64,000 nt of DNA, from assembly GCF_028826105.1 (NCBI RefSeq), contig NZ_JAQGPL010000001.1:3250501-3314500 (forward strand), in the 5' to 3' direction. The position numbers and the translations under genes are program-made. Below are positions 1 through 64,000 of this stretch, piece by piece. Position 1 is the first letter of the stretch; every line of letters starts with the position of its first letter. Source of the DNA: Paenibacillus humicola (GTDB taxonomy: Bacteria > Bacillota > Bacilli > Paenibacillales > Paenibacillaceae). The notes under the pieces are model-generated. The model did not search any database, had not been told where the DNA came from, and saw only the letters and a program-made list of their open reading frames with translations.

Positions 1-324
1 CTCCGGCAGCAAATAATTCGCCGGCAGCGACGTCGCCGCGATGCGCAGCGCGCCTGACTGCCCGGCGCGAAACGCGTCGAGGTCGCGTTCGATCTCGCGC
101 TGCAGCGCGAACAGCCTTGCCGCATGCCCCGCGACCCGCTCGCCCGCCTCGGTCAGCAGCACGCCCCTTCCCTTTGGCGCAAGCAGCGGCAGCCCGAGCT
201 CCCGCCCGAGGTTGCGAACGTGCGCCGTCACTGCCGGCTGGCTGATGCGAAGCGTCTCCGCCGCTTTCGTCACGCCGCCCTTTTCAGCGACATGGTGAAA
301 AACGAGAAGCCCGTGCAGGTTCAT
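1..324 (-). CDS. LysR-family transcriptional regulator (N-terminal part; runs off window)
   Basis: The 108 residues in the window are the N-terminal winged helix-turn-helix of a LysR-type regulator. The recognition segment ISQPAVTAHVRNLGRELG (about residues 27-44) is followed by the usual GVLLTEAGE wing and linker helix. The effector domain begins (GALRIAATSLPANYLLPE) and is cut by the window edge. The ATG at 324 is preceded by a GGGAGGGG-like ribosome binding site. It is divergent from a threonine synthase-like gene, the classic LysR arrangement, so it may control that gene; this is inference. The ligand is unknown. Confidence 0.9.
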   Translation of the reverse strand, partial: MNLHGLLVFHHVAEKGGVTKAAETLRISQPAVTAHVRNLGRELGLPLLAPKGRGVLLTEAGERVAGHAARLFALQREIERDLDAFRAGQSGALRIAATSLPANYLLPE

Positions 325-358
325 CCGGCTTCCGTCCCCTCCCGCTTCCTATTCATAA

Positions 359-371
359 GCATACATTATGC
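359..371. promoter_or_regulatory. Palindrome in the LysR/thrC divergent region, possible LysR operator
   Basis: GCATA-CAT-TATGC is a perfect 5-bp inverted repeat with a 3-bp spacer, 35 bp upstream of the LysR start. LysR proteins bind interrupted dyads of T-N11-A type in such divergent regions. Placement fits, but no binding data can be read from the sequence. Confidence 0.35.
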
Positions 372-546
372 GGACTGAATTTATATGTATTGGATTTATG
401 AGTCGTCCACGTTTATTGTAAGGAGCACAGCCGGCTGACGCAAGCGAACAAAGGGAAATTTTCTGAAAAGCGAGGTGAAAGGCCGCGGTTCCGGCATTCC
501 GCTCCGTAACGATGGGGGATATGGAAGCGGACGGCGGCCTGACGAA

Positions 547-1815
547 ATGAAGGCAGTATGCATCGAGTGCGGCAAAGAGACGGCGCTCTCTCCGATGCGG
601 TATGCATGCGGATGCGGAGGGCCGCTGGACGTCAAGCAGCCGTTCGCCGGGCTGGATCCCGAGCGGCTGAAACGCGTGTTCCGGGAGCGCAGGGCGCACC
701 GGACCGGCATATATGCGAGCGGTGTATGGCGCTATAAGGAGCTGATCGCACCGGAGCTGCCCGAAAGCGCCGTCGTGACGAAGAACGAAGGCAATACAGG
801 GTTGTACGAGCGGGAGCCGGCGACCGCCTATGCCGGCGTCCGGCGGCTCATGTTCAAGGCGCAGAGCGAGAATCCGAGCGGTTCGTTCAAGGACAACGGC
901 ATGACCGCAGCCGTCTCGCACGGCATCTCGCTCGGGTACGAGCGCTTCGCCTGCGCGTCGACCGGCAATACATCCGCTTCACTGGCTATGTATGCGGCGT
1001 TCGCCGGCAAACAATCGATTGTGCTCGTCCCGAAGAGAGACGTCTCGGACAACAAAGTGCTGCAGACGCTTGCCGCCGGGGCGGACATTCGCACGTTCGA
1101 CGGCACCTATGACGACGGCCTGCGCTATCTTGAAACGCATGCGGAGGAGCAGGAGCTCTATCTATGCAATTCCGTCAACCCGCTGCGCATCGAAGGTCAG
1201 AAAAGCATCGTATTCGAGCTCGCCGAGCAGCTGAATTGGAGGCTCCCCGACTGGATTGTTGTGCCGGGCGGCGCACTCGGCAACGCAGCCGCGCTCGGTA
1301 AAGGCCTGCGGGAGCTGCACGCGCTCGGCTTCATTGACAAGCTCCCGCAGCTTGCAGTCGTGCAGGCAGAAGGAGCCGCTCCGTTCCACCGGCTGATGAA
1401 CGGCCGGGACGGCAGCGGTGCAACAGCCGGCGGCGAACGGATGCTCCACCCCGAACCCCGGCCGCATACGCGCGCCACGGCGCTCAAGATCGGTCATCCG
1501 CCGAGCTGGCGCAAAGCAGCCGCGATGCTTGAGCTGACCGGCGGTACGACGGCCGCCGTCGGCGACGACGAGATTCTGGATGCGAAAGCGTGCATCGACC
1601 GCTGCGGCATCGGCTGCGAGCCGGCTTCCGCCGCCGCGCTCGCCGGGCTCAGGCAGCTGGTACGCTCCGGCGCCGTCCATCCCGAACAGACGGCCGCCTG
1701 CATCCTGACCGGCCATCTGCTGAAGGATACCGACGCGATCCGGGAGTATCATCTGGAGGGGCGCATCGGAAGCAGCCAGCTTCGCAGCCGGCTGACGCAT
1801 CTCGGGAAGTTGTAA
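547..1815 (+). CDS. thrC: Threonine synthase-like PLP enzyme with N-terminal zinc ribbon
   Basis: Predicted 422-residue fold-type II PLP enzyme of the threonine synthase family (O-phosphohomoserine to threonine plus phosphate). An N-terminal zinc-ribbon-like motif has Cys5, Cys8, Cys21 and Cys23 (CIEC...CGCGG), as in the longer threonine synthase class. The PLP lysine is in NPSGSFKDNG (about Lys115), followed by ASTGNTSASLAMYAA for the phosphate-binding loop. The substrate loop reads EGNTGL rather than the common EGNTPL. The start is uncertain: ATG 547 begins just before the first Cys pair but has no clear ribosome binding site, and an in-frame GTG at 475 would add 24 residues. No hom or thrB is adjacent, so the substrate is inferred from family only. 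Confidence 0.85.
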   Translation: MKAVCIECGKETALSPMRYACGCGGPLDVKQPFAGLDPERLKRVFRERRAHRTGIYASGVWRYKELIAPELPESAVVTKNEGNTGLYEREPATAYAGVRRLMFKAQSENPSGSFKDNGMTAAVSHGISLGYERFACASTGNTSASLAMYAAFAGKQSIVLVPKRDVSDNKVLQTLAAGADIRTFDGTYDDGLRYLETHAEEQELYLCNSVNPLRIEGQKSIVFELAEQLNWRLPDWIVVPGGALGNAAALGKGLRELHALGFIDKLPQLAVVQAEGAAPFHRLMNGRDGSGATAGGERMLHPEPRPHTRATALKIGHPPSWRKAAAMLELTGGTTAAVGDDEILDAKACIDRCGIGCEPASAAALAGLRQLVRSGAVHPEQTAACILTGHLLKDTDAIREYHLEGRIGSSQLRSRLTHLGKL

Positions 1816-1959
1816 GACCGGCTATTCGGCGGCGTTTGCCCGCCAGGCTCTGGAGTCTGGCCAAGAAGAAACGGCTGACGTCGTCTTTTGGCTGCGGAAC
1901 AAGTTCTTCCCTCGGAAAGGAAAGCGACTAAGCTGACTTTCTCCCGCATCGACAACAAA

Positions 1960-1989
1960 GAACGGACCGCTCATGACAGCGGTCCGTTC
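1960..1989. terminator. Hairpin at the 3' end of the FMN reductase gene, weak terminator
   Basis: A 12-bp perfect stem (1960-1971 with 1978-1989) closes a 6-nt loop and overlaps the stop codon of the leftward FMN reductase gene. On the minus strand it is followed only by TTTG, so termination would be weak; it may also stop rightward transcription from thrC. Confidence 0.5.
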
Positions 1990-2564
1990 GGTTGCAGCGT
2001 ATGAAGCAGCTTCTTCAACGCAAGGAGCGTGTCCGGATCGGCAAGGCGGCCCTCGCCGTCCAGCTTCGAGGAAACGAACGGCACGGTGAGCGCGGCCCCT
2101 TCCGGCATGTCGGCCGTCAGCATGCCGAGCGTCACGAGCAGCGAAGCAAGCGCGCGTTCACCGCCCGCGGGCGACGGTGAAGCGCTGATCGCAGCCGTTC
2201 GTTTGCCGTAAAATTCGCCGGACGACACGACCCAGTCGAGCGCGTTTTTGAGCGCGCCGGGCAGGCCGCCGGCATACTCGGGCGTGCAGATGAGTACGCC
2301 GTCCGCTTCCTTCAGCCGTCTTCGCAGGTCGGCCACCGGCGCAGGAGCCTCGAGCTCGCCGTCGCTGTCCAAGTCGGGATTGAACGGCGGCAATGTTCCC
2401 AGCCCGTCGTAGCAGGCGATCGCCATATAATCCGGCGCCGCCTCGGCAGCGGCGCGCAGAAGGGCCGAATTTGACGACCGGGCGCGCAGGCTCCCGGAGA
2501 TCGCCAGTATACGCACCGGCATATTTTCTTTTCCGTCATTCACGGCATCGTTCACAAATGTCAT
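1971..2564 (-). CDS. NADPH-dependent FMN reductase family protein
   Basis: A 197-residue flavodoxin-like FMN reductase. SGSLRARSSNS (about residues 23-33) is the phosphate-binding loop, and TPEYAGGLPGALKNALDW is the family signature contacting the isoalloxazine ring. Members reduce FMN or act as azo/quinone/chromate reductases with NAD(P)H; the physiological substrate cannot be told from sequence. Start choice: ATG 2564 has GGAGGG 10 bases upstream, while a GTG at 2555 has AAGGAGG at better spacing, and ATG 2522 would still keep the domain intact. It stands alone with its own upstream region containing a palindrome. Confidence 0.9.
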   Translation of the reverse strand: MTFVNDAVNDGKENMPVRILAISGSLRARSSNSALLRAAAEAAPDYMAIACYDGLGTLPPFNPDLDSDGELEAPAPVADLRRRLKEADGVLICTPEYAGGLPGALKNALDWVVSSGEFYGKRTAAISASPSPAGGERALASLLVTLGMLTADMPEGAALTVPFVSSKLDGEGRLADPDTLLALKKLLHTLQPNGPLS

Positions 2565-2606
2565 CCTCCTTCATCCCTCCTCAGCTCAAGGTACAGCATA
2601 AAGCGG

Positions 2607-2623
2607 TTTACAATCAGTGTAAA
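2607..2623. promoter_or_regulatory. Palindromic operator candidate upstream of the FMN reductase gene
   Basis: TTTACA-ATCAG-TGTAAA is a perfect 6-bp inverted repeat about 45 bp upstream of the start. On the minus strand a TTGACC element lies just upstream, so a bound protein would sit in the promoter. The regulator is not identified. Confidence 0.4.
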
Positions 2624-2747
2624 GGATCACACCGTGTCAGGGTCAATTCCCTTTGTTCGCAGACTTCCGTCCACCCGCGGCGAACAACAATCAACGCTTG
2701 CACGTACAAGTGTGCGATCGGACCGGACAGACTCGTATCTGCGGGCG

Positions 2748-4199
2748 TTAAGCCGGACCCGTCCCGCTCCGCCGCTGCGGCAGCCGGACGGTAAACGTCG
2801 TGCCGACGCCTGCCGAGCTGCGCGCTTCGATCGTCCCGCCGTGCATATCGACGATTTTTTTCACGATCGACAGCCCGAGGCCGCTGCCGCCCGCTGCGCG
2901 GTTGCGCGATTTGTCCGCTTTGAAGAAGCGGTCGAAAATATACGGCAAATCGTCCTCCGAAATGCCGGGACCGTTGTCCGACAGGATGACGGCAATGGCA
3001 TCGTTCTCGATCACCGCCTCGACGCCGATCGTTCCGCCTTCGGGCGTAAACTTGATGCCGTTGCTCAGCAGATTCATCCAGACCTGCGACATCAGATCCT
3101 CGTCGGCCGTGACCCATATTTCGCTCAGCTCGATGTCGATCAGCATGTTTTTCTCCAGCCATTGCGGCTCGCAGGCCAGCACCATGCTGCGCAGCTGCTT
3201 GTCCAGCCGGTACCGCTTCGGCTCGAACGGGTGCTTGTCGGATTCCAGCGAGGTCAGCTTCATCAGATTATCGCTTAGCTTGGACAATCGGACGCTTTCC
3301 GTTTCGATGATGCCGTAATAATGCAGCCGCTGCTCGTCGCTCAGCCCATCCTGCTGCAGGGCGCGCGCGAAACCGCGAATCGAAGTGAGCGGCGATTGGA
3401 TTTCGTGGGACACGTTCGATATGAACGCCTGCCGCATCGCTTCCATTTGACTAAGCTCGCTGGCCATATCGTTCAGGCTCTCCGCCAGTTCGCCAAGCTG
3501 GCCGGGCATGTGACGGCTGTCTCCTCTCAGCTTGACGTTGAAGTCCCCTTTGCTCATGCGGCGGATCGCGCCGATGACTTCCACCCATGCATGCATGCCC
3601 TGGCGCCATGGACGCAGGAGCAAAATGAGCAGAAAGCTGACCAGCATGCCCAAATAGATCGTGAACAATTGACTTCCATACCCGTCATACAAGCTCGGCG
3701 TATCGCTTTCGACGAACAAAGCCGCCCTGCCGCCGGTCGGCCCTTTCGCCGGGATGCCGACGATCATCGCCCCCGGCTTGAACAGGTTCGGCCGTTCGAT
3801 GCGCTGAATGGTTCCGCCGGCAAGGACGGTCCGCACATCCTTCGCTTCGGGCGCAGCGGTCAACCGGTCCGCCGACGCCGTGCCGAACCGCTGTATGCGG
3901 CCCGCCGCATCGGCGATCAGGATCATATAATGCTTCGCTTCGGCGGCGGCGCGCAGCCGGCTGTCACGAATAGCCGGCGTCAGGTCGGCCGATGCCGCAA
4001 ACACCCGGGCGTCCCGGACAATCGCCGCCGTCTGTTCCGACTGGCCGCGCTTTTCCTTGACGTACGAAACGGCCGAGAAGGCGATGCTCCAGCTGATGCC
4101 GCTCATCAGCGCCAACATGGTGATTCCGAATAAAACCTCGGTCCATTTCGGCCATCTCCGCTGGCTCAGCTGCCGGAGCCATCGCTTCAGCCGGTTCAT
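2748..4199 (-). CDS. Membrane sensor histidine kinase (two-component system)
   Basis: A 483-residue HAMP-type sensor kinase. TM1 is at about residues 22-47, followed by a roughly 130-residue extracytoplasmic sensor region, TM2 at about 177-197 and a HAMP linker. The H-box is FISNVSHEIQSPLTS with His phosphoacceptor; note EIQSP where ELRTP is more usual. The ATPase has an N box (NLLSNGIKFTP), G1 DNGPGI, an F box and G2 GGSGLGLSIVKKIVDMHGG. Its ATG overlaps the stop of the response regulator gene (ATGA), so the two are translationally coupled. The stimulus is unknown; overall similarity is to PhoR/ResE-type kinases. Confidence 0.95.
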   Translation of the reverse strand: MNRLKRWLRQLSQRRWPKWTEVLFGITMLALMSGISWSIAFSAVSYVKEKRGQSEQTAAIVRDARVFAASADLTPAIRDSRLRAAAEAKHYMILIADAAGRIQRFGTASADRLTAAPEAKDVRTVLAGGTIQRIERPNLFKPGAMIVGIPAKGPTGGRAALFVESDTPSLYDGYGSQLFTIYLGMLVSFLLILLLRPWRQGMHAWVEVIGAIRRMSKGDFNVKLRGDSRHMPGQLGELAESLNDMASELSQMEAMRQAFISNVSHEIQSPLTSIRGFARALQQDGLSDEQRLHYYGIIETESVRLSKLSDNLMKLTSLESDKHPFEPKRYRLDKQLRSMVLACEPQWLEKNMLIDIELSEIWVTADEDLMSQVWMNLLSNGIKFTPEGGTIGVEAVIENDAIAVILSDNGPGISEDDLPYIFDRFFKADKSRNRAAGGSGLGLSIVKKIVDMHGGTIEARSSAGVGTTFTVRLPQRRSGTGPA

Positions 4200-4870
4200 C
4201 CTCCCGCCTCCAGCCGGTAGCCGAGCCCGCGGATCGTCTGGATGCGGAAGCCGCTCCGCTCCTCGGGGAACCGTTCGCGCAGCCGCTTGATGTGGACGTC
4301 AACCGTACGTTCGTCGCCTTCGTAGTCATAGCCCCAGATCTGCTCGATCAGCAGCTCGCGGGAAAACGTTTTGCCCGGGTAGCTCGCCAGCTTGAACAGC
4401 AGCTCGAATTCCTTCAGCGGCAGCGTCATGCTGCAGTCGCCTGCTACGACCTCGAAGCTGGTGCGGCTCAGCAGCACTTCCCCCACCTGCACCGTCTGCG
4501 ACGCCGCGATCTTGTAGCGTTTCAGCAGCGCCTTCACCCGTGCGACCAGCTCCAGCGGCTCGAACGGCTTGACAAGATAGTCGTCGGCGCCGAGCTCGAA
4601 CCCTTTCACCTTTTGCGACGTTTCGCCTTTGGCCGTCAGCATCAGGACGGGCAGATCAGTGTTCTCCCGCAGCTCGCGGCAGAGCGTCCAGCCGTCCATG
4701 TTCGGCATCATGACGTCGATAATCGCCATCGCGATCTGCCCGCCGTCGATTAGACGCAGCGCTTCGACGCCGTCGGCGGCTTCAGCCGTGTCGAAGCCTT
4801 CGCGGGTTAAAAACAGCTTGACGAGCTCGCGAATATGCGGGTCGTCGTCAACGACAAGCAGCTTGCTCAT
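4196..4870 (-). CDS. OmpR/PhoB-family response regulator
   Basis: A 224-residue regulator. The receiver domain spans about residues 1-118 with acidic pocket VVDDD, phosphoacceptor Asp52 (IIDVMMPNMDG), the conserved Thr/Lys of LMLTAKGE and LVKPFEP. A C-terminal winged helix ends in DERTVDVHIKRLRERFP...IRGLGYRLE, as in OmpR/PhoB. The start at 4870 is set by the receiver N-terminus (MSKLLVVDDD) and a GGAGAGGAT ribosome binding site. It is upstream of and overlaps the kinase gene. An 11-bp-phased direct repeat about 270 bp upstream suggests autoregulation. Confidence 0.95.
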   Translation of the reverse strand: MSKLLVVDDDPHIRELVKLFLTREGFDTAEAADGVEALRLIDGGQIAMAIIDVMMPNMDGWTLCRELRENTDLPVLMLTAKGETSQKVKGFELGADDYLVKPFEPLELVARVKALLKRYKIAASQTVQVGEVLLSRTSFEVVAGDCSMTLPLKEFELLFKLASYPGKTFSRELLIEQIWGYDYEGDERTVDVHIKRLRERFPEERSGFRIQTIRGLGYRLEAGG

Positions 4871-5262
4871 ATTCGATCCTCTCCGATTCGGCGCGAAGCG
4901 GGCGGCTTCGCCCTTCACGCCGCTTTTGTCCGGCCGCCGCAGCGGCCGATGGCCGGCATCGCAGCCCGAAACAATCGCTTGACCGGTCGAGAACGGCAGC
5001 CCCGTCATCAGGCCTTACGATTATTTTCGTGTTTTGTCCCTGCTCCGTCATGCTCGGTCTCTCCTCTGTCCGCATGAAATGTTGGCGTTCCCGGCCGATC
5101 CTCTTTTCGAACTTCCAGAACGAATATACGACCGTTTTATGAACGGAATATGAACATCTCCTGCTCGCGGCGGCAGGCGCCGGGCTTGCGCGTCCGGGAC
5201 GATTAATCTACCATAATAGAAGCTTCCTCTGTTCGTTTTTGGGAAAGGAAAGGTGCTTCAAC
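4871..5262. other. 392-bp divergent intergenic region between response regulator and ECF sigma gene
   Basis: No convincing gene. It holds a minus-strand promoter candidate with tandem TTCATA repeats near 5123-5154 and a long leader (about 240 bases) for the two-component operon. On the plus side is the upstream region of the ECF41 sigma gene; no recognisable ECF41 promoter motif was found. Confidence 0.6.
5123..5154 (-). promoter_or_regulatory. Response-regulator binding repeat with -10 element
   Basis: Read on the minus strand, TTCATA occurs twice (5154-5149 and 5143-5138) with start-to-start distance of exactly 11 bp, followed by a -10-like TATATT (5128-5123). There is no good -35 box at the right distance; the repeats occupy that place. 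This is the layout of promoters activated by OmpR/PhoB-type regulators, and it lies upstream of one. Confidence 0.5.
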
Positions 5263-6144
5263 GTGGACGTTAAACGTCTTTATGAGGAATACCGGCCGCT
5301 GTTGTTTTCCATCGCCTACCGTATGCTCGGCTTGCGGCAGGACGCCGAAGATATCGTTCAGGATACGTTCGCGGCGCTTCAGCAGCAGCCTCCGGGCGCA
5401 ATCGACAGCATTCGGGCTTACCTGTGCAAAACAGTGACCAACCGCTGCATGAACGAGCTGAAATCGGCGCGGCGGACAAGAGTGAGCTATATCGGTCCGT
5501 GGCTGCCCGAGCCGATCGCCCTGCGGGACGAGACCGATCCTTCCCGGCTGGCCGAGCGGCAGGACGAGGTCTCTTACGCTTACCTCGTGCTGCTTGAAGC
5601 GCTTTCCCCGGCGGAACGCGCCGTTTTCGTCCTGAGGGAAACGCTTGGCTTCCCGTTCGAAGACATTGCGGCGCTGCTCGGCAAATCGCCGGCCAACTGC
5701 CGGAAGCTTTTCAGCCGCGGCCGGATCAAGCTTGACCGGTACCGGAACGGTCTGCGCGAGCCTGCGCCCTCGCGGCAGCCGGAGCTGGCGGCCGCTTTCG
5801 CCAGGGCGTTCGGCAGCGGCGACGCCCGGGCGCTCGTGCAGCTGCTTGCGGACGACTGCATTCTCCTAAGTGACGGAGGCGGAAAAGTGAAGGCCGCCAT
5901 CAATCCGCTGTACGGCAAAGACCGTGTGCTGGCACTGCTGACCTTCGCGGCCTCCCGCAGCACGGAGACCCGCATTGAGCCGGCGGTCTATGCCGGAGGA
6001 GAAGGTTTCCGGCTTATTCGCGAGGGCCGGAAGACAGCTGATTATATTTTGGCCTGCGCGCCGGGCGAAACGGTCTTCTCGCGCATCTATATCGTCATGA
6101 ACCCCGACAAGCTGGCGCCCGAAGACGCCGATCCGGCGTTCTGA
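5263..6144 (+). CDS. ECF41-type RNA polymerase sigma factor with C-terminal SnoaL-like domain
   Basis: A 293-residue extracytoplasmic-function sigma factor. Region 2 covers LYEEYRPLLFSIAYRMLG...AEDIVQDTF (about 6-36), region 4 covers LSPAERAVFVLRE...GKSPANCRKLFSRGR (about 114-154), and a roughly 120-residue SnoaL/NTF2-like extension follows. All three hallmarks of the ECF41 group are present: WLPEP (80-84) in the linker, DGGGK (about 204-208) and NPDK near the C-terminus. In this group the fused domain replaces an anti-sigma factor. GTG 5263 is chosen because of an AAGGAAAGG sequence upstream; a TTG at 5239 is possible. The usual ECF41 partner (a carboxymuconolactone decarboxylase, oxidoreductase or epimerase gene) is not adjacent. 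Confidence 0.92.
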   Translation: MDVKRLYEEYRPLLFSIAYRMLGLRQDAEDIVQDTFAALQQQPPGAIDSIRAYLCKTVTNRCMNELKSARRTRVSYIGPWLPEPIALRDETDPSRLAERQDEVSYAYLVLLEALSPAERAVFVLRETLGFPFEDIAALLGKSPANCRKLFSRGRIKLDRYRNGLREPAPSRQPELAAAFARAFGSGDARALVQLLADDCILLSDGGGKVKAAINPLYGKDRVLALLTFAASRSTETRIEPAVYAGGEGFRLIREGRKTADYILACAPGETVFSRIYIVMNPDKLAPEDADPAF

Positions 6145-6214
6145 TTTTGTATGAACAGGGATCGCAGCGAAGGAGGCTACCGTCTGCGCTCTTCAAGAGG
6201 AGCCTTGAAACGGC

Positions 6215-6251
6215 GCCGGCAGGCCGGGAAGAACGGAACGGGCCTGCCGGC
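6215..6251. terminator. Convergent hairpin between the sigma factor and HAD phosphatase genes
   Basis: An 11-bp perfect GC-rich stem (6215-6225 with 6241-6251) with a 15-nt loop sits between two convergent genes. Neither side has a T-tract, so it may be a stability or Rho-type 3' end rather than a strong intrinsic terminator. Confidence 0.4.
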
Positions 6252-6914
6252 TCACACCGAGCGGCCCGCTTCACGTTTGATCGCCGAGATATAGTCCTTC
6301 GCCTCGCCGGGCGAATCCGCGATGTAATCCGGTCCTGCGGCTTCGAGTCTTTCGCGCGTTTCGAAACCCCAGGCGGCGGCGATGACGCGTACGCCGGTTT
6401 TCCGGCACGCCTCGATATCGCGCGTTTCGTCGCCGATGTACAGCAGCTCCTCCGGCTTCAGCCCGTGCGCCCGCATATAACGACGGATCGTGCGGTGCTT
6501 GCCGAACAAGCCGTCCGACGAATGAACGGCTTCGAACGCCTCCAGACCGCAATCGGCCAGGATGCGCGAGATATTCGACCCGGCATTGGAGGAAATGACC
6601 GTCAGCGTATAGCCTTCGGTTTTCAGCCCGCGGACTAGCTCTGCGATCCCGGGAAACAGGCGAACGCCGCCCGCGCCGCTGCCGTAGAGCGCCTTGAATT
6701 CCCGCCCGATGCTTCGGAAGCGGAATACGCGGTGCGCCGGAATGCCGAGCGCCTTCAGCAGGACCCGGATCGGCAGGACCGCAAGTGCCCGGTATTCCTC
6801 CGGACGGACCGGCCGCAACCGGTATTTTTCCGCCAGCTCGTTGTATACGTCCGCGACCAGCGCGAAGGAATCGGCCAGCGTGCCGTCGAAATCGAACGCG
6901 ATATGCCGGATCAT
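6252..6914 (-). CDS. HAD-superfamily hydrolase (phosphoglycolate phosphatase-like)
   Basis: A 220-residue haloacid dehalogenase-type phosphatase. Motif I is DFDGTL (nucleophile Asp8, acid Asp10), motif II TVISSNAG, motif III Lys in FGKHRT, motif IV GDETRDIEACRKTG. The helical cap between motifs I and II is of the Gph/PpaX type. Members hydrolyse small phosphomonoesters; the substrate is not predictable. It starts 16 bases downstream (leftward) of the Lin0512-family stop, suggesting co-transcription. Confidence 0.9.
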   Translation of the reverse strand: MIRHIAFDFDGTLADSFALVADVYNELAEKYRLRPVRPEEYRALAVLPIRVLLKALGIPAHRVFRFRSIGREFKALYGSGAGGVRLFPGIAELVRGLKTEGYTLTVISSNAGSNISRILADCGLEAFEAVHSSDGLFGKHRTIRRYMRAHGLKPEELLYIGDETRDIEACRKTGVRVIAAAWGFETRERLEAAGPDYIADSPGEAKDYISAIKREAGRSV

Positions 6915-6930
6915 CTTTGCGGCATGCCGC

Positions 6931-7290
6931 TTAATAGCCGACCTCCACGGCCGCGACGACGACGTAGATCAGGTCGTTCTTGTCGGCTTTGTCCGGCAGC
7001 ACGACGCCGCTCGACGTCAGCATCCCTCCGTCCACCACCTCGACGGTGACTTCGCCGTATGGCAGCACCGCTTTTACCGCCTCATGGTCGAGCTTGTCCT
7101 TGTCGCAGGGCACAGCCAGCCGCACGTTAACCTTCATCCGGTGCAGGCTGTTGTCCGGCAGTACCGAGCGCAGCCCCGGCATGGAATTGTGGCGGATGGC
7201 GTTCTCCACCGCGCGCACGGACGCTTTCGTGACGTTCTGGCCGTGCAAATCGGTGCCCATGCCGAGTTCGATAAAAAACTTGTTTTCCAC
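6931..7290 (-). CDS. Lin0512 family protein (function unknown)
   Basis: A 119-residue protein of the Lin0512 family: FFIELGMGTDLHGQNVTKASVRAVENAI... then a hydrophilic second half ending in DLIYVVVAAVEVGY. The GTG at 7290 is chosen because GGAGGG lies 5-10 bases upstream and because the family begins right at this beta-strand; longer in-frame extension has no family support. The function is unknown; the compact repeated alpha/beta pattern suggests an oligomeric cytosolic protein. It is followed closely by the HAD phosphatase gene. Confidence 0.8.
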   Translation of the reverse strand: MENKFFIELGMGTDLHGQNVTKASVRAVENAIRHNSMPGLRSVLPDNSLHRMKVNVRLAVPCDKDKLDHEAVKAVLPYGEVTVEVVDGGMLTSSGVVLPDKADKNDLIYVVVAAVEVGY

Positions 7291-7502
7291 GAGTATCCCT
7301 CCAAATCGGTTTCCAGAAAAGCTCTCATCTTCCAAGTATAGCAGAAAACAGGTCCCTCCCGCTCCGCTTCCGCACCCGTCCGGATTCCGGGCTGTCATGA
7401 TCCGGAAGAAGCCGGTCCATTTGCCGGCGCTTCGATCGTGTTAAATCGTTTCCGAAAACGGCTGCTCCCGTTTCGCGTATCGCACATGCCTCCGGATTTC
7501 CG

Positions 7503-8663
7503 TTACCATGGCGTCGAATCGTCCTCCTCCCGCTCCCCTGAAAGGCGGCCGGAAGCCTCAGCTTCATCAGAGGCGCGGTCCGCAGCCGCATCGCCTTCAG
7601 GCGAAGATGCCGCGCCAATCCGCTCGATCACGTCGGTCAATTCGGGCGCCTGCAGCAGCTCCACCGGCGACATCGGCTGGTCGAACAAAAACGAATCGCC
7701 TTCGATCAAGGCGACATACCGTCCGTTGTGGCGGGCGAAATGAATCGAGCGTCCGAACTCGGCGAGCGGACCTTTTACCGAAACGCCGCCCAGTTTGAAC
7801 GCCACACTCAAATTCGGCCGATGCTCTACGAGCCGTTCCGCCGCAGCGGCCACCTGCTCCTGCGGCCAGCGCTCCATCAGCTCCCGCTTCTCGCTCGCCG
7901 CCCACGCTTCGAATTGCCCCGCTTCCCGCTCCCGCTCTTCGCCGGCGTAATCCTGCCATTTGTCCTCCATATATTCGTGAACCATCGTGATCATCTGCTC
8001 GCTCATCAGCTCCGGCATCGCTTTCTCGTAGCGGACAAACCGCAGAAAATCCTCGAAATACCGGGCATGCGACGCCTGGTGGATTTTCAGCTCCCATGGC
8101 TCGAGCATGCCGTCCTCCGGCATATGGGGGTATTGGATCGATTTGATATTCCGTGCGCTGATGGCCATTTCGACGTGCGCGATGAGCTGCTTTTCGTCCG
8201 TAATGCGGGCGATCTTCTGCTCGAAGTCGCACTTCAGGATGAACAACAGCGGCTCGTCGGTATGCCGATTCGGCGTCGCTTTGACGACGATCAGGGCGCC
8301 GCCGCGTACGGCCGCCGCTTCCATATAGAGCCGGACGAGCTCGTCGGCAAAGCCGTGAAACGCCTCCTTCGATTCGGACTCCCGCAGCCGCTGCAGCAGG
8401 TTATAATTCGCGTTGCTGGCTAATTCGTAGCCCGGCTCGGCAACGAACCGGCCGATTTTCGTCGGCGCGTTCTCACTGGGAGGATGCCGCTCGGCCTTTC
8501 GCTTACAAATACGCTGAAACTCGCCGTCCAGAAACGATTGCAGCGCGCTCTCCGGGTAATCGTCCCGGTCCAGCGTCTGAAAATGCTTGAACGATTTGGA
8601 CGCGCCATCCTCCCCTTCCGCTTGGATGACAAAAAACGAGACATAATGAACGATAAAATCCAT
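7503..8663 (-). CDS. DUF3900-type conserved protein
   Basis: A 386-residue soluble protein starting MDFIVHYVSFFVIQAEGEDGASKSF. It resembles DUF3900 proteins of Bacillus and Paenibacillus. No catalytic motif is visible. The centre is rich in charged helices (EREREAGQFEAWAASEKRELMERWPQEQ) and the last 30 residues are a disordered acidic Ser/Glu/Asp tail. The general organisation (beta-rich start, long helical middle, mention of self and nucleoid-like YejK proteins) is only suggestive. It has an extended -10 element (TG-C-TATGCT) about 70 bp upstream on the minus strand. Function unknown. Confidence 0.75.
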   Translation of the reverse strand: MDFIVHYVSFFVIQAEGEDGASKSFKHFQTLDRDDYPESALQSFLDGEFQRICKRKAERHPPSENAPTKIGRFVAEPGYELASNANYNLLQRLRESESKEAFHGFADELVRLYMEAAAVRGGALIVVKATPNRHTDEPLLFILKCDFEQKIARITDEKQLIAHVEMAISARNIKSIQYPHMPEDGMLEPWELKIHQASHARYFEDFLRFVRYEKAMPELMSEQMITMVHEYMEDKWQDYAGEEREREAGQFEAWAASEKRELMERWPQEQVAAAAERLVEHRPNLSVAFKLGGVSVKGPLAEFGRSIHFARHNGRYVALIEGDSFLFDQPMSPVELLQAPELTDVIERIGAASSPEGDAAADRASDEAEASGRLSGEREEDDSTPW

Positions 8664-8998
8664 GCCGGCTTCCCCTTTTTCGTTTGACTGTTCAGGCGGC
8701 GCTTTGCGCCGTACAGTTCACTAGCATAGCACACCGTGCGCGGACTTGGCATCTTTCAGCAGGTATCGCTATCCGGAAAAGCCGGTCCGAGCCAAAATAT
8801 AAGTGCTCGTCACACGTGCGAGCCGCAGAGGACTGAAACAGGTATTCGAAAAAAAACAAAGCACCGGCCGCCGCATCCATCAATCGGAGGGCGAGTCCGG
8901 TGCTGCCGTAATACACCTGCTGGAGATCCGTAAGACCGGCCGGCCGGCCGGACATTATTTCGCCGGGCTCGCGTAATACCGGGCTGGCTGACTGGACA
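8664..8998. other. 335-bp intergenic region between helD and the DUF3900 gene
   Basis: It contains the terminator of helD (8848-8904) and the upstream region of the DUF3900 gene, with a short GGCGC-ttt-GCGCC hairpin near 8697-8709 in the likely leader. No gene was recognised. Confidence 0.6.
8848..8904 (-). terminator. Intrinsic terminator downstream of helD
   Basis: On the minus strand an 8-bp stem AGCACCGG/CCGGTGCT (8904-8897 with 8867-8860), with a branched GC-rich loop, is followed by TTTG and a run of eight T residues. It lies about 95 bp past the helD stop. Confidence 0.8.
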
Positions 8999-11083
8999 TC
9001 ATTCCGCCGGGCCCGCAAGCGGCGTCAGCGCGCCGACATGGATCAGCTTCAGCTTATGCAGCGCGCGCGTGCAGCCGACATAGAGCAGCTTTGCATCGTT
9101 CGGGCCGTAACGGTCTTCATCCGCATCGGCGATCAGCACGGCATCGAATTCCAGCCCTTTTGCCAGGTAAACCGGGACGACCGTCAGGCCGCCGCCGTAC
9201 GCGACCTGCTTGCTGCGCACCAGCGCCGCCTCCAGTCCGTCCGCGCTTAGCCGCTCTACGATCCGCTCGCAGGCGGACGCCGTCCGGCCGAGCACGGCAA
9301 TCGTCGAATATGCGTCGGAGGACTGCCACTGCCGCAGCGTATCCGCAATCCGGTCCAGCCGGCCAGTCTCCGACTCCGCCGCTTCGATCTCGACCGGCTC
9401 CCCGCTGCGGAAGACAGGGACGGCGGGCTTCACGCCCTCGCCCATACCGCCGAGCACGCGATTGGCGAAATCGATGATTTCCATCGTCGACCGGTAGCTG
9501 CGGTCAAGCTCGAAAAAGCCGCTTTCTTCGGCTCCGAAGAGCGAGGTCAGCTCCATCCAGCCGTGGATGCCGGCGTAGCCGTGAATGCCCTGCTGCAGGT
9601 CGCCGAGCACCGTCATTGAGGGCTGGCGCTGGCAAAGCTTCAGCGTCTCCAGCTGGAACGGCGAATAATCCTGCGCTTCGTCGATGACGACATGATCGTA
9701 CGCCGGCTGCGCGAGGCCGTACAGCCTAAGCTGGATATACACGAGCGGAGCCAAATCCTCCGGCTGCGCAAGCCCGCGTTTCAGCGCCTTGACCGCAGCT
9801 GCGCGTTCCGCAGCGGTCAGGCCCGGCGCCGTTTCTTCGCCGCCGAGCAGCGCAGCGTAAAGCCCGGAAGCGGTGAAGGAAGGGATTTTCTTGCAGTAGG
9901 CGTTCAGCCTTGCCGACGCTTTCGTCTTCAGCTTCCGGTCGGTCAGTCGGCGCGTCTTCCACTCGGACTCGAACCATCGTTTGATCCGGCTGACGAGGCG
10001 CTCGCGCCTTTTCATCAGCGGCTCTCCCCGGTCGTCAACCGCCAGCCAGTCCGCGATCGTCTCCGGCTGCAGCTTCATGCCGTCTATCGGCTCGAAAGGC
10101 TGTTCCGGCAGAAGAGAGGCCTCGATCTCGGCAAGCTTCCGGTCGACGGCCTGCTTAAAGCGGAGGCTGCCCTTCACCCGGCCCGGCGACCGTTCCATTT
10201 CCTCCCGCGTCCGCGGCCGTTCGAACCAGTACGCCAGCGCGTCCCGTTCCTCGTCAAGCCGAACCTCCTTGCCAAGCGCTTCGACCGCCCAATCCGCATA
10301 CGTCGTCTGCACGATGTCGCCGACGCCCAGCTCCGGCAGCACGCCGGAAATATAATCGAGAAACATCCGGTTCGGCGCAAAAATGATCATGCGGTCCGCC
10401 CGGATGCGGCCGGCATATTGATACAGCAAAAAGGCGAGCCGGTGGAGCGCGACGGTCGTTTTGCCGCTTCCGGCCACCCCCTGGATGAAGACCGCTTTAT
10501 TTTTGTCGGTGCGGATGATTCGGTCCTGCTCCTGCTGAATTGTCGACACGATGTCCCGAAGCTTGTTGTCCTTGCTTTCCCCAAGCCGGTAGAGCAGAAA
10601 CTCGTCGGTTACCGCCTCGTCCTCCTGGCCGCGTACATAGCTGTCCACGACCCGCTCGAGCTTGCTTTGGCGGACCATCAGATTGCGCTTTAAGTGAATC
10701 TGCCCGCCGATTTCGCCTTCCGGCGACTCGTACGTTACGGGCGTCTCGCCGCCGCTGAACGCGTAGAACAGGCTCGCTACCGGCGCCCGCCAGTCGATGA
10801 CGAGCAGACTGCCGTTCTCCCCGTCCGCGACGCCAGCCTTGCCGATATACAGCGGCTTCGGAGCGTCATGCCGGTCCTCCTGAAAATCGATTCGGCCGAA
10901 ATAAGGCTCCCGCTCCGCCACCTCGAGGCGCTGCTTGCGCTGCTCACGCTGCAGATCGAGCATCTGCTCGGTAAAATCGTCGCCGGTGTACCGGGGGCCG
11001 ATCGCGCTCAGCTGGCTGCGGATGCGGCGCAGCACGTCGCCGACGCGTTCCGCTTCTTCCTGAAAGGCACTTTGAGCATTCAT
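8999..11083 (-). CDS. helD: RNA polymerase recycling motor ATPase HelD
   Basis: A 694-residue UvrD/Rep-like SF1 ATPase of the HelD family. These proteins insert into stalled RNA polymerase and eject nucleic acid; relatives in actinobacteria (HelR) contribute to rifamycin tolerance. The N-terminal coiled-coil arm is at about residues 1-80. Walker A GVAGSGKTT follows QDRIIRTDKNKAVFIQ, then VVIDEAQDYSPFQLE (motif II), GDLQQGI (motif III), and LAKGLEFDAVLIADADEDRY plus YVGCTRALHKL (motifs V and VI). ATG 11083 has an AGGGAGG site at 9 bases. It has its own promoter, partly inside the 3' end of the upstream exporter gene, and a leader with terminator and antiterminator structures. Confidence 0.95.
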   Translation of the reverse strand: MNAQSAFQEEAERVGDVLRRIRSQLSAIGPRYTGDDFTEQMLDLQREQRKQRLEVAEREPYFGRIDFQEDRHDAPKPLYIGKAGVADGENGSLLVIDWRAPVASLFYAFSGGETPVTYESPEGEIGGQIHLKRNLMVRQSKLERVVDSYVRGQEDEAVTDEFLLYRLGESKDNKLRDIVSTIQQEQDRIIRTDKNKAVFIQGVAGSGKTTVALHRLAFLLYQYAGRIRADRMIIFAPNRMFLDYISGVLPELGVGDIVQTTYADWAVEALGKEVRLDEERDALAYWFERPRTREEMERSPGRVKGSLRFKQAVDRKLAEIEASLLPEQPFEPIDGMKLQPETIADWLAVDDRGEPLMKRRERLVSRIKRWFESEWKTRRLTDRKLKTKASARLNAYCKKIPSFTASGLYAALLGGEETAPGLTAAERAAAVKALKRGLAQPEDLAPLVYIQLRLYGLAQPAYDHVVIDEAQDYSPFQLETLKLCQRQPSMTVLGDLQQGIHGYAGIHGWMELTSLFGAEESGFFELDRSYRSTMEIIDFANRVLGGMGEGVKPAVPVFRSGEPVEIEAAESETGRLDRIADTLRQWQSSDAYSTIAVLGRTASACERIVERLSADGLEAALVRSKQVAYGGGLTVVPVYLAKGLEFDAVLIADADEDRYGPNDAKLLYVGCTRALHKLKLIHVGALTPLAGPAE

Positions 11084-11217
11084 GTGTCAGTTACCTCCCT
11101 CTAAGACCTCCGACGCATAACGTCTCGGGCTTTCTTCGCACCTGTCCCGGTAACAGCAAAGAAAGCCGCATTCGCATGCGGCCCGGTCGGATGATGAAAC
11201 TGTGTCAATTCGCGCGA
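11084..11217 (-). promoter_or_regulatory. helD leader: candidate transcription attenuator
   Basis: Read on the minus strand, the leader holds a terminator stem GCCGCAT/ATGCGGC (11182-11176 with 11171-11165) followed by TTTCTTTG. Its right arm plus the T-tract (11167-11156) can instead pair over 12 bp, with one G-U pair, with 11139-11128. The two helices share 11167-11165 and the whole T-tract, so they exclude each other. The ligand or trigger is unknown; a ribosome-, polymerase- or protein-sensed switch are all possible. The hairpin would also serve to end the upstream exporter transcript. Confidence 0.6.
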
Positions 11218-11223
11218 GAAATA

Positions 11224-11253
11224 ACTTTACCACAATCCCTCGGCAGATGTCAA
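11224..11253 (-). promoter_or_regulatory. Promoter of helD
   Basis: On the minus strand a perfect -35 TTGACA (11253-11248) and a -10 TAAAGT (11229-11224) are separated by 18 bp. The -35 box overlaps the stop codon of the upstream exporter gene, so helD can be expressed independently of it. Confidence 0.65.
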
Positions 11254-12821
11254 TCCATGCCAATGGTGGGCCGGATGTCCGCATTCGGCGTACCTTTTGA
11301 CGGCTTATCGTCCCCTGCCTGATGCTTCGGCATCAGAACGGAGCCGACGAGTGTCAGCAGCGCCAGTGCAAACACTGCCCAGTAAACGCTGTGGAGCGAT
11401 ACGGTGAGCCCCGCTTTGAGCACCGTCTGCTCGGCCGCGGGCAATTGGCCCGTCCCCGAGCCGCTCAGCAGCTGGTTGATCGAATCGATCGACAGCGAGC
11501 TGCTTATCGAACGGTCTTCACCCGCCAAATACGCGCTGAACCTGGTGTTCAGCACGCCGCCGAGCACCGCCGCGCCGACCGTGCTGCCGAGCAGTCGCAT
11601 GAACATGTTGGAGGCGGTCGCTACGCCGCGCATTTGAAACGACACGCTGTTCTGGATGGAGATCATGAACGAGGCGCTCGTCAGGCCCATGCCGATGCCG
11701 GTCAGGAAGGACCCCGCGCCGGCCCACACCGCGCCTTTCGACGGGTCGAGTGTAATGAAAAACAGCGAACCGATAAAAGCGGCAATCCCTCCCATGATGA
11801 CCGTCGGCTTCATGCCGACCTTCAAAATGAGGTGACTGGCGGCAAGCGCGGCGATCGGCCATCCGACCGTCATGACGGTCAAGGTAAACCCGGCGACGAA
11901 GGCGGAATCGCCCATGACGCCCTGTATGTAGGTCGGAAGAAAGCTCGTGAGGCCGATCACGAGCGCGCCCGACGTAAACGTCGCCGCGTTGGCCGACGAG
12001 ATCAGCCTGCTTTTCCAAATGCCGAGCGGCATCATGGGCTCCTGCGCCCTGCGCTCCTGCAAGAAAAACAAGACCGTCCCCGCAATAAAAACGAGCAGCA
12101 GCGCGATGATCTGCGGCGATGTCCAGCTCCACTCCACCCCGCCCTGAATCAGGACGATCATTAGTGCCGAAATGGAAACGAAAAACAGCGCGGAGCCCGT
12201 GTAGTCGATCGCGCGCTTCTGTTTGTCGATGCCCTCGTGCAGAAACATCAGGACGCCGGCGACCGAGAATATGCCAAGCGGAATATTCATCCAGAAAATA
12301 TACGACCAGTGCGCATACTGCACGATAAAGCCGCCGACCAGCGGACCGAGAACCGACGAAATGCCGAAAACGCTGGAGAAGTAGCCTTGAATTTTGGCCC
12401 GTTCTTTCATCGAGTACATATCCCCGATGATCGTCATCGCAATCGGCTGGATCGAGCCCGCGCCGAGGCCCTGGATCAGCCGGAATACGATAAGCATGAC
12501 CATCGACTTCGCGAGTCCGCACAGCAGCGAACCGGCCAGAAACACGACGACGCCGAAAACGAACACCGGCTTGCGGCCGAACAGGTCGGCCAGCTTCCCG
12601 TAGATCGGGATCGTGACGGCCTGCATCAGCGTGAACGCGGAAAATACCCAGGTGTACAGGGAAAATCCGCCAAGCTCGCCCACAATGCTCGGCATCGCGG
12701 TCGAAATGATCGTCACCTCGATCGCGGACATGAACATGGACAGCACCAGGGCGGCCAGAACGAGCGGGCGGCGCGTCTTTTTCTCCGCCTGCCCGGGCCT
12801 CGGGATTGCCAGTTGATTCAT
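11250..12821 (-). CDS. MFS multidrug exporter, DHA2 (EmrB/QacA) type
   Basis: A 523-residue integral membrane drug/proton antiporter with about 14 hydrophobic segments, as in QacA/EmrB. Motif A is GKLADLFGRKPVFVFG, motif B/C region RLIQGLGAGSIQPIAMTIIGD and GPLVGGFIVQYAHWSYIFWMN are as in the DHA2 family; MSAIEVTIISTAMPSI in TM1 carries the typical acidic residue. The start is ambiguous: ATG 12821 has GGAGG only two bases upstream, and GTG 12830 would add three residues. A promoter-like TATGAT followed directly by a strong terminator lies just upstream, which suggests attenuation control. Substrates cannot be predicted. Confidence 0.93.
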   Translation of the reverse strand: MNQLAIPRPGQAEKKTRRPLVLAALVLSMFMSAIEVTIISTAMPSIVGELGGFSLYTWVFSAFTLMQAVTIPIYGKLADLFGRKPVFVFGVVVFLAGSLLCGLAKSMVMLIVFRLIQGLGAGSIQPIAMTIIGDMYSMKERAKIQGYFSSVFGISSVLGPLVGGFIVQYAHWSYIFWMNIPLGIFSVAGVLMFLHEGIDKQKRAIDYTGSALFFVSISALMIVLIQGGVEWSWTSPQIIALLLVFIAGTVLFFLQERRAQEPMMPLGIWKSRLISSANAATFTSGALVIGLTSFLPTYIQGVMGDSAFVAGFTLTVMTVGWPIAALAASHLILKVGMKPTVIMGGIAAFIGSLFFITLDPSKGAVWAGAGSFLTGIGMGLTSASFMISIQNSVSFQMRGVATASNMFMRLLGSTVGAAVLGGVLNTRFSAYLAGEDRSISSSLSIDSINQLLSGSGTGQLPAAEQTVLKAGLTVSLHSVYWAVFALALLTLVGSVLMPKHQAGDDKPSKGTPNADIRPTIGMD

Positions 12822-12878
12822 TTCCTCCACATCCTGTCTTCGAACGCTTTTATCGGGATCGAACGTCCTTATTTTCGT

Positions 12879-12921
12879 AAAAAAAAGAGCACCGCCGATC
12901 CGATCCGTGCGGGCGATGCTC
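12879..12921 (-). terminator. Strong intrinsic terminator in front of the MFS exporter (attenuator or end of DUF1294 transcript)
   Basis: On the minus strand a 10-bp stem GAGCATCGCC/GGCGGTGCTC (one G-U) with a 15-nt loop is followed by eight T residues. It lies 58 bp before the MFS start and about 137 bp past the DUF1294 stop. A candidate -10 TATGAT (12938-12933) just upstream would place the transcript start only a few bases before the hairpin. No alternative antiterminator pairing was found. Confidence 0.75.
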
Positions 12922-12932
12922 CAGCCAACCTA

Positions 12933-12938
12933 ATCATA
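12933..12938 (-). promoter_or_regulatory. Extended -10 element upstream of the MFS gene
   Basis: TG-C-TATGAT on the minus strand resembles an extended -10 promoter; no good -35 is seen at 17 bp. Confidence 0.4.
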
Positions 12939-13057
12939 GCACCTTTAAAAGCATTCGTGTAGGAAAAGATTGATTTCGTTTCTAAAAAATGGAACGTTGT
13001 TCATACCGGCTTTTTGGCCGGTACATCCCCCGGATTCCGTGGGCGGCGTCAAAGAGA

Positions 13058-13333
13058 TTAGTTCAAAACCATCAGCAGAACATAAATCGCCGCAGCATGG
13101 ACGACGAACATGAGCGGGAGCCCGATGGCGAACGAAGCGTGCTTCGTCTTGTGACGGAACAGCCGCATCGCCGCCATAGCGCCGAGCGCGCCGCCCGCCG
13201 CGCCGAAGCCGAGCAAACGGCGCTCCGGGATCCGCCGCTTGCTGTCGCCGCGCCTCGCCCGGGCTTTATCGACGCCCATCAGCACAAACGCGGCGGCGTT
13301 GATCGCGATGAAATAAAGAATGGCGGCAAGCAT
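13058..13333 (-). CDS. DUF1294 small membrane protein
   Basis: A 91-residue membrane protein with three hydrophobic helices (ILYFIAINAAAFVLMGVDKARA; LLGFGAAGGALGAMAAMRLF; FAIGLPLMFVVHAAAIYVLLMVL) and the DUF1294 motifs MGVDKARARR, RIPE and RHKTKHASF. The start at ATG 13333 is chosen for GGAGG eight bases upstream; an in-frame GTG three codons earlier overlaps that site. The function of the family is unknown. Confidence 0.88.
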   Translation of the reverse strand: MLAAILYFIAINAAAFVLMGVDKARARRGDSKRRIPERRLLGFGAAGGALGAMAAMRLFRHKTKHASFAIGLPLMFVVHAAAIYVLLMVLN

Positions 13334-13402
13334 GGCGGGCACCTCCGGTCATGGATTCGGATCGGTTGATTAACGGATGCCGACGAAGCGGCGGAGGACG
13401 AT

Positions 13403-15919
13403 TCACGTCCGCGGCTTGGCCCGGCTGGTCGGAGCCGCCTCAAGCGGATTGTCCGGCCAGTAATGCTTCGGGTAACGGCCCTTCAAATCCTTTTTCACGT
13501 CAAAATAGGCGTGCTGCCAAAAGCTGGCCAAATCGCTCGTCACCTGCACCGGACGATGCGCGGGCGACAGCAGGTGCAGCGTGACGGGCAGCTTGCCGCC
13601 GGCGATGCGCGGCGTTTCGCGCCAGCCGAACAGCTCCTGCAGCCGGACGGCAAGCGCCGGCGCGGCCGGGTCGCTATAATCGAGCGGAATGCGCGAGCCG
13701 CTCGGCACGGTAAGATGCGTCGGCACTTCGCGGCCGAGCTGCTGCAGCTCGGCCCAGCCGAGCTTCGACTCCAGGATGGCCGCCATGTTCAGCCTGGCCA
13801 GATCGCTGCGGCTGCGCATGCCGCCGATATAAGGCGCAAGCCAGTCCTGCAGCGTGGCGGCGAGTCCGGCTTCCGACACGTCCGGCCAGGACGGGTTGTG
13901 CGCGCGCATCAGCTCGATGCGCGCCTGCAGCTGCCGCGCCTGCTTCGTCCACGGCAGCAGGCCGAGCCCCTGCGCGGCGATGCCGCTCAGCAGCGCCTGC
14001 GCGACCTGCGCAGGGTCCGGGTTCTCGAGCGGCCCCTCCTTCAGCGTCAGCGCCCCGAGCCGGACGCGCCTGCGCGCCCGGACGGACTCGGACGACCGGT
14101 CCCACCGGACCTCCGTTTCCGTCTCGAGCTGGCCGGCGAACGTCTCCTCGAGCTCCGCCTGCGTTACCGGCGCGGCCAGCAGGATCCGGCTGTCCGTACC
14201 GGCGTCCTCCAGCTCCGCGGCTGCCAGGTACGCCGCGCCGGAGAGCGGCTGCAGCTCCGGCAGGACGGCGCCGCGCCCGTTCCGCAGCAGAAAGCGGCCG
14301 TCGCCGCGGCGCTGGGCGATCCGGTCCGGGTAAGCAAGCGCGGCCAGCCGTCCGGCGGCGGCGCTTCCGCCCGCCGCCTGCCGGTCTTCGCCGCGCGCGG
14401 CGGACGGCGGCCGGATGCCGGCCGCACGCATCCATTCCCGCGCTTCCGCCGCGATCCGCCGGCGCTCCGCCTCATCCTGCGCCGGCCATTCGCCGCGGCC
14501 GCGCAGCGCTTCGAGCCGCAGCCGGATATCGGCGCTTCGGCTGCCGCGCAGCGGATCTCTGCCGGCGAGCAGCGCCGCCAGCTCGCACGCTTCGGCGCCG
14601 AAGCCGAGCTTGCCGGCTTCGATGACCATATGCGCGAGACGCGGGTGCATGCCGAGCGCGGCGATCGCTCTGCCGTGCGCCGTTGGCCTGCCCTCGCCGT
14701 CCAGCGCGCCGAGCGCTTGAAGAAGCCGGCCCGCCTGCGCATAAGCCGCCGCAGGCGGCGGATCGAGCCATACCAATTCGGCCGGATCGGATACGCCCCA
14801 GCACGCCAGCTCCAGCGCAAGCGGCGCCAAATCGGAGCCGAGCATCTCCGGCTTGCTCTGCGGACGCAGCCGGCGGTGTTCCTCCTCCGTCCAGAGCCGG
14901 TAGCAGAAGCCGGGCGCCTCCCGGCCTGCCCGGCCTCGCCGCTGGTCGGCGGAAGCGGCCGACACCGGCACCGTTTCCAGACGGGACATCCCCGTCCGCG
15001 GGGAGAAGCGCGGCACGCGGCTTAAGCCCGCGTCGACGACGACCCGCACGCCCCGCACCGTCAGGCTCGATTCCGCAATCGACGTCGCCAGGACGATTTT
15101 GCGTTCGCCGGGCGCCGCCGGTGCGACCGCCCGGTCCTGCTCGTCCTGCGGCAGGCTGCCGTAGAGCGGGACGATACGTACGCCGCCGCCGAGACCGGCG
15201 GCGGCGAGCAGCCGCTCCGTCCGCCGGATTTCCGGCGCGCCCGGAAGAAACACGAGCGCGTCGCCCTCGTGGCGGCGGATCGCTTCGGCCGCCGCCTGCG
15301 CGGCGGCCTCCTCGATGCGCCCGGACGGCCGCCCCGCCGCGTAATGCGTTTCGACCGGGTACGCGCGGCCTTCGCTGACGACGACCGGCGCGTCACCGAG
15401 CAGCCCCGCAACGGGCTTCGCCTCCAGCGTCGCCGACATGACGAGCAGCCGCAGATCGTCCCGCAGCAGCGCCTGGGCCTGCAGGCAAAGCGCCAGCCCG
15501 AGATCCGAGTGCAGATGACGCTCGTGAAATTCGTCGAAAATGACGGCCCCGACGCCTTCGAGCGCCGGGTCCTGCTGCAGCATTCGCGTCAGCACGCCTT
15601 CCGTTATGACCTCGATGCGCGTCGTCGGCCCGACCTTCGTGTCCAGCCGCACGCGGTAGCCGATCGTCTCGCCCGGACGTTCACCGAGCAGGGAGGCCAT
15701 ATAACCGGCCGCCGCGCGCGCAGCAAGGCGCCGCGGCTCCAGCATGAGCACGCGCCGCCCTTCAAGCCAAGGCTCCTTCAGCAGCGCGATCGGCACGCGG
15801 GTCGTCTTGCCCGCGCCGGGCGCCGCGACAAGCACCGCGCTCGTCCGCTGCGACAAATGGGCCAGCAGCTCCGGCAGCGCCTCGTCGATCGGCAAACGTT
15901 CCTTCATCAGCGAATTCAT
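13403..15919 (-). CDS. hrpB: ATP-dependent RNA helicase HrpB
   Basis: An 838-residue DEAH/RHA-type SF2 helicase. Walker A is [11 protein letters not shown], the DExH box [11 protein letters not shown], motif III VMSATLE, motif [15 protein letters not shown] and motif [12 protein letters not shown] helicase-associated winged-helix/ratchet region follows, then the HrpB-specific C-terminal domain ([26 protein letters not shown] ... [11 protein letters not shown] ... [19 protein letters not shown]). The start is uncertain: ATG 15919, 15940 and 15973 are in frame; a TATAAT at 15990-15985 disfavours 15973. HrpB is well known in Proteobacteria; its RNA substrate is unclear. It is divergent from gluQ. 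Confidence 0.92.
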
Positions 15920-15984
15920 ACCTTTCTTTTCATGCTTCATCGTGCAGGACCCGCTCCGATGATCCCGATCCATTGATCGATCCT

Positions 15985-15990
15985 ATTATA
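15985..15990 (-). promoter_or_regulatory. -10 element of hrpB
   Basis: Perfect TATAAT on the minus strand, 66 bp upstream of the preferred hrpB start; the -35 region is poor. Confidence 0.45.
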
Positions 15991-16104
15991 GTAGGTTTCG
16001 CTCCCGAAAAGATAGCGTCCGGCTCGAAAACCGCCGCTTTGGACGAGATTGCACCTCCTCGGCCGCGCATGATACGATTACGCCTAAAGGAGATGATTGC
16101 CATC

Positions 16105-17070
16105 ATGCGCGGAAGGTTTGCTCCGACGCCATCGGGGCTGATGCATATCGGCAACGCCCGCACGGCGCTGCTCGCCTGGCTGCAGGCGCGAAGCGCCGGC
16201 GGACGCTTCATCATGCGCATCGAGGATATCGACAAGCCGAGATCGCGCCCGGGTTATGCGGAGCAGGCGCTGGCCGACCTGCGATGGCTCGGCCTCGACT
16301 GGGACGAGGGACCGGACATCGGCGGCCCGTTCGCCCCCTATGCGCAAAGCAAGCGCGAGGCGCTCTATGAAGAAGCGCTGCAGAAGTTGCAGGAAGGCGG
16401 CTGGCTTTATCCGTGCTTCTGCAGCCGCGCCGAATTGGCGGCGATCGCCAGCGCGCCGCACGGTCTCGGCAGCGAAGGCCCGGCCTATCCCGGACGCTGC
16501 CGCGATCTGACGGAGGCGGAGCGCGCTGCCCGCGCCGCAACCAAAACGCCGTCGCTCCGTTTCCGCGTCGGCGACCGGGCCGTCCGGTTCGTCGACCGGG
16601 CCGCAGGGCCGCAGGCATTCGCACCGGGGGCGGGCGGCGATTTCGTCGTAAAGCGCGCGGACGGCATCATCAGCTACCAGCTCGCCGTCGTCGTCGACGA
16701 TGCCGCGATGGGCGTCACAGACGTGCTGCGCGGCGCGGATTTGCTCGATTCGACGCCGCGCCAGCTGCTGCTCTACGAGGCGCTTCAGCTTCCCGCCCCG
16801 CGCTTCGCCCATGTGCCGCTGCTCGCCGGACCGGACGGCAAACGGCTCGCCAAGCGTCATGGCGGCATTGCGCTGGCAAGCCTGCGCGATTCCGGCACGG
16901 CTCCCGAGCGGATTACGGGCTGGCTCGCCTTCGTCAGCGGCCTCATCGACCGGCCGGAGCCGGTCCGCCCGATGGAGCTCGTCGGCCGGTTCGATTTGAG
17001 GAGCCTGCCGAAGGATCCGGTAATCGTAACGGACGAGCTGCTGAAGCGGCTGTACGGAGGAATGGCTTAG
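16105..17070 (+). CDS. gluQ: Glutamyl-Q tRNA(Asp) synthetase
   Basis: A 321-residue truncated class I synthetase that glutamylates queuosine in tRNA-Asp. [20 protein letters not shown] carries the HIGH equivalent, KRLAKRHGG the KMSKS equivalent, and a zinc site CFCSRAEL...YPGRC (Cys-x-Cys...Tyr...Cys) is typical of GluQ. The anticodon-binding domain of GluRS is absent, so the protein ends soon after the KMSKS domain. Start: [11 protein letters not shown] at 16105 fits the family; AAAGGAG is 12 bases upstream, and an in-frame ATG at 16093 is too close to it. It is divergent from hrpB. GluQ is more familiar from Proteobacteria. Confidence 0.93.
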
Positions 17071-17105
17071 ACCCTGATCCGGAAAGTCCCGGCGTCATCG
17101 AAAAA

Positions 17106-17145
17106 AGCCGTCCGTTAAGCCGATCGATCGGCCCAACGGACGGCT
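17106..17145. terminator. Bidirectional terminator between gluQ and the small zinc-protein gene
   Basis: An 11-bp perfect stem (17106-17116 with 17135-17145), extended internally by GCCGATCGATCGGC, with AAAAAA on its left (a T6 tract for the minus strand) and a weaker CCGCCTTTATTTT on its right. Well placed between convergent genes. Confidence 0.8.
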
Positions 17146-17151
17146 CCGCCT

Positions 17152-17379
17152 TTATTTTGAAATATCCCGCCATTCTACGACAAATTCGGGTTCACGGCCT
17201 TCCGCGCGTTCGAAACGGCTGTATTCTTCGAGCGCATTGCCGCATTCGCAGGATATTTGATCCGCGCCGTAATTGTCCGTGCCAAATACGATTTGCTCCT
17301 TCCGGTACGGCCGCTTTCCGGGAACGACGAGCAGCTCCCCGCCGCATTGAAGGCAGTGAATGACAAAACCGGCTTCCAT
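17152..17379 (-). CDS. Small zinc-ribbon-like protein, function unknown
   Basis: A 75-residue protein. It has CLQC near residue 9 and CEC near residue 44, a plausible four-cysteine zinc ribbon (CxxC...CxC), and an acidic C-terminal half (EEYSRFERAEGREPEFVVEW). ATG 17379 has AAGGGGAC upstream. It lies between sigA-like and gluQ genes and reads leftward with a terminator. No family with a known function was recognised. Confidence 0.75.
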   Translation of the reverse strand: MEAGFVIHCLQCGGELLVVPGKRPYRKEQIVFGTDNYGADQISCECGNALEEYSRFERAEGREPEFVVEWRDISK

Positions 17380-17428
17380 ACGGTTGTCCCCTTTTCTATC
17401 GTGACATGAATCCGCGATCCGATAAGAA

Positions 17429-18346
17429 TTAGTCCAGAAAATCTTTCAGACGCTTGCTCCGGCTCGGATGCCTCAGCTTGCGAAGCGCCTTCGCTTCGAT
17501 CTGGCGGATCCGTTCGCGCGTGACGCCGAATTCTTTGCCGACCTCTTCCAGCGTCCGGGTACGTCCGTCGTCAAGTCCGAAACGGAGCCGCAGAACACTT
17601 TCTTCGCGCTCGGTGAGCGTGTCGAGCACGTCCTCCAGCTGTTCCTTCAGCAGCTCATAAGCGGCAGCGTCCGCCGGCGCCGTCGCATCGTGATCCTCGA
17701 TAAAATCGCCCAGATTCGAGTCGTTCTCTTCTCCGATCGGAGTTTCGAGCGATACCGGCTCCTGCGCGACCTTCATCACCTCGCGGATTTTCTCGACCGA
17801 CAGCTCCATCTCCTCGGCAAGCTCCTCCGGCGTCGGTTCGCGGCCGAGCGTCTGCACGAGCTGCCGGGTGATGCGGGACAGCTTGTTAATCGTTTCGACC
17901 ATATGAACGGGCACCCGGATCGTCCGCGCCTGATCGGCAATCGCTCTCGTGATCGCCTGACGGATCCACCAAGTCGCATAGGTGCTGAATTTAAACCCTT
18001 TGGAATAATCGAATTTCTCGACCGCTTTGAACAGTCCGATATTGCCTTCCTGAATCAGATCGAGAAAAAGCATGCCGCGCCCCACATAACGCCGGGCAAT
18101 ACTGACGACGAGCCGCAGATTCGCTTCCGCAAGCCGCTGCTTCGCCGCATTGTCTCCCTGCACGATCCGCTTGGCCAGCTCGACCTCGTCTTCGGCCGAA
18201 AGGAGCGGTACGCGGCCGATTTCCTTTAAATACATGCGCACAGGGTCGTCGATTTTGATGCCCGGAGGCAATGAAAGCAAATCGTCGTCGATTTTAAAGG
18301 CATCGGCGTCTGGTGCGTTTTCGAATTCGGATGGATGAATCGCCAT
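17429..18346 (-). CDS. Primary-type sigma-70 factor lacking region 1.1 (SigA paralogue)
   Basis: A 305-residue RpoD/SigA-class sigma factor. Region 1.2 begins at [18 protein letters not shown] (about 32-50), region 2 contains the primary-sigma signature [25 protein letters not shown] (in part), region 3 [13 protein letters not shown], and region 4.2 [25 protein letters not shown]. The acidic region 1.1 of standard SigA is missing, and dnaG is not adjacent as it is for the usual sigA. It could be a group 2 alternative or second primary factor. ATG 18346 has GAGGGGAAAG upstream. Its promoter faces that of the small gene on the other strand. Confidence 0.93.
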
Positions 18347-18399
18347 GGTTCTTTCCCCTCCTGTCCTCCGCCGGCCCCCACCGCTCCGACGAATTCCAT

Positions 18400-18428
18400 T
18401 TGACAAACCCGGTGGATTGTGATATTAT
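18400..18428 (+). promoter_or_regulatory. Strong SigA-type promoter of the small gene at 18610
   Basis: TTGACA (18400-18405), 17 bp, TATTAT (18423-18428). The predicted start near 18435 gives a leader of about 175 bases and transcription straight across the opposing promoter. Confidence 0.7.
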
Positions 18429-18471
18429 TGTAATATCTATGCATCACCTTTATCTATTAATGCTAAAATTC

Positions 18472-18500
18472 ATTGTACCATAGGCGAATATAAATTTCAA
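18472..18500 (-). promoter_or_regulatory. SigA-type promoter of the sigA-like gene
   Basis: On the minus strand TTGAAA (18500-18495), 17 bp, TACAAT (18477-18472). The predicted start near 18465 gives a leader of about 120 bases that runs across the opposing promoter. Confidence 0.7.
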
Positions 18501-18609
18501 CTTCAAACCGGCGGCTGTCGGTTTTTTTATTTTTTGGCCCCTTCTATATCTATCTACGAACGGGGAAGCCGGACGGTTTTATCGGAGGAAAAAAAGGGGA
18601 GGAAGCCGG

Positions 18610-18921
18610 ATGAACAGGACGGTTGAAGAAGCGCTGGACGCCGCGGTTACGAATTGGAATGCCATGTCCCGAGCGGAGGAGGACGAAGCCGAGCCGGCCG
18701 CCGACCGGTTTGAAGCGTCGTTTTACCGTTTCATCGACGTCTTTCGCGACTGGATGGCCGGGCTCGATCCCCGTCCGCAAACGATGGAGGCGTTGTACCG
18801 GCTGCCGGAGGTTCGTGCGATCGCGGAGAAGCTGCCGGGACCGCTGCAGCTCAATTTCGAAACCGAAGCCGAGCTGATTCTGGACGGGATGGAACGGATC
18901 GGCGAGGACAAATACGATTAA
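18610..18921 (+). CDS. Small acidic protein of unknown function
   Basis: A 103-residue acidic, mostly helical protein (MNRTVEEALDAAVTNWNAMS ... YRFIDVFRDWMAG ... LPEVRAIAEKLPGPLQ ... ELILDGMERIGEDKYD). No family was recognised. The gene is supported by GGGGAGGAAGCCGG before the ATG and by a near-consensus promoter. It ends one base before the stop of convergent cobQ. It could act on the neighbouring sigma factor, but nothing in the sequence shows this. Confidence 0.75.
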   Translation: MNRTVEEALDAAVTNWNAMSRAEEDEAEPAADRFEASFYRFIDVFRDWMAGLDPRPQTMEALYRLPEVRAIAEKLPGPLQLNFETEAELILDGMERIGEDKYD

Positions 18922-18922
18922 G

Positions 18923-20626
18923 TCATTTTCTCCGCTCGTCCTGCAGCCCGATCAGCGCCTTCAGCCGGTCCATATCGACAAACGCGCGGACGTGTTCGGC
19001 CAGTCTTGCAAACGCCTCTTCCCGGCGCAGCTTGAACCGGACGCCGTCCGCAAGCGGCTCCAGACCGCGTTCTGCACGAAGGCGGTTCAGCCATGCGCGG
19101 CGAAACCCGTCGTTGTGGAGAACCCCGTGCATAAAGGTCCCCCAAATCCGCCCATCCTGCGAAGCGCAGCCTTCCGCAAACGTTTCCCCCCAAGCGCCGC
19201 CTTGTTCGTCCCGCCCAGCCGGCAAAGGATGATCCTCCGTTTCCCGGATGTCTGCGGATTGAACAGCGTTTCCGTTATCTCGGTTTCCGGGGGAAGGCCC
19301 GGCTATTGCGACAGCATCGGCCTGACTGTCGCGCAGCCGGAACGGGTGCCGCACGTCTTCCCCGCCTTCAGGCCGCCAGACGACGGCACCCATATGAATT
19401 TCGTACCCTTCGACCGTATATTCCCCGGCCGGCAGACCGGGCAGAGCGGCAATGCCCTCGACGCGCCGGGTCCTTTTCTCCGCCGCAAACACCACCTCGA
19501 ACGGAAACCAGCCGAGCCCTTCCGTTTCGTCCCGGTCCGATTCCGCATGGAGCGGGTCGAGCAGCCGCACGCCCATCATTTCGTAACCGCCGCAAATGCC
19601 TGCTGTGTGCCCTCCGGCAGCGGCATGCCGCTTAAGCCGTTCCGCAAGGCCGCTTGTCCGCAAATACAGCAGGTCGTCCACCGCATTTTTGCTCCCCGGA
19701 ACAATGACGGCGTCCGGCGTTCCCCATTGGGAGACGTCCGAAACGTACCGAATCCGTACGTCGGGCTCGCTGTGAAGCGGATCGATATCGGTGAAATTGG
19801 AAATATGAGGGAGGCGAAGGACGGCGATATCCAGCTGCCGATCCTCTCCCGGAGCGGGTGACGTTCCGGCGCCCGCAAGCGACGTGTCGAGCGACAGCGA
19901 ATCTTCATCCTCCAGCGCAATCCCGTGGAGATAAGGAACGACGCCGAGCACGGGCTTGCCCGTTTTGCGCTCGAGCCAGTCGAGGCCCGGCTGCAGCAGC
20001 GAGACGTCGCCCCGGAACTTGTTGACGATAAAGCCGCATACCCGGCCGCGTTCCTCCGGCTCCAGCAGCTCCAGCGTCCCGACGATCGCCGCGAACATGC
20101 CGCCCCGGTCGATATCGGCCACGAGCACGACCGGCGCTTCCGCCCACGCGGCCGCGCGCATATTGACGATGTCGCGGTCCTTCAGATTAATTTCGGCCGG
20201 ACTGCCCGCACCCTCAAGCACGACGACATCGCAGGCGTTTCGCAGCCGGTCCAGCGATCCGCGCACGATCGGCTCCGCCTCGGCCAGCAGCTGTTCCCGG
20301 TAGGCGCGCGCCTCGTAATCGCCGAGCGGCCTGCCGTGGATCACCACCTGGGCAATCATATCCTTTTTCGGCTTCAGCAGCACGGGATTCATATCCGTCG
20401 TCGCCAAAATGCCGCACGCGTCCGCCTGCATGCCCTGCGCCCTTCCGATTTCCCTGCCGTCCCAGGTGACGTACGAATTGTTCGACATGTTCTGCGATTT
20501 GAACGGAGCGGTGCGATAACCGTCTTCCGTGAAAATGCGGCAAAGCGCTGCGGTCAGCACGCTTTTCCCGACGTCCGAGGCCGTCCCCTGCAGCATGACG
20601 GTTTTCGCTTTACGGTTTTCTTTCAT
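18923..20626 (-). CDS. cobQ: Cobyric acid synthase CobQ/CbiP
   Basis: A 567-residue glutamine-dependent amidotransferase that amidates the b, d, e and g side chains of adenosylcobyrinate diamide. The N-terminal MinD/dethiobiotin synthase-like ATPase starts MLQGTASDVGKSVLTAALCR and includes KSQNMSNNSYVTWDG and VVLEGAGSPAEINLKDRDI. The C-terminal glutaminase has a Cys nucleophile in GICGGYEMMG and a His in GTFMHGVLHNDG. It contains an extra segment around residues 415-470 before the final His, so it is somewhat longer than the usual 490-510. Overlaps cobD by 17 bp; last gene of the riboswitch-led cluster. Confidence 0.96.
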   Translation of the reverse strand: MKENRKAKTVMLQGTASDVGKSVLTAALCRIFTEDGYRTAPFKSQNMSNNSYVTWDGREIGRAQGMQADACGILATTDMNPVLLKPKKDMIAQVVIHGRPLGDYEARAYREQLLAEAEPIVRGSLDRLRNACDVVVLEGAGSPAEINLKDRDIVNMRAAAWAEAPVVLVADIDRGGMFAAIVGTLELLEPEERGRVCGFIVNKFRGDVSLLQPGLDWLERKTGKPVLGVVPYLHGIALEDEDSLSLDTSLAGAGTSPAPGEDRQLDIAVLRLPHISNFTDIDPLHSEPDVRIRYVSDVSQWGTPDAVIVPGSKNAVDDLLYLRTSGLAERLKRHAAAGGHTAGICGGYEMMGVRLLDPLHAESDRDETEGLGWFPFEVVFAAEKRTRRVEGIAALPGLPAGEYTVEGYEIHMGAVVWRPEGGEDVRHPFRLRDSQADAVAIAGPSPGNRDNGNAVQSADIRETEDHPLPAGRDEQGGAWGETFAEGCASQDGRIWGTFMHGVLHNDGFRRAWLNRLRAERGLEPLADGVRFKLRREEAFARLAEHVRAFVDMDRLKALIGLQDERRK

Positions 20627-21758
20627 CGCGTCCGCTCCTTTGCCGCTCTTCCGCGTGCGACTTTAAAGCCGCTTCAAGCTCCTCAAGCAGCCGCTCGTTA
20701 TCCCGGCGCAGCCGGACGGCAACCCGGCAGAAGCTTTCGTCCAGCTCTTCAAAGCGCGAAGCGTCGCGAATAAGCACGCCTCCGGCTCCAAGTCTCCGCT
20801 GCAGTGACGAAGCCGTGAACCCGGACCCGGCCGGAATGGAGAACAGCAAGTAATTGGCCGCGCCGTCGAACACTTCGAAGCCCGGCGCCTTCAGCCCCTC
20901 CGCCAGCCGGCCGCGCTCCTCCGCCAGCCATCGCAGCGTCCGGCTTCGGAAGCCCTCGTCCTCCAGCACCGCTTCGCCGATTTGCTGTGCCAGCGAATTG
21001 ACGCTCCACGGCGTCTGCAGCGCTTTAAGACGGCCGATCGTTTCCGGCGCGGCCGCCGCATAGCCGAGACGAATGCCGGGAATGGCATAAAACTTCGTCA
21101 TCGACCGGATGACGACGATCCGTTCGTCGGCTGCCGCATCCCGCAGGACGCTGAACCTGCCCTCCTCCGGAATGAAATCCATGAACGCTTCGTCAACGAC
21201 GACCCGCTCGCCTTGGGCCGTCAACCACCGGACAATAGCCGGATCGCAAAGCCGGCCCGTCGGATTGTTCGGCGATCCGAGCAGCCAAAGCGCCTCGCCT
21301 TGGCGCACGCCTTCGGCACGCAGCTTTTCAAGCGACTGCCGTGCTAGCTCCGGCGTCAGGGCGAAGCCGTTCTCCCGCCTCAGCCGCATCGCCGCGATCC
21401 GGCTGCCGGCCTTGCGGGCCGCGTCGGCATACTCGGCGAACGAAGGCGCCGCAATCACCGTAACGGAGGGCGCGAACAGCCGGACCGTCAGCTCGATCAG
21501 CTCCGCCGCGCCGTTGCCCGGAATGAGACACCGCTCGTCGATGCCGTGAACCTGCGACAGCTTCCGGAGCAGCCTTCTCGACGCGGGATCGGGATAACGG
21601 CCGATCGCATCGGCGTAGCTGCGAAGCAGCCCGGCAACGCAGGGCGGCGGACCGAGCGGATTCATGTTGGCGCTGAAGTCGACGTAACGCGACGCTTCGA
21701 GGCCGTACAGCTCCTGGGCGGTCAGCAGATCGCCGCCGTGGCCGAATCGTTCCAGCAC
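20610..21758 (-). CDS. cobD: L-threonine-O-3-phosphate decarboxylase CobD
   Basis: A 382-residue fold-type I PLP enzyme making (R)-1-amino-2-propanol O-2-phosphate, the aminopropanol arm of cobalamin. HGGD at the start, DFSANMNPLGPPP, GSPNNPTGRL, DEAFMDFIPEEG and the PLP lysine in SMTKFYAIPGIRLGY are characteristic. It starts at GTG 21758 with AGGAG nine bases upstream. Related to histidinol-phosphate aminotransferase, but the HGGD start, NMNPLG motif and cobalamin context favour CobD. Confidence 0.95.
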   Translation of the reverse strand: MLERFGHGGDLLTAQELYGLEASRYVDFSANMNPLGPPPCVAGLLRSYADAIGRYPDPASRRLLRKLSQVHGIDERCLIPGNGAAELIELTVRLFAPSVTVIAAPSFAEYADAARKAGSRIAAMRLRRENGFALTPELARQSLEKLRAEGVRQGEALWLLGSPNNPTGRLCDPAIVRWLTAQGERVVVDEAFMDFIPEEGRFSVLRDAAADERIVVIRSMTKFYAIPGIRLGYAAAAPETIGRLKALQTPWSVNSLAQQIGEAVLEDEGFRSRTLRWLAEERGRLAEGLKAPGFEVFDGAANYLLFSIPAGSGFTASSLQRRLGAGGVLIRDASRFEELDESFCRVAVRLRRDNERLLEELEAALKSHAEERQRSGRDERKP

Positions 21759-21781
21759 AGGAAATCAGCTCCTATCTTTCT

Positions 21782-22588
21782 TCATTTAATGCCCCAGAGG
21801 GCGGCAAACAGCAATAAAGCCTCCAGCAGCTCGTTAACCGCGCCGTACGTATCGCCGGTGAGCCCGCCCAGCTTTCGGCTCAGCCATCCGCATGCCGCCG
21901 TTCCGGCACCGGCAGCGATCGCCGCCTGAACGGCAATCGAGGCTGCGCTTACGGCAAACGGCATGCCGGATGCGGCGTAAACGGCCGCGATCAGCAGGAC
22001 GTTCACGGCCAGCGCAGCCGCAGCATGCCGGAGCTTCACCCGGGCGAACATGGCGGCAAGCCCTTCGTCCGGCCGGGCAAACGGCCAGCAGGCCATCGCG
22101 AACACGAGCCACAGCCTGCTCCACATGCATGCCGCGGCAACGGCGGGCCACGCCTCCGCCCATCGGCCTCCGTCCAGCAGCGCGGCCAGAAGCGAAAATT
22201 TGAACAGCAGCAGCAAAGCGGCGGCGGTGACGCCCATCGCTCCGACCCGGCTGTCCTTCATAATTTCAAGCATCCGCTCACGCGGGCGATGGCTCAGCAC
22301 GCCGTCTGCCGTATCCATCAGGCCGTCCAGATGCAGCGCGCCGCTGTAGACGGTCCAGACGATCAGGAGAAGAACGGCCGCCGGCAGCGCGGGGACGCCT
22401 TTCCCTAGTACCCAGCCGGTGATGGCGAGAACAGCGCCGAGCAGCGCCCCGACCGCCGGAAAATAAACCGCGCTGCGCGCCAGCACCGGCGGCGTGAACG
22501 GAAGGGAGAACGGTATCGGAACCCGCGACAGCAGCTGAAAAGCCGCGCCGGCTGCCTGCAGCTGACCTTTTATCGCACGAAAAACCAC
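21782..22588 (-). CDS. cobS: Adenosylcobinamide-GDP ribazoletransferase CobS
   Basis: A 268-residue polytopic membrane enzyme joining adenosylcobinamide-GDP and alpha-ribazole. Signature features are FQLLSRVPIPF near the N-terminus, the metal-binding HLDGLMDTADGVLSHRPRERMLEIMKDSRVGAMGV stretch (key residues D, D, D, R) and 5-6 hydrophobic helices. GTG 22588 is chosen because the conserved region starts within 12 codons; this overlaps the cbiB 3' end by 19 bp, as in a tightly coupled operon. Confidence 0.94.
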   Translation of the reverse strand: MVFRAIKGQLQAAGAAFQLLSRVPIPFSLPFTPPVLARSAVYFPAVGALLGAVLAITGWVLGKGVPALPAAVLLLIVWTVYSGALHLDGLMDTADGVLSHRPRERMLEIMKDSRVGAMGVTAAALLLLFKFSLLAALLDGGRWAEAWPAVAAACMWSRLWLVFAMACWPFARPDEGLAAMFARVKLRHAAAALAVNVLLIAAVYAASGMPFAVSAASIAVQAAIAAGAGTAACGWLSRKLGGLTGDTYGAVNELLEALLLFAALWGIK

Positions 22589-23550
22589 CAGATGAGCACC
22601 CCCGCCAAAATAGCTGCGCTGACCGTATATAAGAGCCGCACCGTGTGTACGATATCCCCGGCCGCGAGCGGCCGCAGCGGCCACCCGAGCCGCGCCCGTT
22701 CCGAAACGGTGCCGAAATAAACGTTGTGTCCGCCCAGTTCAATGCCGATTGCGCCGGCGGCCGCCGACTCGGGAATGCCGCTGTTCGGGCTCGGATGGCG
22801 GTGCGCAAAGACGAATACGGCGCGGAGAGCCCGCGCCGCCGACAGGCCGGGCAGCAGCAGCGCCGCAAAGGCGAGCAGCAGGCCGGTCAGCCGCGCCGGC
22901 ACGTAATTGAGCGCGTCGTCAAAACGGGCGGACGACCAGCCGAAATGCACGTACTTGTCGCTGCGGTAGCCGACCATTGAGTCCAGCGTGTTGGCCGCCC
23001 GGTACAGCATGGCGAGCGGAGCTCCGCCGAGGAGCGCGAAGACGAGCGGCGAAACGAGCGCGTCGACCGTGTTCTCGGCGACCGTTTCCACCGCCGCCCG
23101 GGCGGCGCCCCGCTCGTCCAGCGCAGAAGTATCCCGGCTGACGATATGGCCGGCGTACGCTCGCGCCTGCGCCAGGTCGCCGGCGATCAAAGGCCGGTAA
23201 ACGAGCATCGCCGCGTCCTTCAGTCCCTTGACGGCGATGGTGGACGAGATCAACCAGGCCGTCGCGGCATACCCGAGCCACGGATGAATCCATCTGGCCG
23301 CTTCCGTAATCGCCGCTGTCGCGCCGAATGCGGCGATCGTCGTCACCGCGGTCAAGACGGCACCGCGCACCTTCAACTGAACGGCGCCGAGCCGGACCCC
23401 CTCCGGCCGGAGACGGCGCTCCAGCGCACGGACCAGACGGCCGATGTAAATGACCGGATGCGTCGGCCATTTCGGGTCGCCGATCAGCCAGTCGATGACG
23501 ATTGCGGCGGCAAGGAGGAGCAATGCTTCCGGAAGGGAATAAAACAGCAT
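22570..23550 (-). CDS. cbiB: Adenosylcobinamide-phosphate synthase CbiB
   Basis: A 326-residue membrane protein that attaches aminopropanol (phosphate) to adenosylcobyrate. Family motifs are DWLIGDPKWPTHPVIYIGRL near the N-terminus, SRDTSALDE, VAENTVDALVSPL, YRAANTLDSMVGY and HPSPNSGIPESAAAGAIG. About 4-5 hydrophobic segments. The ATG at 23550 has GGAGGAG upstream within the cobU 3' end. It works directly with CobD product in the same operon. Confidence 0.96.
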   Translation of the reverse strand: MLFYSLPEALLLLAAAIVIDWLIGDPKWPTHPVIYIGRLVRALERRLRPEGVRLGAVQLKVRGAVLTAVTTIAAFGATAAITEAARWIHPWLGYAATAWLISSTIAVKGLKDAAMLVYRPLIAGDLAQARAYAGHIVSRDTSALDERGAARAAVETVAENTVDALVSPLVFALLGGAPLAMLYRAANTLDSMVGYRSDKYVHFGWSSARFDDALNYVPARLTGLLLAFAALLLPGLSAARALRAVFVFAHRHPSPNSGIPESAAAGAIGIELGGHNVYFGTVSERARLGWPLRPLAAGDIVHTVRLLYTVSAAILAGVLIWWFFVR

Positions 23551-23552
23551 CG

Positions 23553-24320
23553 CTACAGCTCCTCCAGCCGAAAAGCGTGCATCTTCAAATCGAGCGGGAA
23601 GCCGGCAACGACCAGGAAGGCTTGCTCACAAACGGCAGCCAGCCGCCGGTTCATCCTGCCCGCTTCATCGCGAAAACGGCGGCCGAGCGGATAAGCCGGC
23701 ACGATCCCGCTGCCGACCTCGTTAGTCACTAGCAGCAGCGGGCCGGTGTAGTCCGCCACAGCCGCGGCCAGCTCGTCGACGGCGGCCGCGAGCCGGTCTG
23801 CGGGCAGATCCTTATCGTCGCCCGGCGAATCGGCAAAGACCGTTTCCGTGTGGAAGCCGTTCGGACCGGATTTCGTCTGACCGCCACCCTGGCAGTTTGC
23901 CATCGTTACCGTGCCGGCGGCATCCGCTTCACCTTTAGCGGCGCCGAAAACCGTCCCGTCTTCGCCGGCTGATTTTTCCATGTCGTCACCCGGTTCCGGC
24001 TCGCCCTCCGTCTGCAGCATGACATTCGTAAGCCACAGCGTCAGGCAATCGATCAGCACGGAGGGACGTCCGGCATCGCCCGCCGTTTCGGCCTCCAGCC
24101 GCCGCAGCAGAGCTGCAAGCTTACTTGGCTCCTCCACCGTTGTCCACGGATACCCGGACGACTCCCGAAGCCGTTCGTGCCGGTCGACGCGTTCCGCCGT
24201 CTCCTCGTCCCAAATGCGGGAAGTGGCGACATAGATGCCGCTCGACGCCAGCTTCATCGCATAACGCTCGGCAAAGTCGCTTTTCCCGCTGCGGGCCCCG
24301 CCCGTAATGAACACCGCCAT
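23553..24320 (-). CDS. cobU: Adenosylcobinamide kinase/guanylyltransferase CobU with an internal insertion
   Basis: A 255-residue bifunctional enzyme phosphorylating adenosylcobinamide and adding GMP. P-loop GGARSGKS at residues 7-14, ATSRIWDEE, RVDRHERLRE with the conserved guanylylated-His region, VLIDCLTLWLTN, and VTNEVGSGIVPAYPLGRRFRDEAGRMNR. The family is usually about 180-195 residues; here about 60 extra residues (about 107-170) rich in Gly, Glu, Asp and Thr split the protein after the CLTLWLTN strand. The reading frame is intact. Ends two bases before cbiB begins. Confidence 0.94.
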   Translation of the reverse strand: MAVFITGGARSGKSDFAERYAMKLASSGIYVATSRIWDEETAERVDRHERLRESSGYPWTTVEEPSKLAALLRRLEAETAGDAGRPSVLIDCLTLWLTNVMLQTEGEPEPGDDMEKSAGEDGTVFGAAKGEADAAGTVTMANCQGGGQTKSGPNGFHTETVFADSPGDDKDLPADRLAAAVDELAAAVADYTGPLLLVTNEVGSGIVPAYPLGRRFRDEAGRMNRRLAAVCEQAFLVVAGFPLDLKMHAFRLEEL

Positions 24321-24349
24321 CCCTTCACTCCCCTTCGGCCGAATCCGGC

Positions 24350-25444
24350 TTATTCCCGCGATACGCCCGCGCTCTCGAACGTCGCCATCTCCTTCATTAC
24401 GGCGACCGCAGCGTCGATCAGGTGAAAAGCGAGCACGGCCCCCGTTCCCTCGCCGAGCCGCATGTCCAGATGGAGCAGCGGCGTCAGGCCCGCCTTTTCC
24501 AGCAGCATGCGGTGGCCCCGCTCATGGGATAAATGCGAGCCGAGCATATAAGCGGACGATTGCGGCGCGATCTTCGCGGCGGCGAATGCGGCGGCAGTCG
24601 AGATAAACCCGTCGATGACGACCGGACACCGCCGCTCGGCCGCGCCGAGTATCAGACCCGTCAAGCCGGCGATTTCCAGCCCGCCGACCTTGGCGAGCGC
24701 ATCCAGCGGGTCCACTGGATCCGGCCGGTTCCGCTCGATCGCCCGGCGCACGACGTCCACTTTGTGCCGTCTTCGCGGTTCGTCGATGCCGGTGCCGAGC
24801 CCGACCGCCTCGTCCGGCGTCATGCCCGCGAGCGCGACGCACAGCGCGGCGCTGGCCGTCGTATTGCCGATGCCCATTTCGCCGGTCGCGAACATGCGGC
24901 AGCCCGCCGCGTGCAGCTCGAAAGCCAGCTCCATGCCGGCCAATATCGCTTCCGCCGCCTCGCCGCGCGTCATCGCCGGACCCTGGGTCATATTCGCCGT
25001 CCCTTTGCGCACCTTGCGGCCGAGCACCTGCGGATGGTCCAGCTCCGCGTTTACGCCGATATCGACGCAGACCACCTGCGCTCCGGCCTGTTTCGCCAGC
25101 ACGTTTACCGCCGCCCCTCCGGCGGCGAAATTGTAAACCATCTGCGGCGTCACCTCCGCCGGGAAGGCGCTGACGCCTTCTTCGCAGACGCCGTGATCGG
25201 CGGCCATGACGACGACGGCGCGGCGGGACAGATCAGGCGCGAGCTCGCCCGTCATTCCCGCGAGCCGCGCGGCGATCGTCTCCAGCCGGCCGAGACTTCC
25301 CGGCGGCTTCGTCAGGCTGTCCAAGTGCCGCAAAGCCGCATCCGCGGCCTCCCGGTCCGGAGGCCCGATCCGGTCCGCGATTTCCCGGAGCCGGAGCTCC
25401 GGGTCGATTTTCTTTCCGTTTCCATGCTTCGTCCTATCGTTCAT
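24350..25444 (-). CDS. cobT: Nicotinate-nucleotide--dimethylbenzimidazole phosphoribosyltransferase CobT
   Basis: A 364-residue enzyme making alpha-ribazole phosphate, the lower ligand precursor. Typical stretches are LDSLTKPPGSLGRLE, MAADHGVCEEGVSAFP, GGAAVNVLA, GEMGIGNTTASAAL, LEIAGLTGLILGAA and the catalytic Glu in DMRLGEGTGA. ATG 25444 overlaps the btuD stop (ATGA). Together with cobU and cobS it completes nucleotide-loop assembly. Confidence 0.96.
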   Translation of the reverse strand: MNDRTKHGNGKKIDPELRLREIADRIGPPDREAADAALRHLDSLTKPPGSLGRLETIAARLAGMTGELAPDLSRRAVVVMAADHGVCEEGVSAFPAEVTPQMVYNFAAGGAAVNVLAKQAGAQVVCVDIGVNAELDHPQVLGRKVRKGTANMTQGPAMTRGEAAEAILAGMELAFELHAAGCRMFATGEMGIGNTTASAALCVALAGMTPDEAVGLGTGIDEPRRRHKVDVVRRAIERNRPDPVDPLDALAKVGGLEIAGLTGLILGAAERRCPVVIDGFISTAAAFAAAKIAPQSSAYMLGSHLSHERGHRMLLEKAGLTPLLHLDMRLGEGTGAVLAFHLIDAAVAVMKEMATFESAGVSRE

Positions 25445-26256
25445 TGCGTTCCCGTTCCTTTCGTTTGCCGATAAGCCGGCGGCTCGGACGGCTGCAGCAG
25501 CAGCTGCGGCACGCCGGTTTGCGGATGCTCCAGCACAAGCGCCTCGGCGCCGTAAACGCGCCGGATCATCTCCGCGGTAACGATTTCCGGCGGCGTCCCG
25601 AACGCTTCGATGCACCCTCCCGCCAGCAAAAGCAGCTCGTCGCAATAATGCGCGGCCAGATTCAAATCATGCAGTACGGCGACGACCGTGATGCGGCGGC
25701 TGCGCTGCCAGCTTTTGACCGTATCGAGCATCTGCAGCTGGTAGCCGATATCCAGGTAAGTCGTCGGCTCGTCCAGCAGCAGGAGGCGCGGCTCCTGCAC
25801 CATCACCTTGGCGAGCGCCACACGCTGCCGCTCGCCGCCGCTCAGCTGGTCGAACCGCCGGCGCCGGAGCTCGTGCAGCCCCATTACGGTCAACGCCTCG
25901 TCGACGACCGGACTGGCGTCCGTTTTCTCCTCGCCGAGCCAGTTTTGATACGGATACCGCCCCATCTCCACCACTTCGCGCACGGTAAACGGCACGGGAG
26001 CGAGCCCGCCCTGCTGCAGCACGGCCAGCCATTTGGCCAGCTCCCTGCGCGGATAGCCCGACGCGTCACTTCCTTCAAGGAGCACCCTGCCGGAGGACGG
26101 CGCTTCGACGCCGGACAGCAGCCGGATCAGCGTCGATTTGCCGGCGCCGTTCGGTCCGATTATGCCGTACATCAGGCCTTCCTTCATGCGAAAAGACAGC
26201 TTCTCCAAAATGGGCCTCGTGCCGATCGTTTTGCCCGCTTCCCGCGCTTCGATCAT
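25441..26256 (-). CDS. btuD: ABC transporter ATPase for cobalamin/siderophore type uptake
   Basis: A 271-residue ATPase of the FepC/BtuD family. Walker A GPNGAGKST (about residues 36-44), Q-loop VLQQ, signature LSGGERQRVALAK, Walker B LLLLDEPT, D-loop and switch His in AVLHDLNLAAHYCDE. ATG 26256 overlaps the permease stop (ATGA). The C-terminal 40 residues extend beyond the ATPase core. B12/cobinamide as substrate follows from the riboswitch and neighbours, not from the ATPase itself. Confidence 0.94.
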   Translation of the reverse strand: MIEAREAGKTIGTRPILEKLSFRMKEGLMYGIIGPNGAGKSTLIRLLSGVEAPSSGRVLLEGSDASGYPRRELAKWLAVLQQGGLAPVPFTVREVVEMGRYPYQNWLGEEKTDASPVVDEALTVMGLHELRRRRFDQLSGGERQRVALAKVMVQEPRLLLLDEPTTYLDIGYQLQMLDTVKSWQRSRRITVVAVLHDLNLAAHYCDELLLLAGGCIEAFGTPPEIVTAEMIRRVYGAEALVLEHPQTGVPQLLLQPSEPPAYRQTKGTGTQ

Positions 26257-27293
26257 GCCGCACCTCCCTGCTGCACTTTCCGACGGTAGAGTAAATAGGC
26301 GAAGAAAGGCGCGCCGATGATCGCCGTCACGACGCCGAGCGGAATTTCCTTGGGGCTGAGCGCCGACCTCGCCAGCGTATCCGACCAGAGCAGGTAAATG
26401 CCGCCGCCCGCCGCCGACAGCGGCATGATCAGCCGGTAATCCGGCCCGACGAGCAGCCGGATCAAATGCGGCACGACGAGGCCGACGAAACCGACGACGC
26501 CGCAGATGGAAACGGCGACGGCTGTCAGCAGCGTCGAGACGGCCAGCACGACAAGCTTCGTCCGTTCGACCCGGATGCCGAGGTGCGCCGCATGCCGCTC
26601 GCCGAAGGCGAACAAATTGAGCGGCTGCGCGAAACGGATCAGCACCGGCAGCCCGACAATCAGGAACGGCGTGATCAGCCGTACATGCTCCCAGCCGCGG
26701 CCGTTCAAGCTCCCCATCAGCCAAAACAGGACCTCGTTCACAACATTTTGCGACAGCGTCGCCATAAACGAGACGACCGCGCCGAGAAACGCCTGCACGA
26801 TGACGCCCGACAAAATGAGCGTTTCAATGCCCATGCCGCCGCCTTTTGCCCGGGACAGCCCGAACACGACGGCCAGCGTTGCGATGCCTACGGCAAACGC
26901 GACAAGCGGGATCGACCAGACGCCGAGCGCCGTCTGGTACCCGAACAGGATCATAAACGCCGCGCCGACCGAGCAGCCCGAAGCGACGCCGAGCGTAAAC
27001 GGGTCGGCGAGCGGGTTGCGCAGCACGCCCTGAAAGCCGGCACCGGCGAGCGACAAGCAGGCGCCGGCCAGCACGGCCAGCAGCACGCGGGACAGCCGCA
27101 GCTGGGTGACGATCGCGATATCGCCTGCGTCCCAGTGCGCGGCGGGATCGCTCATCCAAGGAAGCTGATGGACAAGAATTCCCCAGACGTCGCGAAGCGG
27201 CAGACCCGCCGACCCGATCGACAAACAGACCACGATCGATACGCCTAGGAGGAGCAGCGCGGCTCCTCCGTACAGATACAGCTTCCGTTTCAT
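26253..27293 (-). CDS. btuC: ABC transporter permease, BtuC/FecCD type
   Basis: A 346-residue permease with about ten hydrophobic helices. Family motifs are LRLSRVLLAVLAGACLSLAGAGFQGVLRNPLADPFTLGVASG and the EAA-like coupling region GFVGLVVPHLIRLLVGPDYR. Starts one base after the btuF stop with no ribosome binding site of its own, so translation is likely coupled. It forms the uptake pore with BtuD and receives substrate from BtuF. Confidence 0.95.
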   Translation of the reverse strand: MKRKLYLYGGAALLLLGVSIVVCLSIGSAGLPLRDVWGILVHQLPWMSDPAAHWDAGDIAIVTQLRLSRVLLAVLAGACLSLAGAGFQGVLRNPLADPFTLGVASGCSVGAAFMILFGYQTALGVWSIPLVAFAVGIATLAVVFGLSRAKGGGMGIETLILSGVIVQAFLGAVVSFMATLSQNVVNEVLFWLMGSLNGRGWEHVRLITPFLIVGLPVLIRFAQPLNLFAFGERHAAHLGIRVERTKLVVLAVSTLLTAVAVSICGVVGFVGLVVPHLIRLLVGPDYRLIMPLSAAGGGIYLLWSDTLARSALSPKEIPLGVVTAIIGAPFFAYLLYRRKVQQGGAA

Positions 27294-27294
27294 T

Positions 27295-28383
27295 TTATTT
27301 GACGAGATCGGGATGGAGCTTCTTCGCGACCTCGAGCAATCCGTCGGAAAGACGTGGTCCTACGCGAACGAGCGGGTCCTGATCCACCTCGAACAGCTTG
27401 TTGTTTTTCACGGCGCTGATCTGCTCCCAGCCCGGACGCGTCTCGATCGCCGCGAGAATCGGGTTTTTCTCGCCGGGCTTTAGTCCCGCCTGAGACGTAT
27501 ATACGATGATGTCCGGATTCGCTTTGATGACCGCTTCGGGATCGATCTGGAACCAGCCGCTTTGGTCGGCGATGTTCGTTCCGCCCGCAATGGTCAGCAA
27601 TTCGTCCAGAAATTCACCTTTCCCGACTGTCCAGCCCGGGGAAATTTCCAAATAGACTTTCGGCTTCGGCGCGTCCTTCACCGCCTCCTCTACCTGTTTG
27701 CGCACGTCCTGCATATGGGTGGCGACCTTCTCCGCTTCGGCGGACTTGTCCAAAATGACGCCGATTTGCTTGATTTTGTCGATCACGGCGTCATACGTTT
27801 TCGGATCCGACGCGTAGACCGTCAGGTTCAGCTTGCGCAGCGCTTCGACCGTATTCGAGCTCATGTTGGAGGAGCCGAGCACGAGATCCGGCTTCAGGCT
27901 GGCGATTTTCTCAAGATTCGCGTCGGCCCCCCCGATTTTCTCCTTGCTTTCCGCATCCTTCGGGTAATTGGAAAAATCGTCTACGGCGACGACACGGTCG
28001 CCGGCGCCGACGGCGTACACCACTTCCGTTTCACTCGGCAGCAGGGTGACGATTCGCTGCGGCGCCTGCTGAAACGTCAGCTCGGTGCCTGTTCCGTCCG
28101 TTACTTTCAGCGGATACACGGTCGCCTGCGGCGCTCCGGCACTGCCCGCGTCAACCTTATCGCCTCCCGCATTGCCGCCGTCTGCCGTCGTATCGTCTGC
28201 CGCATTTCCGGCGACTTGCGTGTTAGTCGTTCCGCCGCCCGAACCGTTCGCAGCCGGCTGCTGCGCTTGGTCCGCGTTTTTTGGGCCTCCGCAGGCGGCA
28301 AGCGCCGTAAGCAGCAGCGCGGCAAGCAGAAGGGCCGGCCATCTTTTTGCCCATAAGGGCTGGTTCCTTTTCTTTCGCATCAT
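27295..28383 (-). CDS. btuF: Cobalamin-type ABC transporter substrate-binding lipoprotein
   Basis: A 362-residue lipoprotein. The signal peptide ends in lipobox LTALAACGG (Cys about 31), followed by a roughly 55-residue flexible linker rich in Gly, Asn, Asp and Ala, then a class III (BtuF/FepB-type) binding domain: PQRIVTLLPSETEVVYAVGAGDRVVAVDDFSNYP, LKPDLVLGS, TIAGGTNIAD, ANPDIIVYTS. First gene after the cobalamin riboswitch and its terminator; GGAG is 12 bases before the ATG pair. Substrate inferred from the riboswitch. Confidence 0.94.
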   Translation of the reverse strand: MMRKKRNQPLWAKRWPALLLAALLLTALAACGGPKNADQAQQPAANGSGGGTTNTQVAGNAADDTTADGGNAGGDKVDAGSAGAPQATVYPLKVTDGTGTELTFQQAPQRIVTLLPSETEVVYAVGAGDRVVAVDDFSNYPKDAESKEKIGGADANLEKIASLKPDLVLGSSNMSSNTVEALRKLNLTVYASDPKTYDAVIDKIKQIGVILDKSAEAEKVATHMQDVRKQVEEAVKDAPKPKVYLEISPGWTVGKGEFLDELLTIAGGTNIADQSGWFQIDPEAVIKANPDIIVYTSQAGLKPGEKNPILAAIETRPGWEQISAVKNNKLFEVDQDPLVRVGPRLSDGLLEVAKKLHPDLVK

Positions 28384-28425
28384 CGTTTGGGTTCGCTCCT
28401 AATAAGTCGGTTTAAATGAGGCATG

Positions 28426-28466
28426 AAAAAAAGCATCTCCGACGCCGCGATGCGCCGAAAATGCTT
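28426..28466 (-). terminator. Riboswitch expression-platform terminator
   Basis: On the minus strand an AAGCAT/ATGCTT-based stem (28466-28461 with 28436-28431) with an inner GC helix is followed by a run of seven T residues. It lies between the cobalamin aptamer and btuF, where B12-bound RNA would be expected to terminate. Confidence 0.75.
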
Positions 28467-28597
28467 CAGGTTACGAACAACAGGAAAGGAACGGGACGCT
28501 TGCTCCGGCCGGGCGGAATCCGGCTATAGCCGAAGCAAATTCGTATCCTGTTCAATCTGGAAGCACCTCCCTAAATCCACGTAGGCAGCGTTTTTAC

Positions 28598-28826
28598 GAA
28601 ACAGGCAGGTATCCTGACTTGAAGCCAACGCGTTCATCGTCTTCCCGCAGCGGTTATGCCGCAGTGACATGGTGATGGCGCGCTGTCCGGAAGCGGGGGC
28701 GCTGACCCCAGCGCTCGCTCGGACGCTTCTTACAGTGGCGGGTCCGTGCCGGTCTTGCACCGGTCTTCCCATTTTAAGCCGAACGCCGGAATGGCTCTGC
28801 CATTCGAGACGTTTGGCACCTGTTTC
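28598..28826 (-). ncRNA. Cobalamin (AdoCbl-type) riboswitch
   Basis: All core elements are readable on the minus strand: P1 GAAACAGG (28826-28819) pairing with CCTGTTTC (28605-28598), the conserved GGTGCC, the AATGGGAA-CCGGTGCAA region, the GCCACTGTAA block, and the B12-box-like AGTCAGGATACCTGCC. It heads the whole nine-gene btuF-to-cobQ cluster. Confidence 0.95.
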
Positions 28827-28851
28827 TCGCGTATTCAATTGTGCATCAGTA

Positions 28852-28880
28852 ACTATATCATTCCGCAAAAGACATGTCCA
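28852..28880 (-). promoter_or_regulatory. Promoter of the cobalamin cluster
   Basis: On the minus strand TGGACA (28880-28875), 17 bp, TATAGT (28857-28852), ending about 25 bp before the riboswitch. Confidence 0.7.
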
Positions 28881-28984
28881 TACATAAAAATCCGCAAAAG
28901 CCAGGTCTTTTGGCTGACTCCGATGCATACGGTAAGAAGTGCATTTTTTGACATGGATATGGATTTAAGGAGGCACTATCGTTC

Positions 28985-29419
28985 ATGGGTCGTAAAAAGA
29001 AGCTCGCCGGCGCCGGCGCGACGCCGGTTCTTGCCGCTGCTGCCGTTCTGGCGGTAGTCCGCGCCGGAGCGCTGGCAGCGGAAACCGCGGACGCGCGTCC
29101 GCAAATCGCAGCCGCGAACAGCGGACCGTCGTCAGCCGGACCGGTGCGGCGGCAGGGAAAGGACGTCCGGCCGATACCGGCCGAAGATGCCGATACGAAC
29201 GAGCGCGAAACATCCGTTACCGATAAAAAAACAAGCACCGCTTGGGAGGCCGATTCACGTCCAGGCATGTCTCCGGCGGCATTCTCCGATCCGGCCGCCG
29301 GCAAGGACCGCAGCGGCGATGCTCCCCCGAATACTGCCGGCGTGAAAAAATCCGCCTTTCCCGCAACCGGTTCCTGCGGCGACGCATACCGCCCCAAGGC
29401 TCGGGCCGCGGCGCAATAA
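28985..29419 (+). CDS. Predicted exported or membrane-anchored small protein, unknown
   Basis: A 144-residue protein. MGRKKK is followed by a long Ala/Val/Leu-rich segment (about residues 12-32) that could be a signal peptide or anchor, then a low-complexity, hydrophilic tail rich in Ala, Pro, Ser, Asp and Lys with a single Cys (SCGDAYRPK). A perfect AAGGAGG lies 11 bases before the ATG and a terminator follows the stop. No family recognised; composition makes an artefact possible. Confidence 0.55.
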   Translation: MGRKKKLAGAGATPVLAAAAVLAVVRAGALAAETADARPQIAAANSGPSSAGPVRRQGKDVRPIPAEDADTNERETSVTDKKTSTAWEADSRPGMSPAAFSDPAAGKDRSGDAPPNTAGVKKSAFPATGSCGDAYRPKARAAAQ

Positions 29420-29448
29420 ACGGGACTCGAACCACCTGACTGTCCTCC

Positions 29449-29475
29449 AAAAAACGGGGCAATGTCCCGTTTTTT
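29449..29475. terminator. Bidirectional terminator between the small exported gene and copA
   Basis: AAAAAACGGG (29449-29458) pairs with CCCGTTTTTT (29466-29475), giving A- and T-tracts on both sides; serves the rightward small gene and leftward copA. Confidence 0.85.
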
Positions 29476-29509
29476 AAGCTTACGAAAATATGCATAAGCA
29501 GCCCGATCA

Positions 29510-31717
29510 TCATACGGACAAACGTTCCGATTGCAGGATCGCCCTATTCAGCCGGCGGTTCAGCCGCAGCGCGTTGCCGACGACCGATACGGAGCTGAGC
29601 GCCATCGCGGTTCCCGCCATCCACGGCTCCAATCCGCCCAAGGCGGCGAACGGAATGACGACCGCGTTATACAGCATCGCGAAAGCGAGATTTTGCCGGA
29701 TGTTGCGGACTGTCAGCCGGCCGATCAGCACCGCCTCGCATACGCCGGTCAGCCTCGACCGGATCAGCGTCAGATGGCCGGCCCGCAGCGCCGCCTCGGT
29801 CCCGTTTCCCATCGCGAAGCCGACGTCGGCGGCGGCAAGCGCCGGCGCATCGTTCCATCCGTCGCCGGCCATTCCGACCACCCGGCCTTCGCGCTGCATG
29901 CTGCGGATCAGCGCTTCCTTCTGCTCCGGGAGCATTTGGGCGTGCACGGCGGCGATTCCGGCCTGCCGGCCCGCATGAACGGCAGCCGCCGGGTGGTCGC
30001 CCGTTGCCATCAGCACGCGGATGCGCTCATCCGCAAGCCGGGCGACGGCCGCCCTGGCCGATCGCTTCACCGGATCGGCAAACGCAAGCGCCCCCGCGCA
30101 TCGCCCGTCGAGCGCGACATACACGACCGTTTCGCCGGCTTCCTCTCTCCGCCGGGCGAACTGTTCCAAAACTCGTCCGGGCGCCCAGCCCCGCTCCGCG
30201 CCGAAGGCCGCGCTGCCGACTTCGACGCGCCTGCCTTCGACCTCGGCTTCCACGCCGCGTCCGGGGACGGAGCGAAAACTTCCGGCTGCCGGCGCTGCGA
30301 TTCCCGCTTTGGCGGCCGCTTCACCGATCACCGCTGCAAAAGGATGTGCGGCGCCCGCTTCCGCAGCCGCCGCCATTCGCAGCAGCGTGTTCGTTTTGCC
30401 GTCAACCGCGGCCATGCCGGTCAGGACAGGCCTGCCTTCCGTCAGTGTTCCGGTTTTATCCAGCACCAGCGTATCGAGCTGTGCTAGCCGTTCGAGCGCG
30501 CCGGCTTCGCGAAGCACGATGCCCCGGCGCAGCAGCTTGCCCGAGGCGAGCACAAGCGACAGCGGCGCCGCGAGTCCGAGCGCGCACGGACAGGCGGCGA
30601 GCAGCACGGCAAGCGCATGCACGGAGGCCGCCTTAATATCGGCGGGCTTCAGGGCCGTCAGCCAGAGCAGCATCGTACCGAGCGACAGGGCAAGCATGAC
30701 CGGCACGAAGACGGCGGCCATGCGGTCCACCTTGCGCCCGATCGACGATTTCGTCGATTGCGCGGCTCTCGCCAGTGCCGCCATCCGGCCCAGCATGGCG
30801 TCGGCGCCAATCGACTCGGCGCGGATGTGCAGCTCCCCGGCGGTTACGAACGTGCCGGCGTAAACCGGATCGCCCGGACCTTTCGCTGTCGGCATGCTTT
30901 CGCCGGTCACAAGCGATTCGTCCACCGGCGCCGTTCCTTCTTCTACAATGCCGTCGGCCGCAATCGGCTTACCCGGCAAGGCGACAAGCCGGTCGCCCCG
31001 GCGCAGCTGCGACGCCGGCACCTGCTCGCGCACACCGCTCCGAATCACAACCGCTTCTTGCGCCTGCAGCGCGTCGAAGCCGGCGCTTTCGCGCATCACG
31101 CGCCCGGATGCCGACGCCTCGAGCAGCTTGCCAAGCAACACCGCCGTAATGACGACGGCGGACGTTTCAAAATAGAGCGCTCCGCCGCTGAGCATGGCGT
31201 AATAGCTGTACAGAAAAGCGGCCGTTGTACCGACGGTTACAAGCACGTCCATATTGGCCGTCCGTTCCCGGACCGCGTAATACGCGCCGAAATAAAACGG
31301 CATGCCGAGCCCGAACTGCACGATTGCGGCAAGCGCAAACTGCAGCAGCGGGTGCTGAAGCAGCGAGGGCATCGGCAGTCCCTGCAGCAGCTCATAATGA
31401 TGCGCCATCGTCCACAGCAGAGGAAGCGTGAGCAGCGCCGAAAAGAAGAAGCGGAGCTTCAGCGAGGCGATTTCCCCTTCGCTCCCGTGGTCCGAACCGA
31501 GAGGAGCCGCCGAGAATCCGAGCTGTCCGATTCGCTCGATGATGGCTGAAGGCGCGACGTTTTCCGGAGAAAAGCGGATGTTGGCCGAACGGCCCGCATA
31601 ATGGACCGAAACGCCGGATACTCCCGGCATTTTGCCGACCGCTTTTTCAATTCGGACCGCGCAAGCCGTACAGCTCATCCCCTGAATATGCAAATCGAGT
31701 ATAGCCGTTCCCTCCAC
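29510..31717 (-). CDS. copA: Copper-exporting P-type ATPase CopA
   Basis: A heavy-metal P1B-1 ATPase of about 735 residues. One N-terminal HMA domain with GMSCTACA (CxxC), membrane CPC motif AACPCALGLA, actuator TGES, phosphorylation site DKTGTLTEG, HPF (the HP locus) and hinge GDGWNDAPAL. AMLYNAVVIPF and MALSSVSVVGNALRL in the last two helices are Cu(I)-site signatures. GTG 31717 is preferred (GGGAGGG six bases upstream; MEGTAILDLHIQGMSC fits the family). ATG 31723 and ATG 31825 are in frame, but the latter lies only ten bases after a terminator and lacks a ribosome binding site. No csoR or copZ is adjacent. Confidence 0.93.
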   Translation of the reverse strand: MEGTAILDLHIQGMSCTACAVRIEKAVGKMPGVSGVSVHYAGRSANIRFSPENVAPSAIIERIGQLGFSAAPLGSDHGSEGEIASLKLRFFFSALLTLPLLWTMAHHYELLQGLPMPSLLQHPLLQFALAAIVQFGLGMPFYFGAYYAVRERTANMDVLVTVGTTAAFLYSYYAMLSGGALYFETSAVVITAVLLGKLLEASASGRVMRESAGFDALQAQEAVVIRSGVREQVPASQLRRGDRLVALPGKPIAADGIVEEGTAPVDESLVTGESMPTAKGPGDPVYAGTFVTAGELHIRAESIGADAMLGRMAALARAAQSTKSSIGRKVDRMAAVFVPVMLALSLGTMLLWLTALKPADIKAASVHALAVLLAACPCALGLAAPLSLVLASGKLLRRGIVLREAGALERLAQLDTLVLDKTGTLTEGRPVLTGMAAVDGKTNTLLRMAAAAEAGAAHPFAAVIGEAAAKAGIAAPAAGSFRSVPGRGVEAEVEGRRVEVGSAAFGAERGWAPGRVLEQFARRREEAGETVVYVALDGRCAGALAFADPVKRSARAAVARLADERIRVLMATGDHPAAAVHAGRQAGIAAVHAQMLPEQKEALIRSMQREGRVVGMAGDGWNDAPALAAADVGFAMGNGTEAALRAGHLTLIRSRLTGVCEAVLIGRLTVRNIRQNLAFAMLYNAVVIPFAALGGLEPWMAGTAMALSSVSVVGNALRLNRRLNRAILQSERLSV

Positions 31718-31834
31718 GTTCATCCCTCCCGCAGCTCCCAAAACGCCGAAAGCATTGCCGGCCGCACGCTCGTCAGCAATGTCCCCTTCCTCACTATATG
31801 GCGGATCGCGCTTATTCATGATCATTCAGCATGC

Positions 31835-31876
31835 AAAAAAGGACGCCCTGCAGCGATCCCGCTGCCGAAGCGTCCT
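31835..31876 (-). terminator. Intrinsic terminator downstream of the rhodanese gene
   Basis: On the minus strand AGGACGC/GCGTCCT (31876-31870 with 31846-31840) encloses a second GCAGCG/CGCTGC helix and is followed by six T residues. It separates the rhodanese operon from copA. Confidence 0.85.
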
Positions 31877-31908
31877 AATTTGAATATACGCCGGTTTTCG
31901 AGCCGGCT

Positions 31909-32232
31909 TCAATCGCCTTCGACCACGTCTCCCGGCCAGCTGAGCATTCCGCCGACGATATTGACCACGCTGTACCCCTGCGCCGCCAAATAATCGCACG
32001 CCTTGGCGCTCCTGCCGCCGCTGCGGCAAATCACATAGATCGGTTCGTCCTCGCCGTCCGCATGCAGCTCGCCGAGCCGGCCGACAAACTCCGACAACGG
32101 AATATTCCGGGCCTCTTCAATATGGCCGGACTGCCATTCGTCGCGCTCCCGCACGTCGATCAGGTTCAGCTTTTCCCCTTGGCGCAGCCTCGTTTCCAGC
32201 TCGCTCGCCATCATTTCCTCCATGAGCGTCAT
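31909..32232 (-). CDS. Rhodanese-like sulfurtransferase
   Basis: A 107-residue single-domain rhodanese. LNLIDVRERDEWQSGHIEEARNIPL and active-site loop CRSGGRS (Cys about 70) are canonical. Such proteins carry persulfide sulfur; no partner identifies the pathway here. ATG 32232 overlaps the stop of the DUF1992 gene (ATGA); ATG 32223 is an alternative. Upstream of copA but separated by a terminator. Confidence 0.92.
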   Translation of the reverse strand: MTLMEEMMASELETRLRQGEKLNLIDVRERDEWQSGHIEEARNIPLSEFVGRLGELHADGEDEPIYVICRSGGRSAKACDYLAAQGYSVVNIVGGMLSWPGDVVEGD

Positions 32233-32615
32233 TCCTCTCCTTCTTCTTCAAGCCGGGAGCGGATTTGCCGTTCGTACTGCCTAAACGCTTCCGTGCTCCC
32301 CAAGCCTTGCGACTCCATAAACATTCGAAAACGAAGCCTTTTCTCGCTCAGCTGTTTGCGCAGCGGCTCCCGGTCCGCCTCGGTTTTGCACAAGGCGATC
32401 AGATCGTGCAGCGTCGCCAGTTCTTTGGCCAGCTGCAGCTCTGGCGGAATGGCGCCCGCGTTCTTGAGCAGCTTGTAGCTCAGGCGCAGATCCTCCGGAA
32501 CATGGGACAATTCTTCCAGCTCAAGCGGTTTTCCGGCTCCAGGCAAATTGTCGAATTCGCCGCGGGCCATCGCCTCCCGGATCCGTTCTTCGGCGATTCG
32601 CGAGAAAGCATCCAT
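32229..32615 (-). CDS. DUF1992 (DnaJ-related C28) family protein
   Basis: A 128-residue charged helical protein. The core IAEERIREAMARGEFDNLPGAGKPLELEE is the DUF1992 signature, found also in eukaryotic DNAJC28. The rest is a long helical region ending in acidic residues (SRLEEEGEE). ATG 32615 has AAGAAGG eight bases upstream; longer starts lack support. The biochemical role is unknown. Confidence 0.88.
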   Translation of the reverse strand: MDAFSRIAEERIREAMARGEFDNLPGAGKPLELEELSHVPEDLRLSYKLLKNAGAIPPELQLAKELATLHDLIALCKTEADREPLRKQLSEKRLRFRMFMESQGLGSTEAFRQYERQIRSRLEEEGEE

Positions 32616-32755
32616 TCCATCGACCTTCTTCCGCTGGAGATTGCCTATCCGCAGCAACATTTTACCTTCTGCCGGACGCCCGTGTCCAGCTTTCGGTTTG
32701 AATCCGCGCACCGAGCCTCCCGTTCTCTGAGTGTCCCGCTTAAACATGCAGCAAA

Positions 32756-32785
32756 ACGGCATCCGCCATTCCGGGCAGATGCCGT
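32756..32785 (-). terminator. Terminator downstream of the YbjQ-family gene
   Basis: On the minus strand ACGGCATC (32785-32778) pairs with GATGCCGT (32763-32756) followed by TTTTG; lies 18 bp past the stop. Confidence 0.65.
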
Positions 32786-32802
32786 CCATCAGGTTTTGCC
32801 GC

Positions 32803-33120
32803 TTATCCCGAAACCCGCACCGCGGTGCCGCTGACGGCTACCATCAGCATACCTTCGCGGATCACTTCATAATCGACGTCGATGCCCACGATCGCATTCG
32901 CGCCGAGCCGGGACGCTTGGCTTGACATTTCGCTGAACGCGACGTCGCGCGCTTCCTTCAGCTTGGTTTCGTATGCGCCCGATCGGCCGCCGACAATGTC
33001 GGTAATCGAGGCGAACAGGTCGCGCACAATGTTGGCGCCCATAATCGCTTCCCCCGTCACGACGCCGAAATATTCGGTGATCGGCCGCCCTTCAATCGTC
33101 GGCGTAGTCGTAAAAATCAT
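32803..33120 (-). CDS. YbjQ/DUF74 family protein
   Basis: A 105-residue protein: [47 protein letters not shown] ... [19 protein letters not shown] ... GTAVRV. This is the YbjQ (heavy-metal-binding domain-like) fold that forms pentameric rings. No cysteine or histidine cluster is present, so metal binding is not supported here. GGGAGGG lies before ATG 33120. Confidence 0.93.
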
Positions 33121-33307
33121 TGCATTCCCTCCCATTTTGTTACTTCCTTTATCCCATACGCCGTATGAGCAGGAAAAGTTTCAAATCGGGCCGGCCGGAA
33201 CAAACGGCTTGCGCCGGACTGGACGGCAAATGGAGAGGATCGACCTTGGGAAGCGATCCCGAATATCGTTCCCTGCGTACCGATTTTATTGCTCCGCGAT
33301 TTCGGCT

Positions 33308-33646
33308 TCACTCCTCCGTAAACCGGATTTGCACGACGCGCTCGGTGTCCCGTTCGAACCAGATGCTGACGGTAACGCCGAACCGGCTCCCGTTCCGATC
33401 CAGCAGCAGCCGGAACGATTCCGACAGCACGCCGGGCTGCTCCTGCCGCCGGCCCAAATGCTTATAGTCGACGATATCGGCTTGATATCGTTTTTGCGTT
33501 TCCTGCATCGCCATTCTGCCCCACTTGGCATACTCCGGTTGTGCGGCTGTAGATGCCGCCGTTATCCGTCCCGCGGAGACCGGCATCAGACCGAGCAATA
33601 AAGCAAGGCAGAGCGCAAGCTTCCATTTTATCGTCACGAACGTCAC
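33308..33646 (-). CDS. DUF3889-type secreted protein
   Basis: A 112-residue protein with an N-terminal signal peptide (KLALCLALLLGLMPVSAGRITAASTA) and a DUF3889-like core (EYAKWGRMAMQETQKRYQADIVDYKHLGR ... FGVTVSIWFERDTERVVQIRFTEE). Likely exported after cleavage near Ala-Ser-Ala-like residues 25-32. A good GGAGGTGACG site precedes ATG 33646. Function unknown. Confidence 0.8.
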   Translation of the reverse strand: MTFVTIKWKLALCLALLLGLMPVSAGRITAASTAAQPEYAKWGRMAMQETQKRYQADIVDYKHLGRRQEQPGVLSESFRLLLDRNGSRFGVTVSIWFERDTERVVQIRFTEE

Positions 33647-33802
33647 CTCCTGGCGGAGGTAATATACCCCATCGGGGTCCGGACTATTCCGCGCGTCCCG
33701 AAGCGCAATGCTTCAGGGATCTGCCAAAGGATCCGGGACGTAAAGATGCCGCGGGATCCACTTCCGCTATTCGGATCTCAGCAGGACGCAACGCCGGCAG
33801 AC

Positions 33803-34348
33803 TTAATGAAGCTCGCCGAACTTGTTCAGCGGCCATAGGCGAAATACGGCGCGGCCTTCTATGCTGGACAGCGCTATGGGACCGATTTCGCGGCTGTCCA
33901 TGCTGTTTTCGCGGTTGTCTCCCATCACGAACACTTTATTTGCCGGAACCGTATACGGCAGCTGAAGCCCGTTCGAAAACGTCTGTCCTTTCACGTAAGG
34001 CTCGTCCAGCTTCTTGCCGTTCACATAAACGAGGCCGTTCCGAAAATCGAGCACGTCGCCCGGCAGGCCGATTACCCGTTTAATCAGCCGTTTATCGCTT
34101 TCCGGACCGTTAATGATGACGATGTCGCCGCGGTGCGGATGCTCGAAATGATACGAGATTTTGTCCTCGATCAGCCGCTGTCCATCGAACAGCGTGCGCT
34201 GCATGGACACGTTTAGCACTTTCGTTTGCGCAAAAGCGTAATTTTGAATCAACAGGCTGACGGTCACGGCAATAGCCAGCGAAATAACCCATTCGCGAAG
34301 CTCGCGGACCCACCGTTTTGCCGGCCGTTTGATCGGCTCCTCTTCCAT
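33803..34348 (-). CDS. lepB: Signal peptidase I
   Basis: A 181-residue type I signal peptidase with a single N-terminal membrane helix (VISLAIAVTVSLLIQNYAF). Catalytic Ser in NVSMQRTL and Lys in DKRLIKRVIGLPGD; box E is GDNRENSMDSREIG. It cleaves Sec and Tat signal peptides at the outer face of the membrane. AGGAG precedes ATG 34348. Monocistronic, with the repeat-containing intergenic region upstream. Confidence 0.96.
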   Translation of the reverse strand: MEEEPIKRPAKRWVRELREWVISLAIAVTVSLLIQNYAFAQTKVLNVSMQRTLFDGQRLIEDKISYHFEHPHRGDIVIINGPESDKRLIKRVIGLPGDVLDFRNGLVYVNGKKLDEPYVKGQTFSNGLQLPYTVPANKVFVMGDNRENSMDSREIGPIALSSIEGRAVFRLWPLNKFGELH

Positions 34349-34487
34349 GGTTACCCAGCTCCTTTGATAAAAATAAAGCCCTCTTGTTATTACGACCGAA
34401 GACCGTATAAAGTTGTGGCGCCTTCGCGCAAATTGACAAAAATAGGGTTAAAGCAGCGGCTATTCCCTTGGCCGGCCGTGTGCAAAA

Positions 34488-34726
34488 ATGCCGTACGCTT
34501 AAGAAGCCTCGAGCCGATGCCGTATGCTGCAGAAGCTGCGAGCCGATGCCGCGCGCTGCAGAGCCGCGGGCCAATGACGTGCGCTGCAGAGCCGCCGGCC
34601 AATGACGTGCGCTGTGGATGCCGTGTGCCATGCCGTGCGATGCGGATGCCGTGTGCCAATGCTATACGCTTAAGAAGCCTCGGGCCAATGTCGCGCGCTG
34701 CGGATGCCGAGCGCCGTGCCGTACGA
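34488..34726. repeat. Degenerate tandem repeat, about eight units of 28-30 bp
   Basis: Units begin at successive ATG(C/A)CGT-like sequences and share ATGCCGTGCGCTGCAGA-type cores ending GAGCCG or GGGCCA. Units 3 and 4 differ at few positions; units 1 and 7 share CGCTTAAGAAGCCTCG. Adjacent units, no spacer/repeat distinction, so not CRISPR. Confidence 0.75.
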
Positions 34727-34780
34727 AACGGCGGAGAGACGATACCGTCGGACGGCCCCCCGTTTTCGTCTGTTCGAAAT

Positions 34781-34814
34781 AAAAAAATCGCCTGCCGCGG
34801 CTGCGGCAGACGAT
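34781..34814 (-). terminator. Terminator downstream of ricA
   Basis: On the minus strand ATCGTCTGCCGC/GCGGCAGGCGAT, a 12-bp stem with G-U pairs and a 4-nt loop, followed by seven T residues. Confidence 0.85.
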
Positions 34815-34866
34815 GCTCTGTCCTGTTCGATCGATTGCGGGTTATTGCGTACCGGGCAGCTCTTCT

Positions 34867-35373
34867 TCAGTCGCTGCAGTTCTCGGGCTCAGGCGCGGCC
34901 GCGCCTTCAACGGTAATTTTCTCGGCGACCGTATCGCGGATGACCGCCACGACCGTTTGCAGCAAATAATTAATATCCGCCTGGCTTTGCTGGAACTCGG
35001 TGACGATCGGAATGTTGTCCAGCTCATCCTGCAGCGCCTCGATTTCCTTCTCGATCTTGGCGACCATTTCCTCGTTCTTGAACGTCGTTTCGAAGGCGAC
35101 GAGCTCCTTCTGCTTTTTCTTGATTTGAGCTATCAGGCCCTGTACGCGCATGTTGCTCTGAATTTGCTGCTCGGCGCGCTTGAACTGCTGAATTTCCTCC
35201 GCCGTATACAGCATTTCCGCAAGCTCCTTTGTCTTCGCCATTATATCGGCGCGTACAATGATATCCTCGGTATTAAACGACGGGACGCTGCATCCGCCGT
35301 GTTCGTGTTCATGATTGTGCTCCTGATCGCGGCTCTGCTCCATCGCATTCGCCGCCGCTTGTTCGTTAGCCAT
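34867..35373 (-). CDS. ricA: RicA/YmcA (YlbF-family) protein with His-rich N-terminus
   Basis: A 168-residue helical protein of the YlbF/YmcA family, by synteny (directly after miaB) the RicA subunit of the Ric (Y) complex that modulates RNase Y and phosphorelay output. The core is MAKTKELAEMLYTAEEIQQF ... QLIQ-like coiled coil (residues about 45-150). Unusual are the N-terminal EHNHEHEHGGC (about 20-30) and a Cys near the C-terminus (ENCSD). Ric proteins are reported to hold Fe-S clusters, so these residues could be metal ligands. ATG 35373 is chosen over an upstream TTG. Confidence 0.88.
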   Translation of the reverse strand: MANEQAAANAMEQSRDQEHNHEHEHGGCSVPSFNTEDIIVRADIMAKTKELAEMLYTAEEIQQFKRAEQQIQSNMRVQGLIAQIKKKQKELVAFETTFKNEEMVAKIEKEIEALQDELDNIPIVTEFQQSQADINYLLQTVVAVIRDTVAEKITVEGAAAPEPENCSD

Positions 35374-35394
35374 CCTGCTCAACCCCCTGCCAGA

Positions 35395-37002
35395 TTACGA
35401 TACCGCTTCGCGCGGCGCCTGCCGCTGGACCGGTTCCGCCTTGATATACCACGTTTGCGGCTCGGTCACACGCACCTGAACGAAACGGCCGATCCATTCC
35501 TTCGGTCCTTCAAAATGGACCAGCTTGTTTGTGCGCGTCCGTCCGGACAGCACGTTCGCGTTGTTTTTGCTTTCGCCCTCGACCAATACTTCGACGATCT
35601 CGCCGCGAAGCTTTTCGTTGCTCTTCAGGCTCAGCTCGGCCATCAGATCGTTCAGTCGGGCCAGACGCCGTTTCTTTACCTCGTCCGGGATGTTGTCCGC
35701 CATCTCCGCCGCAGGCGTTCCTTCACGCGGCGAATAGATGAACGTAAACGCCGAATCGAAGCCGACTTCGCGGACGAGCGACAGCGTTTCCTCGAACTGC
35801 TCTTCCGTCTCGCCCGGAAAACCGACGATAATGTCGGTCGTCAGCACAACGTTCGGAATCGCCCGCTTGATTTTGCCGACAAGCTCCAGGTACGTTTCGC
35901 GGGTATATTTGCGGCTCATCCGCTTGAGCACCTCCGTGCTGCCCGATTGGACGGGCAGGTGGATATGCTCCACCAGGCTTCCGCCGCGGGACAGCACTTC
36001 GATCAGATGATCGTCGAAATCGCGCGGGTGGCTGGTCGTAAACCGGATGCGCGGAATATCGATTTTGGCGATGTCGGCCATGAGGTCGCCGAAACGATAG
36101 TCGAGATCCTCGAAATCTTTGCCGTACGCATTGACGTTTTGACCGAGCAGCGTAATTTCCTTGAAGCCTTGGCGCGCCAGCTCTCGTACTTCGGCGATGA
36201 CGTCATCCGGACGCCGGCTGCGCTCCTTGCCGCGCGTATACGGAACGATGCAGTACGTACAAAATTTATCGCAGCCGTACATGATGTTCACCCAGCCGCG
36301 CATGCCTTCACGCTTTTTGGGCAAGTTCTCGATAATGTCGCCTTCCTTCGACCACACCTCGACGACCATTTCCTTGCTGAACAGCGCGTCCTGCAGCAGC
36401 TGCGGCAGCCGGTGAATGTTATGCGTGCCGAAAATGAGATCGACGAACGCATGCTTTCGCATAATGCGGCCCACGACCGATTCTTCCTGGGACATGCAGC
36501 CGCAAACGCCGAGAATAAGCTCCGGCTTCTCCGTCTTCAGGTGCTTCAGATGCCCGAGCTCGCCGAATACCTTATCTTCGGCATTCTCGCGGACGGCGCA
36601 TGTATTGAGCAAAATGACGTCGGCTTCGCGCCGGTCTTCCGTCGCTTCATAGCCCATCTGCTCGAACATGCCCTTCATCACTTCGGTATCGTGCTCGTTC
36701 ATTTGGCAGCCGAACGTATAAATCAAATAGCGCTTGCCCCGGCCAAGCGCCTTCAGCTCATCGGGAATGCCGAATTCGTAATGAACCTGGACATCCTCTT
36801 TGCCCCGGCGCTTCTCGTCCTTGTAGCTGGGCGCGGAGTTGATCGTAATGTCGCGCCCTTTGATCCGATACGTCGTTCGCCCGTCTTCCTCCCTCACCAC
36901 TTTGGCACCGGAGAAATCGAAATATTTGGAGTAGTCTTTGCCGCTATTGCCGGATTTTAAGTCCGGTGCGTTTTGGCCCTCCTTGTTCACGAGTCGGTTC
37001 AC
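35395..37002 (-). CDS. miaB: tRNA-2-methylthio-N6-dimethylallyladenosine synthase MiaB
   Basis: A 535-residue radical SAM methylthiotransferase acting on position 37 of tRNAs reading UNN codons. The N-terminal MTTase domain has Cys ligands in [19 protein letters not shown] and [10 protein letters not shown]. The radical SAM triad is in [21 protein letters not shown], and a C-terminal TRAM domain ends with [16 protein letters not shown]. About 65 extra N-terminal residues precede the domain. GTG 37002 is the likely start with AGAAGG close by. ricA follows after 21 bp. Confidence 0.96.
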
Positions 37003-37050
37003 ATCCTTCTATATGGAATGGATCAGTCTTTTTCGGTAATCCAATAGTCT

Positions 37051-37079
37051 ATTATACCATCGAATAGACCTCATATCCA
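37051..37079 (-). promoter_or_regulatory. Promoter of miaB-ricA
   Basis: On the minus strand TGGATA (37079-37074), 17 bp, perfect TATAAT (37056-37051). Confidence 0.7.
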
Positions 37080-37206
37080 TTGGAATGCGGAAGCGCCCGT
37101 AAATCCCCGTCAAGGGCAAGTCCAATTAATTCGCCAGGCCGCTGGCTTTTCTTGCTGCCAGTCACCTGTTTCGATTATCCCGGAGCTGCGCAAGCGAAGC
37201 TTGCCC

Positions 37207-37776
37207 TCATTCGACGATTTCGGCTTGATCGCCCGTTTTCGCGCCGGCCGAGTTCGCCTCATCGGTGTCGATATGCATGTCCAGCGCAAAATGCGGCGAG
37301 ACCCGCGCGACGACGTTCTCGAACATAAGACCGCGTTCCCCGCCGATCCGAACTTTCAACATCTGCTTATCGCGAATGCCCCAACGTTCCGCGTCCGAGG
37401 TATGAAAATGAATATGCCTCGCCGCAACAATGACGCCTTCCGGGATCGTTACTTTGCCGGATGGGCCTTGGATCGTGATCCCCGCCGAACCCGCGATATT
37501 GCCCGATTCGCGCACGGGCGGATCGATGCCGAGCGTGAAGGCGTCCGTCCGGGATACTTCAAGCTGCGTTTGTTTGCGTACGGGACCAAGAACACGAACC
37601 TTTGCAAAAGCGCCTTTCGGGCCCAGCACTTCAACCGTTTCGTTCGCGGCGAATTGGCCCGGCTGCGATAACGGCTTCATTTCCGTCAGCATCGCCCCCG
37701 GTCCGAACAACGCTTCCACATGCTCCTGCGTCAGATGAATATGTCTGGCGGATACGCCAACCGGTACGATTTTCAT
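37207..37776 (-). CDS. pduL: Phosphate propanoyltransferase PduL
   Basis: A 189-residue PduL-type phosphotransacylase (acyl-CoA plus phosphate to acyl-phosphate). Two zinc-binding His motifs, SARHIHLT near residue 10 and AARHIHFHT near residue 115, are diagnostic. ATG 37776 has GGGGGTTGAAATCG upstream. No microcompartment shell or encapsulation peptide genes are nearby and the protein lacks the N-terminal targeting helix, so it is probably a free cytosolic phosphotransacetylase. Its neighbours korAB generate acyl-CoA (inference). Confidence 0.93.
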   Translation of the reverse strand: MKIVPVGVSARHIHLTQEHVEALFGPGAMLTEMKPLSQPGQFAANETVEVLGPKGAFAKVRVLGPVRKQTQLEVSRTDAFTLGIDPPVRESGNIAGSAGITIQGPSGKVTIPEGVIVAARHIHFHTSDAERWGIRDKQMLKVRIGGERGLMFENVVARVSPHFALDMHIDTDEANSAGAKTGDQAEIVE

Positions 37777-37815
37777 CGATTTCAACCCCCTGGGTACGTT
37801 CGTCGTAAATGCATC

Positions 37816-37849
37816 AAAAGGCATACGGTCCGCAAGCGGAACGTATGCC
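37816..37849 (-). terminator. Terminator downstream of korB
   Basis: On the minus strand GGCATACG (37849-37842) pairs with CGTATGCC (37827-37820), extended by GTTCCG/CGGAC-type inner pairs, followed by TTTTG. Separates korAB from pduL. Confidence 0.7.
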
Positions 37850-37868
37850 TTCGTCAAAACGGCTAACG

Positions 37869-38735
37869 TTATTTAAACTCGGCAACGAGCTTCTCGAACT
37901 GATCGGCAGGCAGCGACAGGTCCTGGTTCGCAAGACCTTGCTCTTTAAAGCCGACGATCATATCCTCATACGATTTACGCTGTTTATTCTGGTAAATGAG
38001 GCCGGTCAGCATGCCTTCCGTTTCCATAATCTTGTTCATGGCCGCAACGCGGTTCGATGGATCGTAATCCGGGAATTGATCCAGATTGACGATATTTTCC
38101 TTGAACCAGTCGTACGTATTCACTTTGTTGAACGTGACGCACGGGCTGAATACGTTGATCAGCGAGAAGCCCTTATGCTTGATGCCCTCTTCAATCAGCG
38201 CCGTCAGCTGCTTCAAATCGCTGGAGAACGATTGCGCAACGAACGTTGCGCCTGCCGACATCGCAATTTCAAGCGGCGAAAGCGTCGTCTCGATCGAGCC
38301 TTCCGGCGTCGATTTCGTCTTGAAGCCTTCCGCGCTCCGCGGCGACGTTTGTCCTTTGGTCAACCCGTAAATCTGGTTGTCCATGACGATGTAGGTGATG
38401 TCCAGGTTGCGGCGGATCGCATGGACCGTATGCCCCATGCCGATGGCAAAGCCGTCGCCGTCGCCGCCGGAGGCGATAACCGTCAGCTCGCGATTGGCCA
38501 GCTTGACGCCTTGGGCGATCGGAAGAGCGCGGCCGTGAATACCGTGCAAACCGTAGGCATTGATGTAGCCCGAAATCCGGCCGGAGCAGCCGATACCGGA
38601 AACAACCGCCAAACCTTCCGGCTCGAGACCGACGTTAGCGGCTGCGCGCTGGATCGCCGCTTGAACCGAAAAGTCGCCGCAGCCCGGGCACCAGTTCGGT
38701 TTTACGTTGTTGCGAAACTCTTTAAATGTCGCCAT
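37869..38735 (-). CDS. korB: 2-oxoacid:ferredoxin oxidoreductase, beta subunit
   Basis: A 288-residue thiamine diphosphate-binding subunit. WCPGCGDFSVQAAI at the start holds a Cys pair for the Fe-S cluster, and GDGDGFAIGMGH ... DNQIYGLTKGQTSPRS is the Mg-ThDP site. With KorA it decarboxylates a 2-oxoacid (2-oxoglutarate or pyruvate) to the acyl-CoA while reducing ferredoxin. It starts one base after the korA stop. Confidence 0.95.
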   Translation of the reverse strand: MATFKEFRNNVKPNWCPGCGDFSVQAAIQRAAANVGLEPEGLAVVSGIGCSGRISGYINAYGLHGIHGRALPIAQGVKLANRELTVIASGGDGDGFAIGMGHTVHAIRRNLDITYIVMDNQIYGLTKGQTSPRSAEGFKTKSTPEGSIETTLSPLEIAMSAGATFVAQSFSSDLKQLTALIEEGIKHKGFSLINVFSPCVTFNKVNTYDWFKENIVNLDQFPDYDPSNRVAAMNKIMETEGMLTGLIYQNKQRKSYEDMIVGFKEQGLANQDLSLPADQFEKLVAEFK

Positions 38736-38736
38736 C

Positions 38737-40509
38737 TTAGTTCAACTCCTTGCAAGCTTTATACACTTCGGTAGGCAGGAACGGATTGCCGTCGTACTTC
38801 AGCACGCTGTGAATTTTCTCTGCGCCGCCTACGTTCATCTTGATCTGCGAAGCGAGCTGGGCGGTGGCGTTATTTTCAAGGACAACAACCTTTTTCGCAC
38901 CGTCCAGATACGATTTGACCAGGTCGGACGGGAACGGATGGATTTGACGAATCGTAATATGGTTCGTTTTTAATCCGTCCTTCTCCAGGCGAAGGCGAGC
39001 TTCGTCGATCGTGCCGCCTGTCGAGCCCATGCCGATGATGAGCACATCCGCTTCCTTATTCGGCGCGTCGGCGCGAACGGCGTCGCGGATAAGCATTGCG
39101 TTCAGCTTGGACAGACGTTTATCCATCATTCTCTTCCGGTTGCCCGCATTCTCCGAAGGACGTCCCGTTTCATCGTGTTCGACCCCGGTTACGTGGTGAA
39201 TACCGTTCTTGTCGCCCGGAATGACGCGCGGCGATACATGATCTTCCGTAAACTCGTAGCGTTTGAAAAGCTGGTTCTCGCCCTGCTCCGGAATGTCGCG
39301 GATCAGCTTGCCGCGTTCGATCTTCATTTCATCCAGATTCAGCATCTCACACGTCTGCTTGCCGAGCGACAGCTGCAGGTCGGTCATGACAATGACCGGA
39401 ACCTGATACTTCTCCGCAAGGTTGAACGCTTCGATCGTATCGTAGAAGCAGTCTTCGATCGACGCCGGGGCGATGACGATTTTCGGAATTTCGCCGTGGG
39501 TGCCGTACACCATCGCGTTCAGGTCGGACTGTTCCTGCTTCGTCGGAAGACCCGTCGACGGGCCGCCGCGCTGCGTATCGACGATAACGAGCGGCGTCTC
39601 GGTCATACCGGCGAGGCCGATGGCTTCCATCATGAGCGACAGGCCGGGACCTGCGGATGCCGTCATCGTGCGCACGCCCGCATAGTTGGCACCGATCGCC
39701 ATCGTAACGGCTGCGATTTCATCCTCGGTCTGCACGACGGTACCGCCGAATTTCGGCAGCCTTTTAATCAAATATTCCATAATTTCGGAAGCCGGCGTAA
39801 TCGGATAAGCGGACATGAGACGGCAGCCTGCCGCTATCGCGCCAAGTCCGATCGCTTCATTGCCGATAATGAACAGCTTCTGCTTGCCGTCTGGCGTACC
39901 GAGCTTGAATTCATCGAGCGGACCGCCGGCCAGATCGAGCACAAAATCGGAGCCGCGCTTGACGGCTTCGATATTTTTCTCGACGATCGCCGGACCTTTG
40001 CGTCCGAATTCTTCTTCGACGGCTTTATTGAAAACTTCAAGCGGCAGACCGAGAAGCGCCCAGGACGCGCCGGATGCCACCATGTTTTTCATCAGGGAAG
40101 TGCCGAGCTCTTCGGCGATCGACGTGATCGGAACCGGGAACAACCGTGCGCTGACCCCTTCCGGCAGCGTCGGGTTGAACTTGGCGTCGGCAACGACTAC
40201 GCCGCCTGTGCGAAGCTCGTGCGCGTTCAAGTCGATGCTTTCCTGGTCAAAGGCGACCAGAATGTCCAGATCGTCGGAAATAGCCCGGTGGGGCGTCGTG
40301 CTGATGCGAATTTTATTATTCGTATGGCCGCCTTTGATCCGCGAAGAAAAATGACGGTACCCGTACAAGTAGTAGCCCAGCCGGTTCAGTGCGGTAGAGA
40401 AAATACGGTCGGTACTTTCAACGCCCTCACCCTGCTGTCCTCCGATCTTCCAAGACAATTGACTGATCAAAATGCCCATCTCCTCTTTTGGATGAACGTG
40501 CGACTCCAT
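38737..40509 (-). CDS. korA: 2-oxoacid:ferredoxin oxidoreductase, fused gamma-alpha subunit
   Basis: A 580-590-residue fusion of a gamma domain (SWKIGGQQGEGVESTDRIFSTALNRLGYYLYGYRHFSSRIKGGH, key GGQG motif) and an alpha pyrimidine-binding domain (GNEAIGLGAIAAGCRLMSAYPITPASEIME, YPITPSTE equivalent). This is the KorAB-type aerobe-tolerant two-subunit enzyme. The start is uncertain: ATG 40479 (MGILISQLSW) fits the family but its AGAGGAG touches the ATG; ATG 40509 adds ten residues with a weak site. Upstream promoter TTGACT-17-TAGGTT. Confidence 0.94.
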   Translation of the reverse strand: MESHVHPKEEMGILISQLSWKIGGQQGEGVESTDRIFSTALNRLGYYLYGYRHFSSRIKGGHTNNKIRISTTPHRAISDDLDILVAFDQESIDLNAHELRTGGVVVADAKFNPTLPEGVSARLFPVPITSIAEELGTSLMKNMVASGASWALLGLPLEVFNKAVEEEFGRKGPAIVEKNIEAVKRGSDFVLDLAGGPLDEFKLGTPDGKQKLFIIGNEAIGLGAIAAGCRLMSAYPITPASEIMEYLIKRLPKFGGTVVQTEDEIAAVTMAIGANYAGVRTMTASAGPGLSLMMEAIGLAGMTETPLVIVDTQRGGPSTGLPTKQEQSDLNAMVYGTHGEIPKIVIAPASIEDCFYDTIEAFNLAEKYQVPVIVMTDLQLSLGKQTCEMLNLDEMKIERGKLIRDIPEQGENQLFKRYEFTEDHVSPRVIPGDKNGIHHVTGVEHDETGRPSENAGNRKRMMDKRLSKLNAMLIRDAVRADAPNKEADVLIIGMGSTGGTIDEARLRLEKDGLKTNHITIRQIHPFPSDLVKSYLDGAKKVVVLENNATAQLASQIKMNVGGAEKIHSVLKYDGNPFLPTEVYKACKELN

Positions 40510-40521
40510 TCGACAACATCC

Positions 40522-40550
40522 AACCTATCAATATAGTGCTTAACAGTCAA
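40522..40550 (-). promoter_or_regulatory. Promoter of korAB
   Basis: On the minus strand TTGACT (40550-40545), 17 bp, TAGGTT (40527-40522). Confidence 0.5.
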
Positions 40551-40659
40551 ATAAATTCTATGACTGCAGGTCATAAAAAGCAAGCTGTTCCCGTGATTTT
40601 ACGCATAGTTCTTTTCGATTGAATCCATACCGGAACGAGATTGAAACGTGTCCGAATCT

Positions 40660-41610
40660 TCAATCCGGCAGATGCTTTTCTAAAAATCGCAGTGCATTTT
40701 CGCTCATGAACGAGCGCACCTTCGATTCGGGATACGCCTTAAGCAGGGCTTCTTTCAATTGATGCAGCTCTCCCGGATGCGCCAGGCCGCCCACATGATG
40801 ATCGATCCCATCAAAGTCTGAGCCAAACATCAGGTGATCCTCGCCTCCCAGCCCGCAAACACGTTCGACATGGTTTAACACGTCGGCAACCGAAACGTTT
40901 GCGTCCGGCTTCACGAATTGCGGCACGAATGTCAGGCCGATCAGGCCGTCCATGGCGATTAGCGCTTTAATCTGGTCGTCAGTCAAATTACGCGGATGGT
41001 CGCAAACCGCCCGCGCATTCGAATGGGAAGCGATCAGCGGTTTCGCCGTCGTGTCCGCCATGTCCCAAAACGACCGTTCCGATAAATGGGATACATCCAA
41101 CAGTATACCCAGATTATTGCATTCCTTAACGAAAGCCTTCCCTGTTTTTGTCAAACCGCCCTGCCGGGGTTCAAGTGCGCCGTCCGCCCCCCAGTTGGCA
41201 TGGTTCCACGTCAGTCCCGCAGCCCTTACCCCAAGCCGAAAAAGGATGCGAAGCATTGCGAGGTCCCCCTGCAAGCCGTCGGCACCTTCGAGGGAAAGCA
41301 GCGCTCCGACCGTTCCGCTTTTTCCGATCTCGCCGATGTCGCCGCTCGTGCGGACCAGCTTCATGCCGGGCGCTGTCAGCACCTTGCGGTAAAACAGGTC
41401 GATGCTGCGCAAAATCGGCGTCATCGTGCGTTCCATCCGCTCCGGCACGTAGATCGCAAACGTCTGCAGAACGGCGTCCGCCTGACGCAGGCGCGGCAGG
41501 GTGACATCAAGCTTGCCCGACGTTTCATCCCGAAACGATAACGTTTCGTCCTCCAGCAGCTTCCAGATCACATCGCAATGAAAATCGGCCGAACGCAGTT
41601 TAATCATCAT
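40660..41610 (-). CDS. Membrane dipeptidase (renal dipeptidase family, M19)
   Basis: A 316-residue M19 metallodipeptidase. Zinc ligands are in ADFHCDVIW (HxD), bridging Glu in LLSLEGADG, then DVSHLSE and SHSNARAV, with RNLTDDQI after. No signal peptide, so probably cytosolic. It hydrolyses dipeptides, including D-residue or cross-link-derived ones; in this family the exact substrate varies. The ATG pair at 41610/41607 has AAAAGGTGG upstream. It follows spoVS, separated by a terminator. Confidence 0.94.
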   Translation of the reverse strand: MMIKLRSADFHCDVIWKLLEDETLSFRDETSGKLDVTLPRLRQADAVLQTFAIYVPERMERTMTPILRSIDLFYRKVLTAPGMKLVRTSGDIGEIGKSGTVGALLSLEGADGLQGDLAMLRILFRLGVRAAGLTWNHANWGADGALEPRQGGLTKTGKAFVKECNNLGILLDVSHLSERSFWDMADTTAKPLIASHSNARAVCDHPRNLTDDQIKALIAMDGLIGLTFVPQFVKPDANVSVADVLNHVERVCGLGGEDHLMFGSDFDGIDHHVGGLAHPGELHQLKEALLKAYPESKVRSFMSENALRFLEKHLPD

Positions 41611-41640
41611 CCATCCACCTTTTCAATTGAAATCTAAACG

Positions 41641-41671
41641 CAAAAAAACCTGTCTACGGCGTAAACAGGTT
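41641..41671 (-). terminator. Terminator downstream of spoVS
   Basis: On the minus strand AACCTGT/ACAGGTT stem (41671-41665 with 41654-41648) followed by seven T residues. Confidence 0.85.
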
Positions 41672-41705
41672 CATTTCATTTCGGGATCATCATAAAATGG
41701 CTCCG

Positions 41706-41966
41706 CTATCTCGGCTCGACAATGAGCTTAATCGCTGTGCGGTCTTCTCCATCGATCACAATATCGGTAAACGCCGGGATGCAAATCAAATCCACTCCGC
41801 TTGGAGCAACAAAGCCCCTGGCGATTGCCACTGCCTTAATTGCCTGGTTCAACGCACCAGCCCCGATCGCTTGCAATTCGGCCGCTCCGCGTTCGCGCAA
41901 CACGCCGGCCAGCGCTCCTGCAACGGAATTTGGATTGGACTTTGCTGAAACTTTTAAGACTTCCAT
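41706..41966 (-). CDS. spoVS: Stage V sporulation protein S
   Basis: An 86-residue Alba-like protein nearly identical in pattern to B. subtilis SpoVS: MEVLKVSAKSNPNSVAGALAG ... ELQAIGAGALNQAIKAVAIARGF ... PAFTDIVIDGEDRTAIKLIVEPR. Needed for stage V of sporulation; probably a nucleic acid-binding regulator. GAGGAGG lies before ATG 41966 and a SigH-type promoter lies 50-75 bp upstream. Confidence 0.97.
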   Translation of the reverse strand: MEVLKVSAKSNPNSVAGALAGVLRERGAAELQAIGAGALNQAIKAVAIARGFVAPSGVDLICIPAFTDIVIDGEDRTAIKLIVEPR

Positions 41967-42015
41967 GGAATGTACCTCCTCGGGAATGATGGATGAATGC
42001 CACTATTTAGATAGT

Positions 42016-42040
42016 ATTCGAGAGAGGCAATAAAATTCCT
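42016..42040 (-). promoter_or_regulatory. Candidate SigH promoter of spoVS
   Basis: On the minus strand AGGAATT (42040-42034) and GAAT (42019-42016) are separated by 14 bp, matching the sigma-H pattern AGGAWWW-N(11-12)-RnnGAAT except for the R. B. subtilis spoVS is SigH-dependent. Confidence 0.6.
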
Positions 42041-42108
42041 TCTTTATGACGCAATACTTTGCAAACTGTTCCGAATTGTGAGAATTTTCAAAGACTAACG
42101 GCAGCCGT

Positions 42109-42903
42109 TTACAGCATCAGCCAATCTTCTTCCGTCAGACGTATCTTTTGCAGCCGTTTTGCTCGTCCTGTCGAATCGTCGATCTCCGCCAGCACGGCGT
42201 GAAAATGCCACGCGCCTTCGTCGACGACGAACCGGGCCGGAAGCTGCGTCATAAACTTATGCATCACCGCGCCGCGCTCCATGCCGAGCACGCCTTCCTT
42301 GGAGCCGACCATCCCGACATCGGTTACATACGCCGTACCTCCCGAAAGTATCGTATCGTCGTTTGTCTGGACATGCGTATGCGTCCCGACCACAAGCGAG
42401 GCTCGACCGTCCAAATGCCAGCCCATGGCAATTTTCTCCGAGGTCGCTTCGGCGTGGAAATCGACCAGAATATGATTCGTCTCGTTACGGAGTTGCTCCA
42501 GCAGCTCATCCGCCTTCCGAAACGGACAATCGATCGGAGGCAGAAACGTCCGGCCTTGCAGGTTGACGATCGCCAGCTCCTTGCCGTTCGCTTTAATCAG
42601 CGCAGCGCCTTGACCAGGCGAGCCCGGCGGAAAATTCGCCGGCCGCACGAGCTTGGGCTGATCGTCGATCCACTCGAAAATGTCCTTGTTGTCCCACGTA
42701 TGGTTTCCCATCGTAATGCCGTGGACGCCTGCGTCCAGCAGTTCCTTTACGATCGCGGACGTGATGCCCCGGCCGGCGGCGGCGTTCTCTCCATTCGCGA
42801 TGACGATATGCGGGTTGTATTTACTCTGAAGCGAGGGAAGCACCTTCTTCACCGCCGCCCGGCCGACGCTGCCGACGATATCGCCAATAAACAGGACATT
42901 CAT
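42109..42903 (-). CDS. ymdB: YmdB metallophosphoesterase (2',3'-cyclic-nucleotide phosphodiesterase)
   Basis: A 264-residue dinuclear metallophosphoesterase. GDIVGSVGR, NGENAAAGRG, GNHTWDN, FHAEATSEK and GTHTHVQTND supply the metal ligands. In B. subtilis YmdB links to biofilm versus motility decisions and RNA metabolism and is co-located with rny, as here. AAAGGAG lies before ATG 42903. A terminator separates it from rny, so read-through or an own promoter is needed. Confidence 0.96.
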   Translation of the reverse strand: MNVLFIGDIVGSVGRAAVKKVLPSLQSKYNPHIVIANGENAAAGRGITSAIVKELLDAGVHGITMGNHTWDNKDIFEWIDDQPKLVRPANFPPGSPGQGAALIKANGKELAIVNLQGRTFLPPIDCPFRKADELLEQLRNETNHILVDFHAEATSEKIAMGWHLDGRASLVVGTHTHVQTNDDTILSGGTAYVTDVGMVGSKEGVLGMERGAVMHKFMTQLPARFVVDEGAWHFHAVLAEIDDSTGRAKRLQKIRLTEEDWLML

Positions 42904-42933
42904 GATCTTGGCTCCTTTGCGTTATACGAATAG

Positions 42934-42960
42934 AAAAGTGGCTGAAGGTCAGCCACTTTT
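42934..42960 (-). terminator. Terminator between rny and ymdB
   Basis: A perfect 12-bp stem AAAAGTGGCTGA/TCAGCCACTTTT with a 3-nt loop; minus-strand 3' side TTTTCTATT. The stem is symmetric, so it can act both ways. Confidence 0.8.
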
Positions 42961-42982
42961 CGGAAGGGTATTCGGATTGGGT

Positions 42983-44524
42983 TTATTTCGCGTATTCCAC
43001 CGCTCGCGTCTCGCGAATGACCGTCACCTTGATGTGACCGGGATAATCGAGTTCGTTCTCGATTTTCTTCGTGATATCGCGTGCCAGGCGGAACGCTTCC
43101 GTGTCGTCGATTTTCTCCGGCTGTACCATGACGCGCACTTCGCGTCCGGCCTGAATGGCGTACGATTTCTCGACGCCTTCGAACGATTCGGAAATGTTTT
43201 CGAGCTTCTCGAGACGTTTGATGTACGTTTCGAGCGTTTCGCGCCTTGCTCCCGGACGCGCTGCCGACAGGGCGTCTGCGGCGCCGACGAGCATGGCGAT
43301 GACCGACGTCGCTTCGCAATCGCCGTGATGGGAAGCGATGCTGTTGATGACGACCGGGTGTTCTTTGTATTTCTTTGCCAGCTCAACGCCAATTTCGACA
43401 TGGGAGCCTTCCACTTCGTGGTCAAGCGCCTTGCCGATATCGTGCAGCAAGCCGGCCCGCTTCGCAAGCGTAATGTCTTCTCCCAGCTCGGCTGCCATCA
43501 GACCCGTCAAATAGGCAACTTCCATCGAATGCTTGAGCACGTTCTGCCCGTAGCTCGTCCGATACCTCAAGCGGCCCAATATTTTGATCAGATCCGGATG
43601 AAGGCCGTGAACGCCGACCTCGAACGTTGCCTGCTCGCCGTATTCGCGAATCCGTTCGTCCACTTCCCTGCGCGATTTCTCGACCATTTCTTCGATGCGC
43701 GCCGGATGGATACGGCCGTCCGCAACAAGCTTCTCCAGCGAAGTGCGGGCGATTTCGCGGCGTATCGGATCGAAACCGGACAAGATGACCGCTTCCGGCG
43801 TATCGTCGATAATGAGATCGATACCGGTCAACGTTTCCAATGCGCGAATATTGCGGCCTTCGCGTCCGATAATGCGGCCCTTCATTTCTTCGTTCGGCAG
43901 AGCGACGACCGAAACCGTCGTTTCCGCCACATGATCCGCCGCACAGCGCTGAATCGCGAGCGAGATGATGTCGCGTGCCTTTTTGTCCGCTTCCTCTTTC
44001 GCCTGCATTTCGATTTCCTTAATCATTTGAGCCGTTTCATGACGCACTTCCTGCTCGACATTGGTGAGAATGATCTGCTTCGCTTCCTCCATCGTCAGGC
44101 CCGAAATGCGTTCCAGCTCATGAAGCTGCTGTTTGTACAGCGTATCGATCTGTTCCTGCGTTTCCTCGATTCGCTTCTCCTTGTTGGCCACCTGCTCTTC
44201 TTTGCGTTCCAGTGCTTCTATTTTCTTATCCAACGACTCTTCCTTCTGGACGAGCCGTCTCTCAAGGCGCTGTACCTCGTTGCGACGTTCGCGTATGTCT
44301 CTCTCGGCCTCGGTACGGAGCTTGTGGACTTCGTCTTTCGCTTCGAGGACCGTTTCTTTCTTGAGCGCTTCCGCTTCTTTCTTCGCATGGTCAATAATTT
44401 GACTTGCGGCTTGCTCGGCGCTGGAAATCTTGGCCTCGGCGATCGACTTTCGAATAAAATAACCGACCCCAAAGAAAATCACGCCAACAAGGATAGTGAT
44501 CGGGAGCCAGAATATCCAAGACAT
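42983..44524 (-). CDS. rny: Ribonuclease Y
   Basis: A 513-residue membrane-anchored endoribonuclease initiating mRNA decay. An N-terminal membrane helix ([22 protein letters not shown]) is followed by a long coiled coil (about 30-200), a KH domain ([25 protein letters not shown]) and an HD domain with [10 protein letters not shown] ... [12 protein letters not shown] and HHGD. ATG 44524 with GGAGGTGAGTAAG fixes the start. Partner RicA is encoded nearby at 35 kb. Confidence 0.97.
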
Positions 44525-44679
44525 CTTACTCACCTCCTTGTTGCCACCAAATCAAACGTTTGGGACGATATTCGGTTTTCCAGCCGGGTGTTCAGCCCGA
44601 TTCATTCACTGATTGTGAGTCAAACAAAGAATCAATTTTTGGAAGGAAAATCGATTCAGTTAAGAAAGAATACAAAATC

Positions 44680-44709
44680 ATTTTAGCTTTTCTGAAAATC
44701 AATTGTCAA
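44680..44709 (-). promoter_or_regulatory. Promoter of rny
   Basis: On the minus strand TTGACA (44709-44704), 18 bp, TAAAAT (44685-44680). The -35 box lies inside the last codons of recX. The leader is about 150 bases. Confidence 0.7.
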
Positions 44710-45397
44710 GCCATTGACAGGTCTCGTCTTCTTCCGGCGCAGCGGCGGCGGCCTGAACGGCGCGTCTCGCAATCGGCGCCGGAAAACCCCGGCGCAGCAA
44801 AAAAGCGGCCAGCTTCATCTTTCTTTCGCGAAGCTCGCCTTTTAGATGGGGCCATTTCTTTCGCGCCGCTTTCACCGCCGCTTCCGTCTCCGCGTCGTCC
44901 CCTTGGGCTTCCGCCGCCGTTTTGGCCGTTTCTTTCGCGACGCCCCGCTGCATGAGCTCCTGCTGCAGCAGCCTCCGCCCTTTCAGCTGCGAGCGCATCC
45001 GTTCGGAAACGAAGCGGTCCGCATAATCGTCGTCGTCGATAAGCCGCTCCTGCTGCAGCCGCTCGACGGCATGACGGCATGCTTCCTCGTCCAGCTCTTT
45101 GCGCGCCAAATACCTCGCGATCTCCGTCCGGGTGCGGGGTCTGGCGCCCAGGTAAGACAAGGCAAGTGCATAAGCGCGATGCCGTTCGTTTTCCCGAATA
45201 ATATCCTTCAGCTCGTCCGGATGAATCTCCCTTCCTTTCAGCAGCCGAAACCGGATCAAAATGTCCTCGTGAACGGTCATAAACGGCTCGTCGCCGCCAT
45301 CCAAAATCAGATGGTATCGCCGTTTCTCTTTCCGGTCCTGTTCTACGGAGGCGATTCTCCGCAGCTCATCGCGGGGTCCGCTATCGCTGTTCACCAT
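44699..45397 (-). CDS. recX: Regulatory protein RecX
   Basis: A 232-residue RecX-type modulator of RecA filaments. Three-helix repeats are seen: ALALSYLGARPRTRTEIARYLARKELDEEACRHAVERLQQERLIDDDDYADRFV (key RT.E....L) and later copies (RMRSQLKGRRLLQQELMQRGV). GGAAGGAGGAAG just before ATG 45397 fixes the start. A charged N-terminal extension (about 50 residues) precedes the core. Lies downstream of recA behind a terminator. Confidence 0.92.
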   Translation of the reverse strand: MVNSDSGPRDELRRIASVEQDRKEKRRYHLILDGGDEPFMTVHEDILIRFRLLKGREIHPDELKDIIRENERHRAYALALSYLGARPRTRTEIARYLARKELDEEACRHAVERLQQERLIDDDDYADRFVSERMRSQLKGRRLLQQELMQRGVAKETAKTAAEAQGDDAETEAAVKAARKKWPHLKGELRERKMKLAAFLLRRGFPAPIARRAVQAAAAAPEEDETCQWLDN

Positions 45398-45728
45398 CTT
45401 CCTCCTTCCGCTCGAACGATTCAAGAAAGAAACGCGACGTCCTCGAGGGCAATCGGCAGCTCTTCCTTTGATCCATTCCGAAATCAATCCCAAACATCGG
45501 CTTGGCCGATAATAACGGCAGCCTGGCTATAATAATTGAAAGCCGAAAAGCACCGGTCAGGTGCTTTTCGGCCATGCAGACAAATAACTGCAATATTTGA
45601 AACGAAGCGGCAATTAGGTCTTTTCCGTCAATCGATAATTCCGAAAAAAACGGACTCTGTTTGAACCAAGCCTTCTGGACCTGCACAGGCCTATCCTTTG
45701 CCGGGACTGACTCCCTGCAGTGTGTCGA
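45398..45728. other. 331-bp intergenic region between recA and recX
   Basis: It contains the recA terminator (45542-45572). A possible weak promoter (TTATTATAG near 45530 on the minus strand) would serve recX. No gene is supported. Confidence 0.6.
45542..45572. terminator. Symmetric hairpin between recA and recX
   Basis: A perfect 13-bp stem GCCGAAAAGCACC/GGTGCTTTTCGGC with a 5-nt loop; minus-strand 3' side TTTCAATT. Likely ends recA transcription. Confidence 0.7.
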
Positions 45729-46781
45729 TTATTCGAGACCCAGGTCAAGCTCGTCCTCTTCGTCACTGCTGAACGAAGCGGGGTTCATTGAGGCTGCCGC
45801 CATATTGTTGGCTTCACGAATTTGCTGCTCGATCGTAGCGGAAATTTCAGGGTGATCCTTCAGGAACTGCTTCGCATTCTCCCGGCCTTGTCCGAGGCGC
45901 TCGCCGCTGAACGAAAACCAGGCTCCGCTCTTCTGCACGATATCCATTTCGACGCCGATATCGATGATGCTGCCTTCTTTCGAAACGCCTTCTCCGTACA
46001 TGATATCGACTTCCGCCTGCTTGAATGGAGGCGCAACCTTGTTCTTCACGACCTTCACCCGGGTCCGGTTGCCGACCATATCGTTCCCCTGCTTAATCGT
46101 CTCCACGCGGCGAACGTCAAGCCGTACGCTGGAATAAAATTTCAGCGCGCGTCCGCCGGGAGTCGTCTCCGGGTTGCCGAACATTACGCCGACCTTCTCG
46201 CGCAGCTGGTTGATGAAGATGGCGATCGTCTTCGATTTGCTGATCGCGCCGGACAGCTTCCGAAGCGCCTGCGACATTAACCGGGCCTGCAGACCCACAT
46301 GGGAATCTCCCATCTCGCCTTCGATCTCCGCCTTCGGTACCAGTGCCGCCACAGAGTCGATGACGATAATATCGACCGCGCCGCTGCGCACGAGCGCCTC
46401 GGCAATTTCGAGCGCCTGCTCCCCCGTGTCCGGCTGCGAAAGGAGCAGCTCGTCGATATTGACACCCAGCTTGCCCGCGTAGACGGGATCAAGCGCATGC
46501 TCTGCGTCGATAAAAGCGGCTTGTCCGCCGCTGCGCTGCGCTTCTGCGATTGCATGAAGCGCAAACGTCGTTTTACCGGACGATTCCGGACCGTAGATTT
46601 CAATGACGCGGCCCCGCGGAAAACCGCCGATGCCGAGTGCGATATCTAATGCAAGGGATCCGCTGGAAACCGTTTCGACCTGCAGCTGAGCGGATTCTCC
46701 CAATTTCATAATGGAACCTTTTCCGAATTGTTTCTCAATCTGACGCAAAGCCATTTCAAGGGCGGCGCGGCGATCTGACAA
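45729..46781 (-). CDS. recA: Recombinase RecA
   Basis: A 350-residue RecA. Walker [10 protein letters not shown], LexA/L1 region, [26 protein letters not shown] (L2 region) and Glu-rich C-terminus ([11 protein letters not shown]) are standard. The start is taken at TTG 46781, giving [20 protein letters not shown], which matches the B. subtilis N-terminus; GTG 46790 and GTG 46799 would add short extensions. GAAGGA lies ten bases before the TTG. A LexA-box candidate overlaps the promoter, indicating SOS control. Confidence 0.96.
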
Positions 46782-46850
46782 CGAATTCACATCCTTCACG
46801 ATTTATAGTTTCATGATACCTTGTTTCACCTGCGTTAGCAAGCATTTTTA

Positions 46851-46864
46851 CGAACATATATTCC
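46851..46864. promoter_or_regulatory. LexA (SOS) box candidate at the recA promoter
   Basis: CGAACATATATTCC differs from the Bacillus consensus CGAAC-N4-GTTCG at few positions and overlaps the -10 region. Confidence 0.65.
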
Positions 46865-46882
46865 TATCCCTTCGAAGGTCAA
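46853..46882 (-). promoter_or_regulatory. Promoter of recA
   Basis: On the minus strand TTGACC (46882-46877), 18 bp, TATGTT (46858-46853). Confidence 0.55.
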
Positions 46883-46890
46883 AGGCAATA

Positions 46891-46926
46891 AAAAAAAACC
46901 GCAGCAAAGTAATCTTCGCCACGGTT
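46891..46926 (-). terminator. Terminator downstream of cinA
   Basis: On the minus strand a 13-bp stem with several G-U pairs (AACCGTGGCGAAG against CTTTGCTGCGGTT) is followed by a T8-9 tract. It lies just upstream of the recA promoter, so recA is separately controlled. Confidence 0.8.
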
Positions 46927-47037
46927 CTTCCGTCAACTAATGACGATTATAGACGATAAAATCGGGGTTGGCAAGCCGTCGTCACAAAACGTTCACATTC
47001 GACTTGTTTACTCGACAGTTCGTCCGTATTCATACGG

Positions 47038-48291
47038 TTATTTCCGGTCCTTTAATGCCAGCCACAAGCGGTACAGTGCCGATTTGGCCGCCCGGAGCCG
47101 AATCATTCCCCGGTTTCCATTCAATTGGGCGGTGTATACTTCCGTCTCCCCGCCGCGGACCGCAAGGCCGATATAAACGAGTCCGACCGGCTTGCCTTCC
47201 GACTCTGCGGGCCCCGCGACACCCGTCAGCGCTACGCCGTAATCGCCGCCGGTTATTTCGAGCGTTCGCTCCGCCATGAGCGCGGCCGTCGATTCGCTGA
47301 TCGCGCCGGGAGCGCCTTCGCCTTCCAGCTGCGCCATCGGGATACCGAGCAGCCGGTGCTTCATATGATTCGTATACGTCACGAAACCGCCAAGAAATTC
47401 GCCGCTGCTCCCGGGAATATTCGTGATGAGCTGGGTAAGCAGCCCTCCCGTAACGCTTTCCGCGCTGGCCAGCTTCAGACCTTCGGATCGCAGCAACCGA
47501 ATAACGGCTTCTTCAAGCGGTATATCTTCCGCTGCGTAAAGATGTTCGCCGACCAGGCTTCGAATCTGCGCCTCCGTCTCGTCCAGCCTTCCCGCAGCCT
47601 CCCGCTCGCTCAGTGCCTTGGTTGACAGCCGGATCGCAACTTCGCCTTCCTTGGCGTAAGGCGCGATCGTCGGATCGCTTTGGCCGTCGATCAGCCCGAT
47701 CAGCTGATGCTCAAGCGCGGACTCGCCGATTCCGGCGAATTTCAGCGTCCTGGAATAAAGGCGCCGATCCTCTCCGGAAACGGTCCTCAGCCAGGCTTTG
47801 GCCGGACCGTCGAACATCGGCCGCATTTCGCGCGGCGGCCCCGGCAGCAGCACGTAATGCGTCCCGTCCACGGTCAGCGCGTTTCCGACAGCCAGTCCCG
47901 CCTCGTTCTCAAGCGGCGTACAGCCTTCGATCATGTTCGCTTGTCTGCGGTTGCTTTCGATCAGCGGTATGCCCCGCTTCGCGGCCATTTCTTCGATTTT
48001 TTTCATGGACGGTCCATGCTCGGTCAAAGAGAGATTTAAATAGTCCGCCAGCGCATCCTTGGTCAAATCGTCCTGCGTCGGCCCGAGGCCGCCGGTGAAC
48101 AGCACCACGTCCGCCCGCGTCCGCGCCAGCTCGATCGCCTGCCGGATACGGCCGGCGTTGTCGCCGACCACGGTTTGAAAATAAACGTCGATGCCGAGCT
48201 CCGCCAGCCCCTGCGAAAGGTAAGTCGCATTCGTGTTGACGGTTTGCCCGAGGAGTAGCTCGGTACCTACCGCGATAATTTCTGCGCGCAT
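47038..48291 (-). CDS. cinA: CinA competence/damage-inducible protein
   Basis: A 417-residue protein with an N-terminal molybdopterin-binding-like (MoCF) domain (IAVGTELLLGQTVNTNATYL ... FTGGLGPTQDDLTK) and a C-terminal PncC-like nicotinamide-nucleotide amidohydrolase domain (SAESVTGGLLTQLITNIPGSSGEFLGGFVTY ... ALTGVAGP). In this phylum it lies upstream of recA. AGGAG precedes ATG 48291. Confidence 0.96.
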   Translation of the reverse strand: MRAEIIAVGTELLLGQTVNTNATYLSQGLAELGIDVYFQTVVGDNAGRIRQAIELARTRADVVLFTGGLGPTQDDLTKDALADYLNLSLTEHGPSMKKIEEMAAKRGIPLIESNRRQANMIEGCTPLENEAGLAVGNALTVDGTHYVLLPGPPREMRPMFDGPAKAWLRTVSGEDRRLYSRTLKFAGIGESALEHQLIGLIDGQSDPTIAPYAKEGEVAIRLSTKALSEREAAGRLDETEAQIRSLVGEHLYAAEDIPLEEAVIRLLRSEGLKLASAESVTGGLLTQLITNIPGSSGEFLGGFVTYTNHMKHRLLGIPMAQLEGEGAPGAISESTAALMAERTLEITGGDYGVALTGVAGPAESEGKPVGLVYIGLAVRGGETEVYTAQLNGNRGMIRLRAAKSALYRLWLALKDRK

Positions 48292-48328
48292 AAACAGCAG
48301 CTCCTTTTGCCTATTTTATGAATGAAAA

Positions 48329-48360
48329 GCATCATCCCACGACATGTCAGGGATGATGCT
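48329..48360 (-). terminator. Terminator downstream of pgsA
   Basis: An 11-bp perfect stem AGCATCATCCC/GGGATGATGCT with minus-strand TTTTC after it. Confidence 0.75.
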
Positions 48361-48378
48361 TCATCATCACGAGCCGCC

Positions 48379-48957
48379 TCACTCGGTTAACGGAATGAGG
48401 TTTTTGTTTTTGACGAAATAATCGATGCCGGAATAAACGGTAATGAGAGCCGCGGCCCAGCTGGATACGAGATCGAAGCGGAAATGGACGAACGTAAACG
48501 GAAAATTGTTCAGCAGCAGCGCAATGATCATCGTAATCTGCACGGCCGTTTTCCATTTTCCCCATTTGCTCGCGGCCAGCACGACGCCTTCGAGGAGGGC
48601 GATCTGGCGAAGACCGGTCACGGCAAACTCGCGGCTAATAATGACGATGGCGATCCAAGCCCCCAGCTTGTTCATCTCCACCAGCGAAATCAGCACGGCC
48701 GCCACGAGCAGTTTATCCGCAAGCGGATCGAGCAGCTTGCCGAGATTGGTGACGATTTTGTTCTTCCGGGCAATATAGCCGTCCAGCCCGTCCGTGCTTG
48801 CCGCAATGATGAAAATGAGCGCCGCCAAAATCTGATTCCAAGTAATTGAAAAATCGGCAAAAGACAGCGGCTTTAAATTGATGTTGATCAGCAGCAGAAA
48901 CATGATGATCGGCACGAGAAAAATACGGGCCAGCGTGATGCGGTTGGCTAAATTCAC
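48379..48957 (-). CDS. pgsA: CDP-diacylglycerol--glycerol-3-phosphate 3-phosphatidyltransferase
   Basis: A 192-residue membrane enzyme committing CDP-DAG to phosphatidylglycerol. The CDP-alcohol phosphotransferase motif D-x2-DG-x2-AR-x8-G-x3-D-x3-D is present in STDGLDGYIARKNKIVTNLGKLLDPLADKLL. About five hydrophobic helices. GTG 48957 overlaps the rimO stop (GTGA), with GGGGAGGG upstream inside rimO. Confidence 0.96.
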   Translation of the reverse strand: MNLANRITLARIFLVPIIMFLLLININLKPLSFADFSITWNQILAALIFIIAASTDGLDGYIARKNKIVTNLGKLLDPLADKLLVAAVLISLVEMNKLGAWIAIVIISREFAVTGLRQIALLEGVVLAASKWGKWKTAVQITMIIALLLNNFPFTFVHFRFDLVSSWAAALITVYSGIDYFVKNKNLIPLTE

Positions 48958-50282
48958 GACAGTCCCTCCCCGGACATATCAAATTCATAAGCGTGCGTGA
49001 TACGCACCTTTTGAATTTCGCCGATCTGAACCCGGCAATTGGAGATGAACACCTCGCCGTCGATCTCCGGGGCATCGTAAACGGAGCGGCCGACGAAGAT
49101 ATCGCTGCGGCCGTCGTAACGCTCGACGAGCACGTCGATTTCCCGGCCGATATATTTGCCGCTGCTCGCCCGCGACACTTCGCGCTGAATCTCCATCAGC
49201 GTATTGGCCCGCCATTCCTTGATCTCATCCGGCACGTGGTCGGGCAGGCGAACAGCCGGCGTATCCTCCTCGGGCGAATACGTAAATACGCCGAGACGGT
49301 CGAACTTCATCTCGCGCACAAATTGGCACAGGCGTTCGAAATCCTCGTCGGTTTCGCCCGGGAAGCCGACGATCATCGACGTGCGGATTGCCGCATCGGA
49401 AATCCGCGAACGGATTTTAGCAACCAGCTCGCGGGCGTCTCGCTGTCTGCCCGGCCTGCGCATGCGCTTCAAAATCGAATCCTCGCTGTGCTGCAGCGGC
49501 ATGTCGATATAATTGCAAATTTTCGGATTGGACGCGATCGTTTCGATCAGCTCGTCCGTGAAAAAACCCGGATAGGCATAATGAAGCCTTACCCAGGCGA
49601 TTCCGTCCACTTCGCTGACGCGCCGCAGCAGCTCGGGCAGCATGAATGTATCGTAAAGGTCCGTCCCGTAATTGGTCGAGTCCTGCGCGATCAGGCTGAT
49701 TTCCTTGACGCCCTGCGCCGCAAGCCGCTTCGTTTCGTCGACGATCGATTCGATCGACCGGCTGCGGAACTTGCCGCGCATAATCGGAATCGAACAGAAG
49801 GTGCACGCATTGTCGCACCCTTCGGCGATTTTGACGTGGGCGGTATAACGGGGCGTTGCGACCAGCCGCGGCAGCTTCCGCTCGTAGTCGAACACCGGAT
49901 TGCCGACGCGGACCGGCTTCTTCCCTCGCAGCGCCTCGTCGACGATATCGTTGATATGATGAAAATCCCCGGTACCGACGATGCCGTCGATCTCGGGCAT
50001 TTCTTCCATCAGCTGCTGTTTGTAGCGCTGCGTCAGGCAGCCGGACACGATCAGCGCCTTAAGGCGCGCCGTCTGCTTCAGCTCGGCCATATCCAGAATC
50101 GTATTGACCGATTCTTCCTTGGCCGCATCGATGAAACCGCATGTATTGACGATAATCACCGTCGCTTCTTCCGGCTGGTCCACAAGCCGATATCCGCGCT
50201 CGTGAATAAGCCCGGACATGATTTCCGAATCGACGAGATTTTTCTCGCATCCCAGCGTGACTACCTTCACTCTTTCCGTCAT
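48954..50282 (-). CDS. rimO: Ribosomal protein S12 methylthiotransferase RimO
   Basis: A 442-residue radical SAM methylthiotransferase modifying Asp of ribosomal protein S12. MTTase Cys ligands are in LGCEKNLVDSE, NTCGFIDAA and VSGCLTQRY; the SAM triad is in GCDNACTFCSIPIMRGKFRSR. A C-terminal TRAM domain follows. The LGCEKNLVDSE start separates it from MiaB. It overlaps pgsA. Confidence 0.96.
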   Translation of the reverse strand: MTERVKVVTLGCEKNLVDSEIMSGLIHERGYRLVDQPEEATVIIVNTCGFIDAAKEESVNTILDMAELKQTARLKALIVSGCLTQRYKQQLMEEMPEIDGIVGTGDFHHINDIVDEALRGKKPVRVGNPVFDYERKLPRLVATPRYTAHVKIAEGCDNACTFCSIPIMRGKFRSRSIESIVDETKRLAAQGVKEISLIAQDSTNYGTDLYDTFMLPELLRRVSEVDGIAWVRLHYAYPGFFTDELIETIASNPKICNYIDMPLQHSEDSILKRMRRPGRQRDARELVAKIRSRISDAAIRTSMIVGFPGETDEDFERLCQFVREMKFDRLGVFTYSPEEDTPAVRLPDHVPDEIKEWRANTLMEIQREVSRASSGKYIGREIDVLVERYDGRSDIFVGRSVYDAPEIDGEVFISNCRVQIGEIQKVRITHAYEFDMSGEGLS

Positions 50283-50354
50283 GGATGTTCCCCCAGATCT
50301 TATCCGTAAAGCTTCTTAACAAGTATAATACATGGCCTATAGCGTGTCAAAACA

Positions 50355-50404
50355 GGAAAAGCCCCGCTTTTCGCAAGCAAAATGCGTCCGGAACGGGACT
50401 TTCC
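50355..50404 (-). terminator. Terminator downstream of the YajQ gene
   Basis: On the minus strand GGAAAGTCCCG pairs imperfectly with CGGGGCTTTTCC across a branched loop, followed by TGTTTT. Confidence 0.55.
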
Positions 50405-50423
50405 TATGAGATGCGAAAGCGTT

Positions 50424-50915
50424 TTACCGAAAATTCGTAAACTGCAAATCGATCTGCAGATCAGCCCCGCGCAGCAAAGCCATAACCGCCTGCAGGTCGT
50501 CCTTGCTTTTCCCCGTCACGCGCAGCTGGTCTCCTTGAATCTGGCTTTTCACCTTCAGCTTCGAGTCGCGAATCAGAATGTTGATCTTCTTCGCGATATC
50601 CTGCTCGATGCCCGTCTTCATCTTGATGTTCTGCCTGACCGTTCCCGCCGAAGCCGGCTCGATTTTGCCGTATTCGAGATTTTTGATCGGTACGCCGCGT
50701 TTTATCATTTTGGACTGCAAAATGTCAATGACGCTCTTCAGCTTGTATTCGTCGTCCGATACGACGACAAGCTCGTCCTTCTCCAGCTTGATGCTGCTCT
50801 TGCTGCCTTTAAAATCGAAACGGGTTTCGATTTCGCGCTCCGCCTGCGTAATGGCGTTGGACAGCTCCTGCATGTCGACCTTCGAGACGATGTCAAAAGA
50901 ATTTTCCGAGCTCAT
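50424..50915 (-). CDS. YajQ-family nucleotide-binding protein
   Basis: A 163-residue YajQ protein: [41 protein letters not shown] at the start and ARIEGDQ-like [39 protein letters not shown] at the end. Two ferredoxin-like folds; homologues bind cyclic di-GMP or other nucleotides. ATG 50915 gives the family N-terminus; AAAGGAG lies 14 bases upstream. Confidence 0.95.
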
Positions 50916-50993
50916 GCCGATGGTTCCGCTCCTTTCCAAAACTTTCATGTCACGTATTATAACCGAAACCGCGGCGCAAGAAAAGGCATCCCG

Positions 50994-51020
50994 GGCGCAG
51001 CGGGATGCCTTCGTTCGCCA
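50994..51020 (-). terminator. Terminator downstream of rodZ
   Basis: On the minus strand AGGCATCCC/GGGATGCCT stem followed by TTTTC. Confidence 0.75.
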
Positions 51021-51078
51021 TCGGTCCGCACGGCGATGCGCCGGATTTGTCAGCGACCGGTTCATGACGATCGTCAGA

Positions 51079-52032
51079 CTAAGCGTCCGGATTATTTGCC
51101 GTCTCTCCGTTCGTTCCCGCCGCTTCAGCCGGATCAACCTGCATATGCCAGGTTCCGGCTTTGTTCCCGTCATTCAACGGCACGCCGTCGATCGTCACGT
51201 CGAGAACCTTCGCATTCGAGATGTTGATGTAAACCGGCCCTTGAAAATCGACCTCGGCTGTCTCTCCATCTTTTAACGTCTTCTGCAGCAGAAATTTTCC
51301 GTCTTTGCTGTTTTCAGAAACCCCGAACCAGTTGCTGCCGCCTGAAGCTTTAATTTCCACTTTATGTGTTCCTACAGGCGATATTTCATAATAATCGGTT
51401 TTGCCCGATGTCCGGGTCAAATTCAGCGTCGTCTGCGTAACGGGTACGTCCGCTGTGCCGCCGGGTGGCGTCTGATCCGCGGTGCCGCCGTTGCTCTCCG
51501 TTCCTCCGCTTGCTGTATTGCCATCGTTTGCCGTGCTGTTACCGGGCTTCGCCGCATTGCCGTCCGGCTGATTCACAGGCGGAGGTGCCGTCTGATTCGT
51601 CATTTTCCCGTCATCCGCCGAATTGACGTTGTCCCCGCCCGGACGGTTGATCGCAAACACATAGACGATGACAACGATGAGCAGCAGGAACGACCACATC
51701 AAGGCTCGGAAGCCCCAGCGGCTCCAGCGGTCCGATGTGGAGCTGTTAGCCGAACGCCGCGGGCGCTGCACCGGCTCGACAATCGGTTCCGGCGCGGGCA
51801 AAGGAATTTCTTTCTGATACAATCGCAGCACTTCATCCGCATCGAGTCCGACCGTTTCGGAATAGTTCTTTACGAAAGCGCGGACGTAAAAAGATCCCGG
51901 AAGCACCGAGTAGTTGCCTTCTTCGATCGCCTCCAAGTAACGTTTGCGTATTTTCGTCTGTTCCTGAACATCCTCCAGAGTCAAGCCCCGCTGTTCCCGG
52001 GCATTACGGAGCAAGGCGCCTAAATCCGACAT
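51079..52032 (-). CDS. rodZ: RodZ-like HTH/DUF4115 membrane protein
   Basis: A 317-residue bitopic protein. A cytosolic HTH domain ([36 protein letters not shown]) links to a single membrane helix (about 108-128: [19 protein letters not shown]), a disordered Gly/Asn/Thr/Pro linker, and an external DUF4115 beta domain. RodZ connects MreB to cell-wall synthesis. It follows ymfK, as in B. subtilis (ymfM). Confidence 0.93.
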
Positions 52033-52049
52033 GTTTTACACCATCCGTT

Positions 52050-52817
52050 CTACTCAAAATCGTTATAGTTCGACGTGAACGTCTCATAGGTTATCTCTTC
52101 GTCCGGTGTATTGCGAAGCTCGATAATATAGTCAAAAGTGCTGTATTCATAGGCCGATTCCCGCACAAAAATATCCGGATGCTCTATGACCTTCGTCGAC
52201 GGCATCGCCATGATTTCCTGCAGCAGGCCGTAATGCTTCTCGTTCGAGCGGATCGTGCTGACGATTCCGTCGATAATGAATATATTGTTCGGATTCATTT
52301 CTTCTTCGGACAACTGACTGCGGACCGTCTGGCGAAGCAGCGTGGAAGATACGAACGTCCACCGTTTATTGGCGCAGACGCTTCCCGCGATAATCGATTC
52401 GGTCTTCCCAACGCGCGGCATGCCCCGGAGCCCGATGACCTGGTTGCCTTCCCGCTTGAACACCTCGCCCAGAAAGTCAACCAGCAGCCCCAGCTCGTCG
52501 CGCGTAAACCGGAACGTTTTCCGGTCGTCGGAGTCGCGTTCGATATAGCGGCCGTGGCGGACTGCCAATATATCGACCAGCTTGGGGGGCCGAAGCTTAT
52601 TCACCGTTATATTATCGACCTTCTGCAGCATCTGGCCGAGAATCTCGATTTTTTCCTCGTCGTTCGTTTGCAGCAGCATTCCGCGGGTCCGATTCTCGAC
52701 GCCGTTGATCGTCACGATGTTCACTTCAAGCATTCCGAGCAGCGAGGCGATGTCGCCGAGCAGGCCCGGACGGTTTTTATGTATCTTATATTCCATATAC
52801 CACTGTTTGAGCTCCAT
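52050..52817 (-). CDS. ymfK: YmfK (DUF3388) protein: ACT-like and P-loop-like domains
   Basis: A 255-residue protein. The N-terminal third resembles an ACT ligand-binding fold (IHKNRPGLLGDIASLLGMLEVNIVTINGVENRTRGMLL). The central GLRGMPRVGKTESIIAGSV resembles a P-loop. The C-terminal half has FIIDGIVSTIRSNEKHYGLLQE. ATG 52817 has GAGGTG upstream. Conserved next to ymfJ and rodZ; biochemical role unknown. Confidence 0.92.
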   Translation of the reverse strand: MELKQWYMEYKIHKNRPGLLGDIASLLGMLEVNIVTINGVENRTRGMLLQTNDEEKIEILGQMLQKVDNITVNKLRPPKLVDILAVRHGRYIERDSDDRKTFRFTRDELGLLVDFLGEVFKREGNQVIGLRGMPRVGKTESIIAGSVCANKRWTFVSSTLLRQTVRSQLSEEEMNPNNIFIIDGIVSTIRSNEKHYGLLQEIMAMPSTKVIEHPDIFVRESAYEYSTFDYIIELRNTPDEEITYETFTSNYNDFE

Positions 52818-52906
52818 GAGACACCTCATTTATAGGGAACTGACGTTAACGAAGATATTATTCTACAATATTCGTCAAATTCCTGCAAGATCATTTCAAA
52901 CCATTG

Positions 52907-52939
52907 CAGAAAAGCCTCCGGATTCGGGAGGCTTTTCTG
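52907..52939 (-). terminator. Terminator downstream of ymfJ
   Basis: A perfect 13-bp stem CAGAAAAGCCTCC/GGAGGCTTTTCTG with a 7-nt loop, symmetric with A/T-rich outer ends. Confidence 0.75.
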
Positions 52940-52954
52940 TGCGGTGGGAGCTGC

Positions 52955-53206
52955 TTACGAACGCTGAACCAGCTTGACCATGAGGCGTGCGATCGTCTTC
53001 CGTTCCTCTTCGTCTCCAACGTCCCAAATTTCCTTCAGGGCGCGCTGCTTCTCGTTTTTGGGATCGACTTTATCGCTCAGGAACTCGCCGATCTCAAAAG
53101 CAAGCTTGGATATCGCTTCCTCGTTCATGCCGATATCCTTCGCTGCGTTCACCCGCTCCTTCAGAAAATCTTTCCACGTGTCAAAATTAGTAAGGACGGT
53201 TGTCAT
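52955..53206 (-). CDS. ymfJ: YmfJ (DUF3243) protein
   Basis: An 83-residue helical protein: TNFDTWKDFLKERVNAAKDIGMNEEAISKLAFEIGEFLSDKVDPKN ... EERKTIARLMVKLVQ. Conserved small DUF3243 protein of Bacillota with unknown role. AGGAGGAGCAACGA before ATG 53206 sets the start. Confidence 0.94.
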   Translation of the reverse strand: MTTVLTNFDTWKDFLKERVNAAKDIGMNEEAISKLAFEIGEFLSDKVDPKNEKQRALKEIWDVGDEEERKTIARLMVKLVQRS

Positions 53207-53340
53207 TCGTTGCTCCTCCTTTGCGTGTTGACCGTTACCCGGCAACAATCGTATTGTACGCGCAAAGGGGTTTAATTATACGACGAGCCCGGGGCCCGGA
53301 AAGTTTCACGTTTTGCGGCGAAGCAAAAGATTCGTCTCCG

Positions 53341-54090
53341 TCAGGTCAGCCACCCGCCGTTAGGGCTAATGATTTGTCCCGTAATGTAGGCCGATTCCGG
53401 CAGTGCAAGAAAATAAACGAGCGAAGCGATTTCATCCGGCTGCGCGAAGCGGCCGACCGGAATTTCGGATTCCAGGGCCGTCTTCTCTTCCGCGCCCAGG
53501 TTGTCCAGCATAACGGTATCGACGGCGCCCGGCGCAACCGCGTTGACGGTCACGCCCGACGGAGCGAGCTCCTTGGCGAGCGCCTTCGTAAAAGCGTTCA
53601 TGCCGCCTTTTGTCGTCGAATACAGCACCTCGCACGATGCTCCGGAAATTCCCCAAATCGATGATACGTTCACGATTCGTCCGAACCGCTGAGTGATCAT
53701 GGCCGGCATAAACAGCTGCGTGCAAAGGAACATTCCTTTCAGGTTTACGGACATCACGTCGTCCCATTCGTCCTCCGACACGTCAGCCAGCATGCTGTAA
53801 TGCGCGATTCCCGCGTTATTGACGAGAATATCGGGAACAAGCTCCCGCTGAGACAGCTTTTCCCGCACGCGCACAAGCTGTTCCCGGGAACGCAAATCCG
53901 CGGAGACGGTCATCACATTGGCGGCGCCGGCGCGCAGGCATGTGCGGGCCGTTTCGTTGGCGGCTTCATGAGACTGGTGATAATGAATAACGACGTTCAT
54001 CCCCTCCGAGGCAAACCGGCGCGCAATCGCCGCGCCGATCCCCCGGCTTCCCCCGGTGACGAGCACCGTCATATCCTTAAACGGCTTCAC
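53341..54090 (-). CDS. ymfI: YmfI short-chain dehydrogenase/reductase
   Basis: A 249-residue SDR. Cofactor loop TGGSRGIGAAIAR, NNAG, catalytic Ser in NVSSIWG and YSTTKGG (Tyr-x3-Lys), PGAVDT and C-terminal GQIISPNGGWLT. In B. subtilis YmfI reduces the 5-aminopentanone group on elongation factor P to 5-aminopentanol. GTG 54090 overlaps the ymfH stop, supporting the same pathway. Confidence 0.94.
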   Translation of the reverse strand: MKPFKDMTVLVTGGSRGIGAAIARRFASEGMNVVIHYHQSHEAANETARTCLRAGAANVMTVSADLRSREQLVRVREKLSQRELVPDILVNNAGIAHYSMLADVSEDEWDDVMSVNLKGMFLCTQLFMPAMITQRFGRIVNVSSIWGISGASCEVLYSTTKGGMNAFTKALAKELAPSGVTVNAVAPGAVDTVMLDNLGAEEKTALESEIPVGRFAQPDEIASLVYFLALPESAYITGQIISPNGGWLT

Positions 54091-55373
54091 TTCGTTTCCT
54101 TGGCGACAATCGACACGGCCATCCGGTTCCAGTCGAAATGGCTTCTGAGCCGGTCGTTGGCTTCCTGCAGCGTTATGCTTTCATAAACGGGAAGCACGCG
54201 GAACAAGTCCGCGCCGCGGAAACGGTATCGCGTAAATTCGCCTGCAATCGCTTCGGGGGAATTAAGCATGCGCAGATAACCGCCGATTTTTTTGCGCCGC
54301 GTCCGTTCGAAGGCGGTTTCCTGCAGCCCGTTCTCGCTTGCGGCTTCAATCGCCGTACGAAATCTGGCGATCAGCTCATCCGGATCGCGCGTTTCCCCGC
54401 CGACGACGGAGAAGGCGTAATCTTCGGCGCTGTTGTATTCGTGTCCGAACGAATCGGAAATCAGATTATCGTCATACAGCTCGTGATATATGGGCGAGCT
54501 CGAACCAAGGAGCGCGTCAAGCATCAGCTTCGTGGCGATTTCCGTTCGGAGCAGTTCATCGGGCGCCAGACTCGGTCGATTTTCCTTGAAACCGATCATG
54601 CATTTCGGAAGCGAAACGGGAAGCGAGGCCGTTTTGCGCGGCAGCTTGACCGTTTCCGGCTCCGGATCGAAATAACGCGTGATCGGGCCTTGCGTCGGAA
54701 ACGATTTACCTGCCTGGTTGTTTCGGATCAGCTCCATAACGTTCCGGGGATCGAATCCCCCGACGACGAACAAAAACATGTTCGACGGATGATAAAAGGT
54801 GTTGTAGCAGGCATAAAGCGTTTCTTTGTCGATTTTTCGAATCGACTCCGCCGTGCCCGCGATATCGATATGGACCGGGTGTACATGATACAAAGCGTCG
54901 ATCAGCCCGAAATAGACGCGCCAATCGGCATTATCGCGGTACATGTTGATCTCCTGCTCGATAATGCCTTTCTCCTTCTCGACATTCTCGTCCGTAAAAT
55001 ACGGATGCTGCACGAAATTGATCAGCGTCTCCAGGTTTTCGTTTATTTGTCCGGTAGCCGAAAACAAATAGACCGTCCGGTCGAAGCTCGTAAACGCGTT
55101 CGCCGATGCGCCTTGCGAAGCGAACGTGGCGAAAATGTCGCCGGTCGGTTCCTCGAACATTTTATGTTCAAGAAAGTGGGCGATGCCGTCGGGTACGGAA
55201 ATCGGAGACCCGTCTCCGACCGCGAACCGGTTGTCGACCGAGCCGTATTTGGTCGAGAACGTAGCGTACGTTTTACTGAAGCCCGGCTTCGGCAGGAGCA
55301 CGACCTCCAGGCCGTTCGGAAGCACTTCGCGGTAGAGCGTTTCCTGGACGCCCGGGTATGCAACGGTTTCCAT
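54087..55373 (-). CDS. ymfH: M16-family protease-like YmfH, EF-P modification-associated
   Basis: A 428-residue M16 peptidase with the inverted zinc motif HFLEH (about residues 66-70) and distal Glu in IIEQEINMYRDN (about 140). Two M16 halves. With YmfF it forms an active/inactive pair associated with EF-P 5-aminopentanol modification. Starts two bases after the ymfF stop. Confidence 0.93.
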   Translation of the reverse strand: METVAYPGVQETLYREVLPNGLEVVLLPKPGFSKTYATFSTKYGSVDNRFAVGDGSPISVPDGIAHFLEHKMFEEPTGDIFATFASQGASANAFTSFDRTVYLFSATGQINENLETLINFVQHPYFTDENVEKEKGIIEQEINMYRDNADWRVYFGLIDALYHVHPVHIDIAGTAESIRKIDKETLYACYNTFYHPSNMFLFVVGGFDPRNVMELIRNNQAGKSFPTQGPITRYFDPEPETVKLPRKTASLPVSLPKCMIGFKENRPSLAPDELLRTEIATKLMLDALLGSSSPIYHELYDDNLISDSFGHEYNSAEDYAFSVVGGETRDPDELIARFRTAIEAASENGLQETAFERTRRKKIGGYLRMLNSPEAIAGEFTRYRFRGADLFRVLPVYESITLQEANDRLRSHFDWNRMAVSIVAKETK

Positions 55374-55375
55374 CG

Positions 55376-56665
55376 TTACTCGCCCTCCTTTTGGTCGCGC
55401 AGAAAGTAGACGGTATCAAGCTCGGTTTTACGCGCGACGGCGGCGATCTGCTCCGGGGTTACCGCCTCCACCTGCCGGATGAGCTCGGCCGTCGTCCGTT
55501 CTCGGCCGGACAGCACCGCGTTGAAATCGAAGCCGATCATCTCGTTTGCGGAATCTTGAAGCTCCCGCAAATGATTGGCGATCATTGCCTTCGTCTGATT
55601 CATTTCCAAATCGCTATATTGCCCGGACCGCATGCTGTCCAGCTGCTCCCGGATAATGTTCGTCGCCTTCTCGTAATTGCCGAACTCGATTCCGGACTGA
55701 ATGGTGCAAATGCCTTTATGCCCGTCCAGCCGGGAAGCGGCATAATAAGCAAGGCTTGCTTTTTCCCTGACATTAATAAACAGCTTCGAATGCGGATAAC
55801 CGCCGAGAATGCCGTTAAACATAAGCGCCGCGGGGTAGTCGTCATCCCCATAGGCCGTGTTCGTGCGCAGTCCCATATTCAGCTTGCCCTGCGTAACGTC
55901 CATTCGCTCAATGACGGTTCGCACCTCGGAAGGATGCACGACAACATCCGGGAGCGCATACGCGGACGGCTCCCCGTCCCCGGTACGAAATGCGTCGGCG
56001 ACATAAGACTTCACCTGCTCAAGATCGGTGTCGCCGACGACATACAAGTCAAGCGCCGCCTCGGACAACCATCTCCGGTACATCGCCGTTAGCGATTCCG
56101 GCGTAATTTCATCGATCGCGGCGAGCCGGCCCAGCGGGTGCAGACGGTACGCCTCGTTCCGGCACATCTCTTCGAGACACCGCTCGGCGGCGTACCGGAT
56201 TTTATCGTTGACGATCGCTTCGAGGCGTTTGCGGAGCGTCCCCTTCTCGGCTTCGACATATTTGGGGCGAAGCCGTCCGCCTTCCATGACCGGATCGGTC
56301 ACCACTTCGCCGAGCAGCTTCAAGGACGACAGCAGGAGCGGCTGATTCGACGAAACAAACCGGTCGTTGATCACGTCCATCCGAAACTGGATGATTTGAG
56401 CGTCTCCGCGCTTGTAGACATCGAATCCGAACCCGGCGCCGTACAGGTCGTCCAGCCGTTCCCGGAACGCGATCGTCTCCGGCGTCGATGCGGTCCCGCG
56501 CCTTAACACGAATGGAATCAGAGCGGCGGGCGTCACCGTCTCTTCCTTTAAAGGAAGTCCTGCGTAAAGCGATATCGAAAACGTTTTAAAGCGCTGCGTC
56601 GGCATAACATGCAGTCGGATACGGCCTATTCGGCCGCGTTCAAATTGGGAAGTGCTCAAGCGCAT
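55376..56665 (-). CDS. ymfF: M16-family YmfF, non-catalytic partner
   Basis: A 429-residue M16 paralogue without HxxEH: the corresponding N-terminal stretch is KTFSISLYAGLPLKEETVTPAALIPFVLRRGT. The rest follows the M16 pattern, including RLDDLYGAGFGFDVYKRGD. ATG 56665 is chosen for GGAAGGGGACGC. Expected to dimerise with YmfH. Confidence 0.93.
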   Translation of the reverse strand: MRLSTSQFERGRIGRIRLHVMPTQRFKTFSISLYAGLPLKEETVTPAALIPFVLRRGTASTPETIAFRERLDDLYGAGFGFDVYKRGDAQIIQFRMDVINDRFVSSNQPLLLSSLKLLGEVVTDPVMEGGRLRPKYVEAEKGTLRKRLEAIVNDKIRYAAERCLEEMCRNEAYRLHPLGRLAAIDEITPESLTAMYRRWLSEAALDLYVVGDTDLEQVKSYVADAFRTGDGEPSAYALPDVVVHPSEVRTVIERMDVTQGKLNMGLRTNTAYGDDDYPAALMFNGILGGYPHSKLFINVREKASLAYYAASRLDGHKGICTIQSGIEFGNYEKATNIIREQLDSMRSGQYSDLEMNQTKAMIANHLRELQDSANEMIGFDFNAVLSGRERTTAELIRQVEAVTPEQIAAVARKTELDTVYFLRDQKEGE

Positions 56666-56745
56666 GCGTCCCCTTCCGCTCAAGTTTATAAAGTCAATCT
56701 ATTCCAATCCGCAAGAATCTATTCCATTCTACCCGATTGGAAATG

Positions 56746-56783
56746 GAAGAAGCAACCCGGGCCGGCAAGCGGGCTGCTTCTTC
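56746..56783 (-). terminator. Terminator downstream of sleB
   Basis: GAAGAAGCAACCCG pairs with CGGGCTGCTTCTTC, a 14-bp stem with one mismatch, four bases past the sleB stop; minus-strand 3' side CATTTCC is weak. Confidence 0.6.
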
Positions 56784-56787
56784 TTCG

Positions 56788-57555
56788 TTACATGCAAAAA
56801 ATATGTTTGCCGATCGTTTTGACCTGCGGACGCGACCAAATCCATTTCGACGTCGCCGTTACCGGATTGAAGTAATAGATGCATCCGCCAGTCGGATCCC
56901 AACCGTTGATGGCGTCCTGCACCGCTTTCTTTGCCGTCGCGTTCGGCGTCAGCCAAATTTGGCCGTCGGCCACAGCGGTAAACGCGCCGGGCTGGAAGAT
57001 GACGCCCGAGATCGAATTCGGGAAGCTCGGCGAACTCAGACGGTTCAGAATTACGGCCGCAACCGCGACCTGGCCGACGTAAGGCTCGCCGCGCGATTCG
57101 CCGTAAACCGCATTGGCCATTAGCTTCAAATCGTTGTCCGACAATCCGAGCCTGCTCGATTTGGATAAATTCGTTCCGCCCGCGGAGCCGCCCTGACCGC
57201 CCGAAGAAGGTAAGTCGGCGGCGGTCGGCCGCCAGTTTCTCGTCGCTTCCCACAGCTTGAGCTTCGTCTTTGCCGCTACGACGCCGTCCGATTTCAAGCC
57301 GAATTTCCATTGAAACCAAGTGACCGAATTTTTCGTTTTCGTGCCGAATTGGCCGTCGACCTTCCCATCGTAAAACCCGAGATATTTAAGACGGCCCTGC
57401 AGCTCGTACACGTCTTTGCCCGAGGATCCGGTCTGCAGCGTGGCGCTGCTGAACGTTTCGGCCGTTTTGCCGTTTTCCGCATGCCGCAGCGTAAATGCGC
57501 CGAGCAACAGAAGGACGATGACTACAGTCACCGCAACTAGACGATTTCTCATCAT
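56788..57555 (-). CDS. sleB: SleB-type spore cortex-lytic enzyme
   Basis: A 255-residue protein with signal/anchor (AVTVVIVLLLLGAFTL), a peptidoglycan-binding domain (DVYELQGRLKYLGFYDGKVDGQFGTKTKNSVTWFQ) and a C-terminal hydrolase_2 domain (LMANAVYGESRGEPYVGQVAVAAVILNR; Glu in GESRGEP catalytic). Lytic transglycosylase of cortex muramic-delta-lactam at germination. ATG 57555 has AGAAAGG upstream. ypeB is not adjacent, so a cell-wall hydrolase role outside spores is possible. Confidence 0.88.
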   Translation of the reverse strand: MMRNRLVAVTVVIVLLLLGAFTLRHAENGKTAETFSSATLQTGSSGKDVYELQGRLKYLGFYDGKVDGQFGTKTKNSVTWFQWKFGLKSDGVVAAKTKLKLWEATRNWRPTAADLPSSGGQGGSAGGTNLSKSSRLGLSDNDLKLMANAVYGESRGEPYVGQVAVAAVILNRLSSPSFPNSISGVIFQPGAFTAVADGQIWLTPNATAKKAVQDAINGWDPTGGCIYYFNPVTATSKWIWSRPQVKTIGKHIFCM

Positions 57556-57651
57556 CGGTATCTGCCTTTCTCTTGCAAGTGGATTTCGCAAAGCAAGCGA
57601 AGCATATACCTAGTATGAGAAAGGGGAATGGCTTCTATGCACGATTTTGTA

Positions 57652-60282
57652 TCAGGAGCTAATCTTTCCGGCGTCGAACTGGTCGATCGTCATAAGCACT
57701 TCGCGCGGTTTGCTCCCTTCATACGGGCCTACGATACCCCGGGCCTCCATCTGGTCGACGAGCCGCGCCGCGCGCGTATAGCCGATCCGCATCCGCCGCT
57801 GCAGCAGCGAAACGGATGCCTGCTTCGCTTCCAGCACAATACGGGCGGCTTGATCGAACAGCTCGTCAAGCATCTCGTCGTTTTCGGGCGAGACCTCTTC
57901 GATTTCCGGCACAAGATCCTCCTTATATTCCGCCTCCGCCTGCGGGCGGGTATAGCCGACGACCGCCTCTACCTCCTGATCGGACAAAAACGCTCCCTGT
58001 ACGCGAATCGGCTTCGACATCCCGACCGGGAGAAACAGCATATCCCCTCGTCCGAGCAGCTTCTCCGCACCGGCCATGTCAAGAATCGTTCGCGAATCGA
58101 CCTGCGAGGAAACGCCGAAGGCGATACGCGATGGGATATTCGCCTTAATCACGCCGGTGATGACGTCGACCGACGGCCGCTGCGTCGCAATGATGAGATG
58201 GATGCCCGCTGCTCGCGCCATTTGCGCAAGGCGGGTAATCGCATCCTCCACATCGCTCGCGGCAACCATCATCAGATCGGCAAGCTCATCGACAATGACG
58301 ACGATATACGGAAGCACTGCGGACGGATTGTCGACCATTAACGTGTTGTAACCTTCGATATTACGGGTGCCGGACTTGGAAAACAGCTCGTAGCGTTTTT
58401 CCATTTCGACCACGATTTTTTTCAAAGCCAGCGAGGCTCGCCGCGGGTCGGTGACGACCGGGGCGAGCAGGTGCGGTATGCCGTTATAGACGTTCAGTTC
58501 GACCATCTTCGGATCGATCATCATAAATTTCACTTCGTCCGGACGAGCCTTATACAAAATGCTGGTAATGATCCCGTTAATGCAGACCGATTTCCCCGAG
58601 CCGGTAGCGCCTGCCACTAGCAGGTGAGGCATTTTCGCCAGGTTGCCGACGATCGGCTGCCCGGATATGTCCCGGCCGAAAGCGATCGACAGCTTGGAAG
58701 ATGCGTTCTGGAATGCGGGCGTTTCCATAACCTCGCGCATCGTGACGACCGACACCTCCATATTCGGCACCTCGATGCCGATTGCGGATTTGCCGGGTAT
58801 CGGAGCTTCCATCCGGATATCCTTTGCCGCCAATGCCAGTGCGATATCGTCGGTAAGCCCGACGATCCGGCTCACCTTCACCCCGGTCGCCGGCTGCACC
58901 TCATATCGCGTGACGGCGGGTCCGCGGACGACGTCCAGCACCTTCGCCCGGACGCCGAAGCTTTCGAGGGTCGCCTCCAGCTTGCGCCGGGCTTCGTGCG
59001 CGTCGGACATATCGGTCGACCTGGAGCCGGCGGGAGGCTTGGAGAGCAGGGACAAGGAAGGCAGCTGGTACGGCTTTGCCGCCGGTCGCGGCGGGGCGGC
59101 CGGCGGCCAGCCTTCCTCCCCGCTCACGAGCGCTTCGCTTTCCGGCAGAGCCGGTTTACCGGCGCCGCCCAGCTCATCCTCGAACAGTACGGGCTGTACG
59201 ACACGCTGCCCATTCGGCAGAACGCCTCCGCCGCTCCCGGGACCGACCGAAATCATTTCTGCTTCATTGCCGTCTTCCCAAGGAGGACGATCGGCGGACG
59301 GCTGCTCGAGCACCGGGCTCGACGGGGTGCCGCCCGTGGCGGTCCAAGGTTCCTCCTCCTGTTCGTCATCCCATTCCGCAGCCGGGCTTCGACCTTTGGA
59401 CCGCTCAAGCACAGAGGAGTGCTCATCGTCCATCATCCATTCCTGGTCGTTCGCCGCCTGCGTATCGTCTTCTTTGGGCTGCGTCTCGTTAAACCAGGAA
59501 AAAAATAACGATTTCTTTTTCCGGCCGGCCGGCTGAACGGGCGGAAGCTCATCTTCGTCATCGTCGTCAAAATCATCGTCGTCGATGACCGGGTCCTGAT
59601 TTCTCGCGGCATTGCCCTGCGAGGAAACGGCCAGCGCCGCCGGCCGTCTGGACGCAAGCTTCATGCGAAACAGCGAATAGAGCCGGACGCCCCGCTGGCG
59701 GACCATTTTGATCAGGTCGACATACGATCTGCCGGTCATCAGCATAATCGAAATAATGAACATGACGATAAGGATGAATTTTGCGCCGAAATAGCCGAAC
59801 AGCCAATACAGCAGTGCATATTGAACAGCGCCAGCATAGCCGCCGCTGATCGGTTTCTGCAGCATCGGAGCGTCCTGCTGACCGAGAGGCGGGCTCAGCA
59901 GCGCCGAACGGATATCGTCGCCGAGCTGGCTCATAATATAACCGGCCGTCAATCCGCCCGTCGGTTCGACTTTCTGGTCCATGACCGAGATCGAGCTCAT
60001 AAGAGCAAGCGCAAGGATAAGCAGCAGGAGCCCTGTCTTCCGGCTTGTCCATCTCGTCGGCCACGCTCGCTTGACCATAACGGCCAGTCCGACGTAAACG
60101 CCTGCAAGCGCGATGACAAAATAAAATTTGCCGAGTATAAGCCCGAACAGCTTGGACAGCGATCGCCCTACCGTCGCCTCGCCGGACAACGCAATAATCG
60201 ATACGGAAATGAGCAGAATGCCGTATACTTCATATTTTAAGCTCGTCCCAAGCGAGCTTTTTTTCCGTTTGCGTTTCGCCAA
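57652..60282 (-). CDS. spoIIIE: DNA translocase FtsK/SpoIIIE
   Basis: An 876-residue hexameric DNA pump. Four N-terminal membrane helices (about 15-185), an acidic low-complexity linker (about 230-430, longer than in B. subtilis), then the motor with [16 protein letters not shown], Walker [14 protein letters not shown] and [27 protein letters not shown]. The gamma winged helix that reads KOPS/SRS ends the protein ([22 protein letters not shown]). TTG 60282 with GAGGTGACTG. Moves chromosome DNA through septa. Confidence 0.96.
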
Positions 60283-60423
60283 TTTCAGTCACCTCGTGCT
60301 GCCATTATACCATAGCCGGACGTGCCAATGTGTTATCTTTATCCAGTCCTGCCGCTTCCATCCCATGAAAAACGGCGGGCGGACCGGGATCCGCACGCCG
60401 CATCGGGGTGCCTTAACGTCTAT

Positions 60424-60651
60424 TCATCGCTGCCCGCTGCCGCCGTATGCGATCGTGGTGCCCGGCGTCAGCTCCGGGCGCAGATACGCATCGAGCGGGC
60501 ATTCCAGCAGCCGGACGATTTTGCCGATTCCGGGCGACAGAGGCTCCAGCTGCATGCGCACATTGCCGATCGTGACGTCAACGAACGGGCCGGGCTGCTG
60601 CTTAATCCCGTCATACACGAGTTCCAGCGGCATACACGTATACAGGGTCAT
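60424..60651 (-). CDS. ylzJ: YlzJ-like small protein
   Basis: A 75-residue YlzJ-family protein ([15 protein letters not shown] ... [34 protein letters not shown]). ATG 60651 overlaps the tepA stop. Conserved location between tepA and spoIIIE; role unknown. Confidence 0.92.
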
Positions 60652-61403
60652 TGCGGCATCACCCCTGCCCCTGGGACGACCGCGCGCTTTCTTTCCTCGA
60701 TATATTGATTCAGCTCGCGGAGCGCATCGCCGATGCCGCCTACGGCGTCGATCAGGCCATGCTTCACCGCATCGACGCCGATGACCGTCGTGCCGATATC
60801 CCGGGTCAGCTCGCCGGTTTTAAACATCAGCTCTCTAAACTTCTCTTCGGTAACATTGGAGTGCGACACGACGAAACGAGTGACGCGCTCCTGCATTTTA
60901 TCGAGATATTCGAACGTTTGCGGTACGCCGATTACGAGCCCGTTCAGCCGGATCGGGTGAATCGTCATCGTCGCCGTCTCCGCGATAAACGATTTCAGAC
61001 CCGCCACTGCGATCGGCACACCGATCGAATGGCCGCCTCCAAGCACCAGAGTTACGGTCGGCTTGGTCAATGAAGAAATCATTTCCGCAATGGCGAGCCC
61101 CGCTTCCACGTCGCCGCCTACTGTATTCAGGACGATCAGAATGCCCTCAATTTTCGGGTTCTGTTCGGCGGCCACGAGCTGCGGAATGATATGCTCGTAC
61201 TTCGTCGTTTTATTTTGAGGCGGTAGTACGATATGTCCTTCGATCTGGCCGATAATCGTCATGCAAAAGATGTTCGATTCCGCCGCCGGGGTGACGGTTT
61301 GTCCGAGCTGCTGAATCGTATCGACGACCGGATTGCCCGGCCTCCGTTCCGGTGCCCCCGGATCCGGCTGTTCCATGGTTTTATATTGTCCTTCCTCCCA
61401 CAT
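60648..61403 (-). CDS. tepA: ClpP-fold protein TepA
   Basis: A 251-residue ClpP/SppA-like serine peptidase. [18 protein letters not shown], nucleophile in [14 protein letters not shown], His in [10 protein letters not shown] and partner region [13 protein letters not shown]. In B. subtilis TepA was reported to aid protein export; it is thought to be a site-2-independent ClpP-like protease. ATG 61403 has GGAGGGACAGGC. Confidence 0.94.
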
Positions 61404-61530
61404 GCCTGTCCCTCCTAGCGGTTTTCAGCATATTCGCCGCCGTATACGCACGCAATGCCGGCTCTGCATAGTATTGAATTTCGGGTTGGAATTATACCGC
61501 CGGCAAGGATACCTGGTGAAGAAAATGAAA

Positions 61531-61573
61531 AAACGGCTGCGTCGCGTGAGCCTCACGCGGAACGCAGCCGTTT
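61531..61573 (-). terminator. Terminator downstream of the RNase J gene
   Basis: On the minus strand a 12-bp stem AAACGGCTGCGT/ACGCAGCCGTTT, with inner CGCGTGAG helix, followed by TTTTTT. Confidence 0.9.
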
Positions 61574-61587
61574 CCCGTCCAGACGGA

Positions 61588-63267
61588 TTAAACTTCCATA
61601 ATAATCGGCAAAATCATCGGACGGCGGCGGGTTTGTTCATACAGGAACCGGCCGAGCGCATCCTTGACGTTCGTCTTGAGCGACGCCCATTCGTTCACTT
61701 TGTCGTTCATCAGCTTGTGAAGCGTCGTCGTAACGATCCGGTTCGCTTCCTCAAGCAGGCCTTCGGATTCGCGCACATAGACGAAGCCGCGCGAAATAAT
61801 GTCCGGCCCCGACAATATCGTACCGTCCTGCTTGCTGAGCGTGACGACGACGACCAGGATGCCGTCCTGCGACAGCAGCTTGCGGTCGCGAAGCACGATA
61901 TTGCCGACATCGCCGACGCCGAGCCCGTCGATCAGCACATTGCCGGCCGGAACCTTGTTCCCTTTGCGCGCTGTGCCGCCCTGGAATTCGACCGTATCGC
62001 CGTTGTCGATGATAAAAATATTTTCCTTCTCGACGCCGACCGCTTCGGCAAGCTGGGCATGCTGGCGCAGCATCCGGTATTCGCCGTGGATCGGAATGAA
62101 ATATTTCGGGCGGATCAGGTTCAGCATCAGCTTCAGCTCTTCCTGGCTGCCGTGACCGGAAACGTGAACGCCGGAAACCGAGCCCGGGCCGTAGATGACA
62201 TTTGCGCCGAGACGGAACAGCTCGTCCACCGTCCGTCCGACATACCGTTCGTTGCCCGGAATCGGCGTCGCGGAAATGATCACCGTATCGCCCGGCAGGA
62301 TGTCCACCTTGCGGTGCGTCGAGCGGGCCATCCGCGTCAGCGCGGACATCGGCTCGCCTTGGCTTCCCGTCGACAGAACGACGACGCGGTCGGCCGCCAT
62401 TTTATTCACTTCTTCGGGCTCGATGATCATCCCTTCCGGAATGTTCAAATAACCGAGCTCGGACGCGATCGTCACGATATTGACCATGCTTCGGCCGACG
62501 ACGGCGATTTTGCGCCGGGTGGCGATCGCGGCGTTGATCACCTGCTGGATCCGGTGCACATTGGATGCGAACGTGGCCACGACCACGCGCTGCGTCGCCT
62601 TCCGGAAAATATCCTCCAGCTCGCCGCCGATCATGCTTTCCGAAGGCGTAAATCCGGGGCGCTCGGCGTTGGTGCTGTCCGACAGCAGGGCCAGAACGCC
62701 GCGGCTGCCGATATTTGCGATTCGCTGCAAATCCGCATATTGATTGTTTACGGGCGTATGGTCGAATTTAAAGTCGCCGGTATGAACGATGATCCCTTCC
62801 GGCGTATCGAGGCAGACCCCGACGGAATCCGGAATACTGTGATTAACCTTGAAAAAGGATGCGCGAATCGAGCCGAGCTGCACCTCAGAGTCCGGGTTGA
62901 TCAGAATCCGTTTCGTTTCGCCGAGCAGGCCGGCTTCCTTCAATTTCCCTTCGATCAGTCCAAGCGTCAGCTTCGTCCCGTACACCGGCACGTTTAAATA
63001 TTTCAGGACGTACGGCAGGCCGCCGATATGATCCTCGTGTCCATGGGTGATGAGAATGCCTCTGACTTTATCGCGGTTTTCAGTCAAATAGGCGATATCC
63101 GGGATGACGATATCGATGCCGAGCATATCCTCTTCCGGGAATTTCAAGCCCGAATCGACGACGACGATATCATTGCCGTATTGTACGACATACATGTTTT
63201 TGCCGATTTCGCCGACACCGCCGAGCGCGAAAACGAGCAGTTTCTCCTGATTGTTTTTCTTTGTCAA
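61588..63267 (-). CDS. rnjB: Ribonuclease J (RnjB-like by sequence and synteny)
   Basis: A 559-residue beta-CASP metallo-beta-lactamase RNase (5'-3' exo- and endonuclease). Motifs FALGGVGEIGKNMYVV, THGHEDHIGG, HTGDFKFDHTP, SDSTNAERPG, SGHGSQEELKLM and IPIHGEYRM are intact. Position between dapA and tepA and stretches such as VPVYGTKLTLGLI and LIDGLGVGDVGNIVLRD are as in B. subtilis RnjB, yet the zinc motif is fully conserved. TTG 63267 with GGAGGTATAGATAAAA. A leader of about 330 bases has strong hairpins. Confidence 0.94.
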   Translation of the reverse strand: MTKKNNQEKLLVFALGGVGEIGKNMYVVQYGNDIVVVDSGLKFPEEDMLGIDIVIPDIAYLTENRDKVRGILITHGHEDHIGGLPYVLKYLNVPVYGTKLTLGLIEGKLKEAGLLGETKRILINPDSEVQLGSIRASFFKVNHSIPDSVGVCLDTPEGIIVHTGDFKFDHTPVNNQYADLQRIANIGSRGVLALLSDSTNAERPGFTPSESMIGGELEDIFRKATQRVVVATFASNVHRIQQVINAAIATRRKIAVVGRSMVNIVTIASELGYLNIPEGMIIEPEEVNKMAADRVVVLSTGSQGEPMSALTRMARSTHRKVDILPGDTVIISATPIPGNERYVGRTVDELFRLGANVIYGPGSVSGVHVSGHGSQEELKLMLNLIRPKYFIPIHGEYRMLRQHAQLAEAVGVEKENIFIIDNGDTVEFQGGTARKGNKVPAGNVLIDGLGVGDVGNIVLRDRKLLSQDGILVVVVTLSKQDGTILSGPDIISRGFVYVRESEGLLEEANRIVTTTLHKLMNDKVNEWASLKTNVKDALGRFLYEQTRRRPMILPIIMEV

Positions 63268-63729
63268 TTTTATCTATACCTCCTATAATTTTCCATTCGG
63301 AATAAACAAATAGATTGAACGTGCAACATTCGTGCGATCACGCGAATCGGCCTTGAAGCCAATAAACGGATCGCAGGGCGCAGGCTTCTTTGCTGAGCAA
63401 ACCTTGCATTTGTATTATTCCGCCCGGAAAAAACGCACGACCGGCGGGAGCTACATGCGCCCTTCGCATGTACCCGGCCCGCTCGGTGTTGGTACGATTA
63501 TGCTTCCCGCAAAAGCACCAATCGTACACCGCATTTCGCGGCTTCCTCGCCGCTCCAAGCGCTTCATACATTTTGAAATATTTGCCGCACACCGTCACTT
63601 GTCTTTCATTATACATGATCGAAAATAAGAAACACAAGTAAACGGTTTACATGCGGCAAAAGAAAAAACCGGCGCTTGTGAGCGCCGGTCCGGCTGTTTC
63701 GCTTAATGTGCACGATCCAAGAGGTTTGT
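63268..63729 (-). other. Long structured leader and promoter region of the RNase J gene
   Basis: Minus-strand promoter TTGTGT (63637-63632), 18 bp, TATAAT (63613-63608). Leader hairpin A: GTACGATT/AATCGTAC (63527-63520 with 63499-63492). Hairpin B: ACCG-GCGGG-TACATGCG paired with its complement across 63487-63440, followed after six bases by TTTTTT (63433-63428). No gene is convincing. Confidence 0.55.
63663..63689 (-). terminator. Terminator downstream of dapA
   Basis: On the minus strand a 9-bp stem ACCGGCGCT/AGCGCCGGT with a 4-nt loop followed by six T residues; 40 bp past the dapA stop. Confidence 0.9.
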
Positions 63730-64000
63730 TTATGCGAGCAGTTCCTTGAGCGCGGCCAGCTCGGCGTCGGTTGCCGGAACAAGCGGGAGACGGACGCCTC
63801 CGACCGGCACGCCTTTGAAGGCGAGCGCCGCTTTGACCAACACCGGATTCGGCACCGGATGAGGCAGCTCGAACAAACCTTTGAAGATCGGATGCAGCTT
63901 GCCGTGAAGCGCGGCCGCTTCGGCCGTCCGCCCGCCGAGATATGCATCGATCATCGTTTTCATCTCTTGACCGACAATATGACTCGCGACGCTGACGATG
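63730..64000 (-). CDS. dapA: 4-hydroxy-tetrahydrodipicolinate synthase DapA (C-terminal part; runs off window)
   Basis: The last 89 residues are present. IVSVASHIVGQEMKTMIDAY and the hydrophobic C-terminal helices (LFELPHPVPNPVLVKAALAFKGVPVGGVRLPLVPATDAELAALKELL) are the C-terminal part of the DapA TIM-barrel family. The catalytic Lys lies outside the window. Lysine and dipicolinate pathway; dapA-rnjB order as in B. subtilis. Confidence 0.92.
   Translation of the reverse strand, partial: IVSVASHIVGQEMKTMIDAYLGGRTAEAAALHGKLHPIFKGLFELPHPVPNPVLVKAALAFKGVPVGGVRLPLVPATDAELAALKELLA

Follow-up and report, generated by a model that had tools for sequence, protein, structure and literature searches.

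Two conserved mRNA elements at helD of Paenibacillus humicola may place the gene under RNA-level control

HelD removes stalled or rifampicin-blocked RNA polymerase. We analysed the helD locus in a stretch of 64,000 nucleotides from Paenibacillus humicola (the window, to which all positions refer), where the gene lies in the following setting:

7503-8663, minus strand: gene for a DUF3900/DUF3898 protein, downstream of helD and on the same strand.
8999..11083, minus strand: helD, encoding a B. subtilis-type RNA polymerase recycling motor of 694 aa (NCBIfam and PDB match).
11224..11253, minus strand: helD promoter, TTGACA-18-TAAAGT with TG before the -10 (promoter scan; related leaders).
11250-12830, minus strand: MFS efflux gene, EmrB-like but below the cutoff of the EmrB model (frame and model match).

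The NCBIfam equivalog model HelD_BACSU matches the window gene with 445 bits (cutoff 419) and the best PDB match to its product is chain 6wvk_H (774 aa), which we take to be B. subtilis HelD; these matches make the window gene a B. subtilis-type HelD. Another HelD-like gene, which is longer and shows 37-41% identity over the matched pieces, lies about 11 kb before the first base of the window (G000:C1:3237582-3239618). On the upstream side, the MFS gene separates helD from a DUF1294 gene (13058-13342). In three relatives (L005, L006 and L008) it is an HrpB- or DUF1294-like frame, with no MFS protein by eye, that ends before helD; the MFS gene of the window thus looks like an insertion relative to some relatives.

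An orthologue of helD is present in all 22 genomes of the genus, the 21 other than that of the window standing at 72-76% identity. The 22 leaders, together with that of P. oenotherae (L062), which differs from all of them, make up the clade set of 23 leaders used below. The preliminary description of this DNA had given helD its own promoter, and the bases concerned are indeed there: TTGACA at 11253-11248 and TAAAGT at 11229-11224 on the minus strand, spaced by 18 bp, with the -35 overlapping the stop codon of the upstream MFS gene. This is the one such site in 601 bp scanned on both strands (shuffles give 0.2), and a sense sigma-A promoter upstream of the P1 hairpin described below reaches p ≤ 0.05 in 22 of the 23 related leaders, L003 being the exception. 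These sequence comparisons support transcription of helD from its own sigma-A promoter.

Between this promoter and the start codon, five stretches can be named that compete for pairing:

11175..11188, minus strand: 5' strand of helix P3, the extended left arm of P1; weak in the window.
11163..11184, minus strand: hairpin P1 (L:R), 9 bp with a GCGA tetraloop, then TTTCTTTG (sequence; relatives).
11156..11167, minus strand: 5' strand of helix P2, the right arm of P1 plus its tail, GGCTTTCTTTGC (pairing; relatives).
11128..11139, minus strand: 3' strand of P2 (strand A), GCGAAGAAAGCC (pairing; relatives).
11105..11119, minus strand: 3' strand of P3 (strand B), lying immediately before the ribosome site; weak in the window.

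The core of P1, GCCGCAT-GCGA-ATGCGGC, occupies 11182-11165 and is lengthened by two G-U pairs to 11184-11163, and P2 is a helix of 12 bp with one G-U that pairs 11167-11156 with 11139-11128. Both had been claimed before, the first as a 7-bp stem with a T-rich tail and the second as an alternative helix that excludes it; both lie where they were placed, they are mutually exclusive because they share bases, and both are kept in relatives.

P1 is found at helD in 22 of the 22 genus genomes. In 17 aligned leaders seven of its nine pairs never vary and the arms are invariant except at two G-U positions, and the spacer between them is of 4 nt in most leaders, with 6 in L021, 7 in L012 and 8 in L007. 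The tail is more variable: among its first eight bases there are six T in the window and L013, five in L012 and three to four in the remaining 20 of 23. L007 carries an extended P1, whose long perfect stem reaches UUUUC, and lacks P2 in register; in this lineage the helD leader may contain a true terminator. The P1 region of L011 contains a tandem duplication of the unit GCATGCGAATGCGGCTTTCGCCGCCTTC. Many clade leaders, moreover, open with a short hairpin in the first 20 nt after the start site, of the GTGCTC...GAGCAC type (TGCTGG...CCAGCA in L020), which seems to hold its pairing as the sequence changes and is not evident in the window. We rejected the idea of P1 as a palindrome serving many targets: among five further copies of its stem read in the genus, two are terminator-like, with T-runs of 6 and 8 (L236 and L251), and three are not, and a looser palindrome search in 295 family genomes returned mostly different palindromes.

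The P1 of the window could mainly be the terminator of the upstream MFS gene, insulating helD from it. With the MFS gene ending at 11250 and P1 beginning at 11184, the last MFS base lies some 65 nt before the hairpin, and the U-tract of the window is among the two best of the 23. However, P1 accompanies helD throughout the genus, also in genomes whose upstream frame, by eye, resembles HrpB or DUF1294 and not an MFS protein at its end (L005, L006, L008), and it stands downstream of the helD promoter. We consider this role unlikely, if deserving of a serious hearing.

The evidence for P2 comes from the clade as a whole. In our test, the right arm of P1 with its tail was paired against the sequence up to the ribosome site in 21 of the 23 leaders (L004 and L005, with too little sequence there, were left out), and 14 of the 21 reached p ≤ 0.05 against dinucleotide shuffles, with a combined Fisher p of 7e-16 (2e-14 in a repeat) that is too small because the species are related. 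For the window alone, p is 0.068 against shuffled downstream sequence and chance is not excluded there. The same tail paired against sequence upstream of P1 gave 2 of 21 at p ≤ 0.05 (Fisher 0.53).

P2 occurs in one register in 17 of the 23 leaders; dropped from the alignment were L003 (another register), L013 (a 12-bp helix with the tail only) and L004, L005, L007 and L012 (second strand absent in register). Its 271 cells comprise 197 Watson-Crick, 39 G-U, 7 A-C and 28 other combinations, and the predominance of G-U over A-C suggests pairing in the sense RNA. Since the strands were picked for pairing, shuffled and slid controls matter: 87% of the cells are paired, against 41-59% in slid versions; the covariation score is 0.236 against 0.183 in shuffles and seven cells have both sides changed against 2.0, neither value being reached in 500 shuffles. 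Two weaker measures follow, with four pairs changed on both sides against 1.8 (reached by 15 of 500) and 14 further pair types against 12.5 (reached by 86 of 500). Covariation among the helD leaders of relatives, proposed earlier as a check, thus finds compensatory changes in P2 beyond shuffles by two measures and less clearly by two others, and on these alignments we take P2 to belong to a real covarying helix.

A third helix emerged from minimum-energy folds: in most leaders the left arm of P1 pairs with a conserved stretch that precedes the ribosome site, and the helix encloses P2. This helix, P3, reaches p ≤ 0.05 in 9 of 17 leaders (Fisher 1e-8; p = 0.305 in the window itself), and the same arm paired against upstream sequence does so in 1 of 17 (Fisher 0.50). 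With strands in the order L-R-A-B, the leader can form either P1 (L:R) or P2 (R:A) together with P3 (L:B). Taken whole, the leader of the window is no more stably folded than its shuffles (z -0.89).

The order of synthesis constrains what these helices can do. In the window, the U-tract ends at about +61 and strand A at +92, and the second strand of P2 is thus made some 30 nt after the U-tract. When growing prefixes were folded, P1 had a probability of 1.0 up to +87 and P2 had 0.97 at +135; L010, L019 and L020 behaved similarly, with a passing third fold at +94 in L019. Forced-state energies favour P2 over P1 by at least 0.9 kcal/mol in 14 of 17 leaders (mean 3.05, window 2.1); the two are about even in L016 and L017, and L018 disfavours P2 by 6.3 kcal/mol. 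By these folding models, the leader switch is a late refolding that involves no antiterminator.

Intrinsic-terminator attenuators of the trp and T-box kind carry in their leaders a GC hairpin, a U-rich tail and an exclusive second helix. The helD leader has the same parts, but here the second helix uses a strand 3' of the U-tract and forms after the terminator has been passed. The classical scheme, in which P1 terminates, P2 antiterminates and polymerase stress tips the balance, was that of the preliminary description and draws on the terminator-like P1 of the window (six T in eight), on the T-runs at two of the five other stem copies and on the long stem of L007. It founders on the late appearance of the second P2 strand: P2 cannot be an antiterminator because P1 is replaced only past the point where a terminator acts. 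A search of the transcribed stretch before P1 for a partner of its left arm gave no more than chance (p ≤ 0.05 in 1 of 23 leaders, Fisher 0.51), and on synthesis order and the missing partner we reject an antiterminator role of P2. With a weak tail in 20 of 23 leaders besides, we regard classical attenuation as improbable.

PMC12802891 shows that rifampicin induces B. subtilis helD by way of convergent promoters and that, in transcriptional fusions, HelD does not control its own promoter. That system, a rifampicin alarm shared by helD and pps, concerns the same gene in the same phylum and, like the present locus, places dedicated helD regulation between promoter and start codon; it relies on an antisense promoter in the leader, whereas we found none here and find conserved RNA folds and a start-site element instead. 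In 7 of the 23 clade leaders the best antisense site is TTCGCA or TTCTCA-18-TATxxx. In the antisense direction, however, sigma-A scores equal those of shuffles both in the clade (0 of 23 at p ≤ 0.05, Fisher 0.82) and in other leaders (0 of 30, Fisher 0.31), by a scan that is uncalibrated because a positive-control leader with the published antisense -10 before helD was not found among the class-genome leaders read. On the absence of this signal, as far as an uncalibrated scan goes, we rejected convergent promoters here and hold them to be highly improbable.

We give equally little weight to a second transcriptional reading, in which P1 is a DNA operator palindrome for a repressor. It is suggested by the near-invariance of the P1 arms and by the actinobacterial rifampicin-associated element, described in PMC12802891 as a 19-bp palindrome in the helD 5' UTR. 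The two are alike in placing a palindrome there, but that of the present leader is one of the states between which an RNA refolds. Against an operator speak the varying spacer between the arms (mostly 4 nt, up to 8) and the behaviour of P2 and P3, which co-change as RNA pairs, with G-U wobbles in P2. Leader-peptide attenuation, finally, by stress-dependent translation of the small frame (mostly MRMRLS) that an AUG within P1 opens in 23 of 23 leaders, is hardly worth entertaining and was rejected, as a ribosome site precedes this AUG in 0 of 23 and the frame has no conserved end: it spans 1 to 40 codons in 21 leaders and continues beyond the helD start in the other 2.

The second element of interest spans the translation start of helD:

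11056..11107, minus strand: start-site element, comprising the GGGAGG ribosome site, GGTAACTGA, the start codon and TCAAAGTGCC (covariance model R1).

The covariance model scores this site with 42.6 bits (E 3.7e-11). Among 91 non-duplicate helD genes reaching beyond the clade of the window, the two halves of the element, GGTAACTG before the start codon and CAAAGTGCC at codons 4-6, come together: 58 genes have both and 33 have neither. When sequences were selected by the upstream half alone, codons CAA, AGT and GCC were identical in 58 of 58, compared with a median modal-codon fraction of 0.59 over 348 columns. Constraint on the amino acids is contradicted as the cause by L128 and L136, which encode the peptide QSAYQEE but have neither the nucleotides nor the GGTAACTG half.

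As an exact pattern, GGTAACTG-N4-26-TTCAAAGTGCC has a single match in each of 118 genomes, in 13 of 47 genera, and none in the other 128 of the 246 genomes of the order; the reversed pattern, run as a control on the same 246 genomes, gave 0. All of the 48 loci read among the 118 lie at the start of a HelD-like frame, judged by eye from the N-terminus. The copy of the window is missed by the exact pattern because a C replaces the first T, and it is the covariance model that finds it. In 249 genomes of the phylum, this model hit the five that were sampled from the family of the window and, weakly, two others, and three named Tumebacillus also carry the element. Ten Paenibacillus leaders without it (L083, L099, L103, L105, L108-L112 and L123) form a separate observation: most have a GC hairpin with a T-rich tail shortly before the helD ribosome site and, by eye, mostly no obvious helD promoter of their own.

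Across 106 sequences the two halves are separated by 9 to 19 bases, a variation that fits a hairpin whose loop contains the start codon. The fold predicted in most cases, CUU-[AGG]-AGGUA-[AC]-UGA...UCA-[AAG]-UGCCU-[AUC]-AAG, pairs half of the ribosome site, whose predicted unpaired fraction is 0.00-0.20 in all 23 clade leaders; among the ten start-site sequences shown, L130 folds otherwise. Stems 2 and 3 are invariant bar one G-U position and the outer stem has two cells changed on both sides; with central stems so nearly invariant, covariation speaks neither for nor against the hairpin, and the fold rests on prediction. By that prediction, the start-site element hides the ribosome site.

Translational cis-regulatory RNAs can hide the Shine-Dalgarno site. 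The start-site element resembles them in its predicted hairpin, which pairs the ribosome site with sequence close by, and in its near-invariant internal loops; it differs in that the partner strand lies inside the coding sequence, at codons 5-7, and in having no known ligand and, in five loci, no Rfam match. In fact, Rfam at gathering score finds one match in the window, a cobalamin riboswitch far from helD (RF00174, 77.6 bits, 28587-28838, minus strand), and none at helD, and at E ≤ 5 the loci of L010, L020, L078, L086 and L130 gave three weak matches, none at the helD leader. Our search of open papers returned none on a helD leader RNA or on the start-site element, the gene name being an English word, which blunts such searches.

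A leader conserved for two folds and a hyperconserved stretch at the start site together suggest that the amount of HelD is probably set at the RNA level. Our preferred reading is that HelD is under RNA-level control, probably translational, through these two conserved mRNA elements, and we hold it tentatively, with nearly as much credence as doubt. Comparison of relatives shows that strands L, R, A and B of a clade-specific leader give either P1 or P2 with P3, and that the wider element, which joins the ribosome site to codons 4-6, is kept at the nucleotide level. In the computed course of events, P1 would fold first and be replaced by P2 and P3 once A and B are made, and the start-site hairpin would conceal the ribosome site. 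HelD output would then be held down at translation initiation, and a binder or opener of these RNAs could shift it up or down, be it a ligand, a small RNA or a protein, HelD included. The leader refolding may be a clade-specific addition to this translational control. Against our reading counts that forcing P1 or P2 hardly shifts the predicted access to the ribosome site.

We can also envision, as a distinctly unlikely extension, that the start-site element is a new helD-specific RNA sensor of Paenibacillus and its relatives, bound by HelD or by a reporter of free or stalled polymerase, such that HelD translation would rise when polymerase is blocked; in the clade of the window, the refolding from P1 to P2 and P3 would act as a timer that reads transcription of the leader.

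A hyperconserved element present in one copy per genome at the start of helD, in close to half of the genomes of the order, is unusual. The sole regulation of helD in the Bacillota that we found in the literature is that of B. subtilis (PMC12802891). If our preferred reading of RNA-level control is true, one group would control this defence gene through an RNA mechanism and another would control the same gene through convergent promoters.
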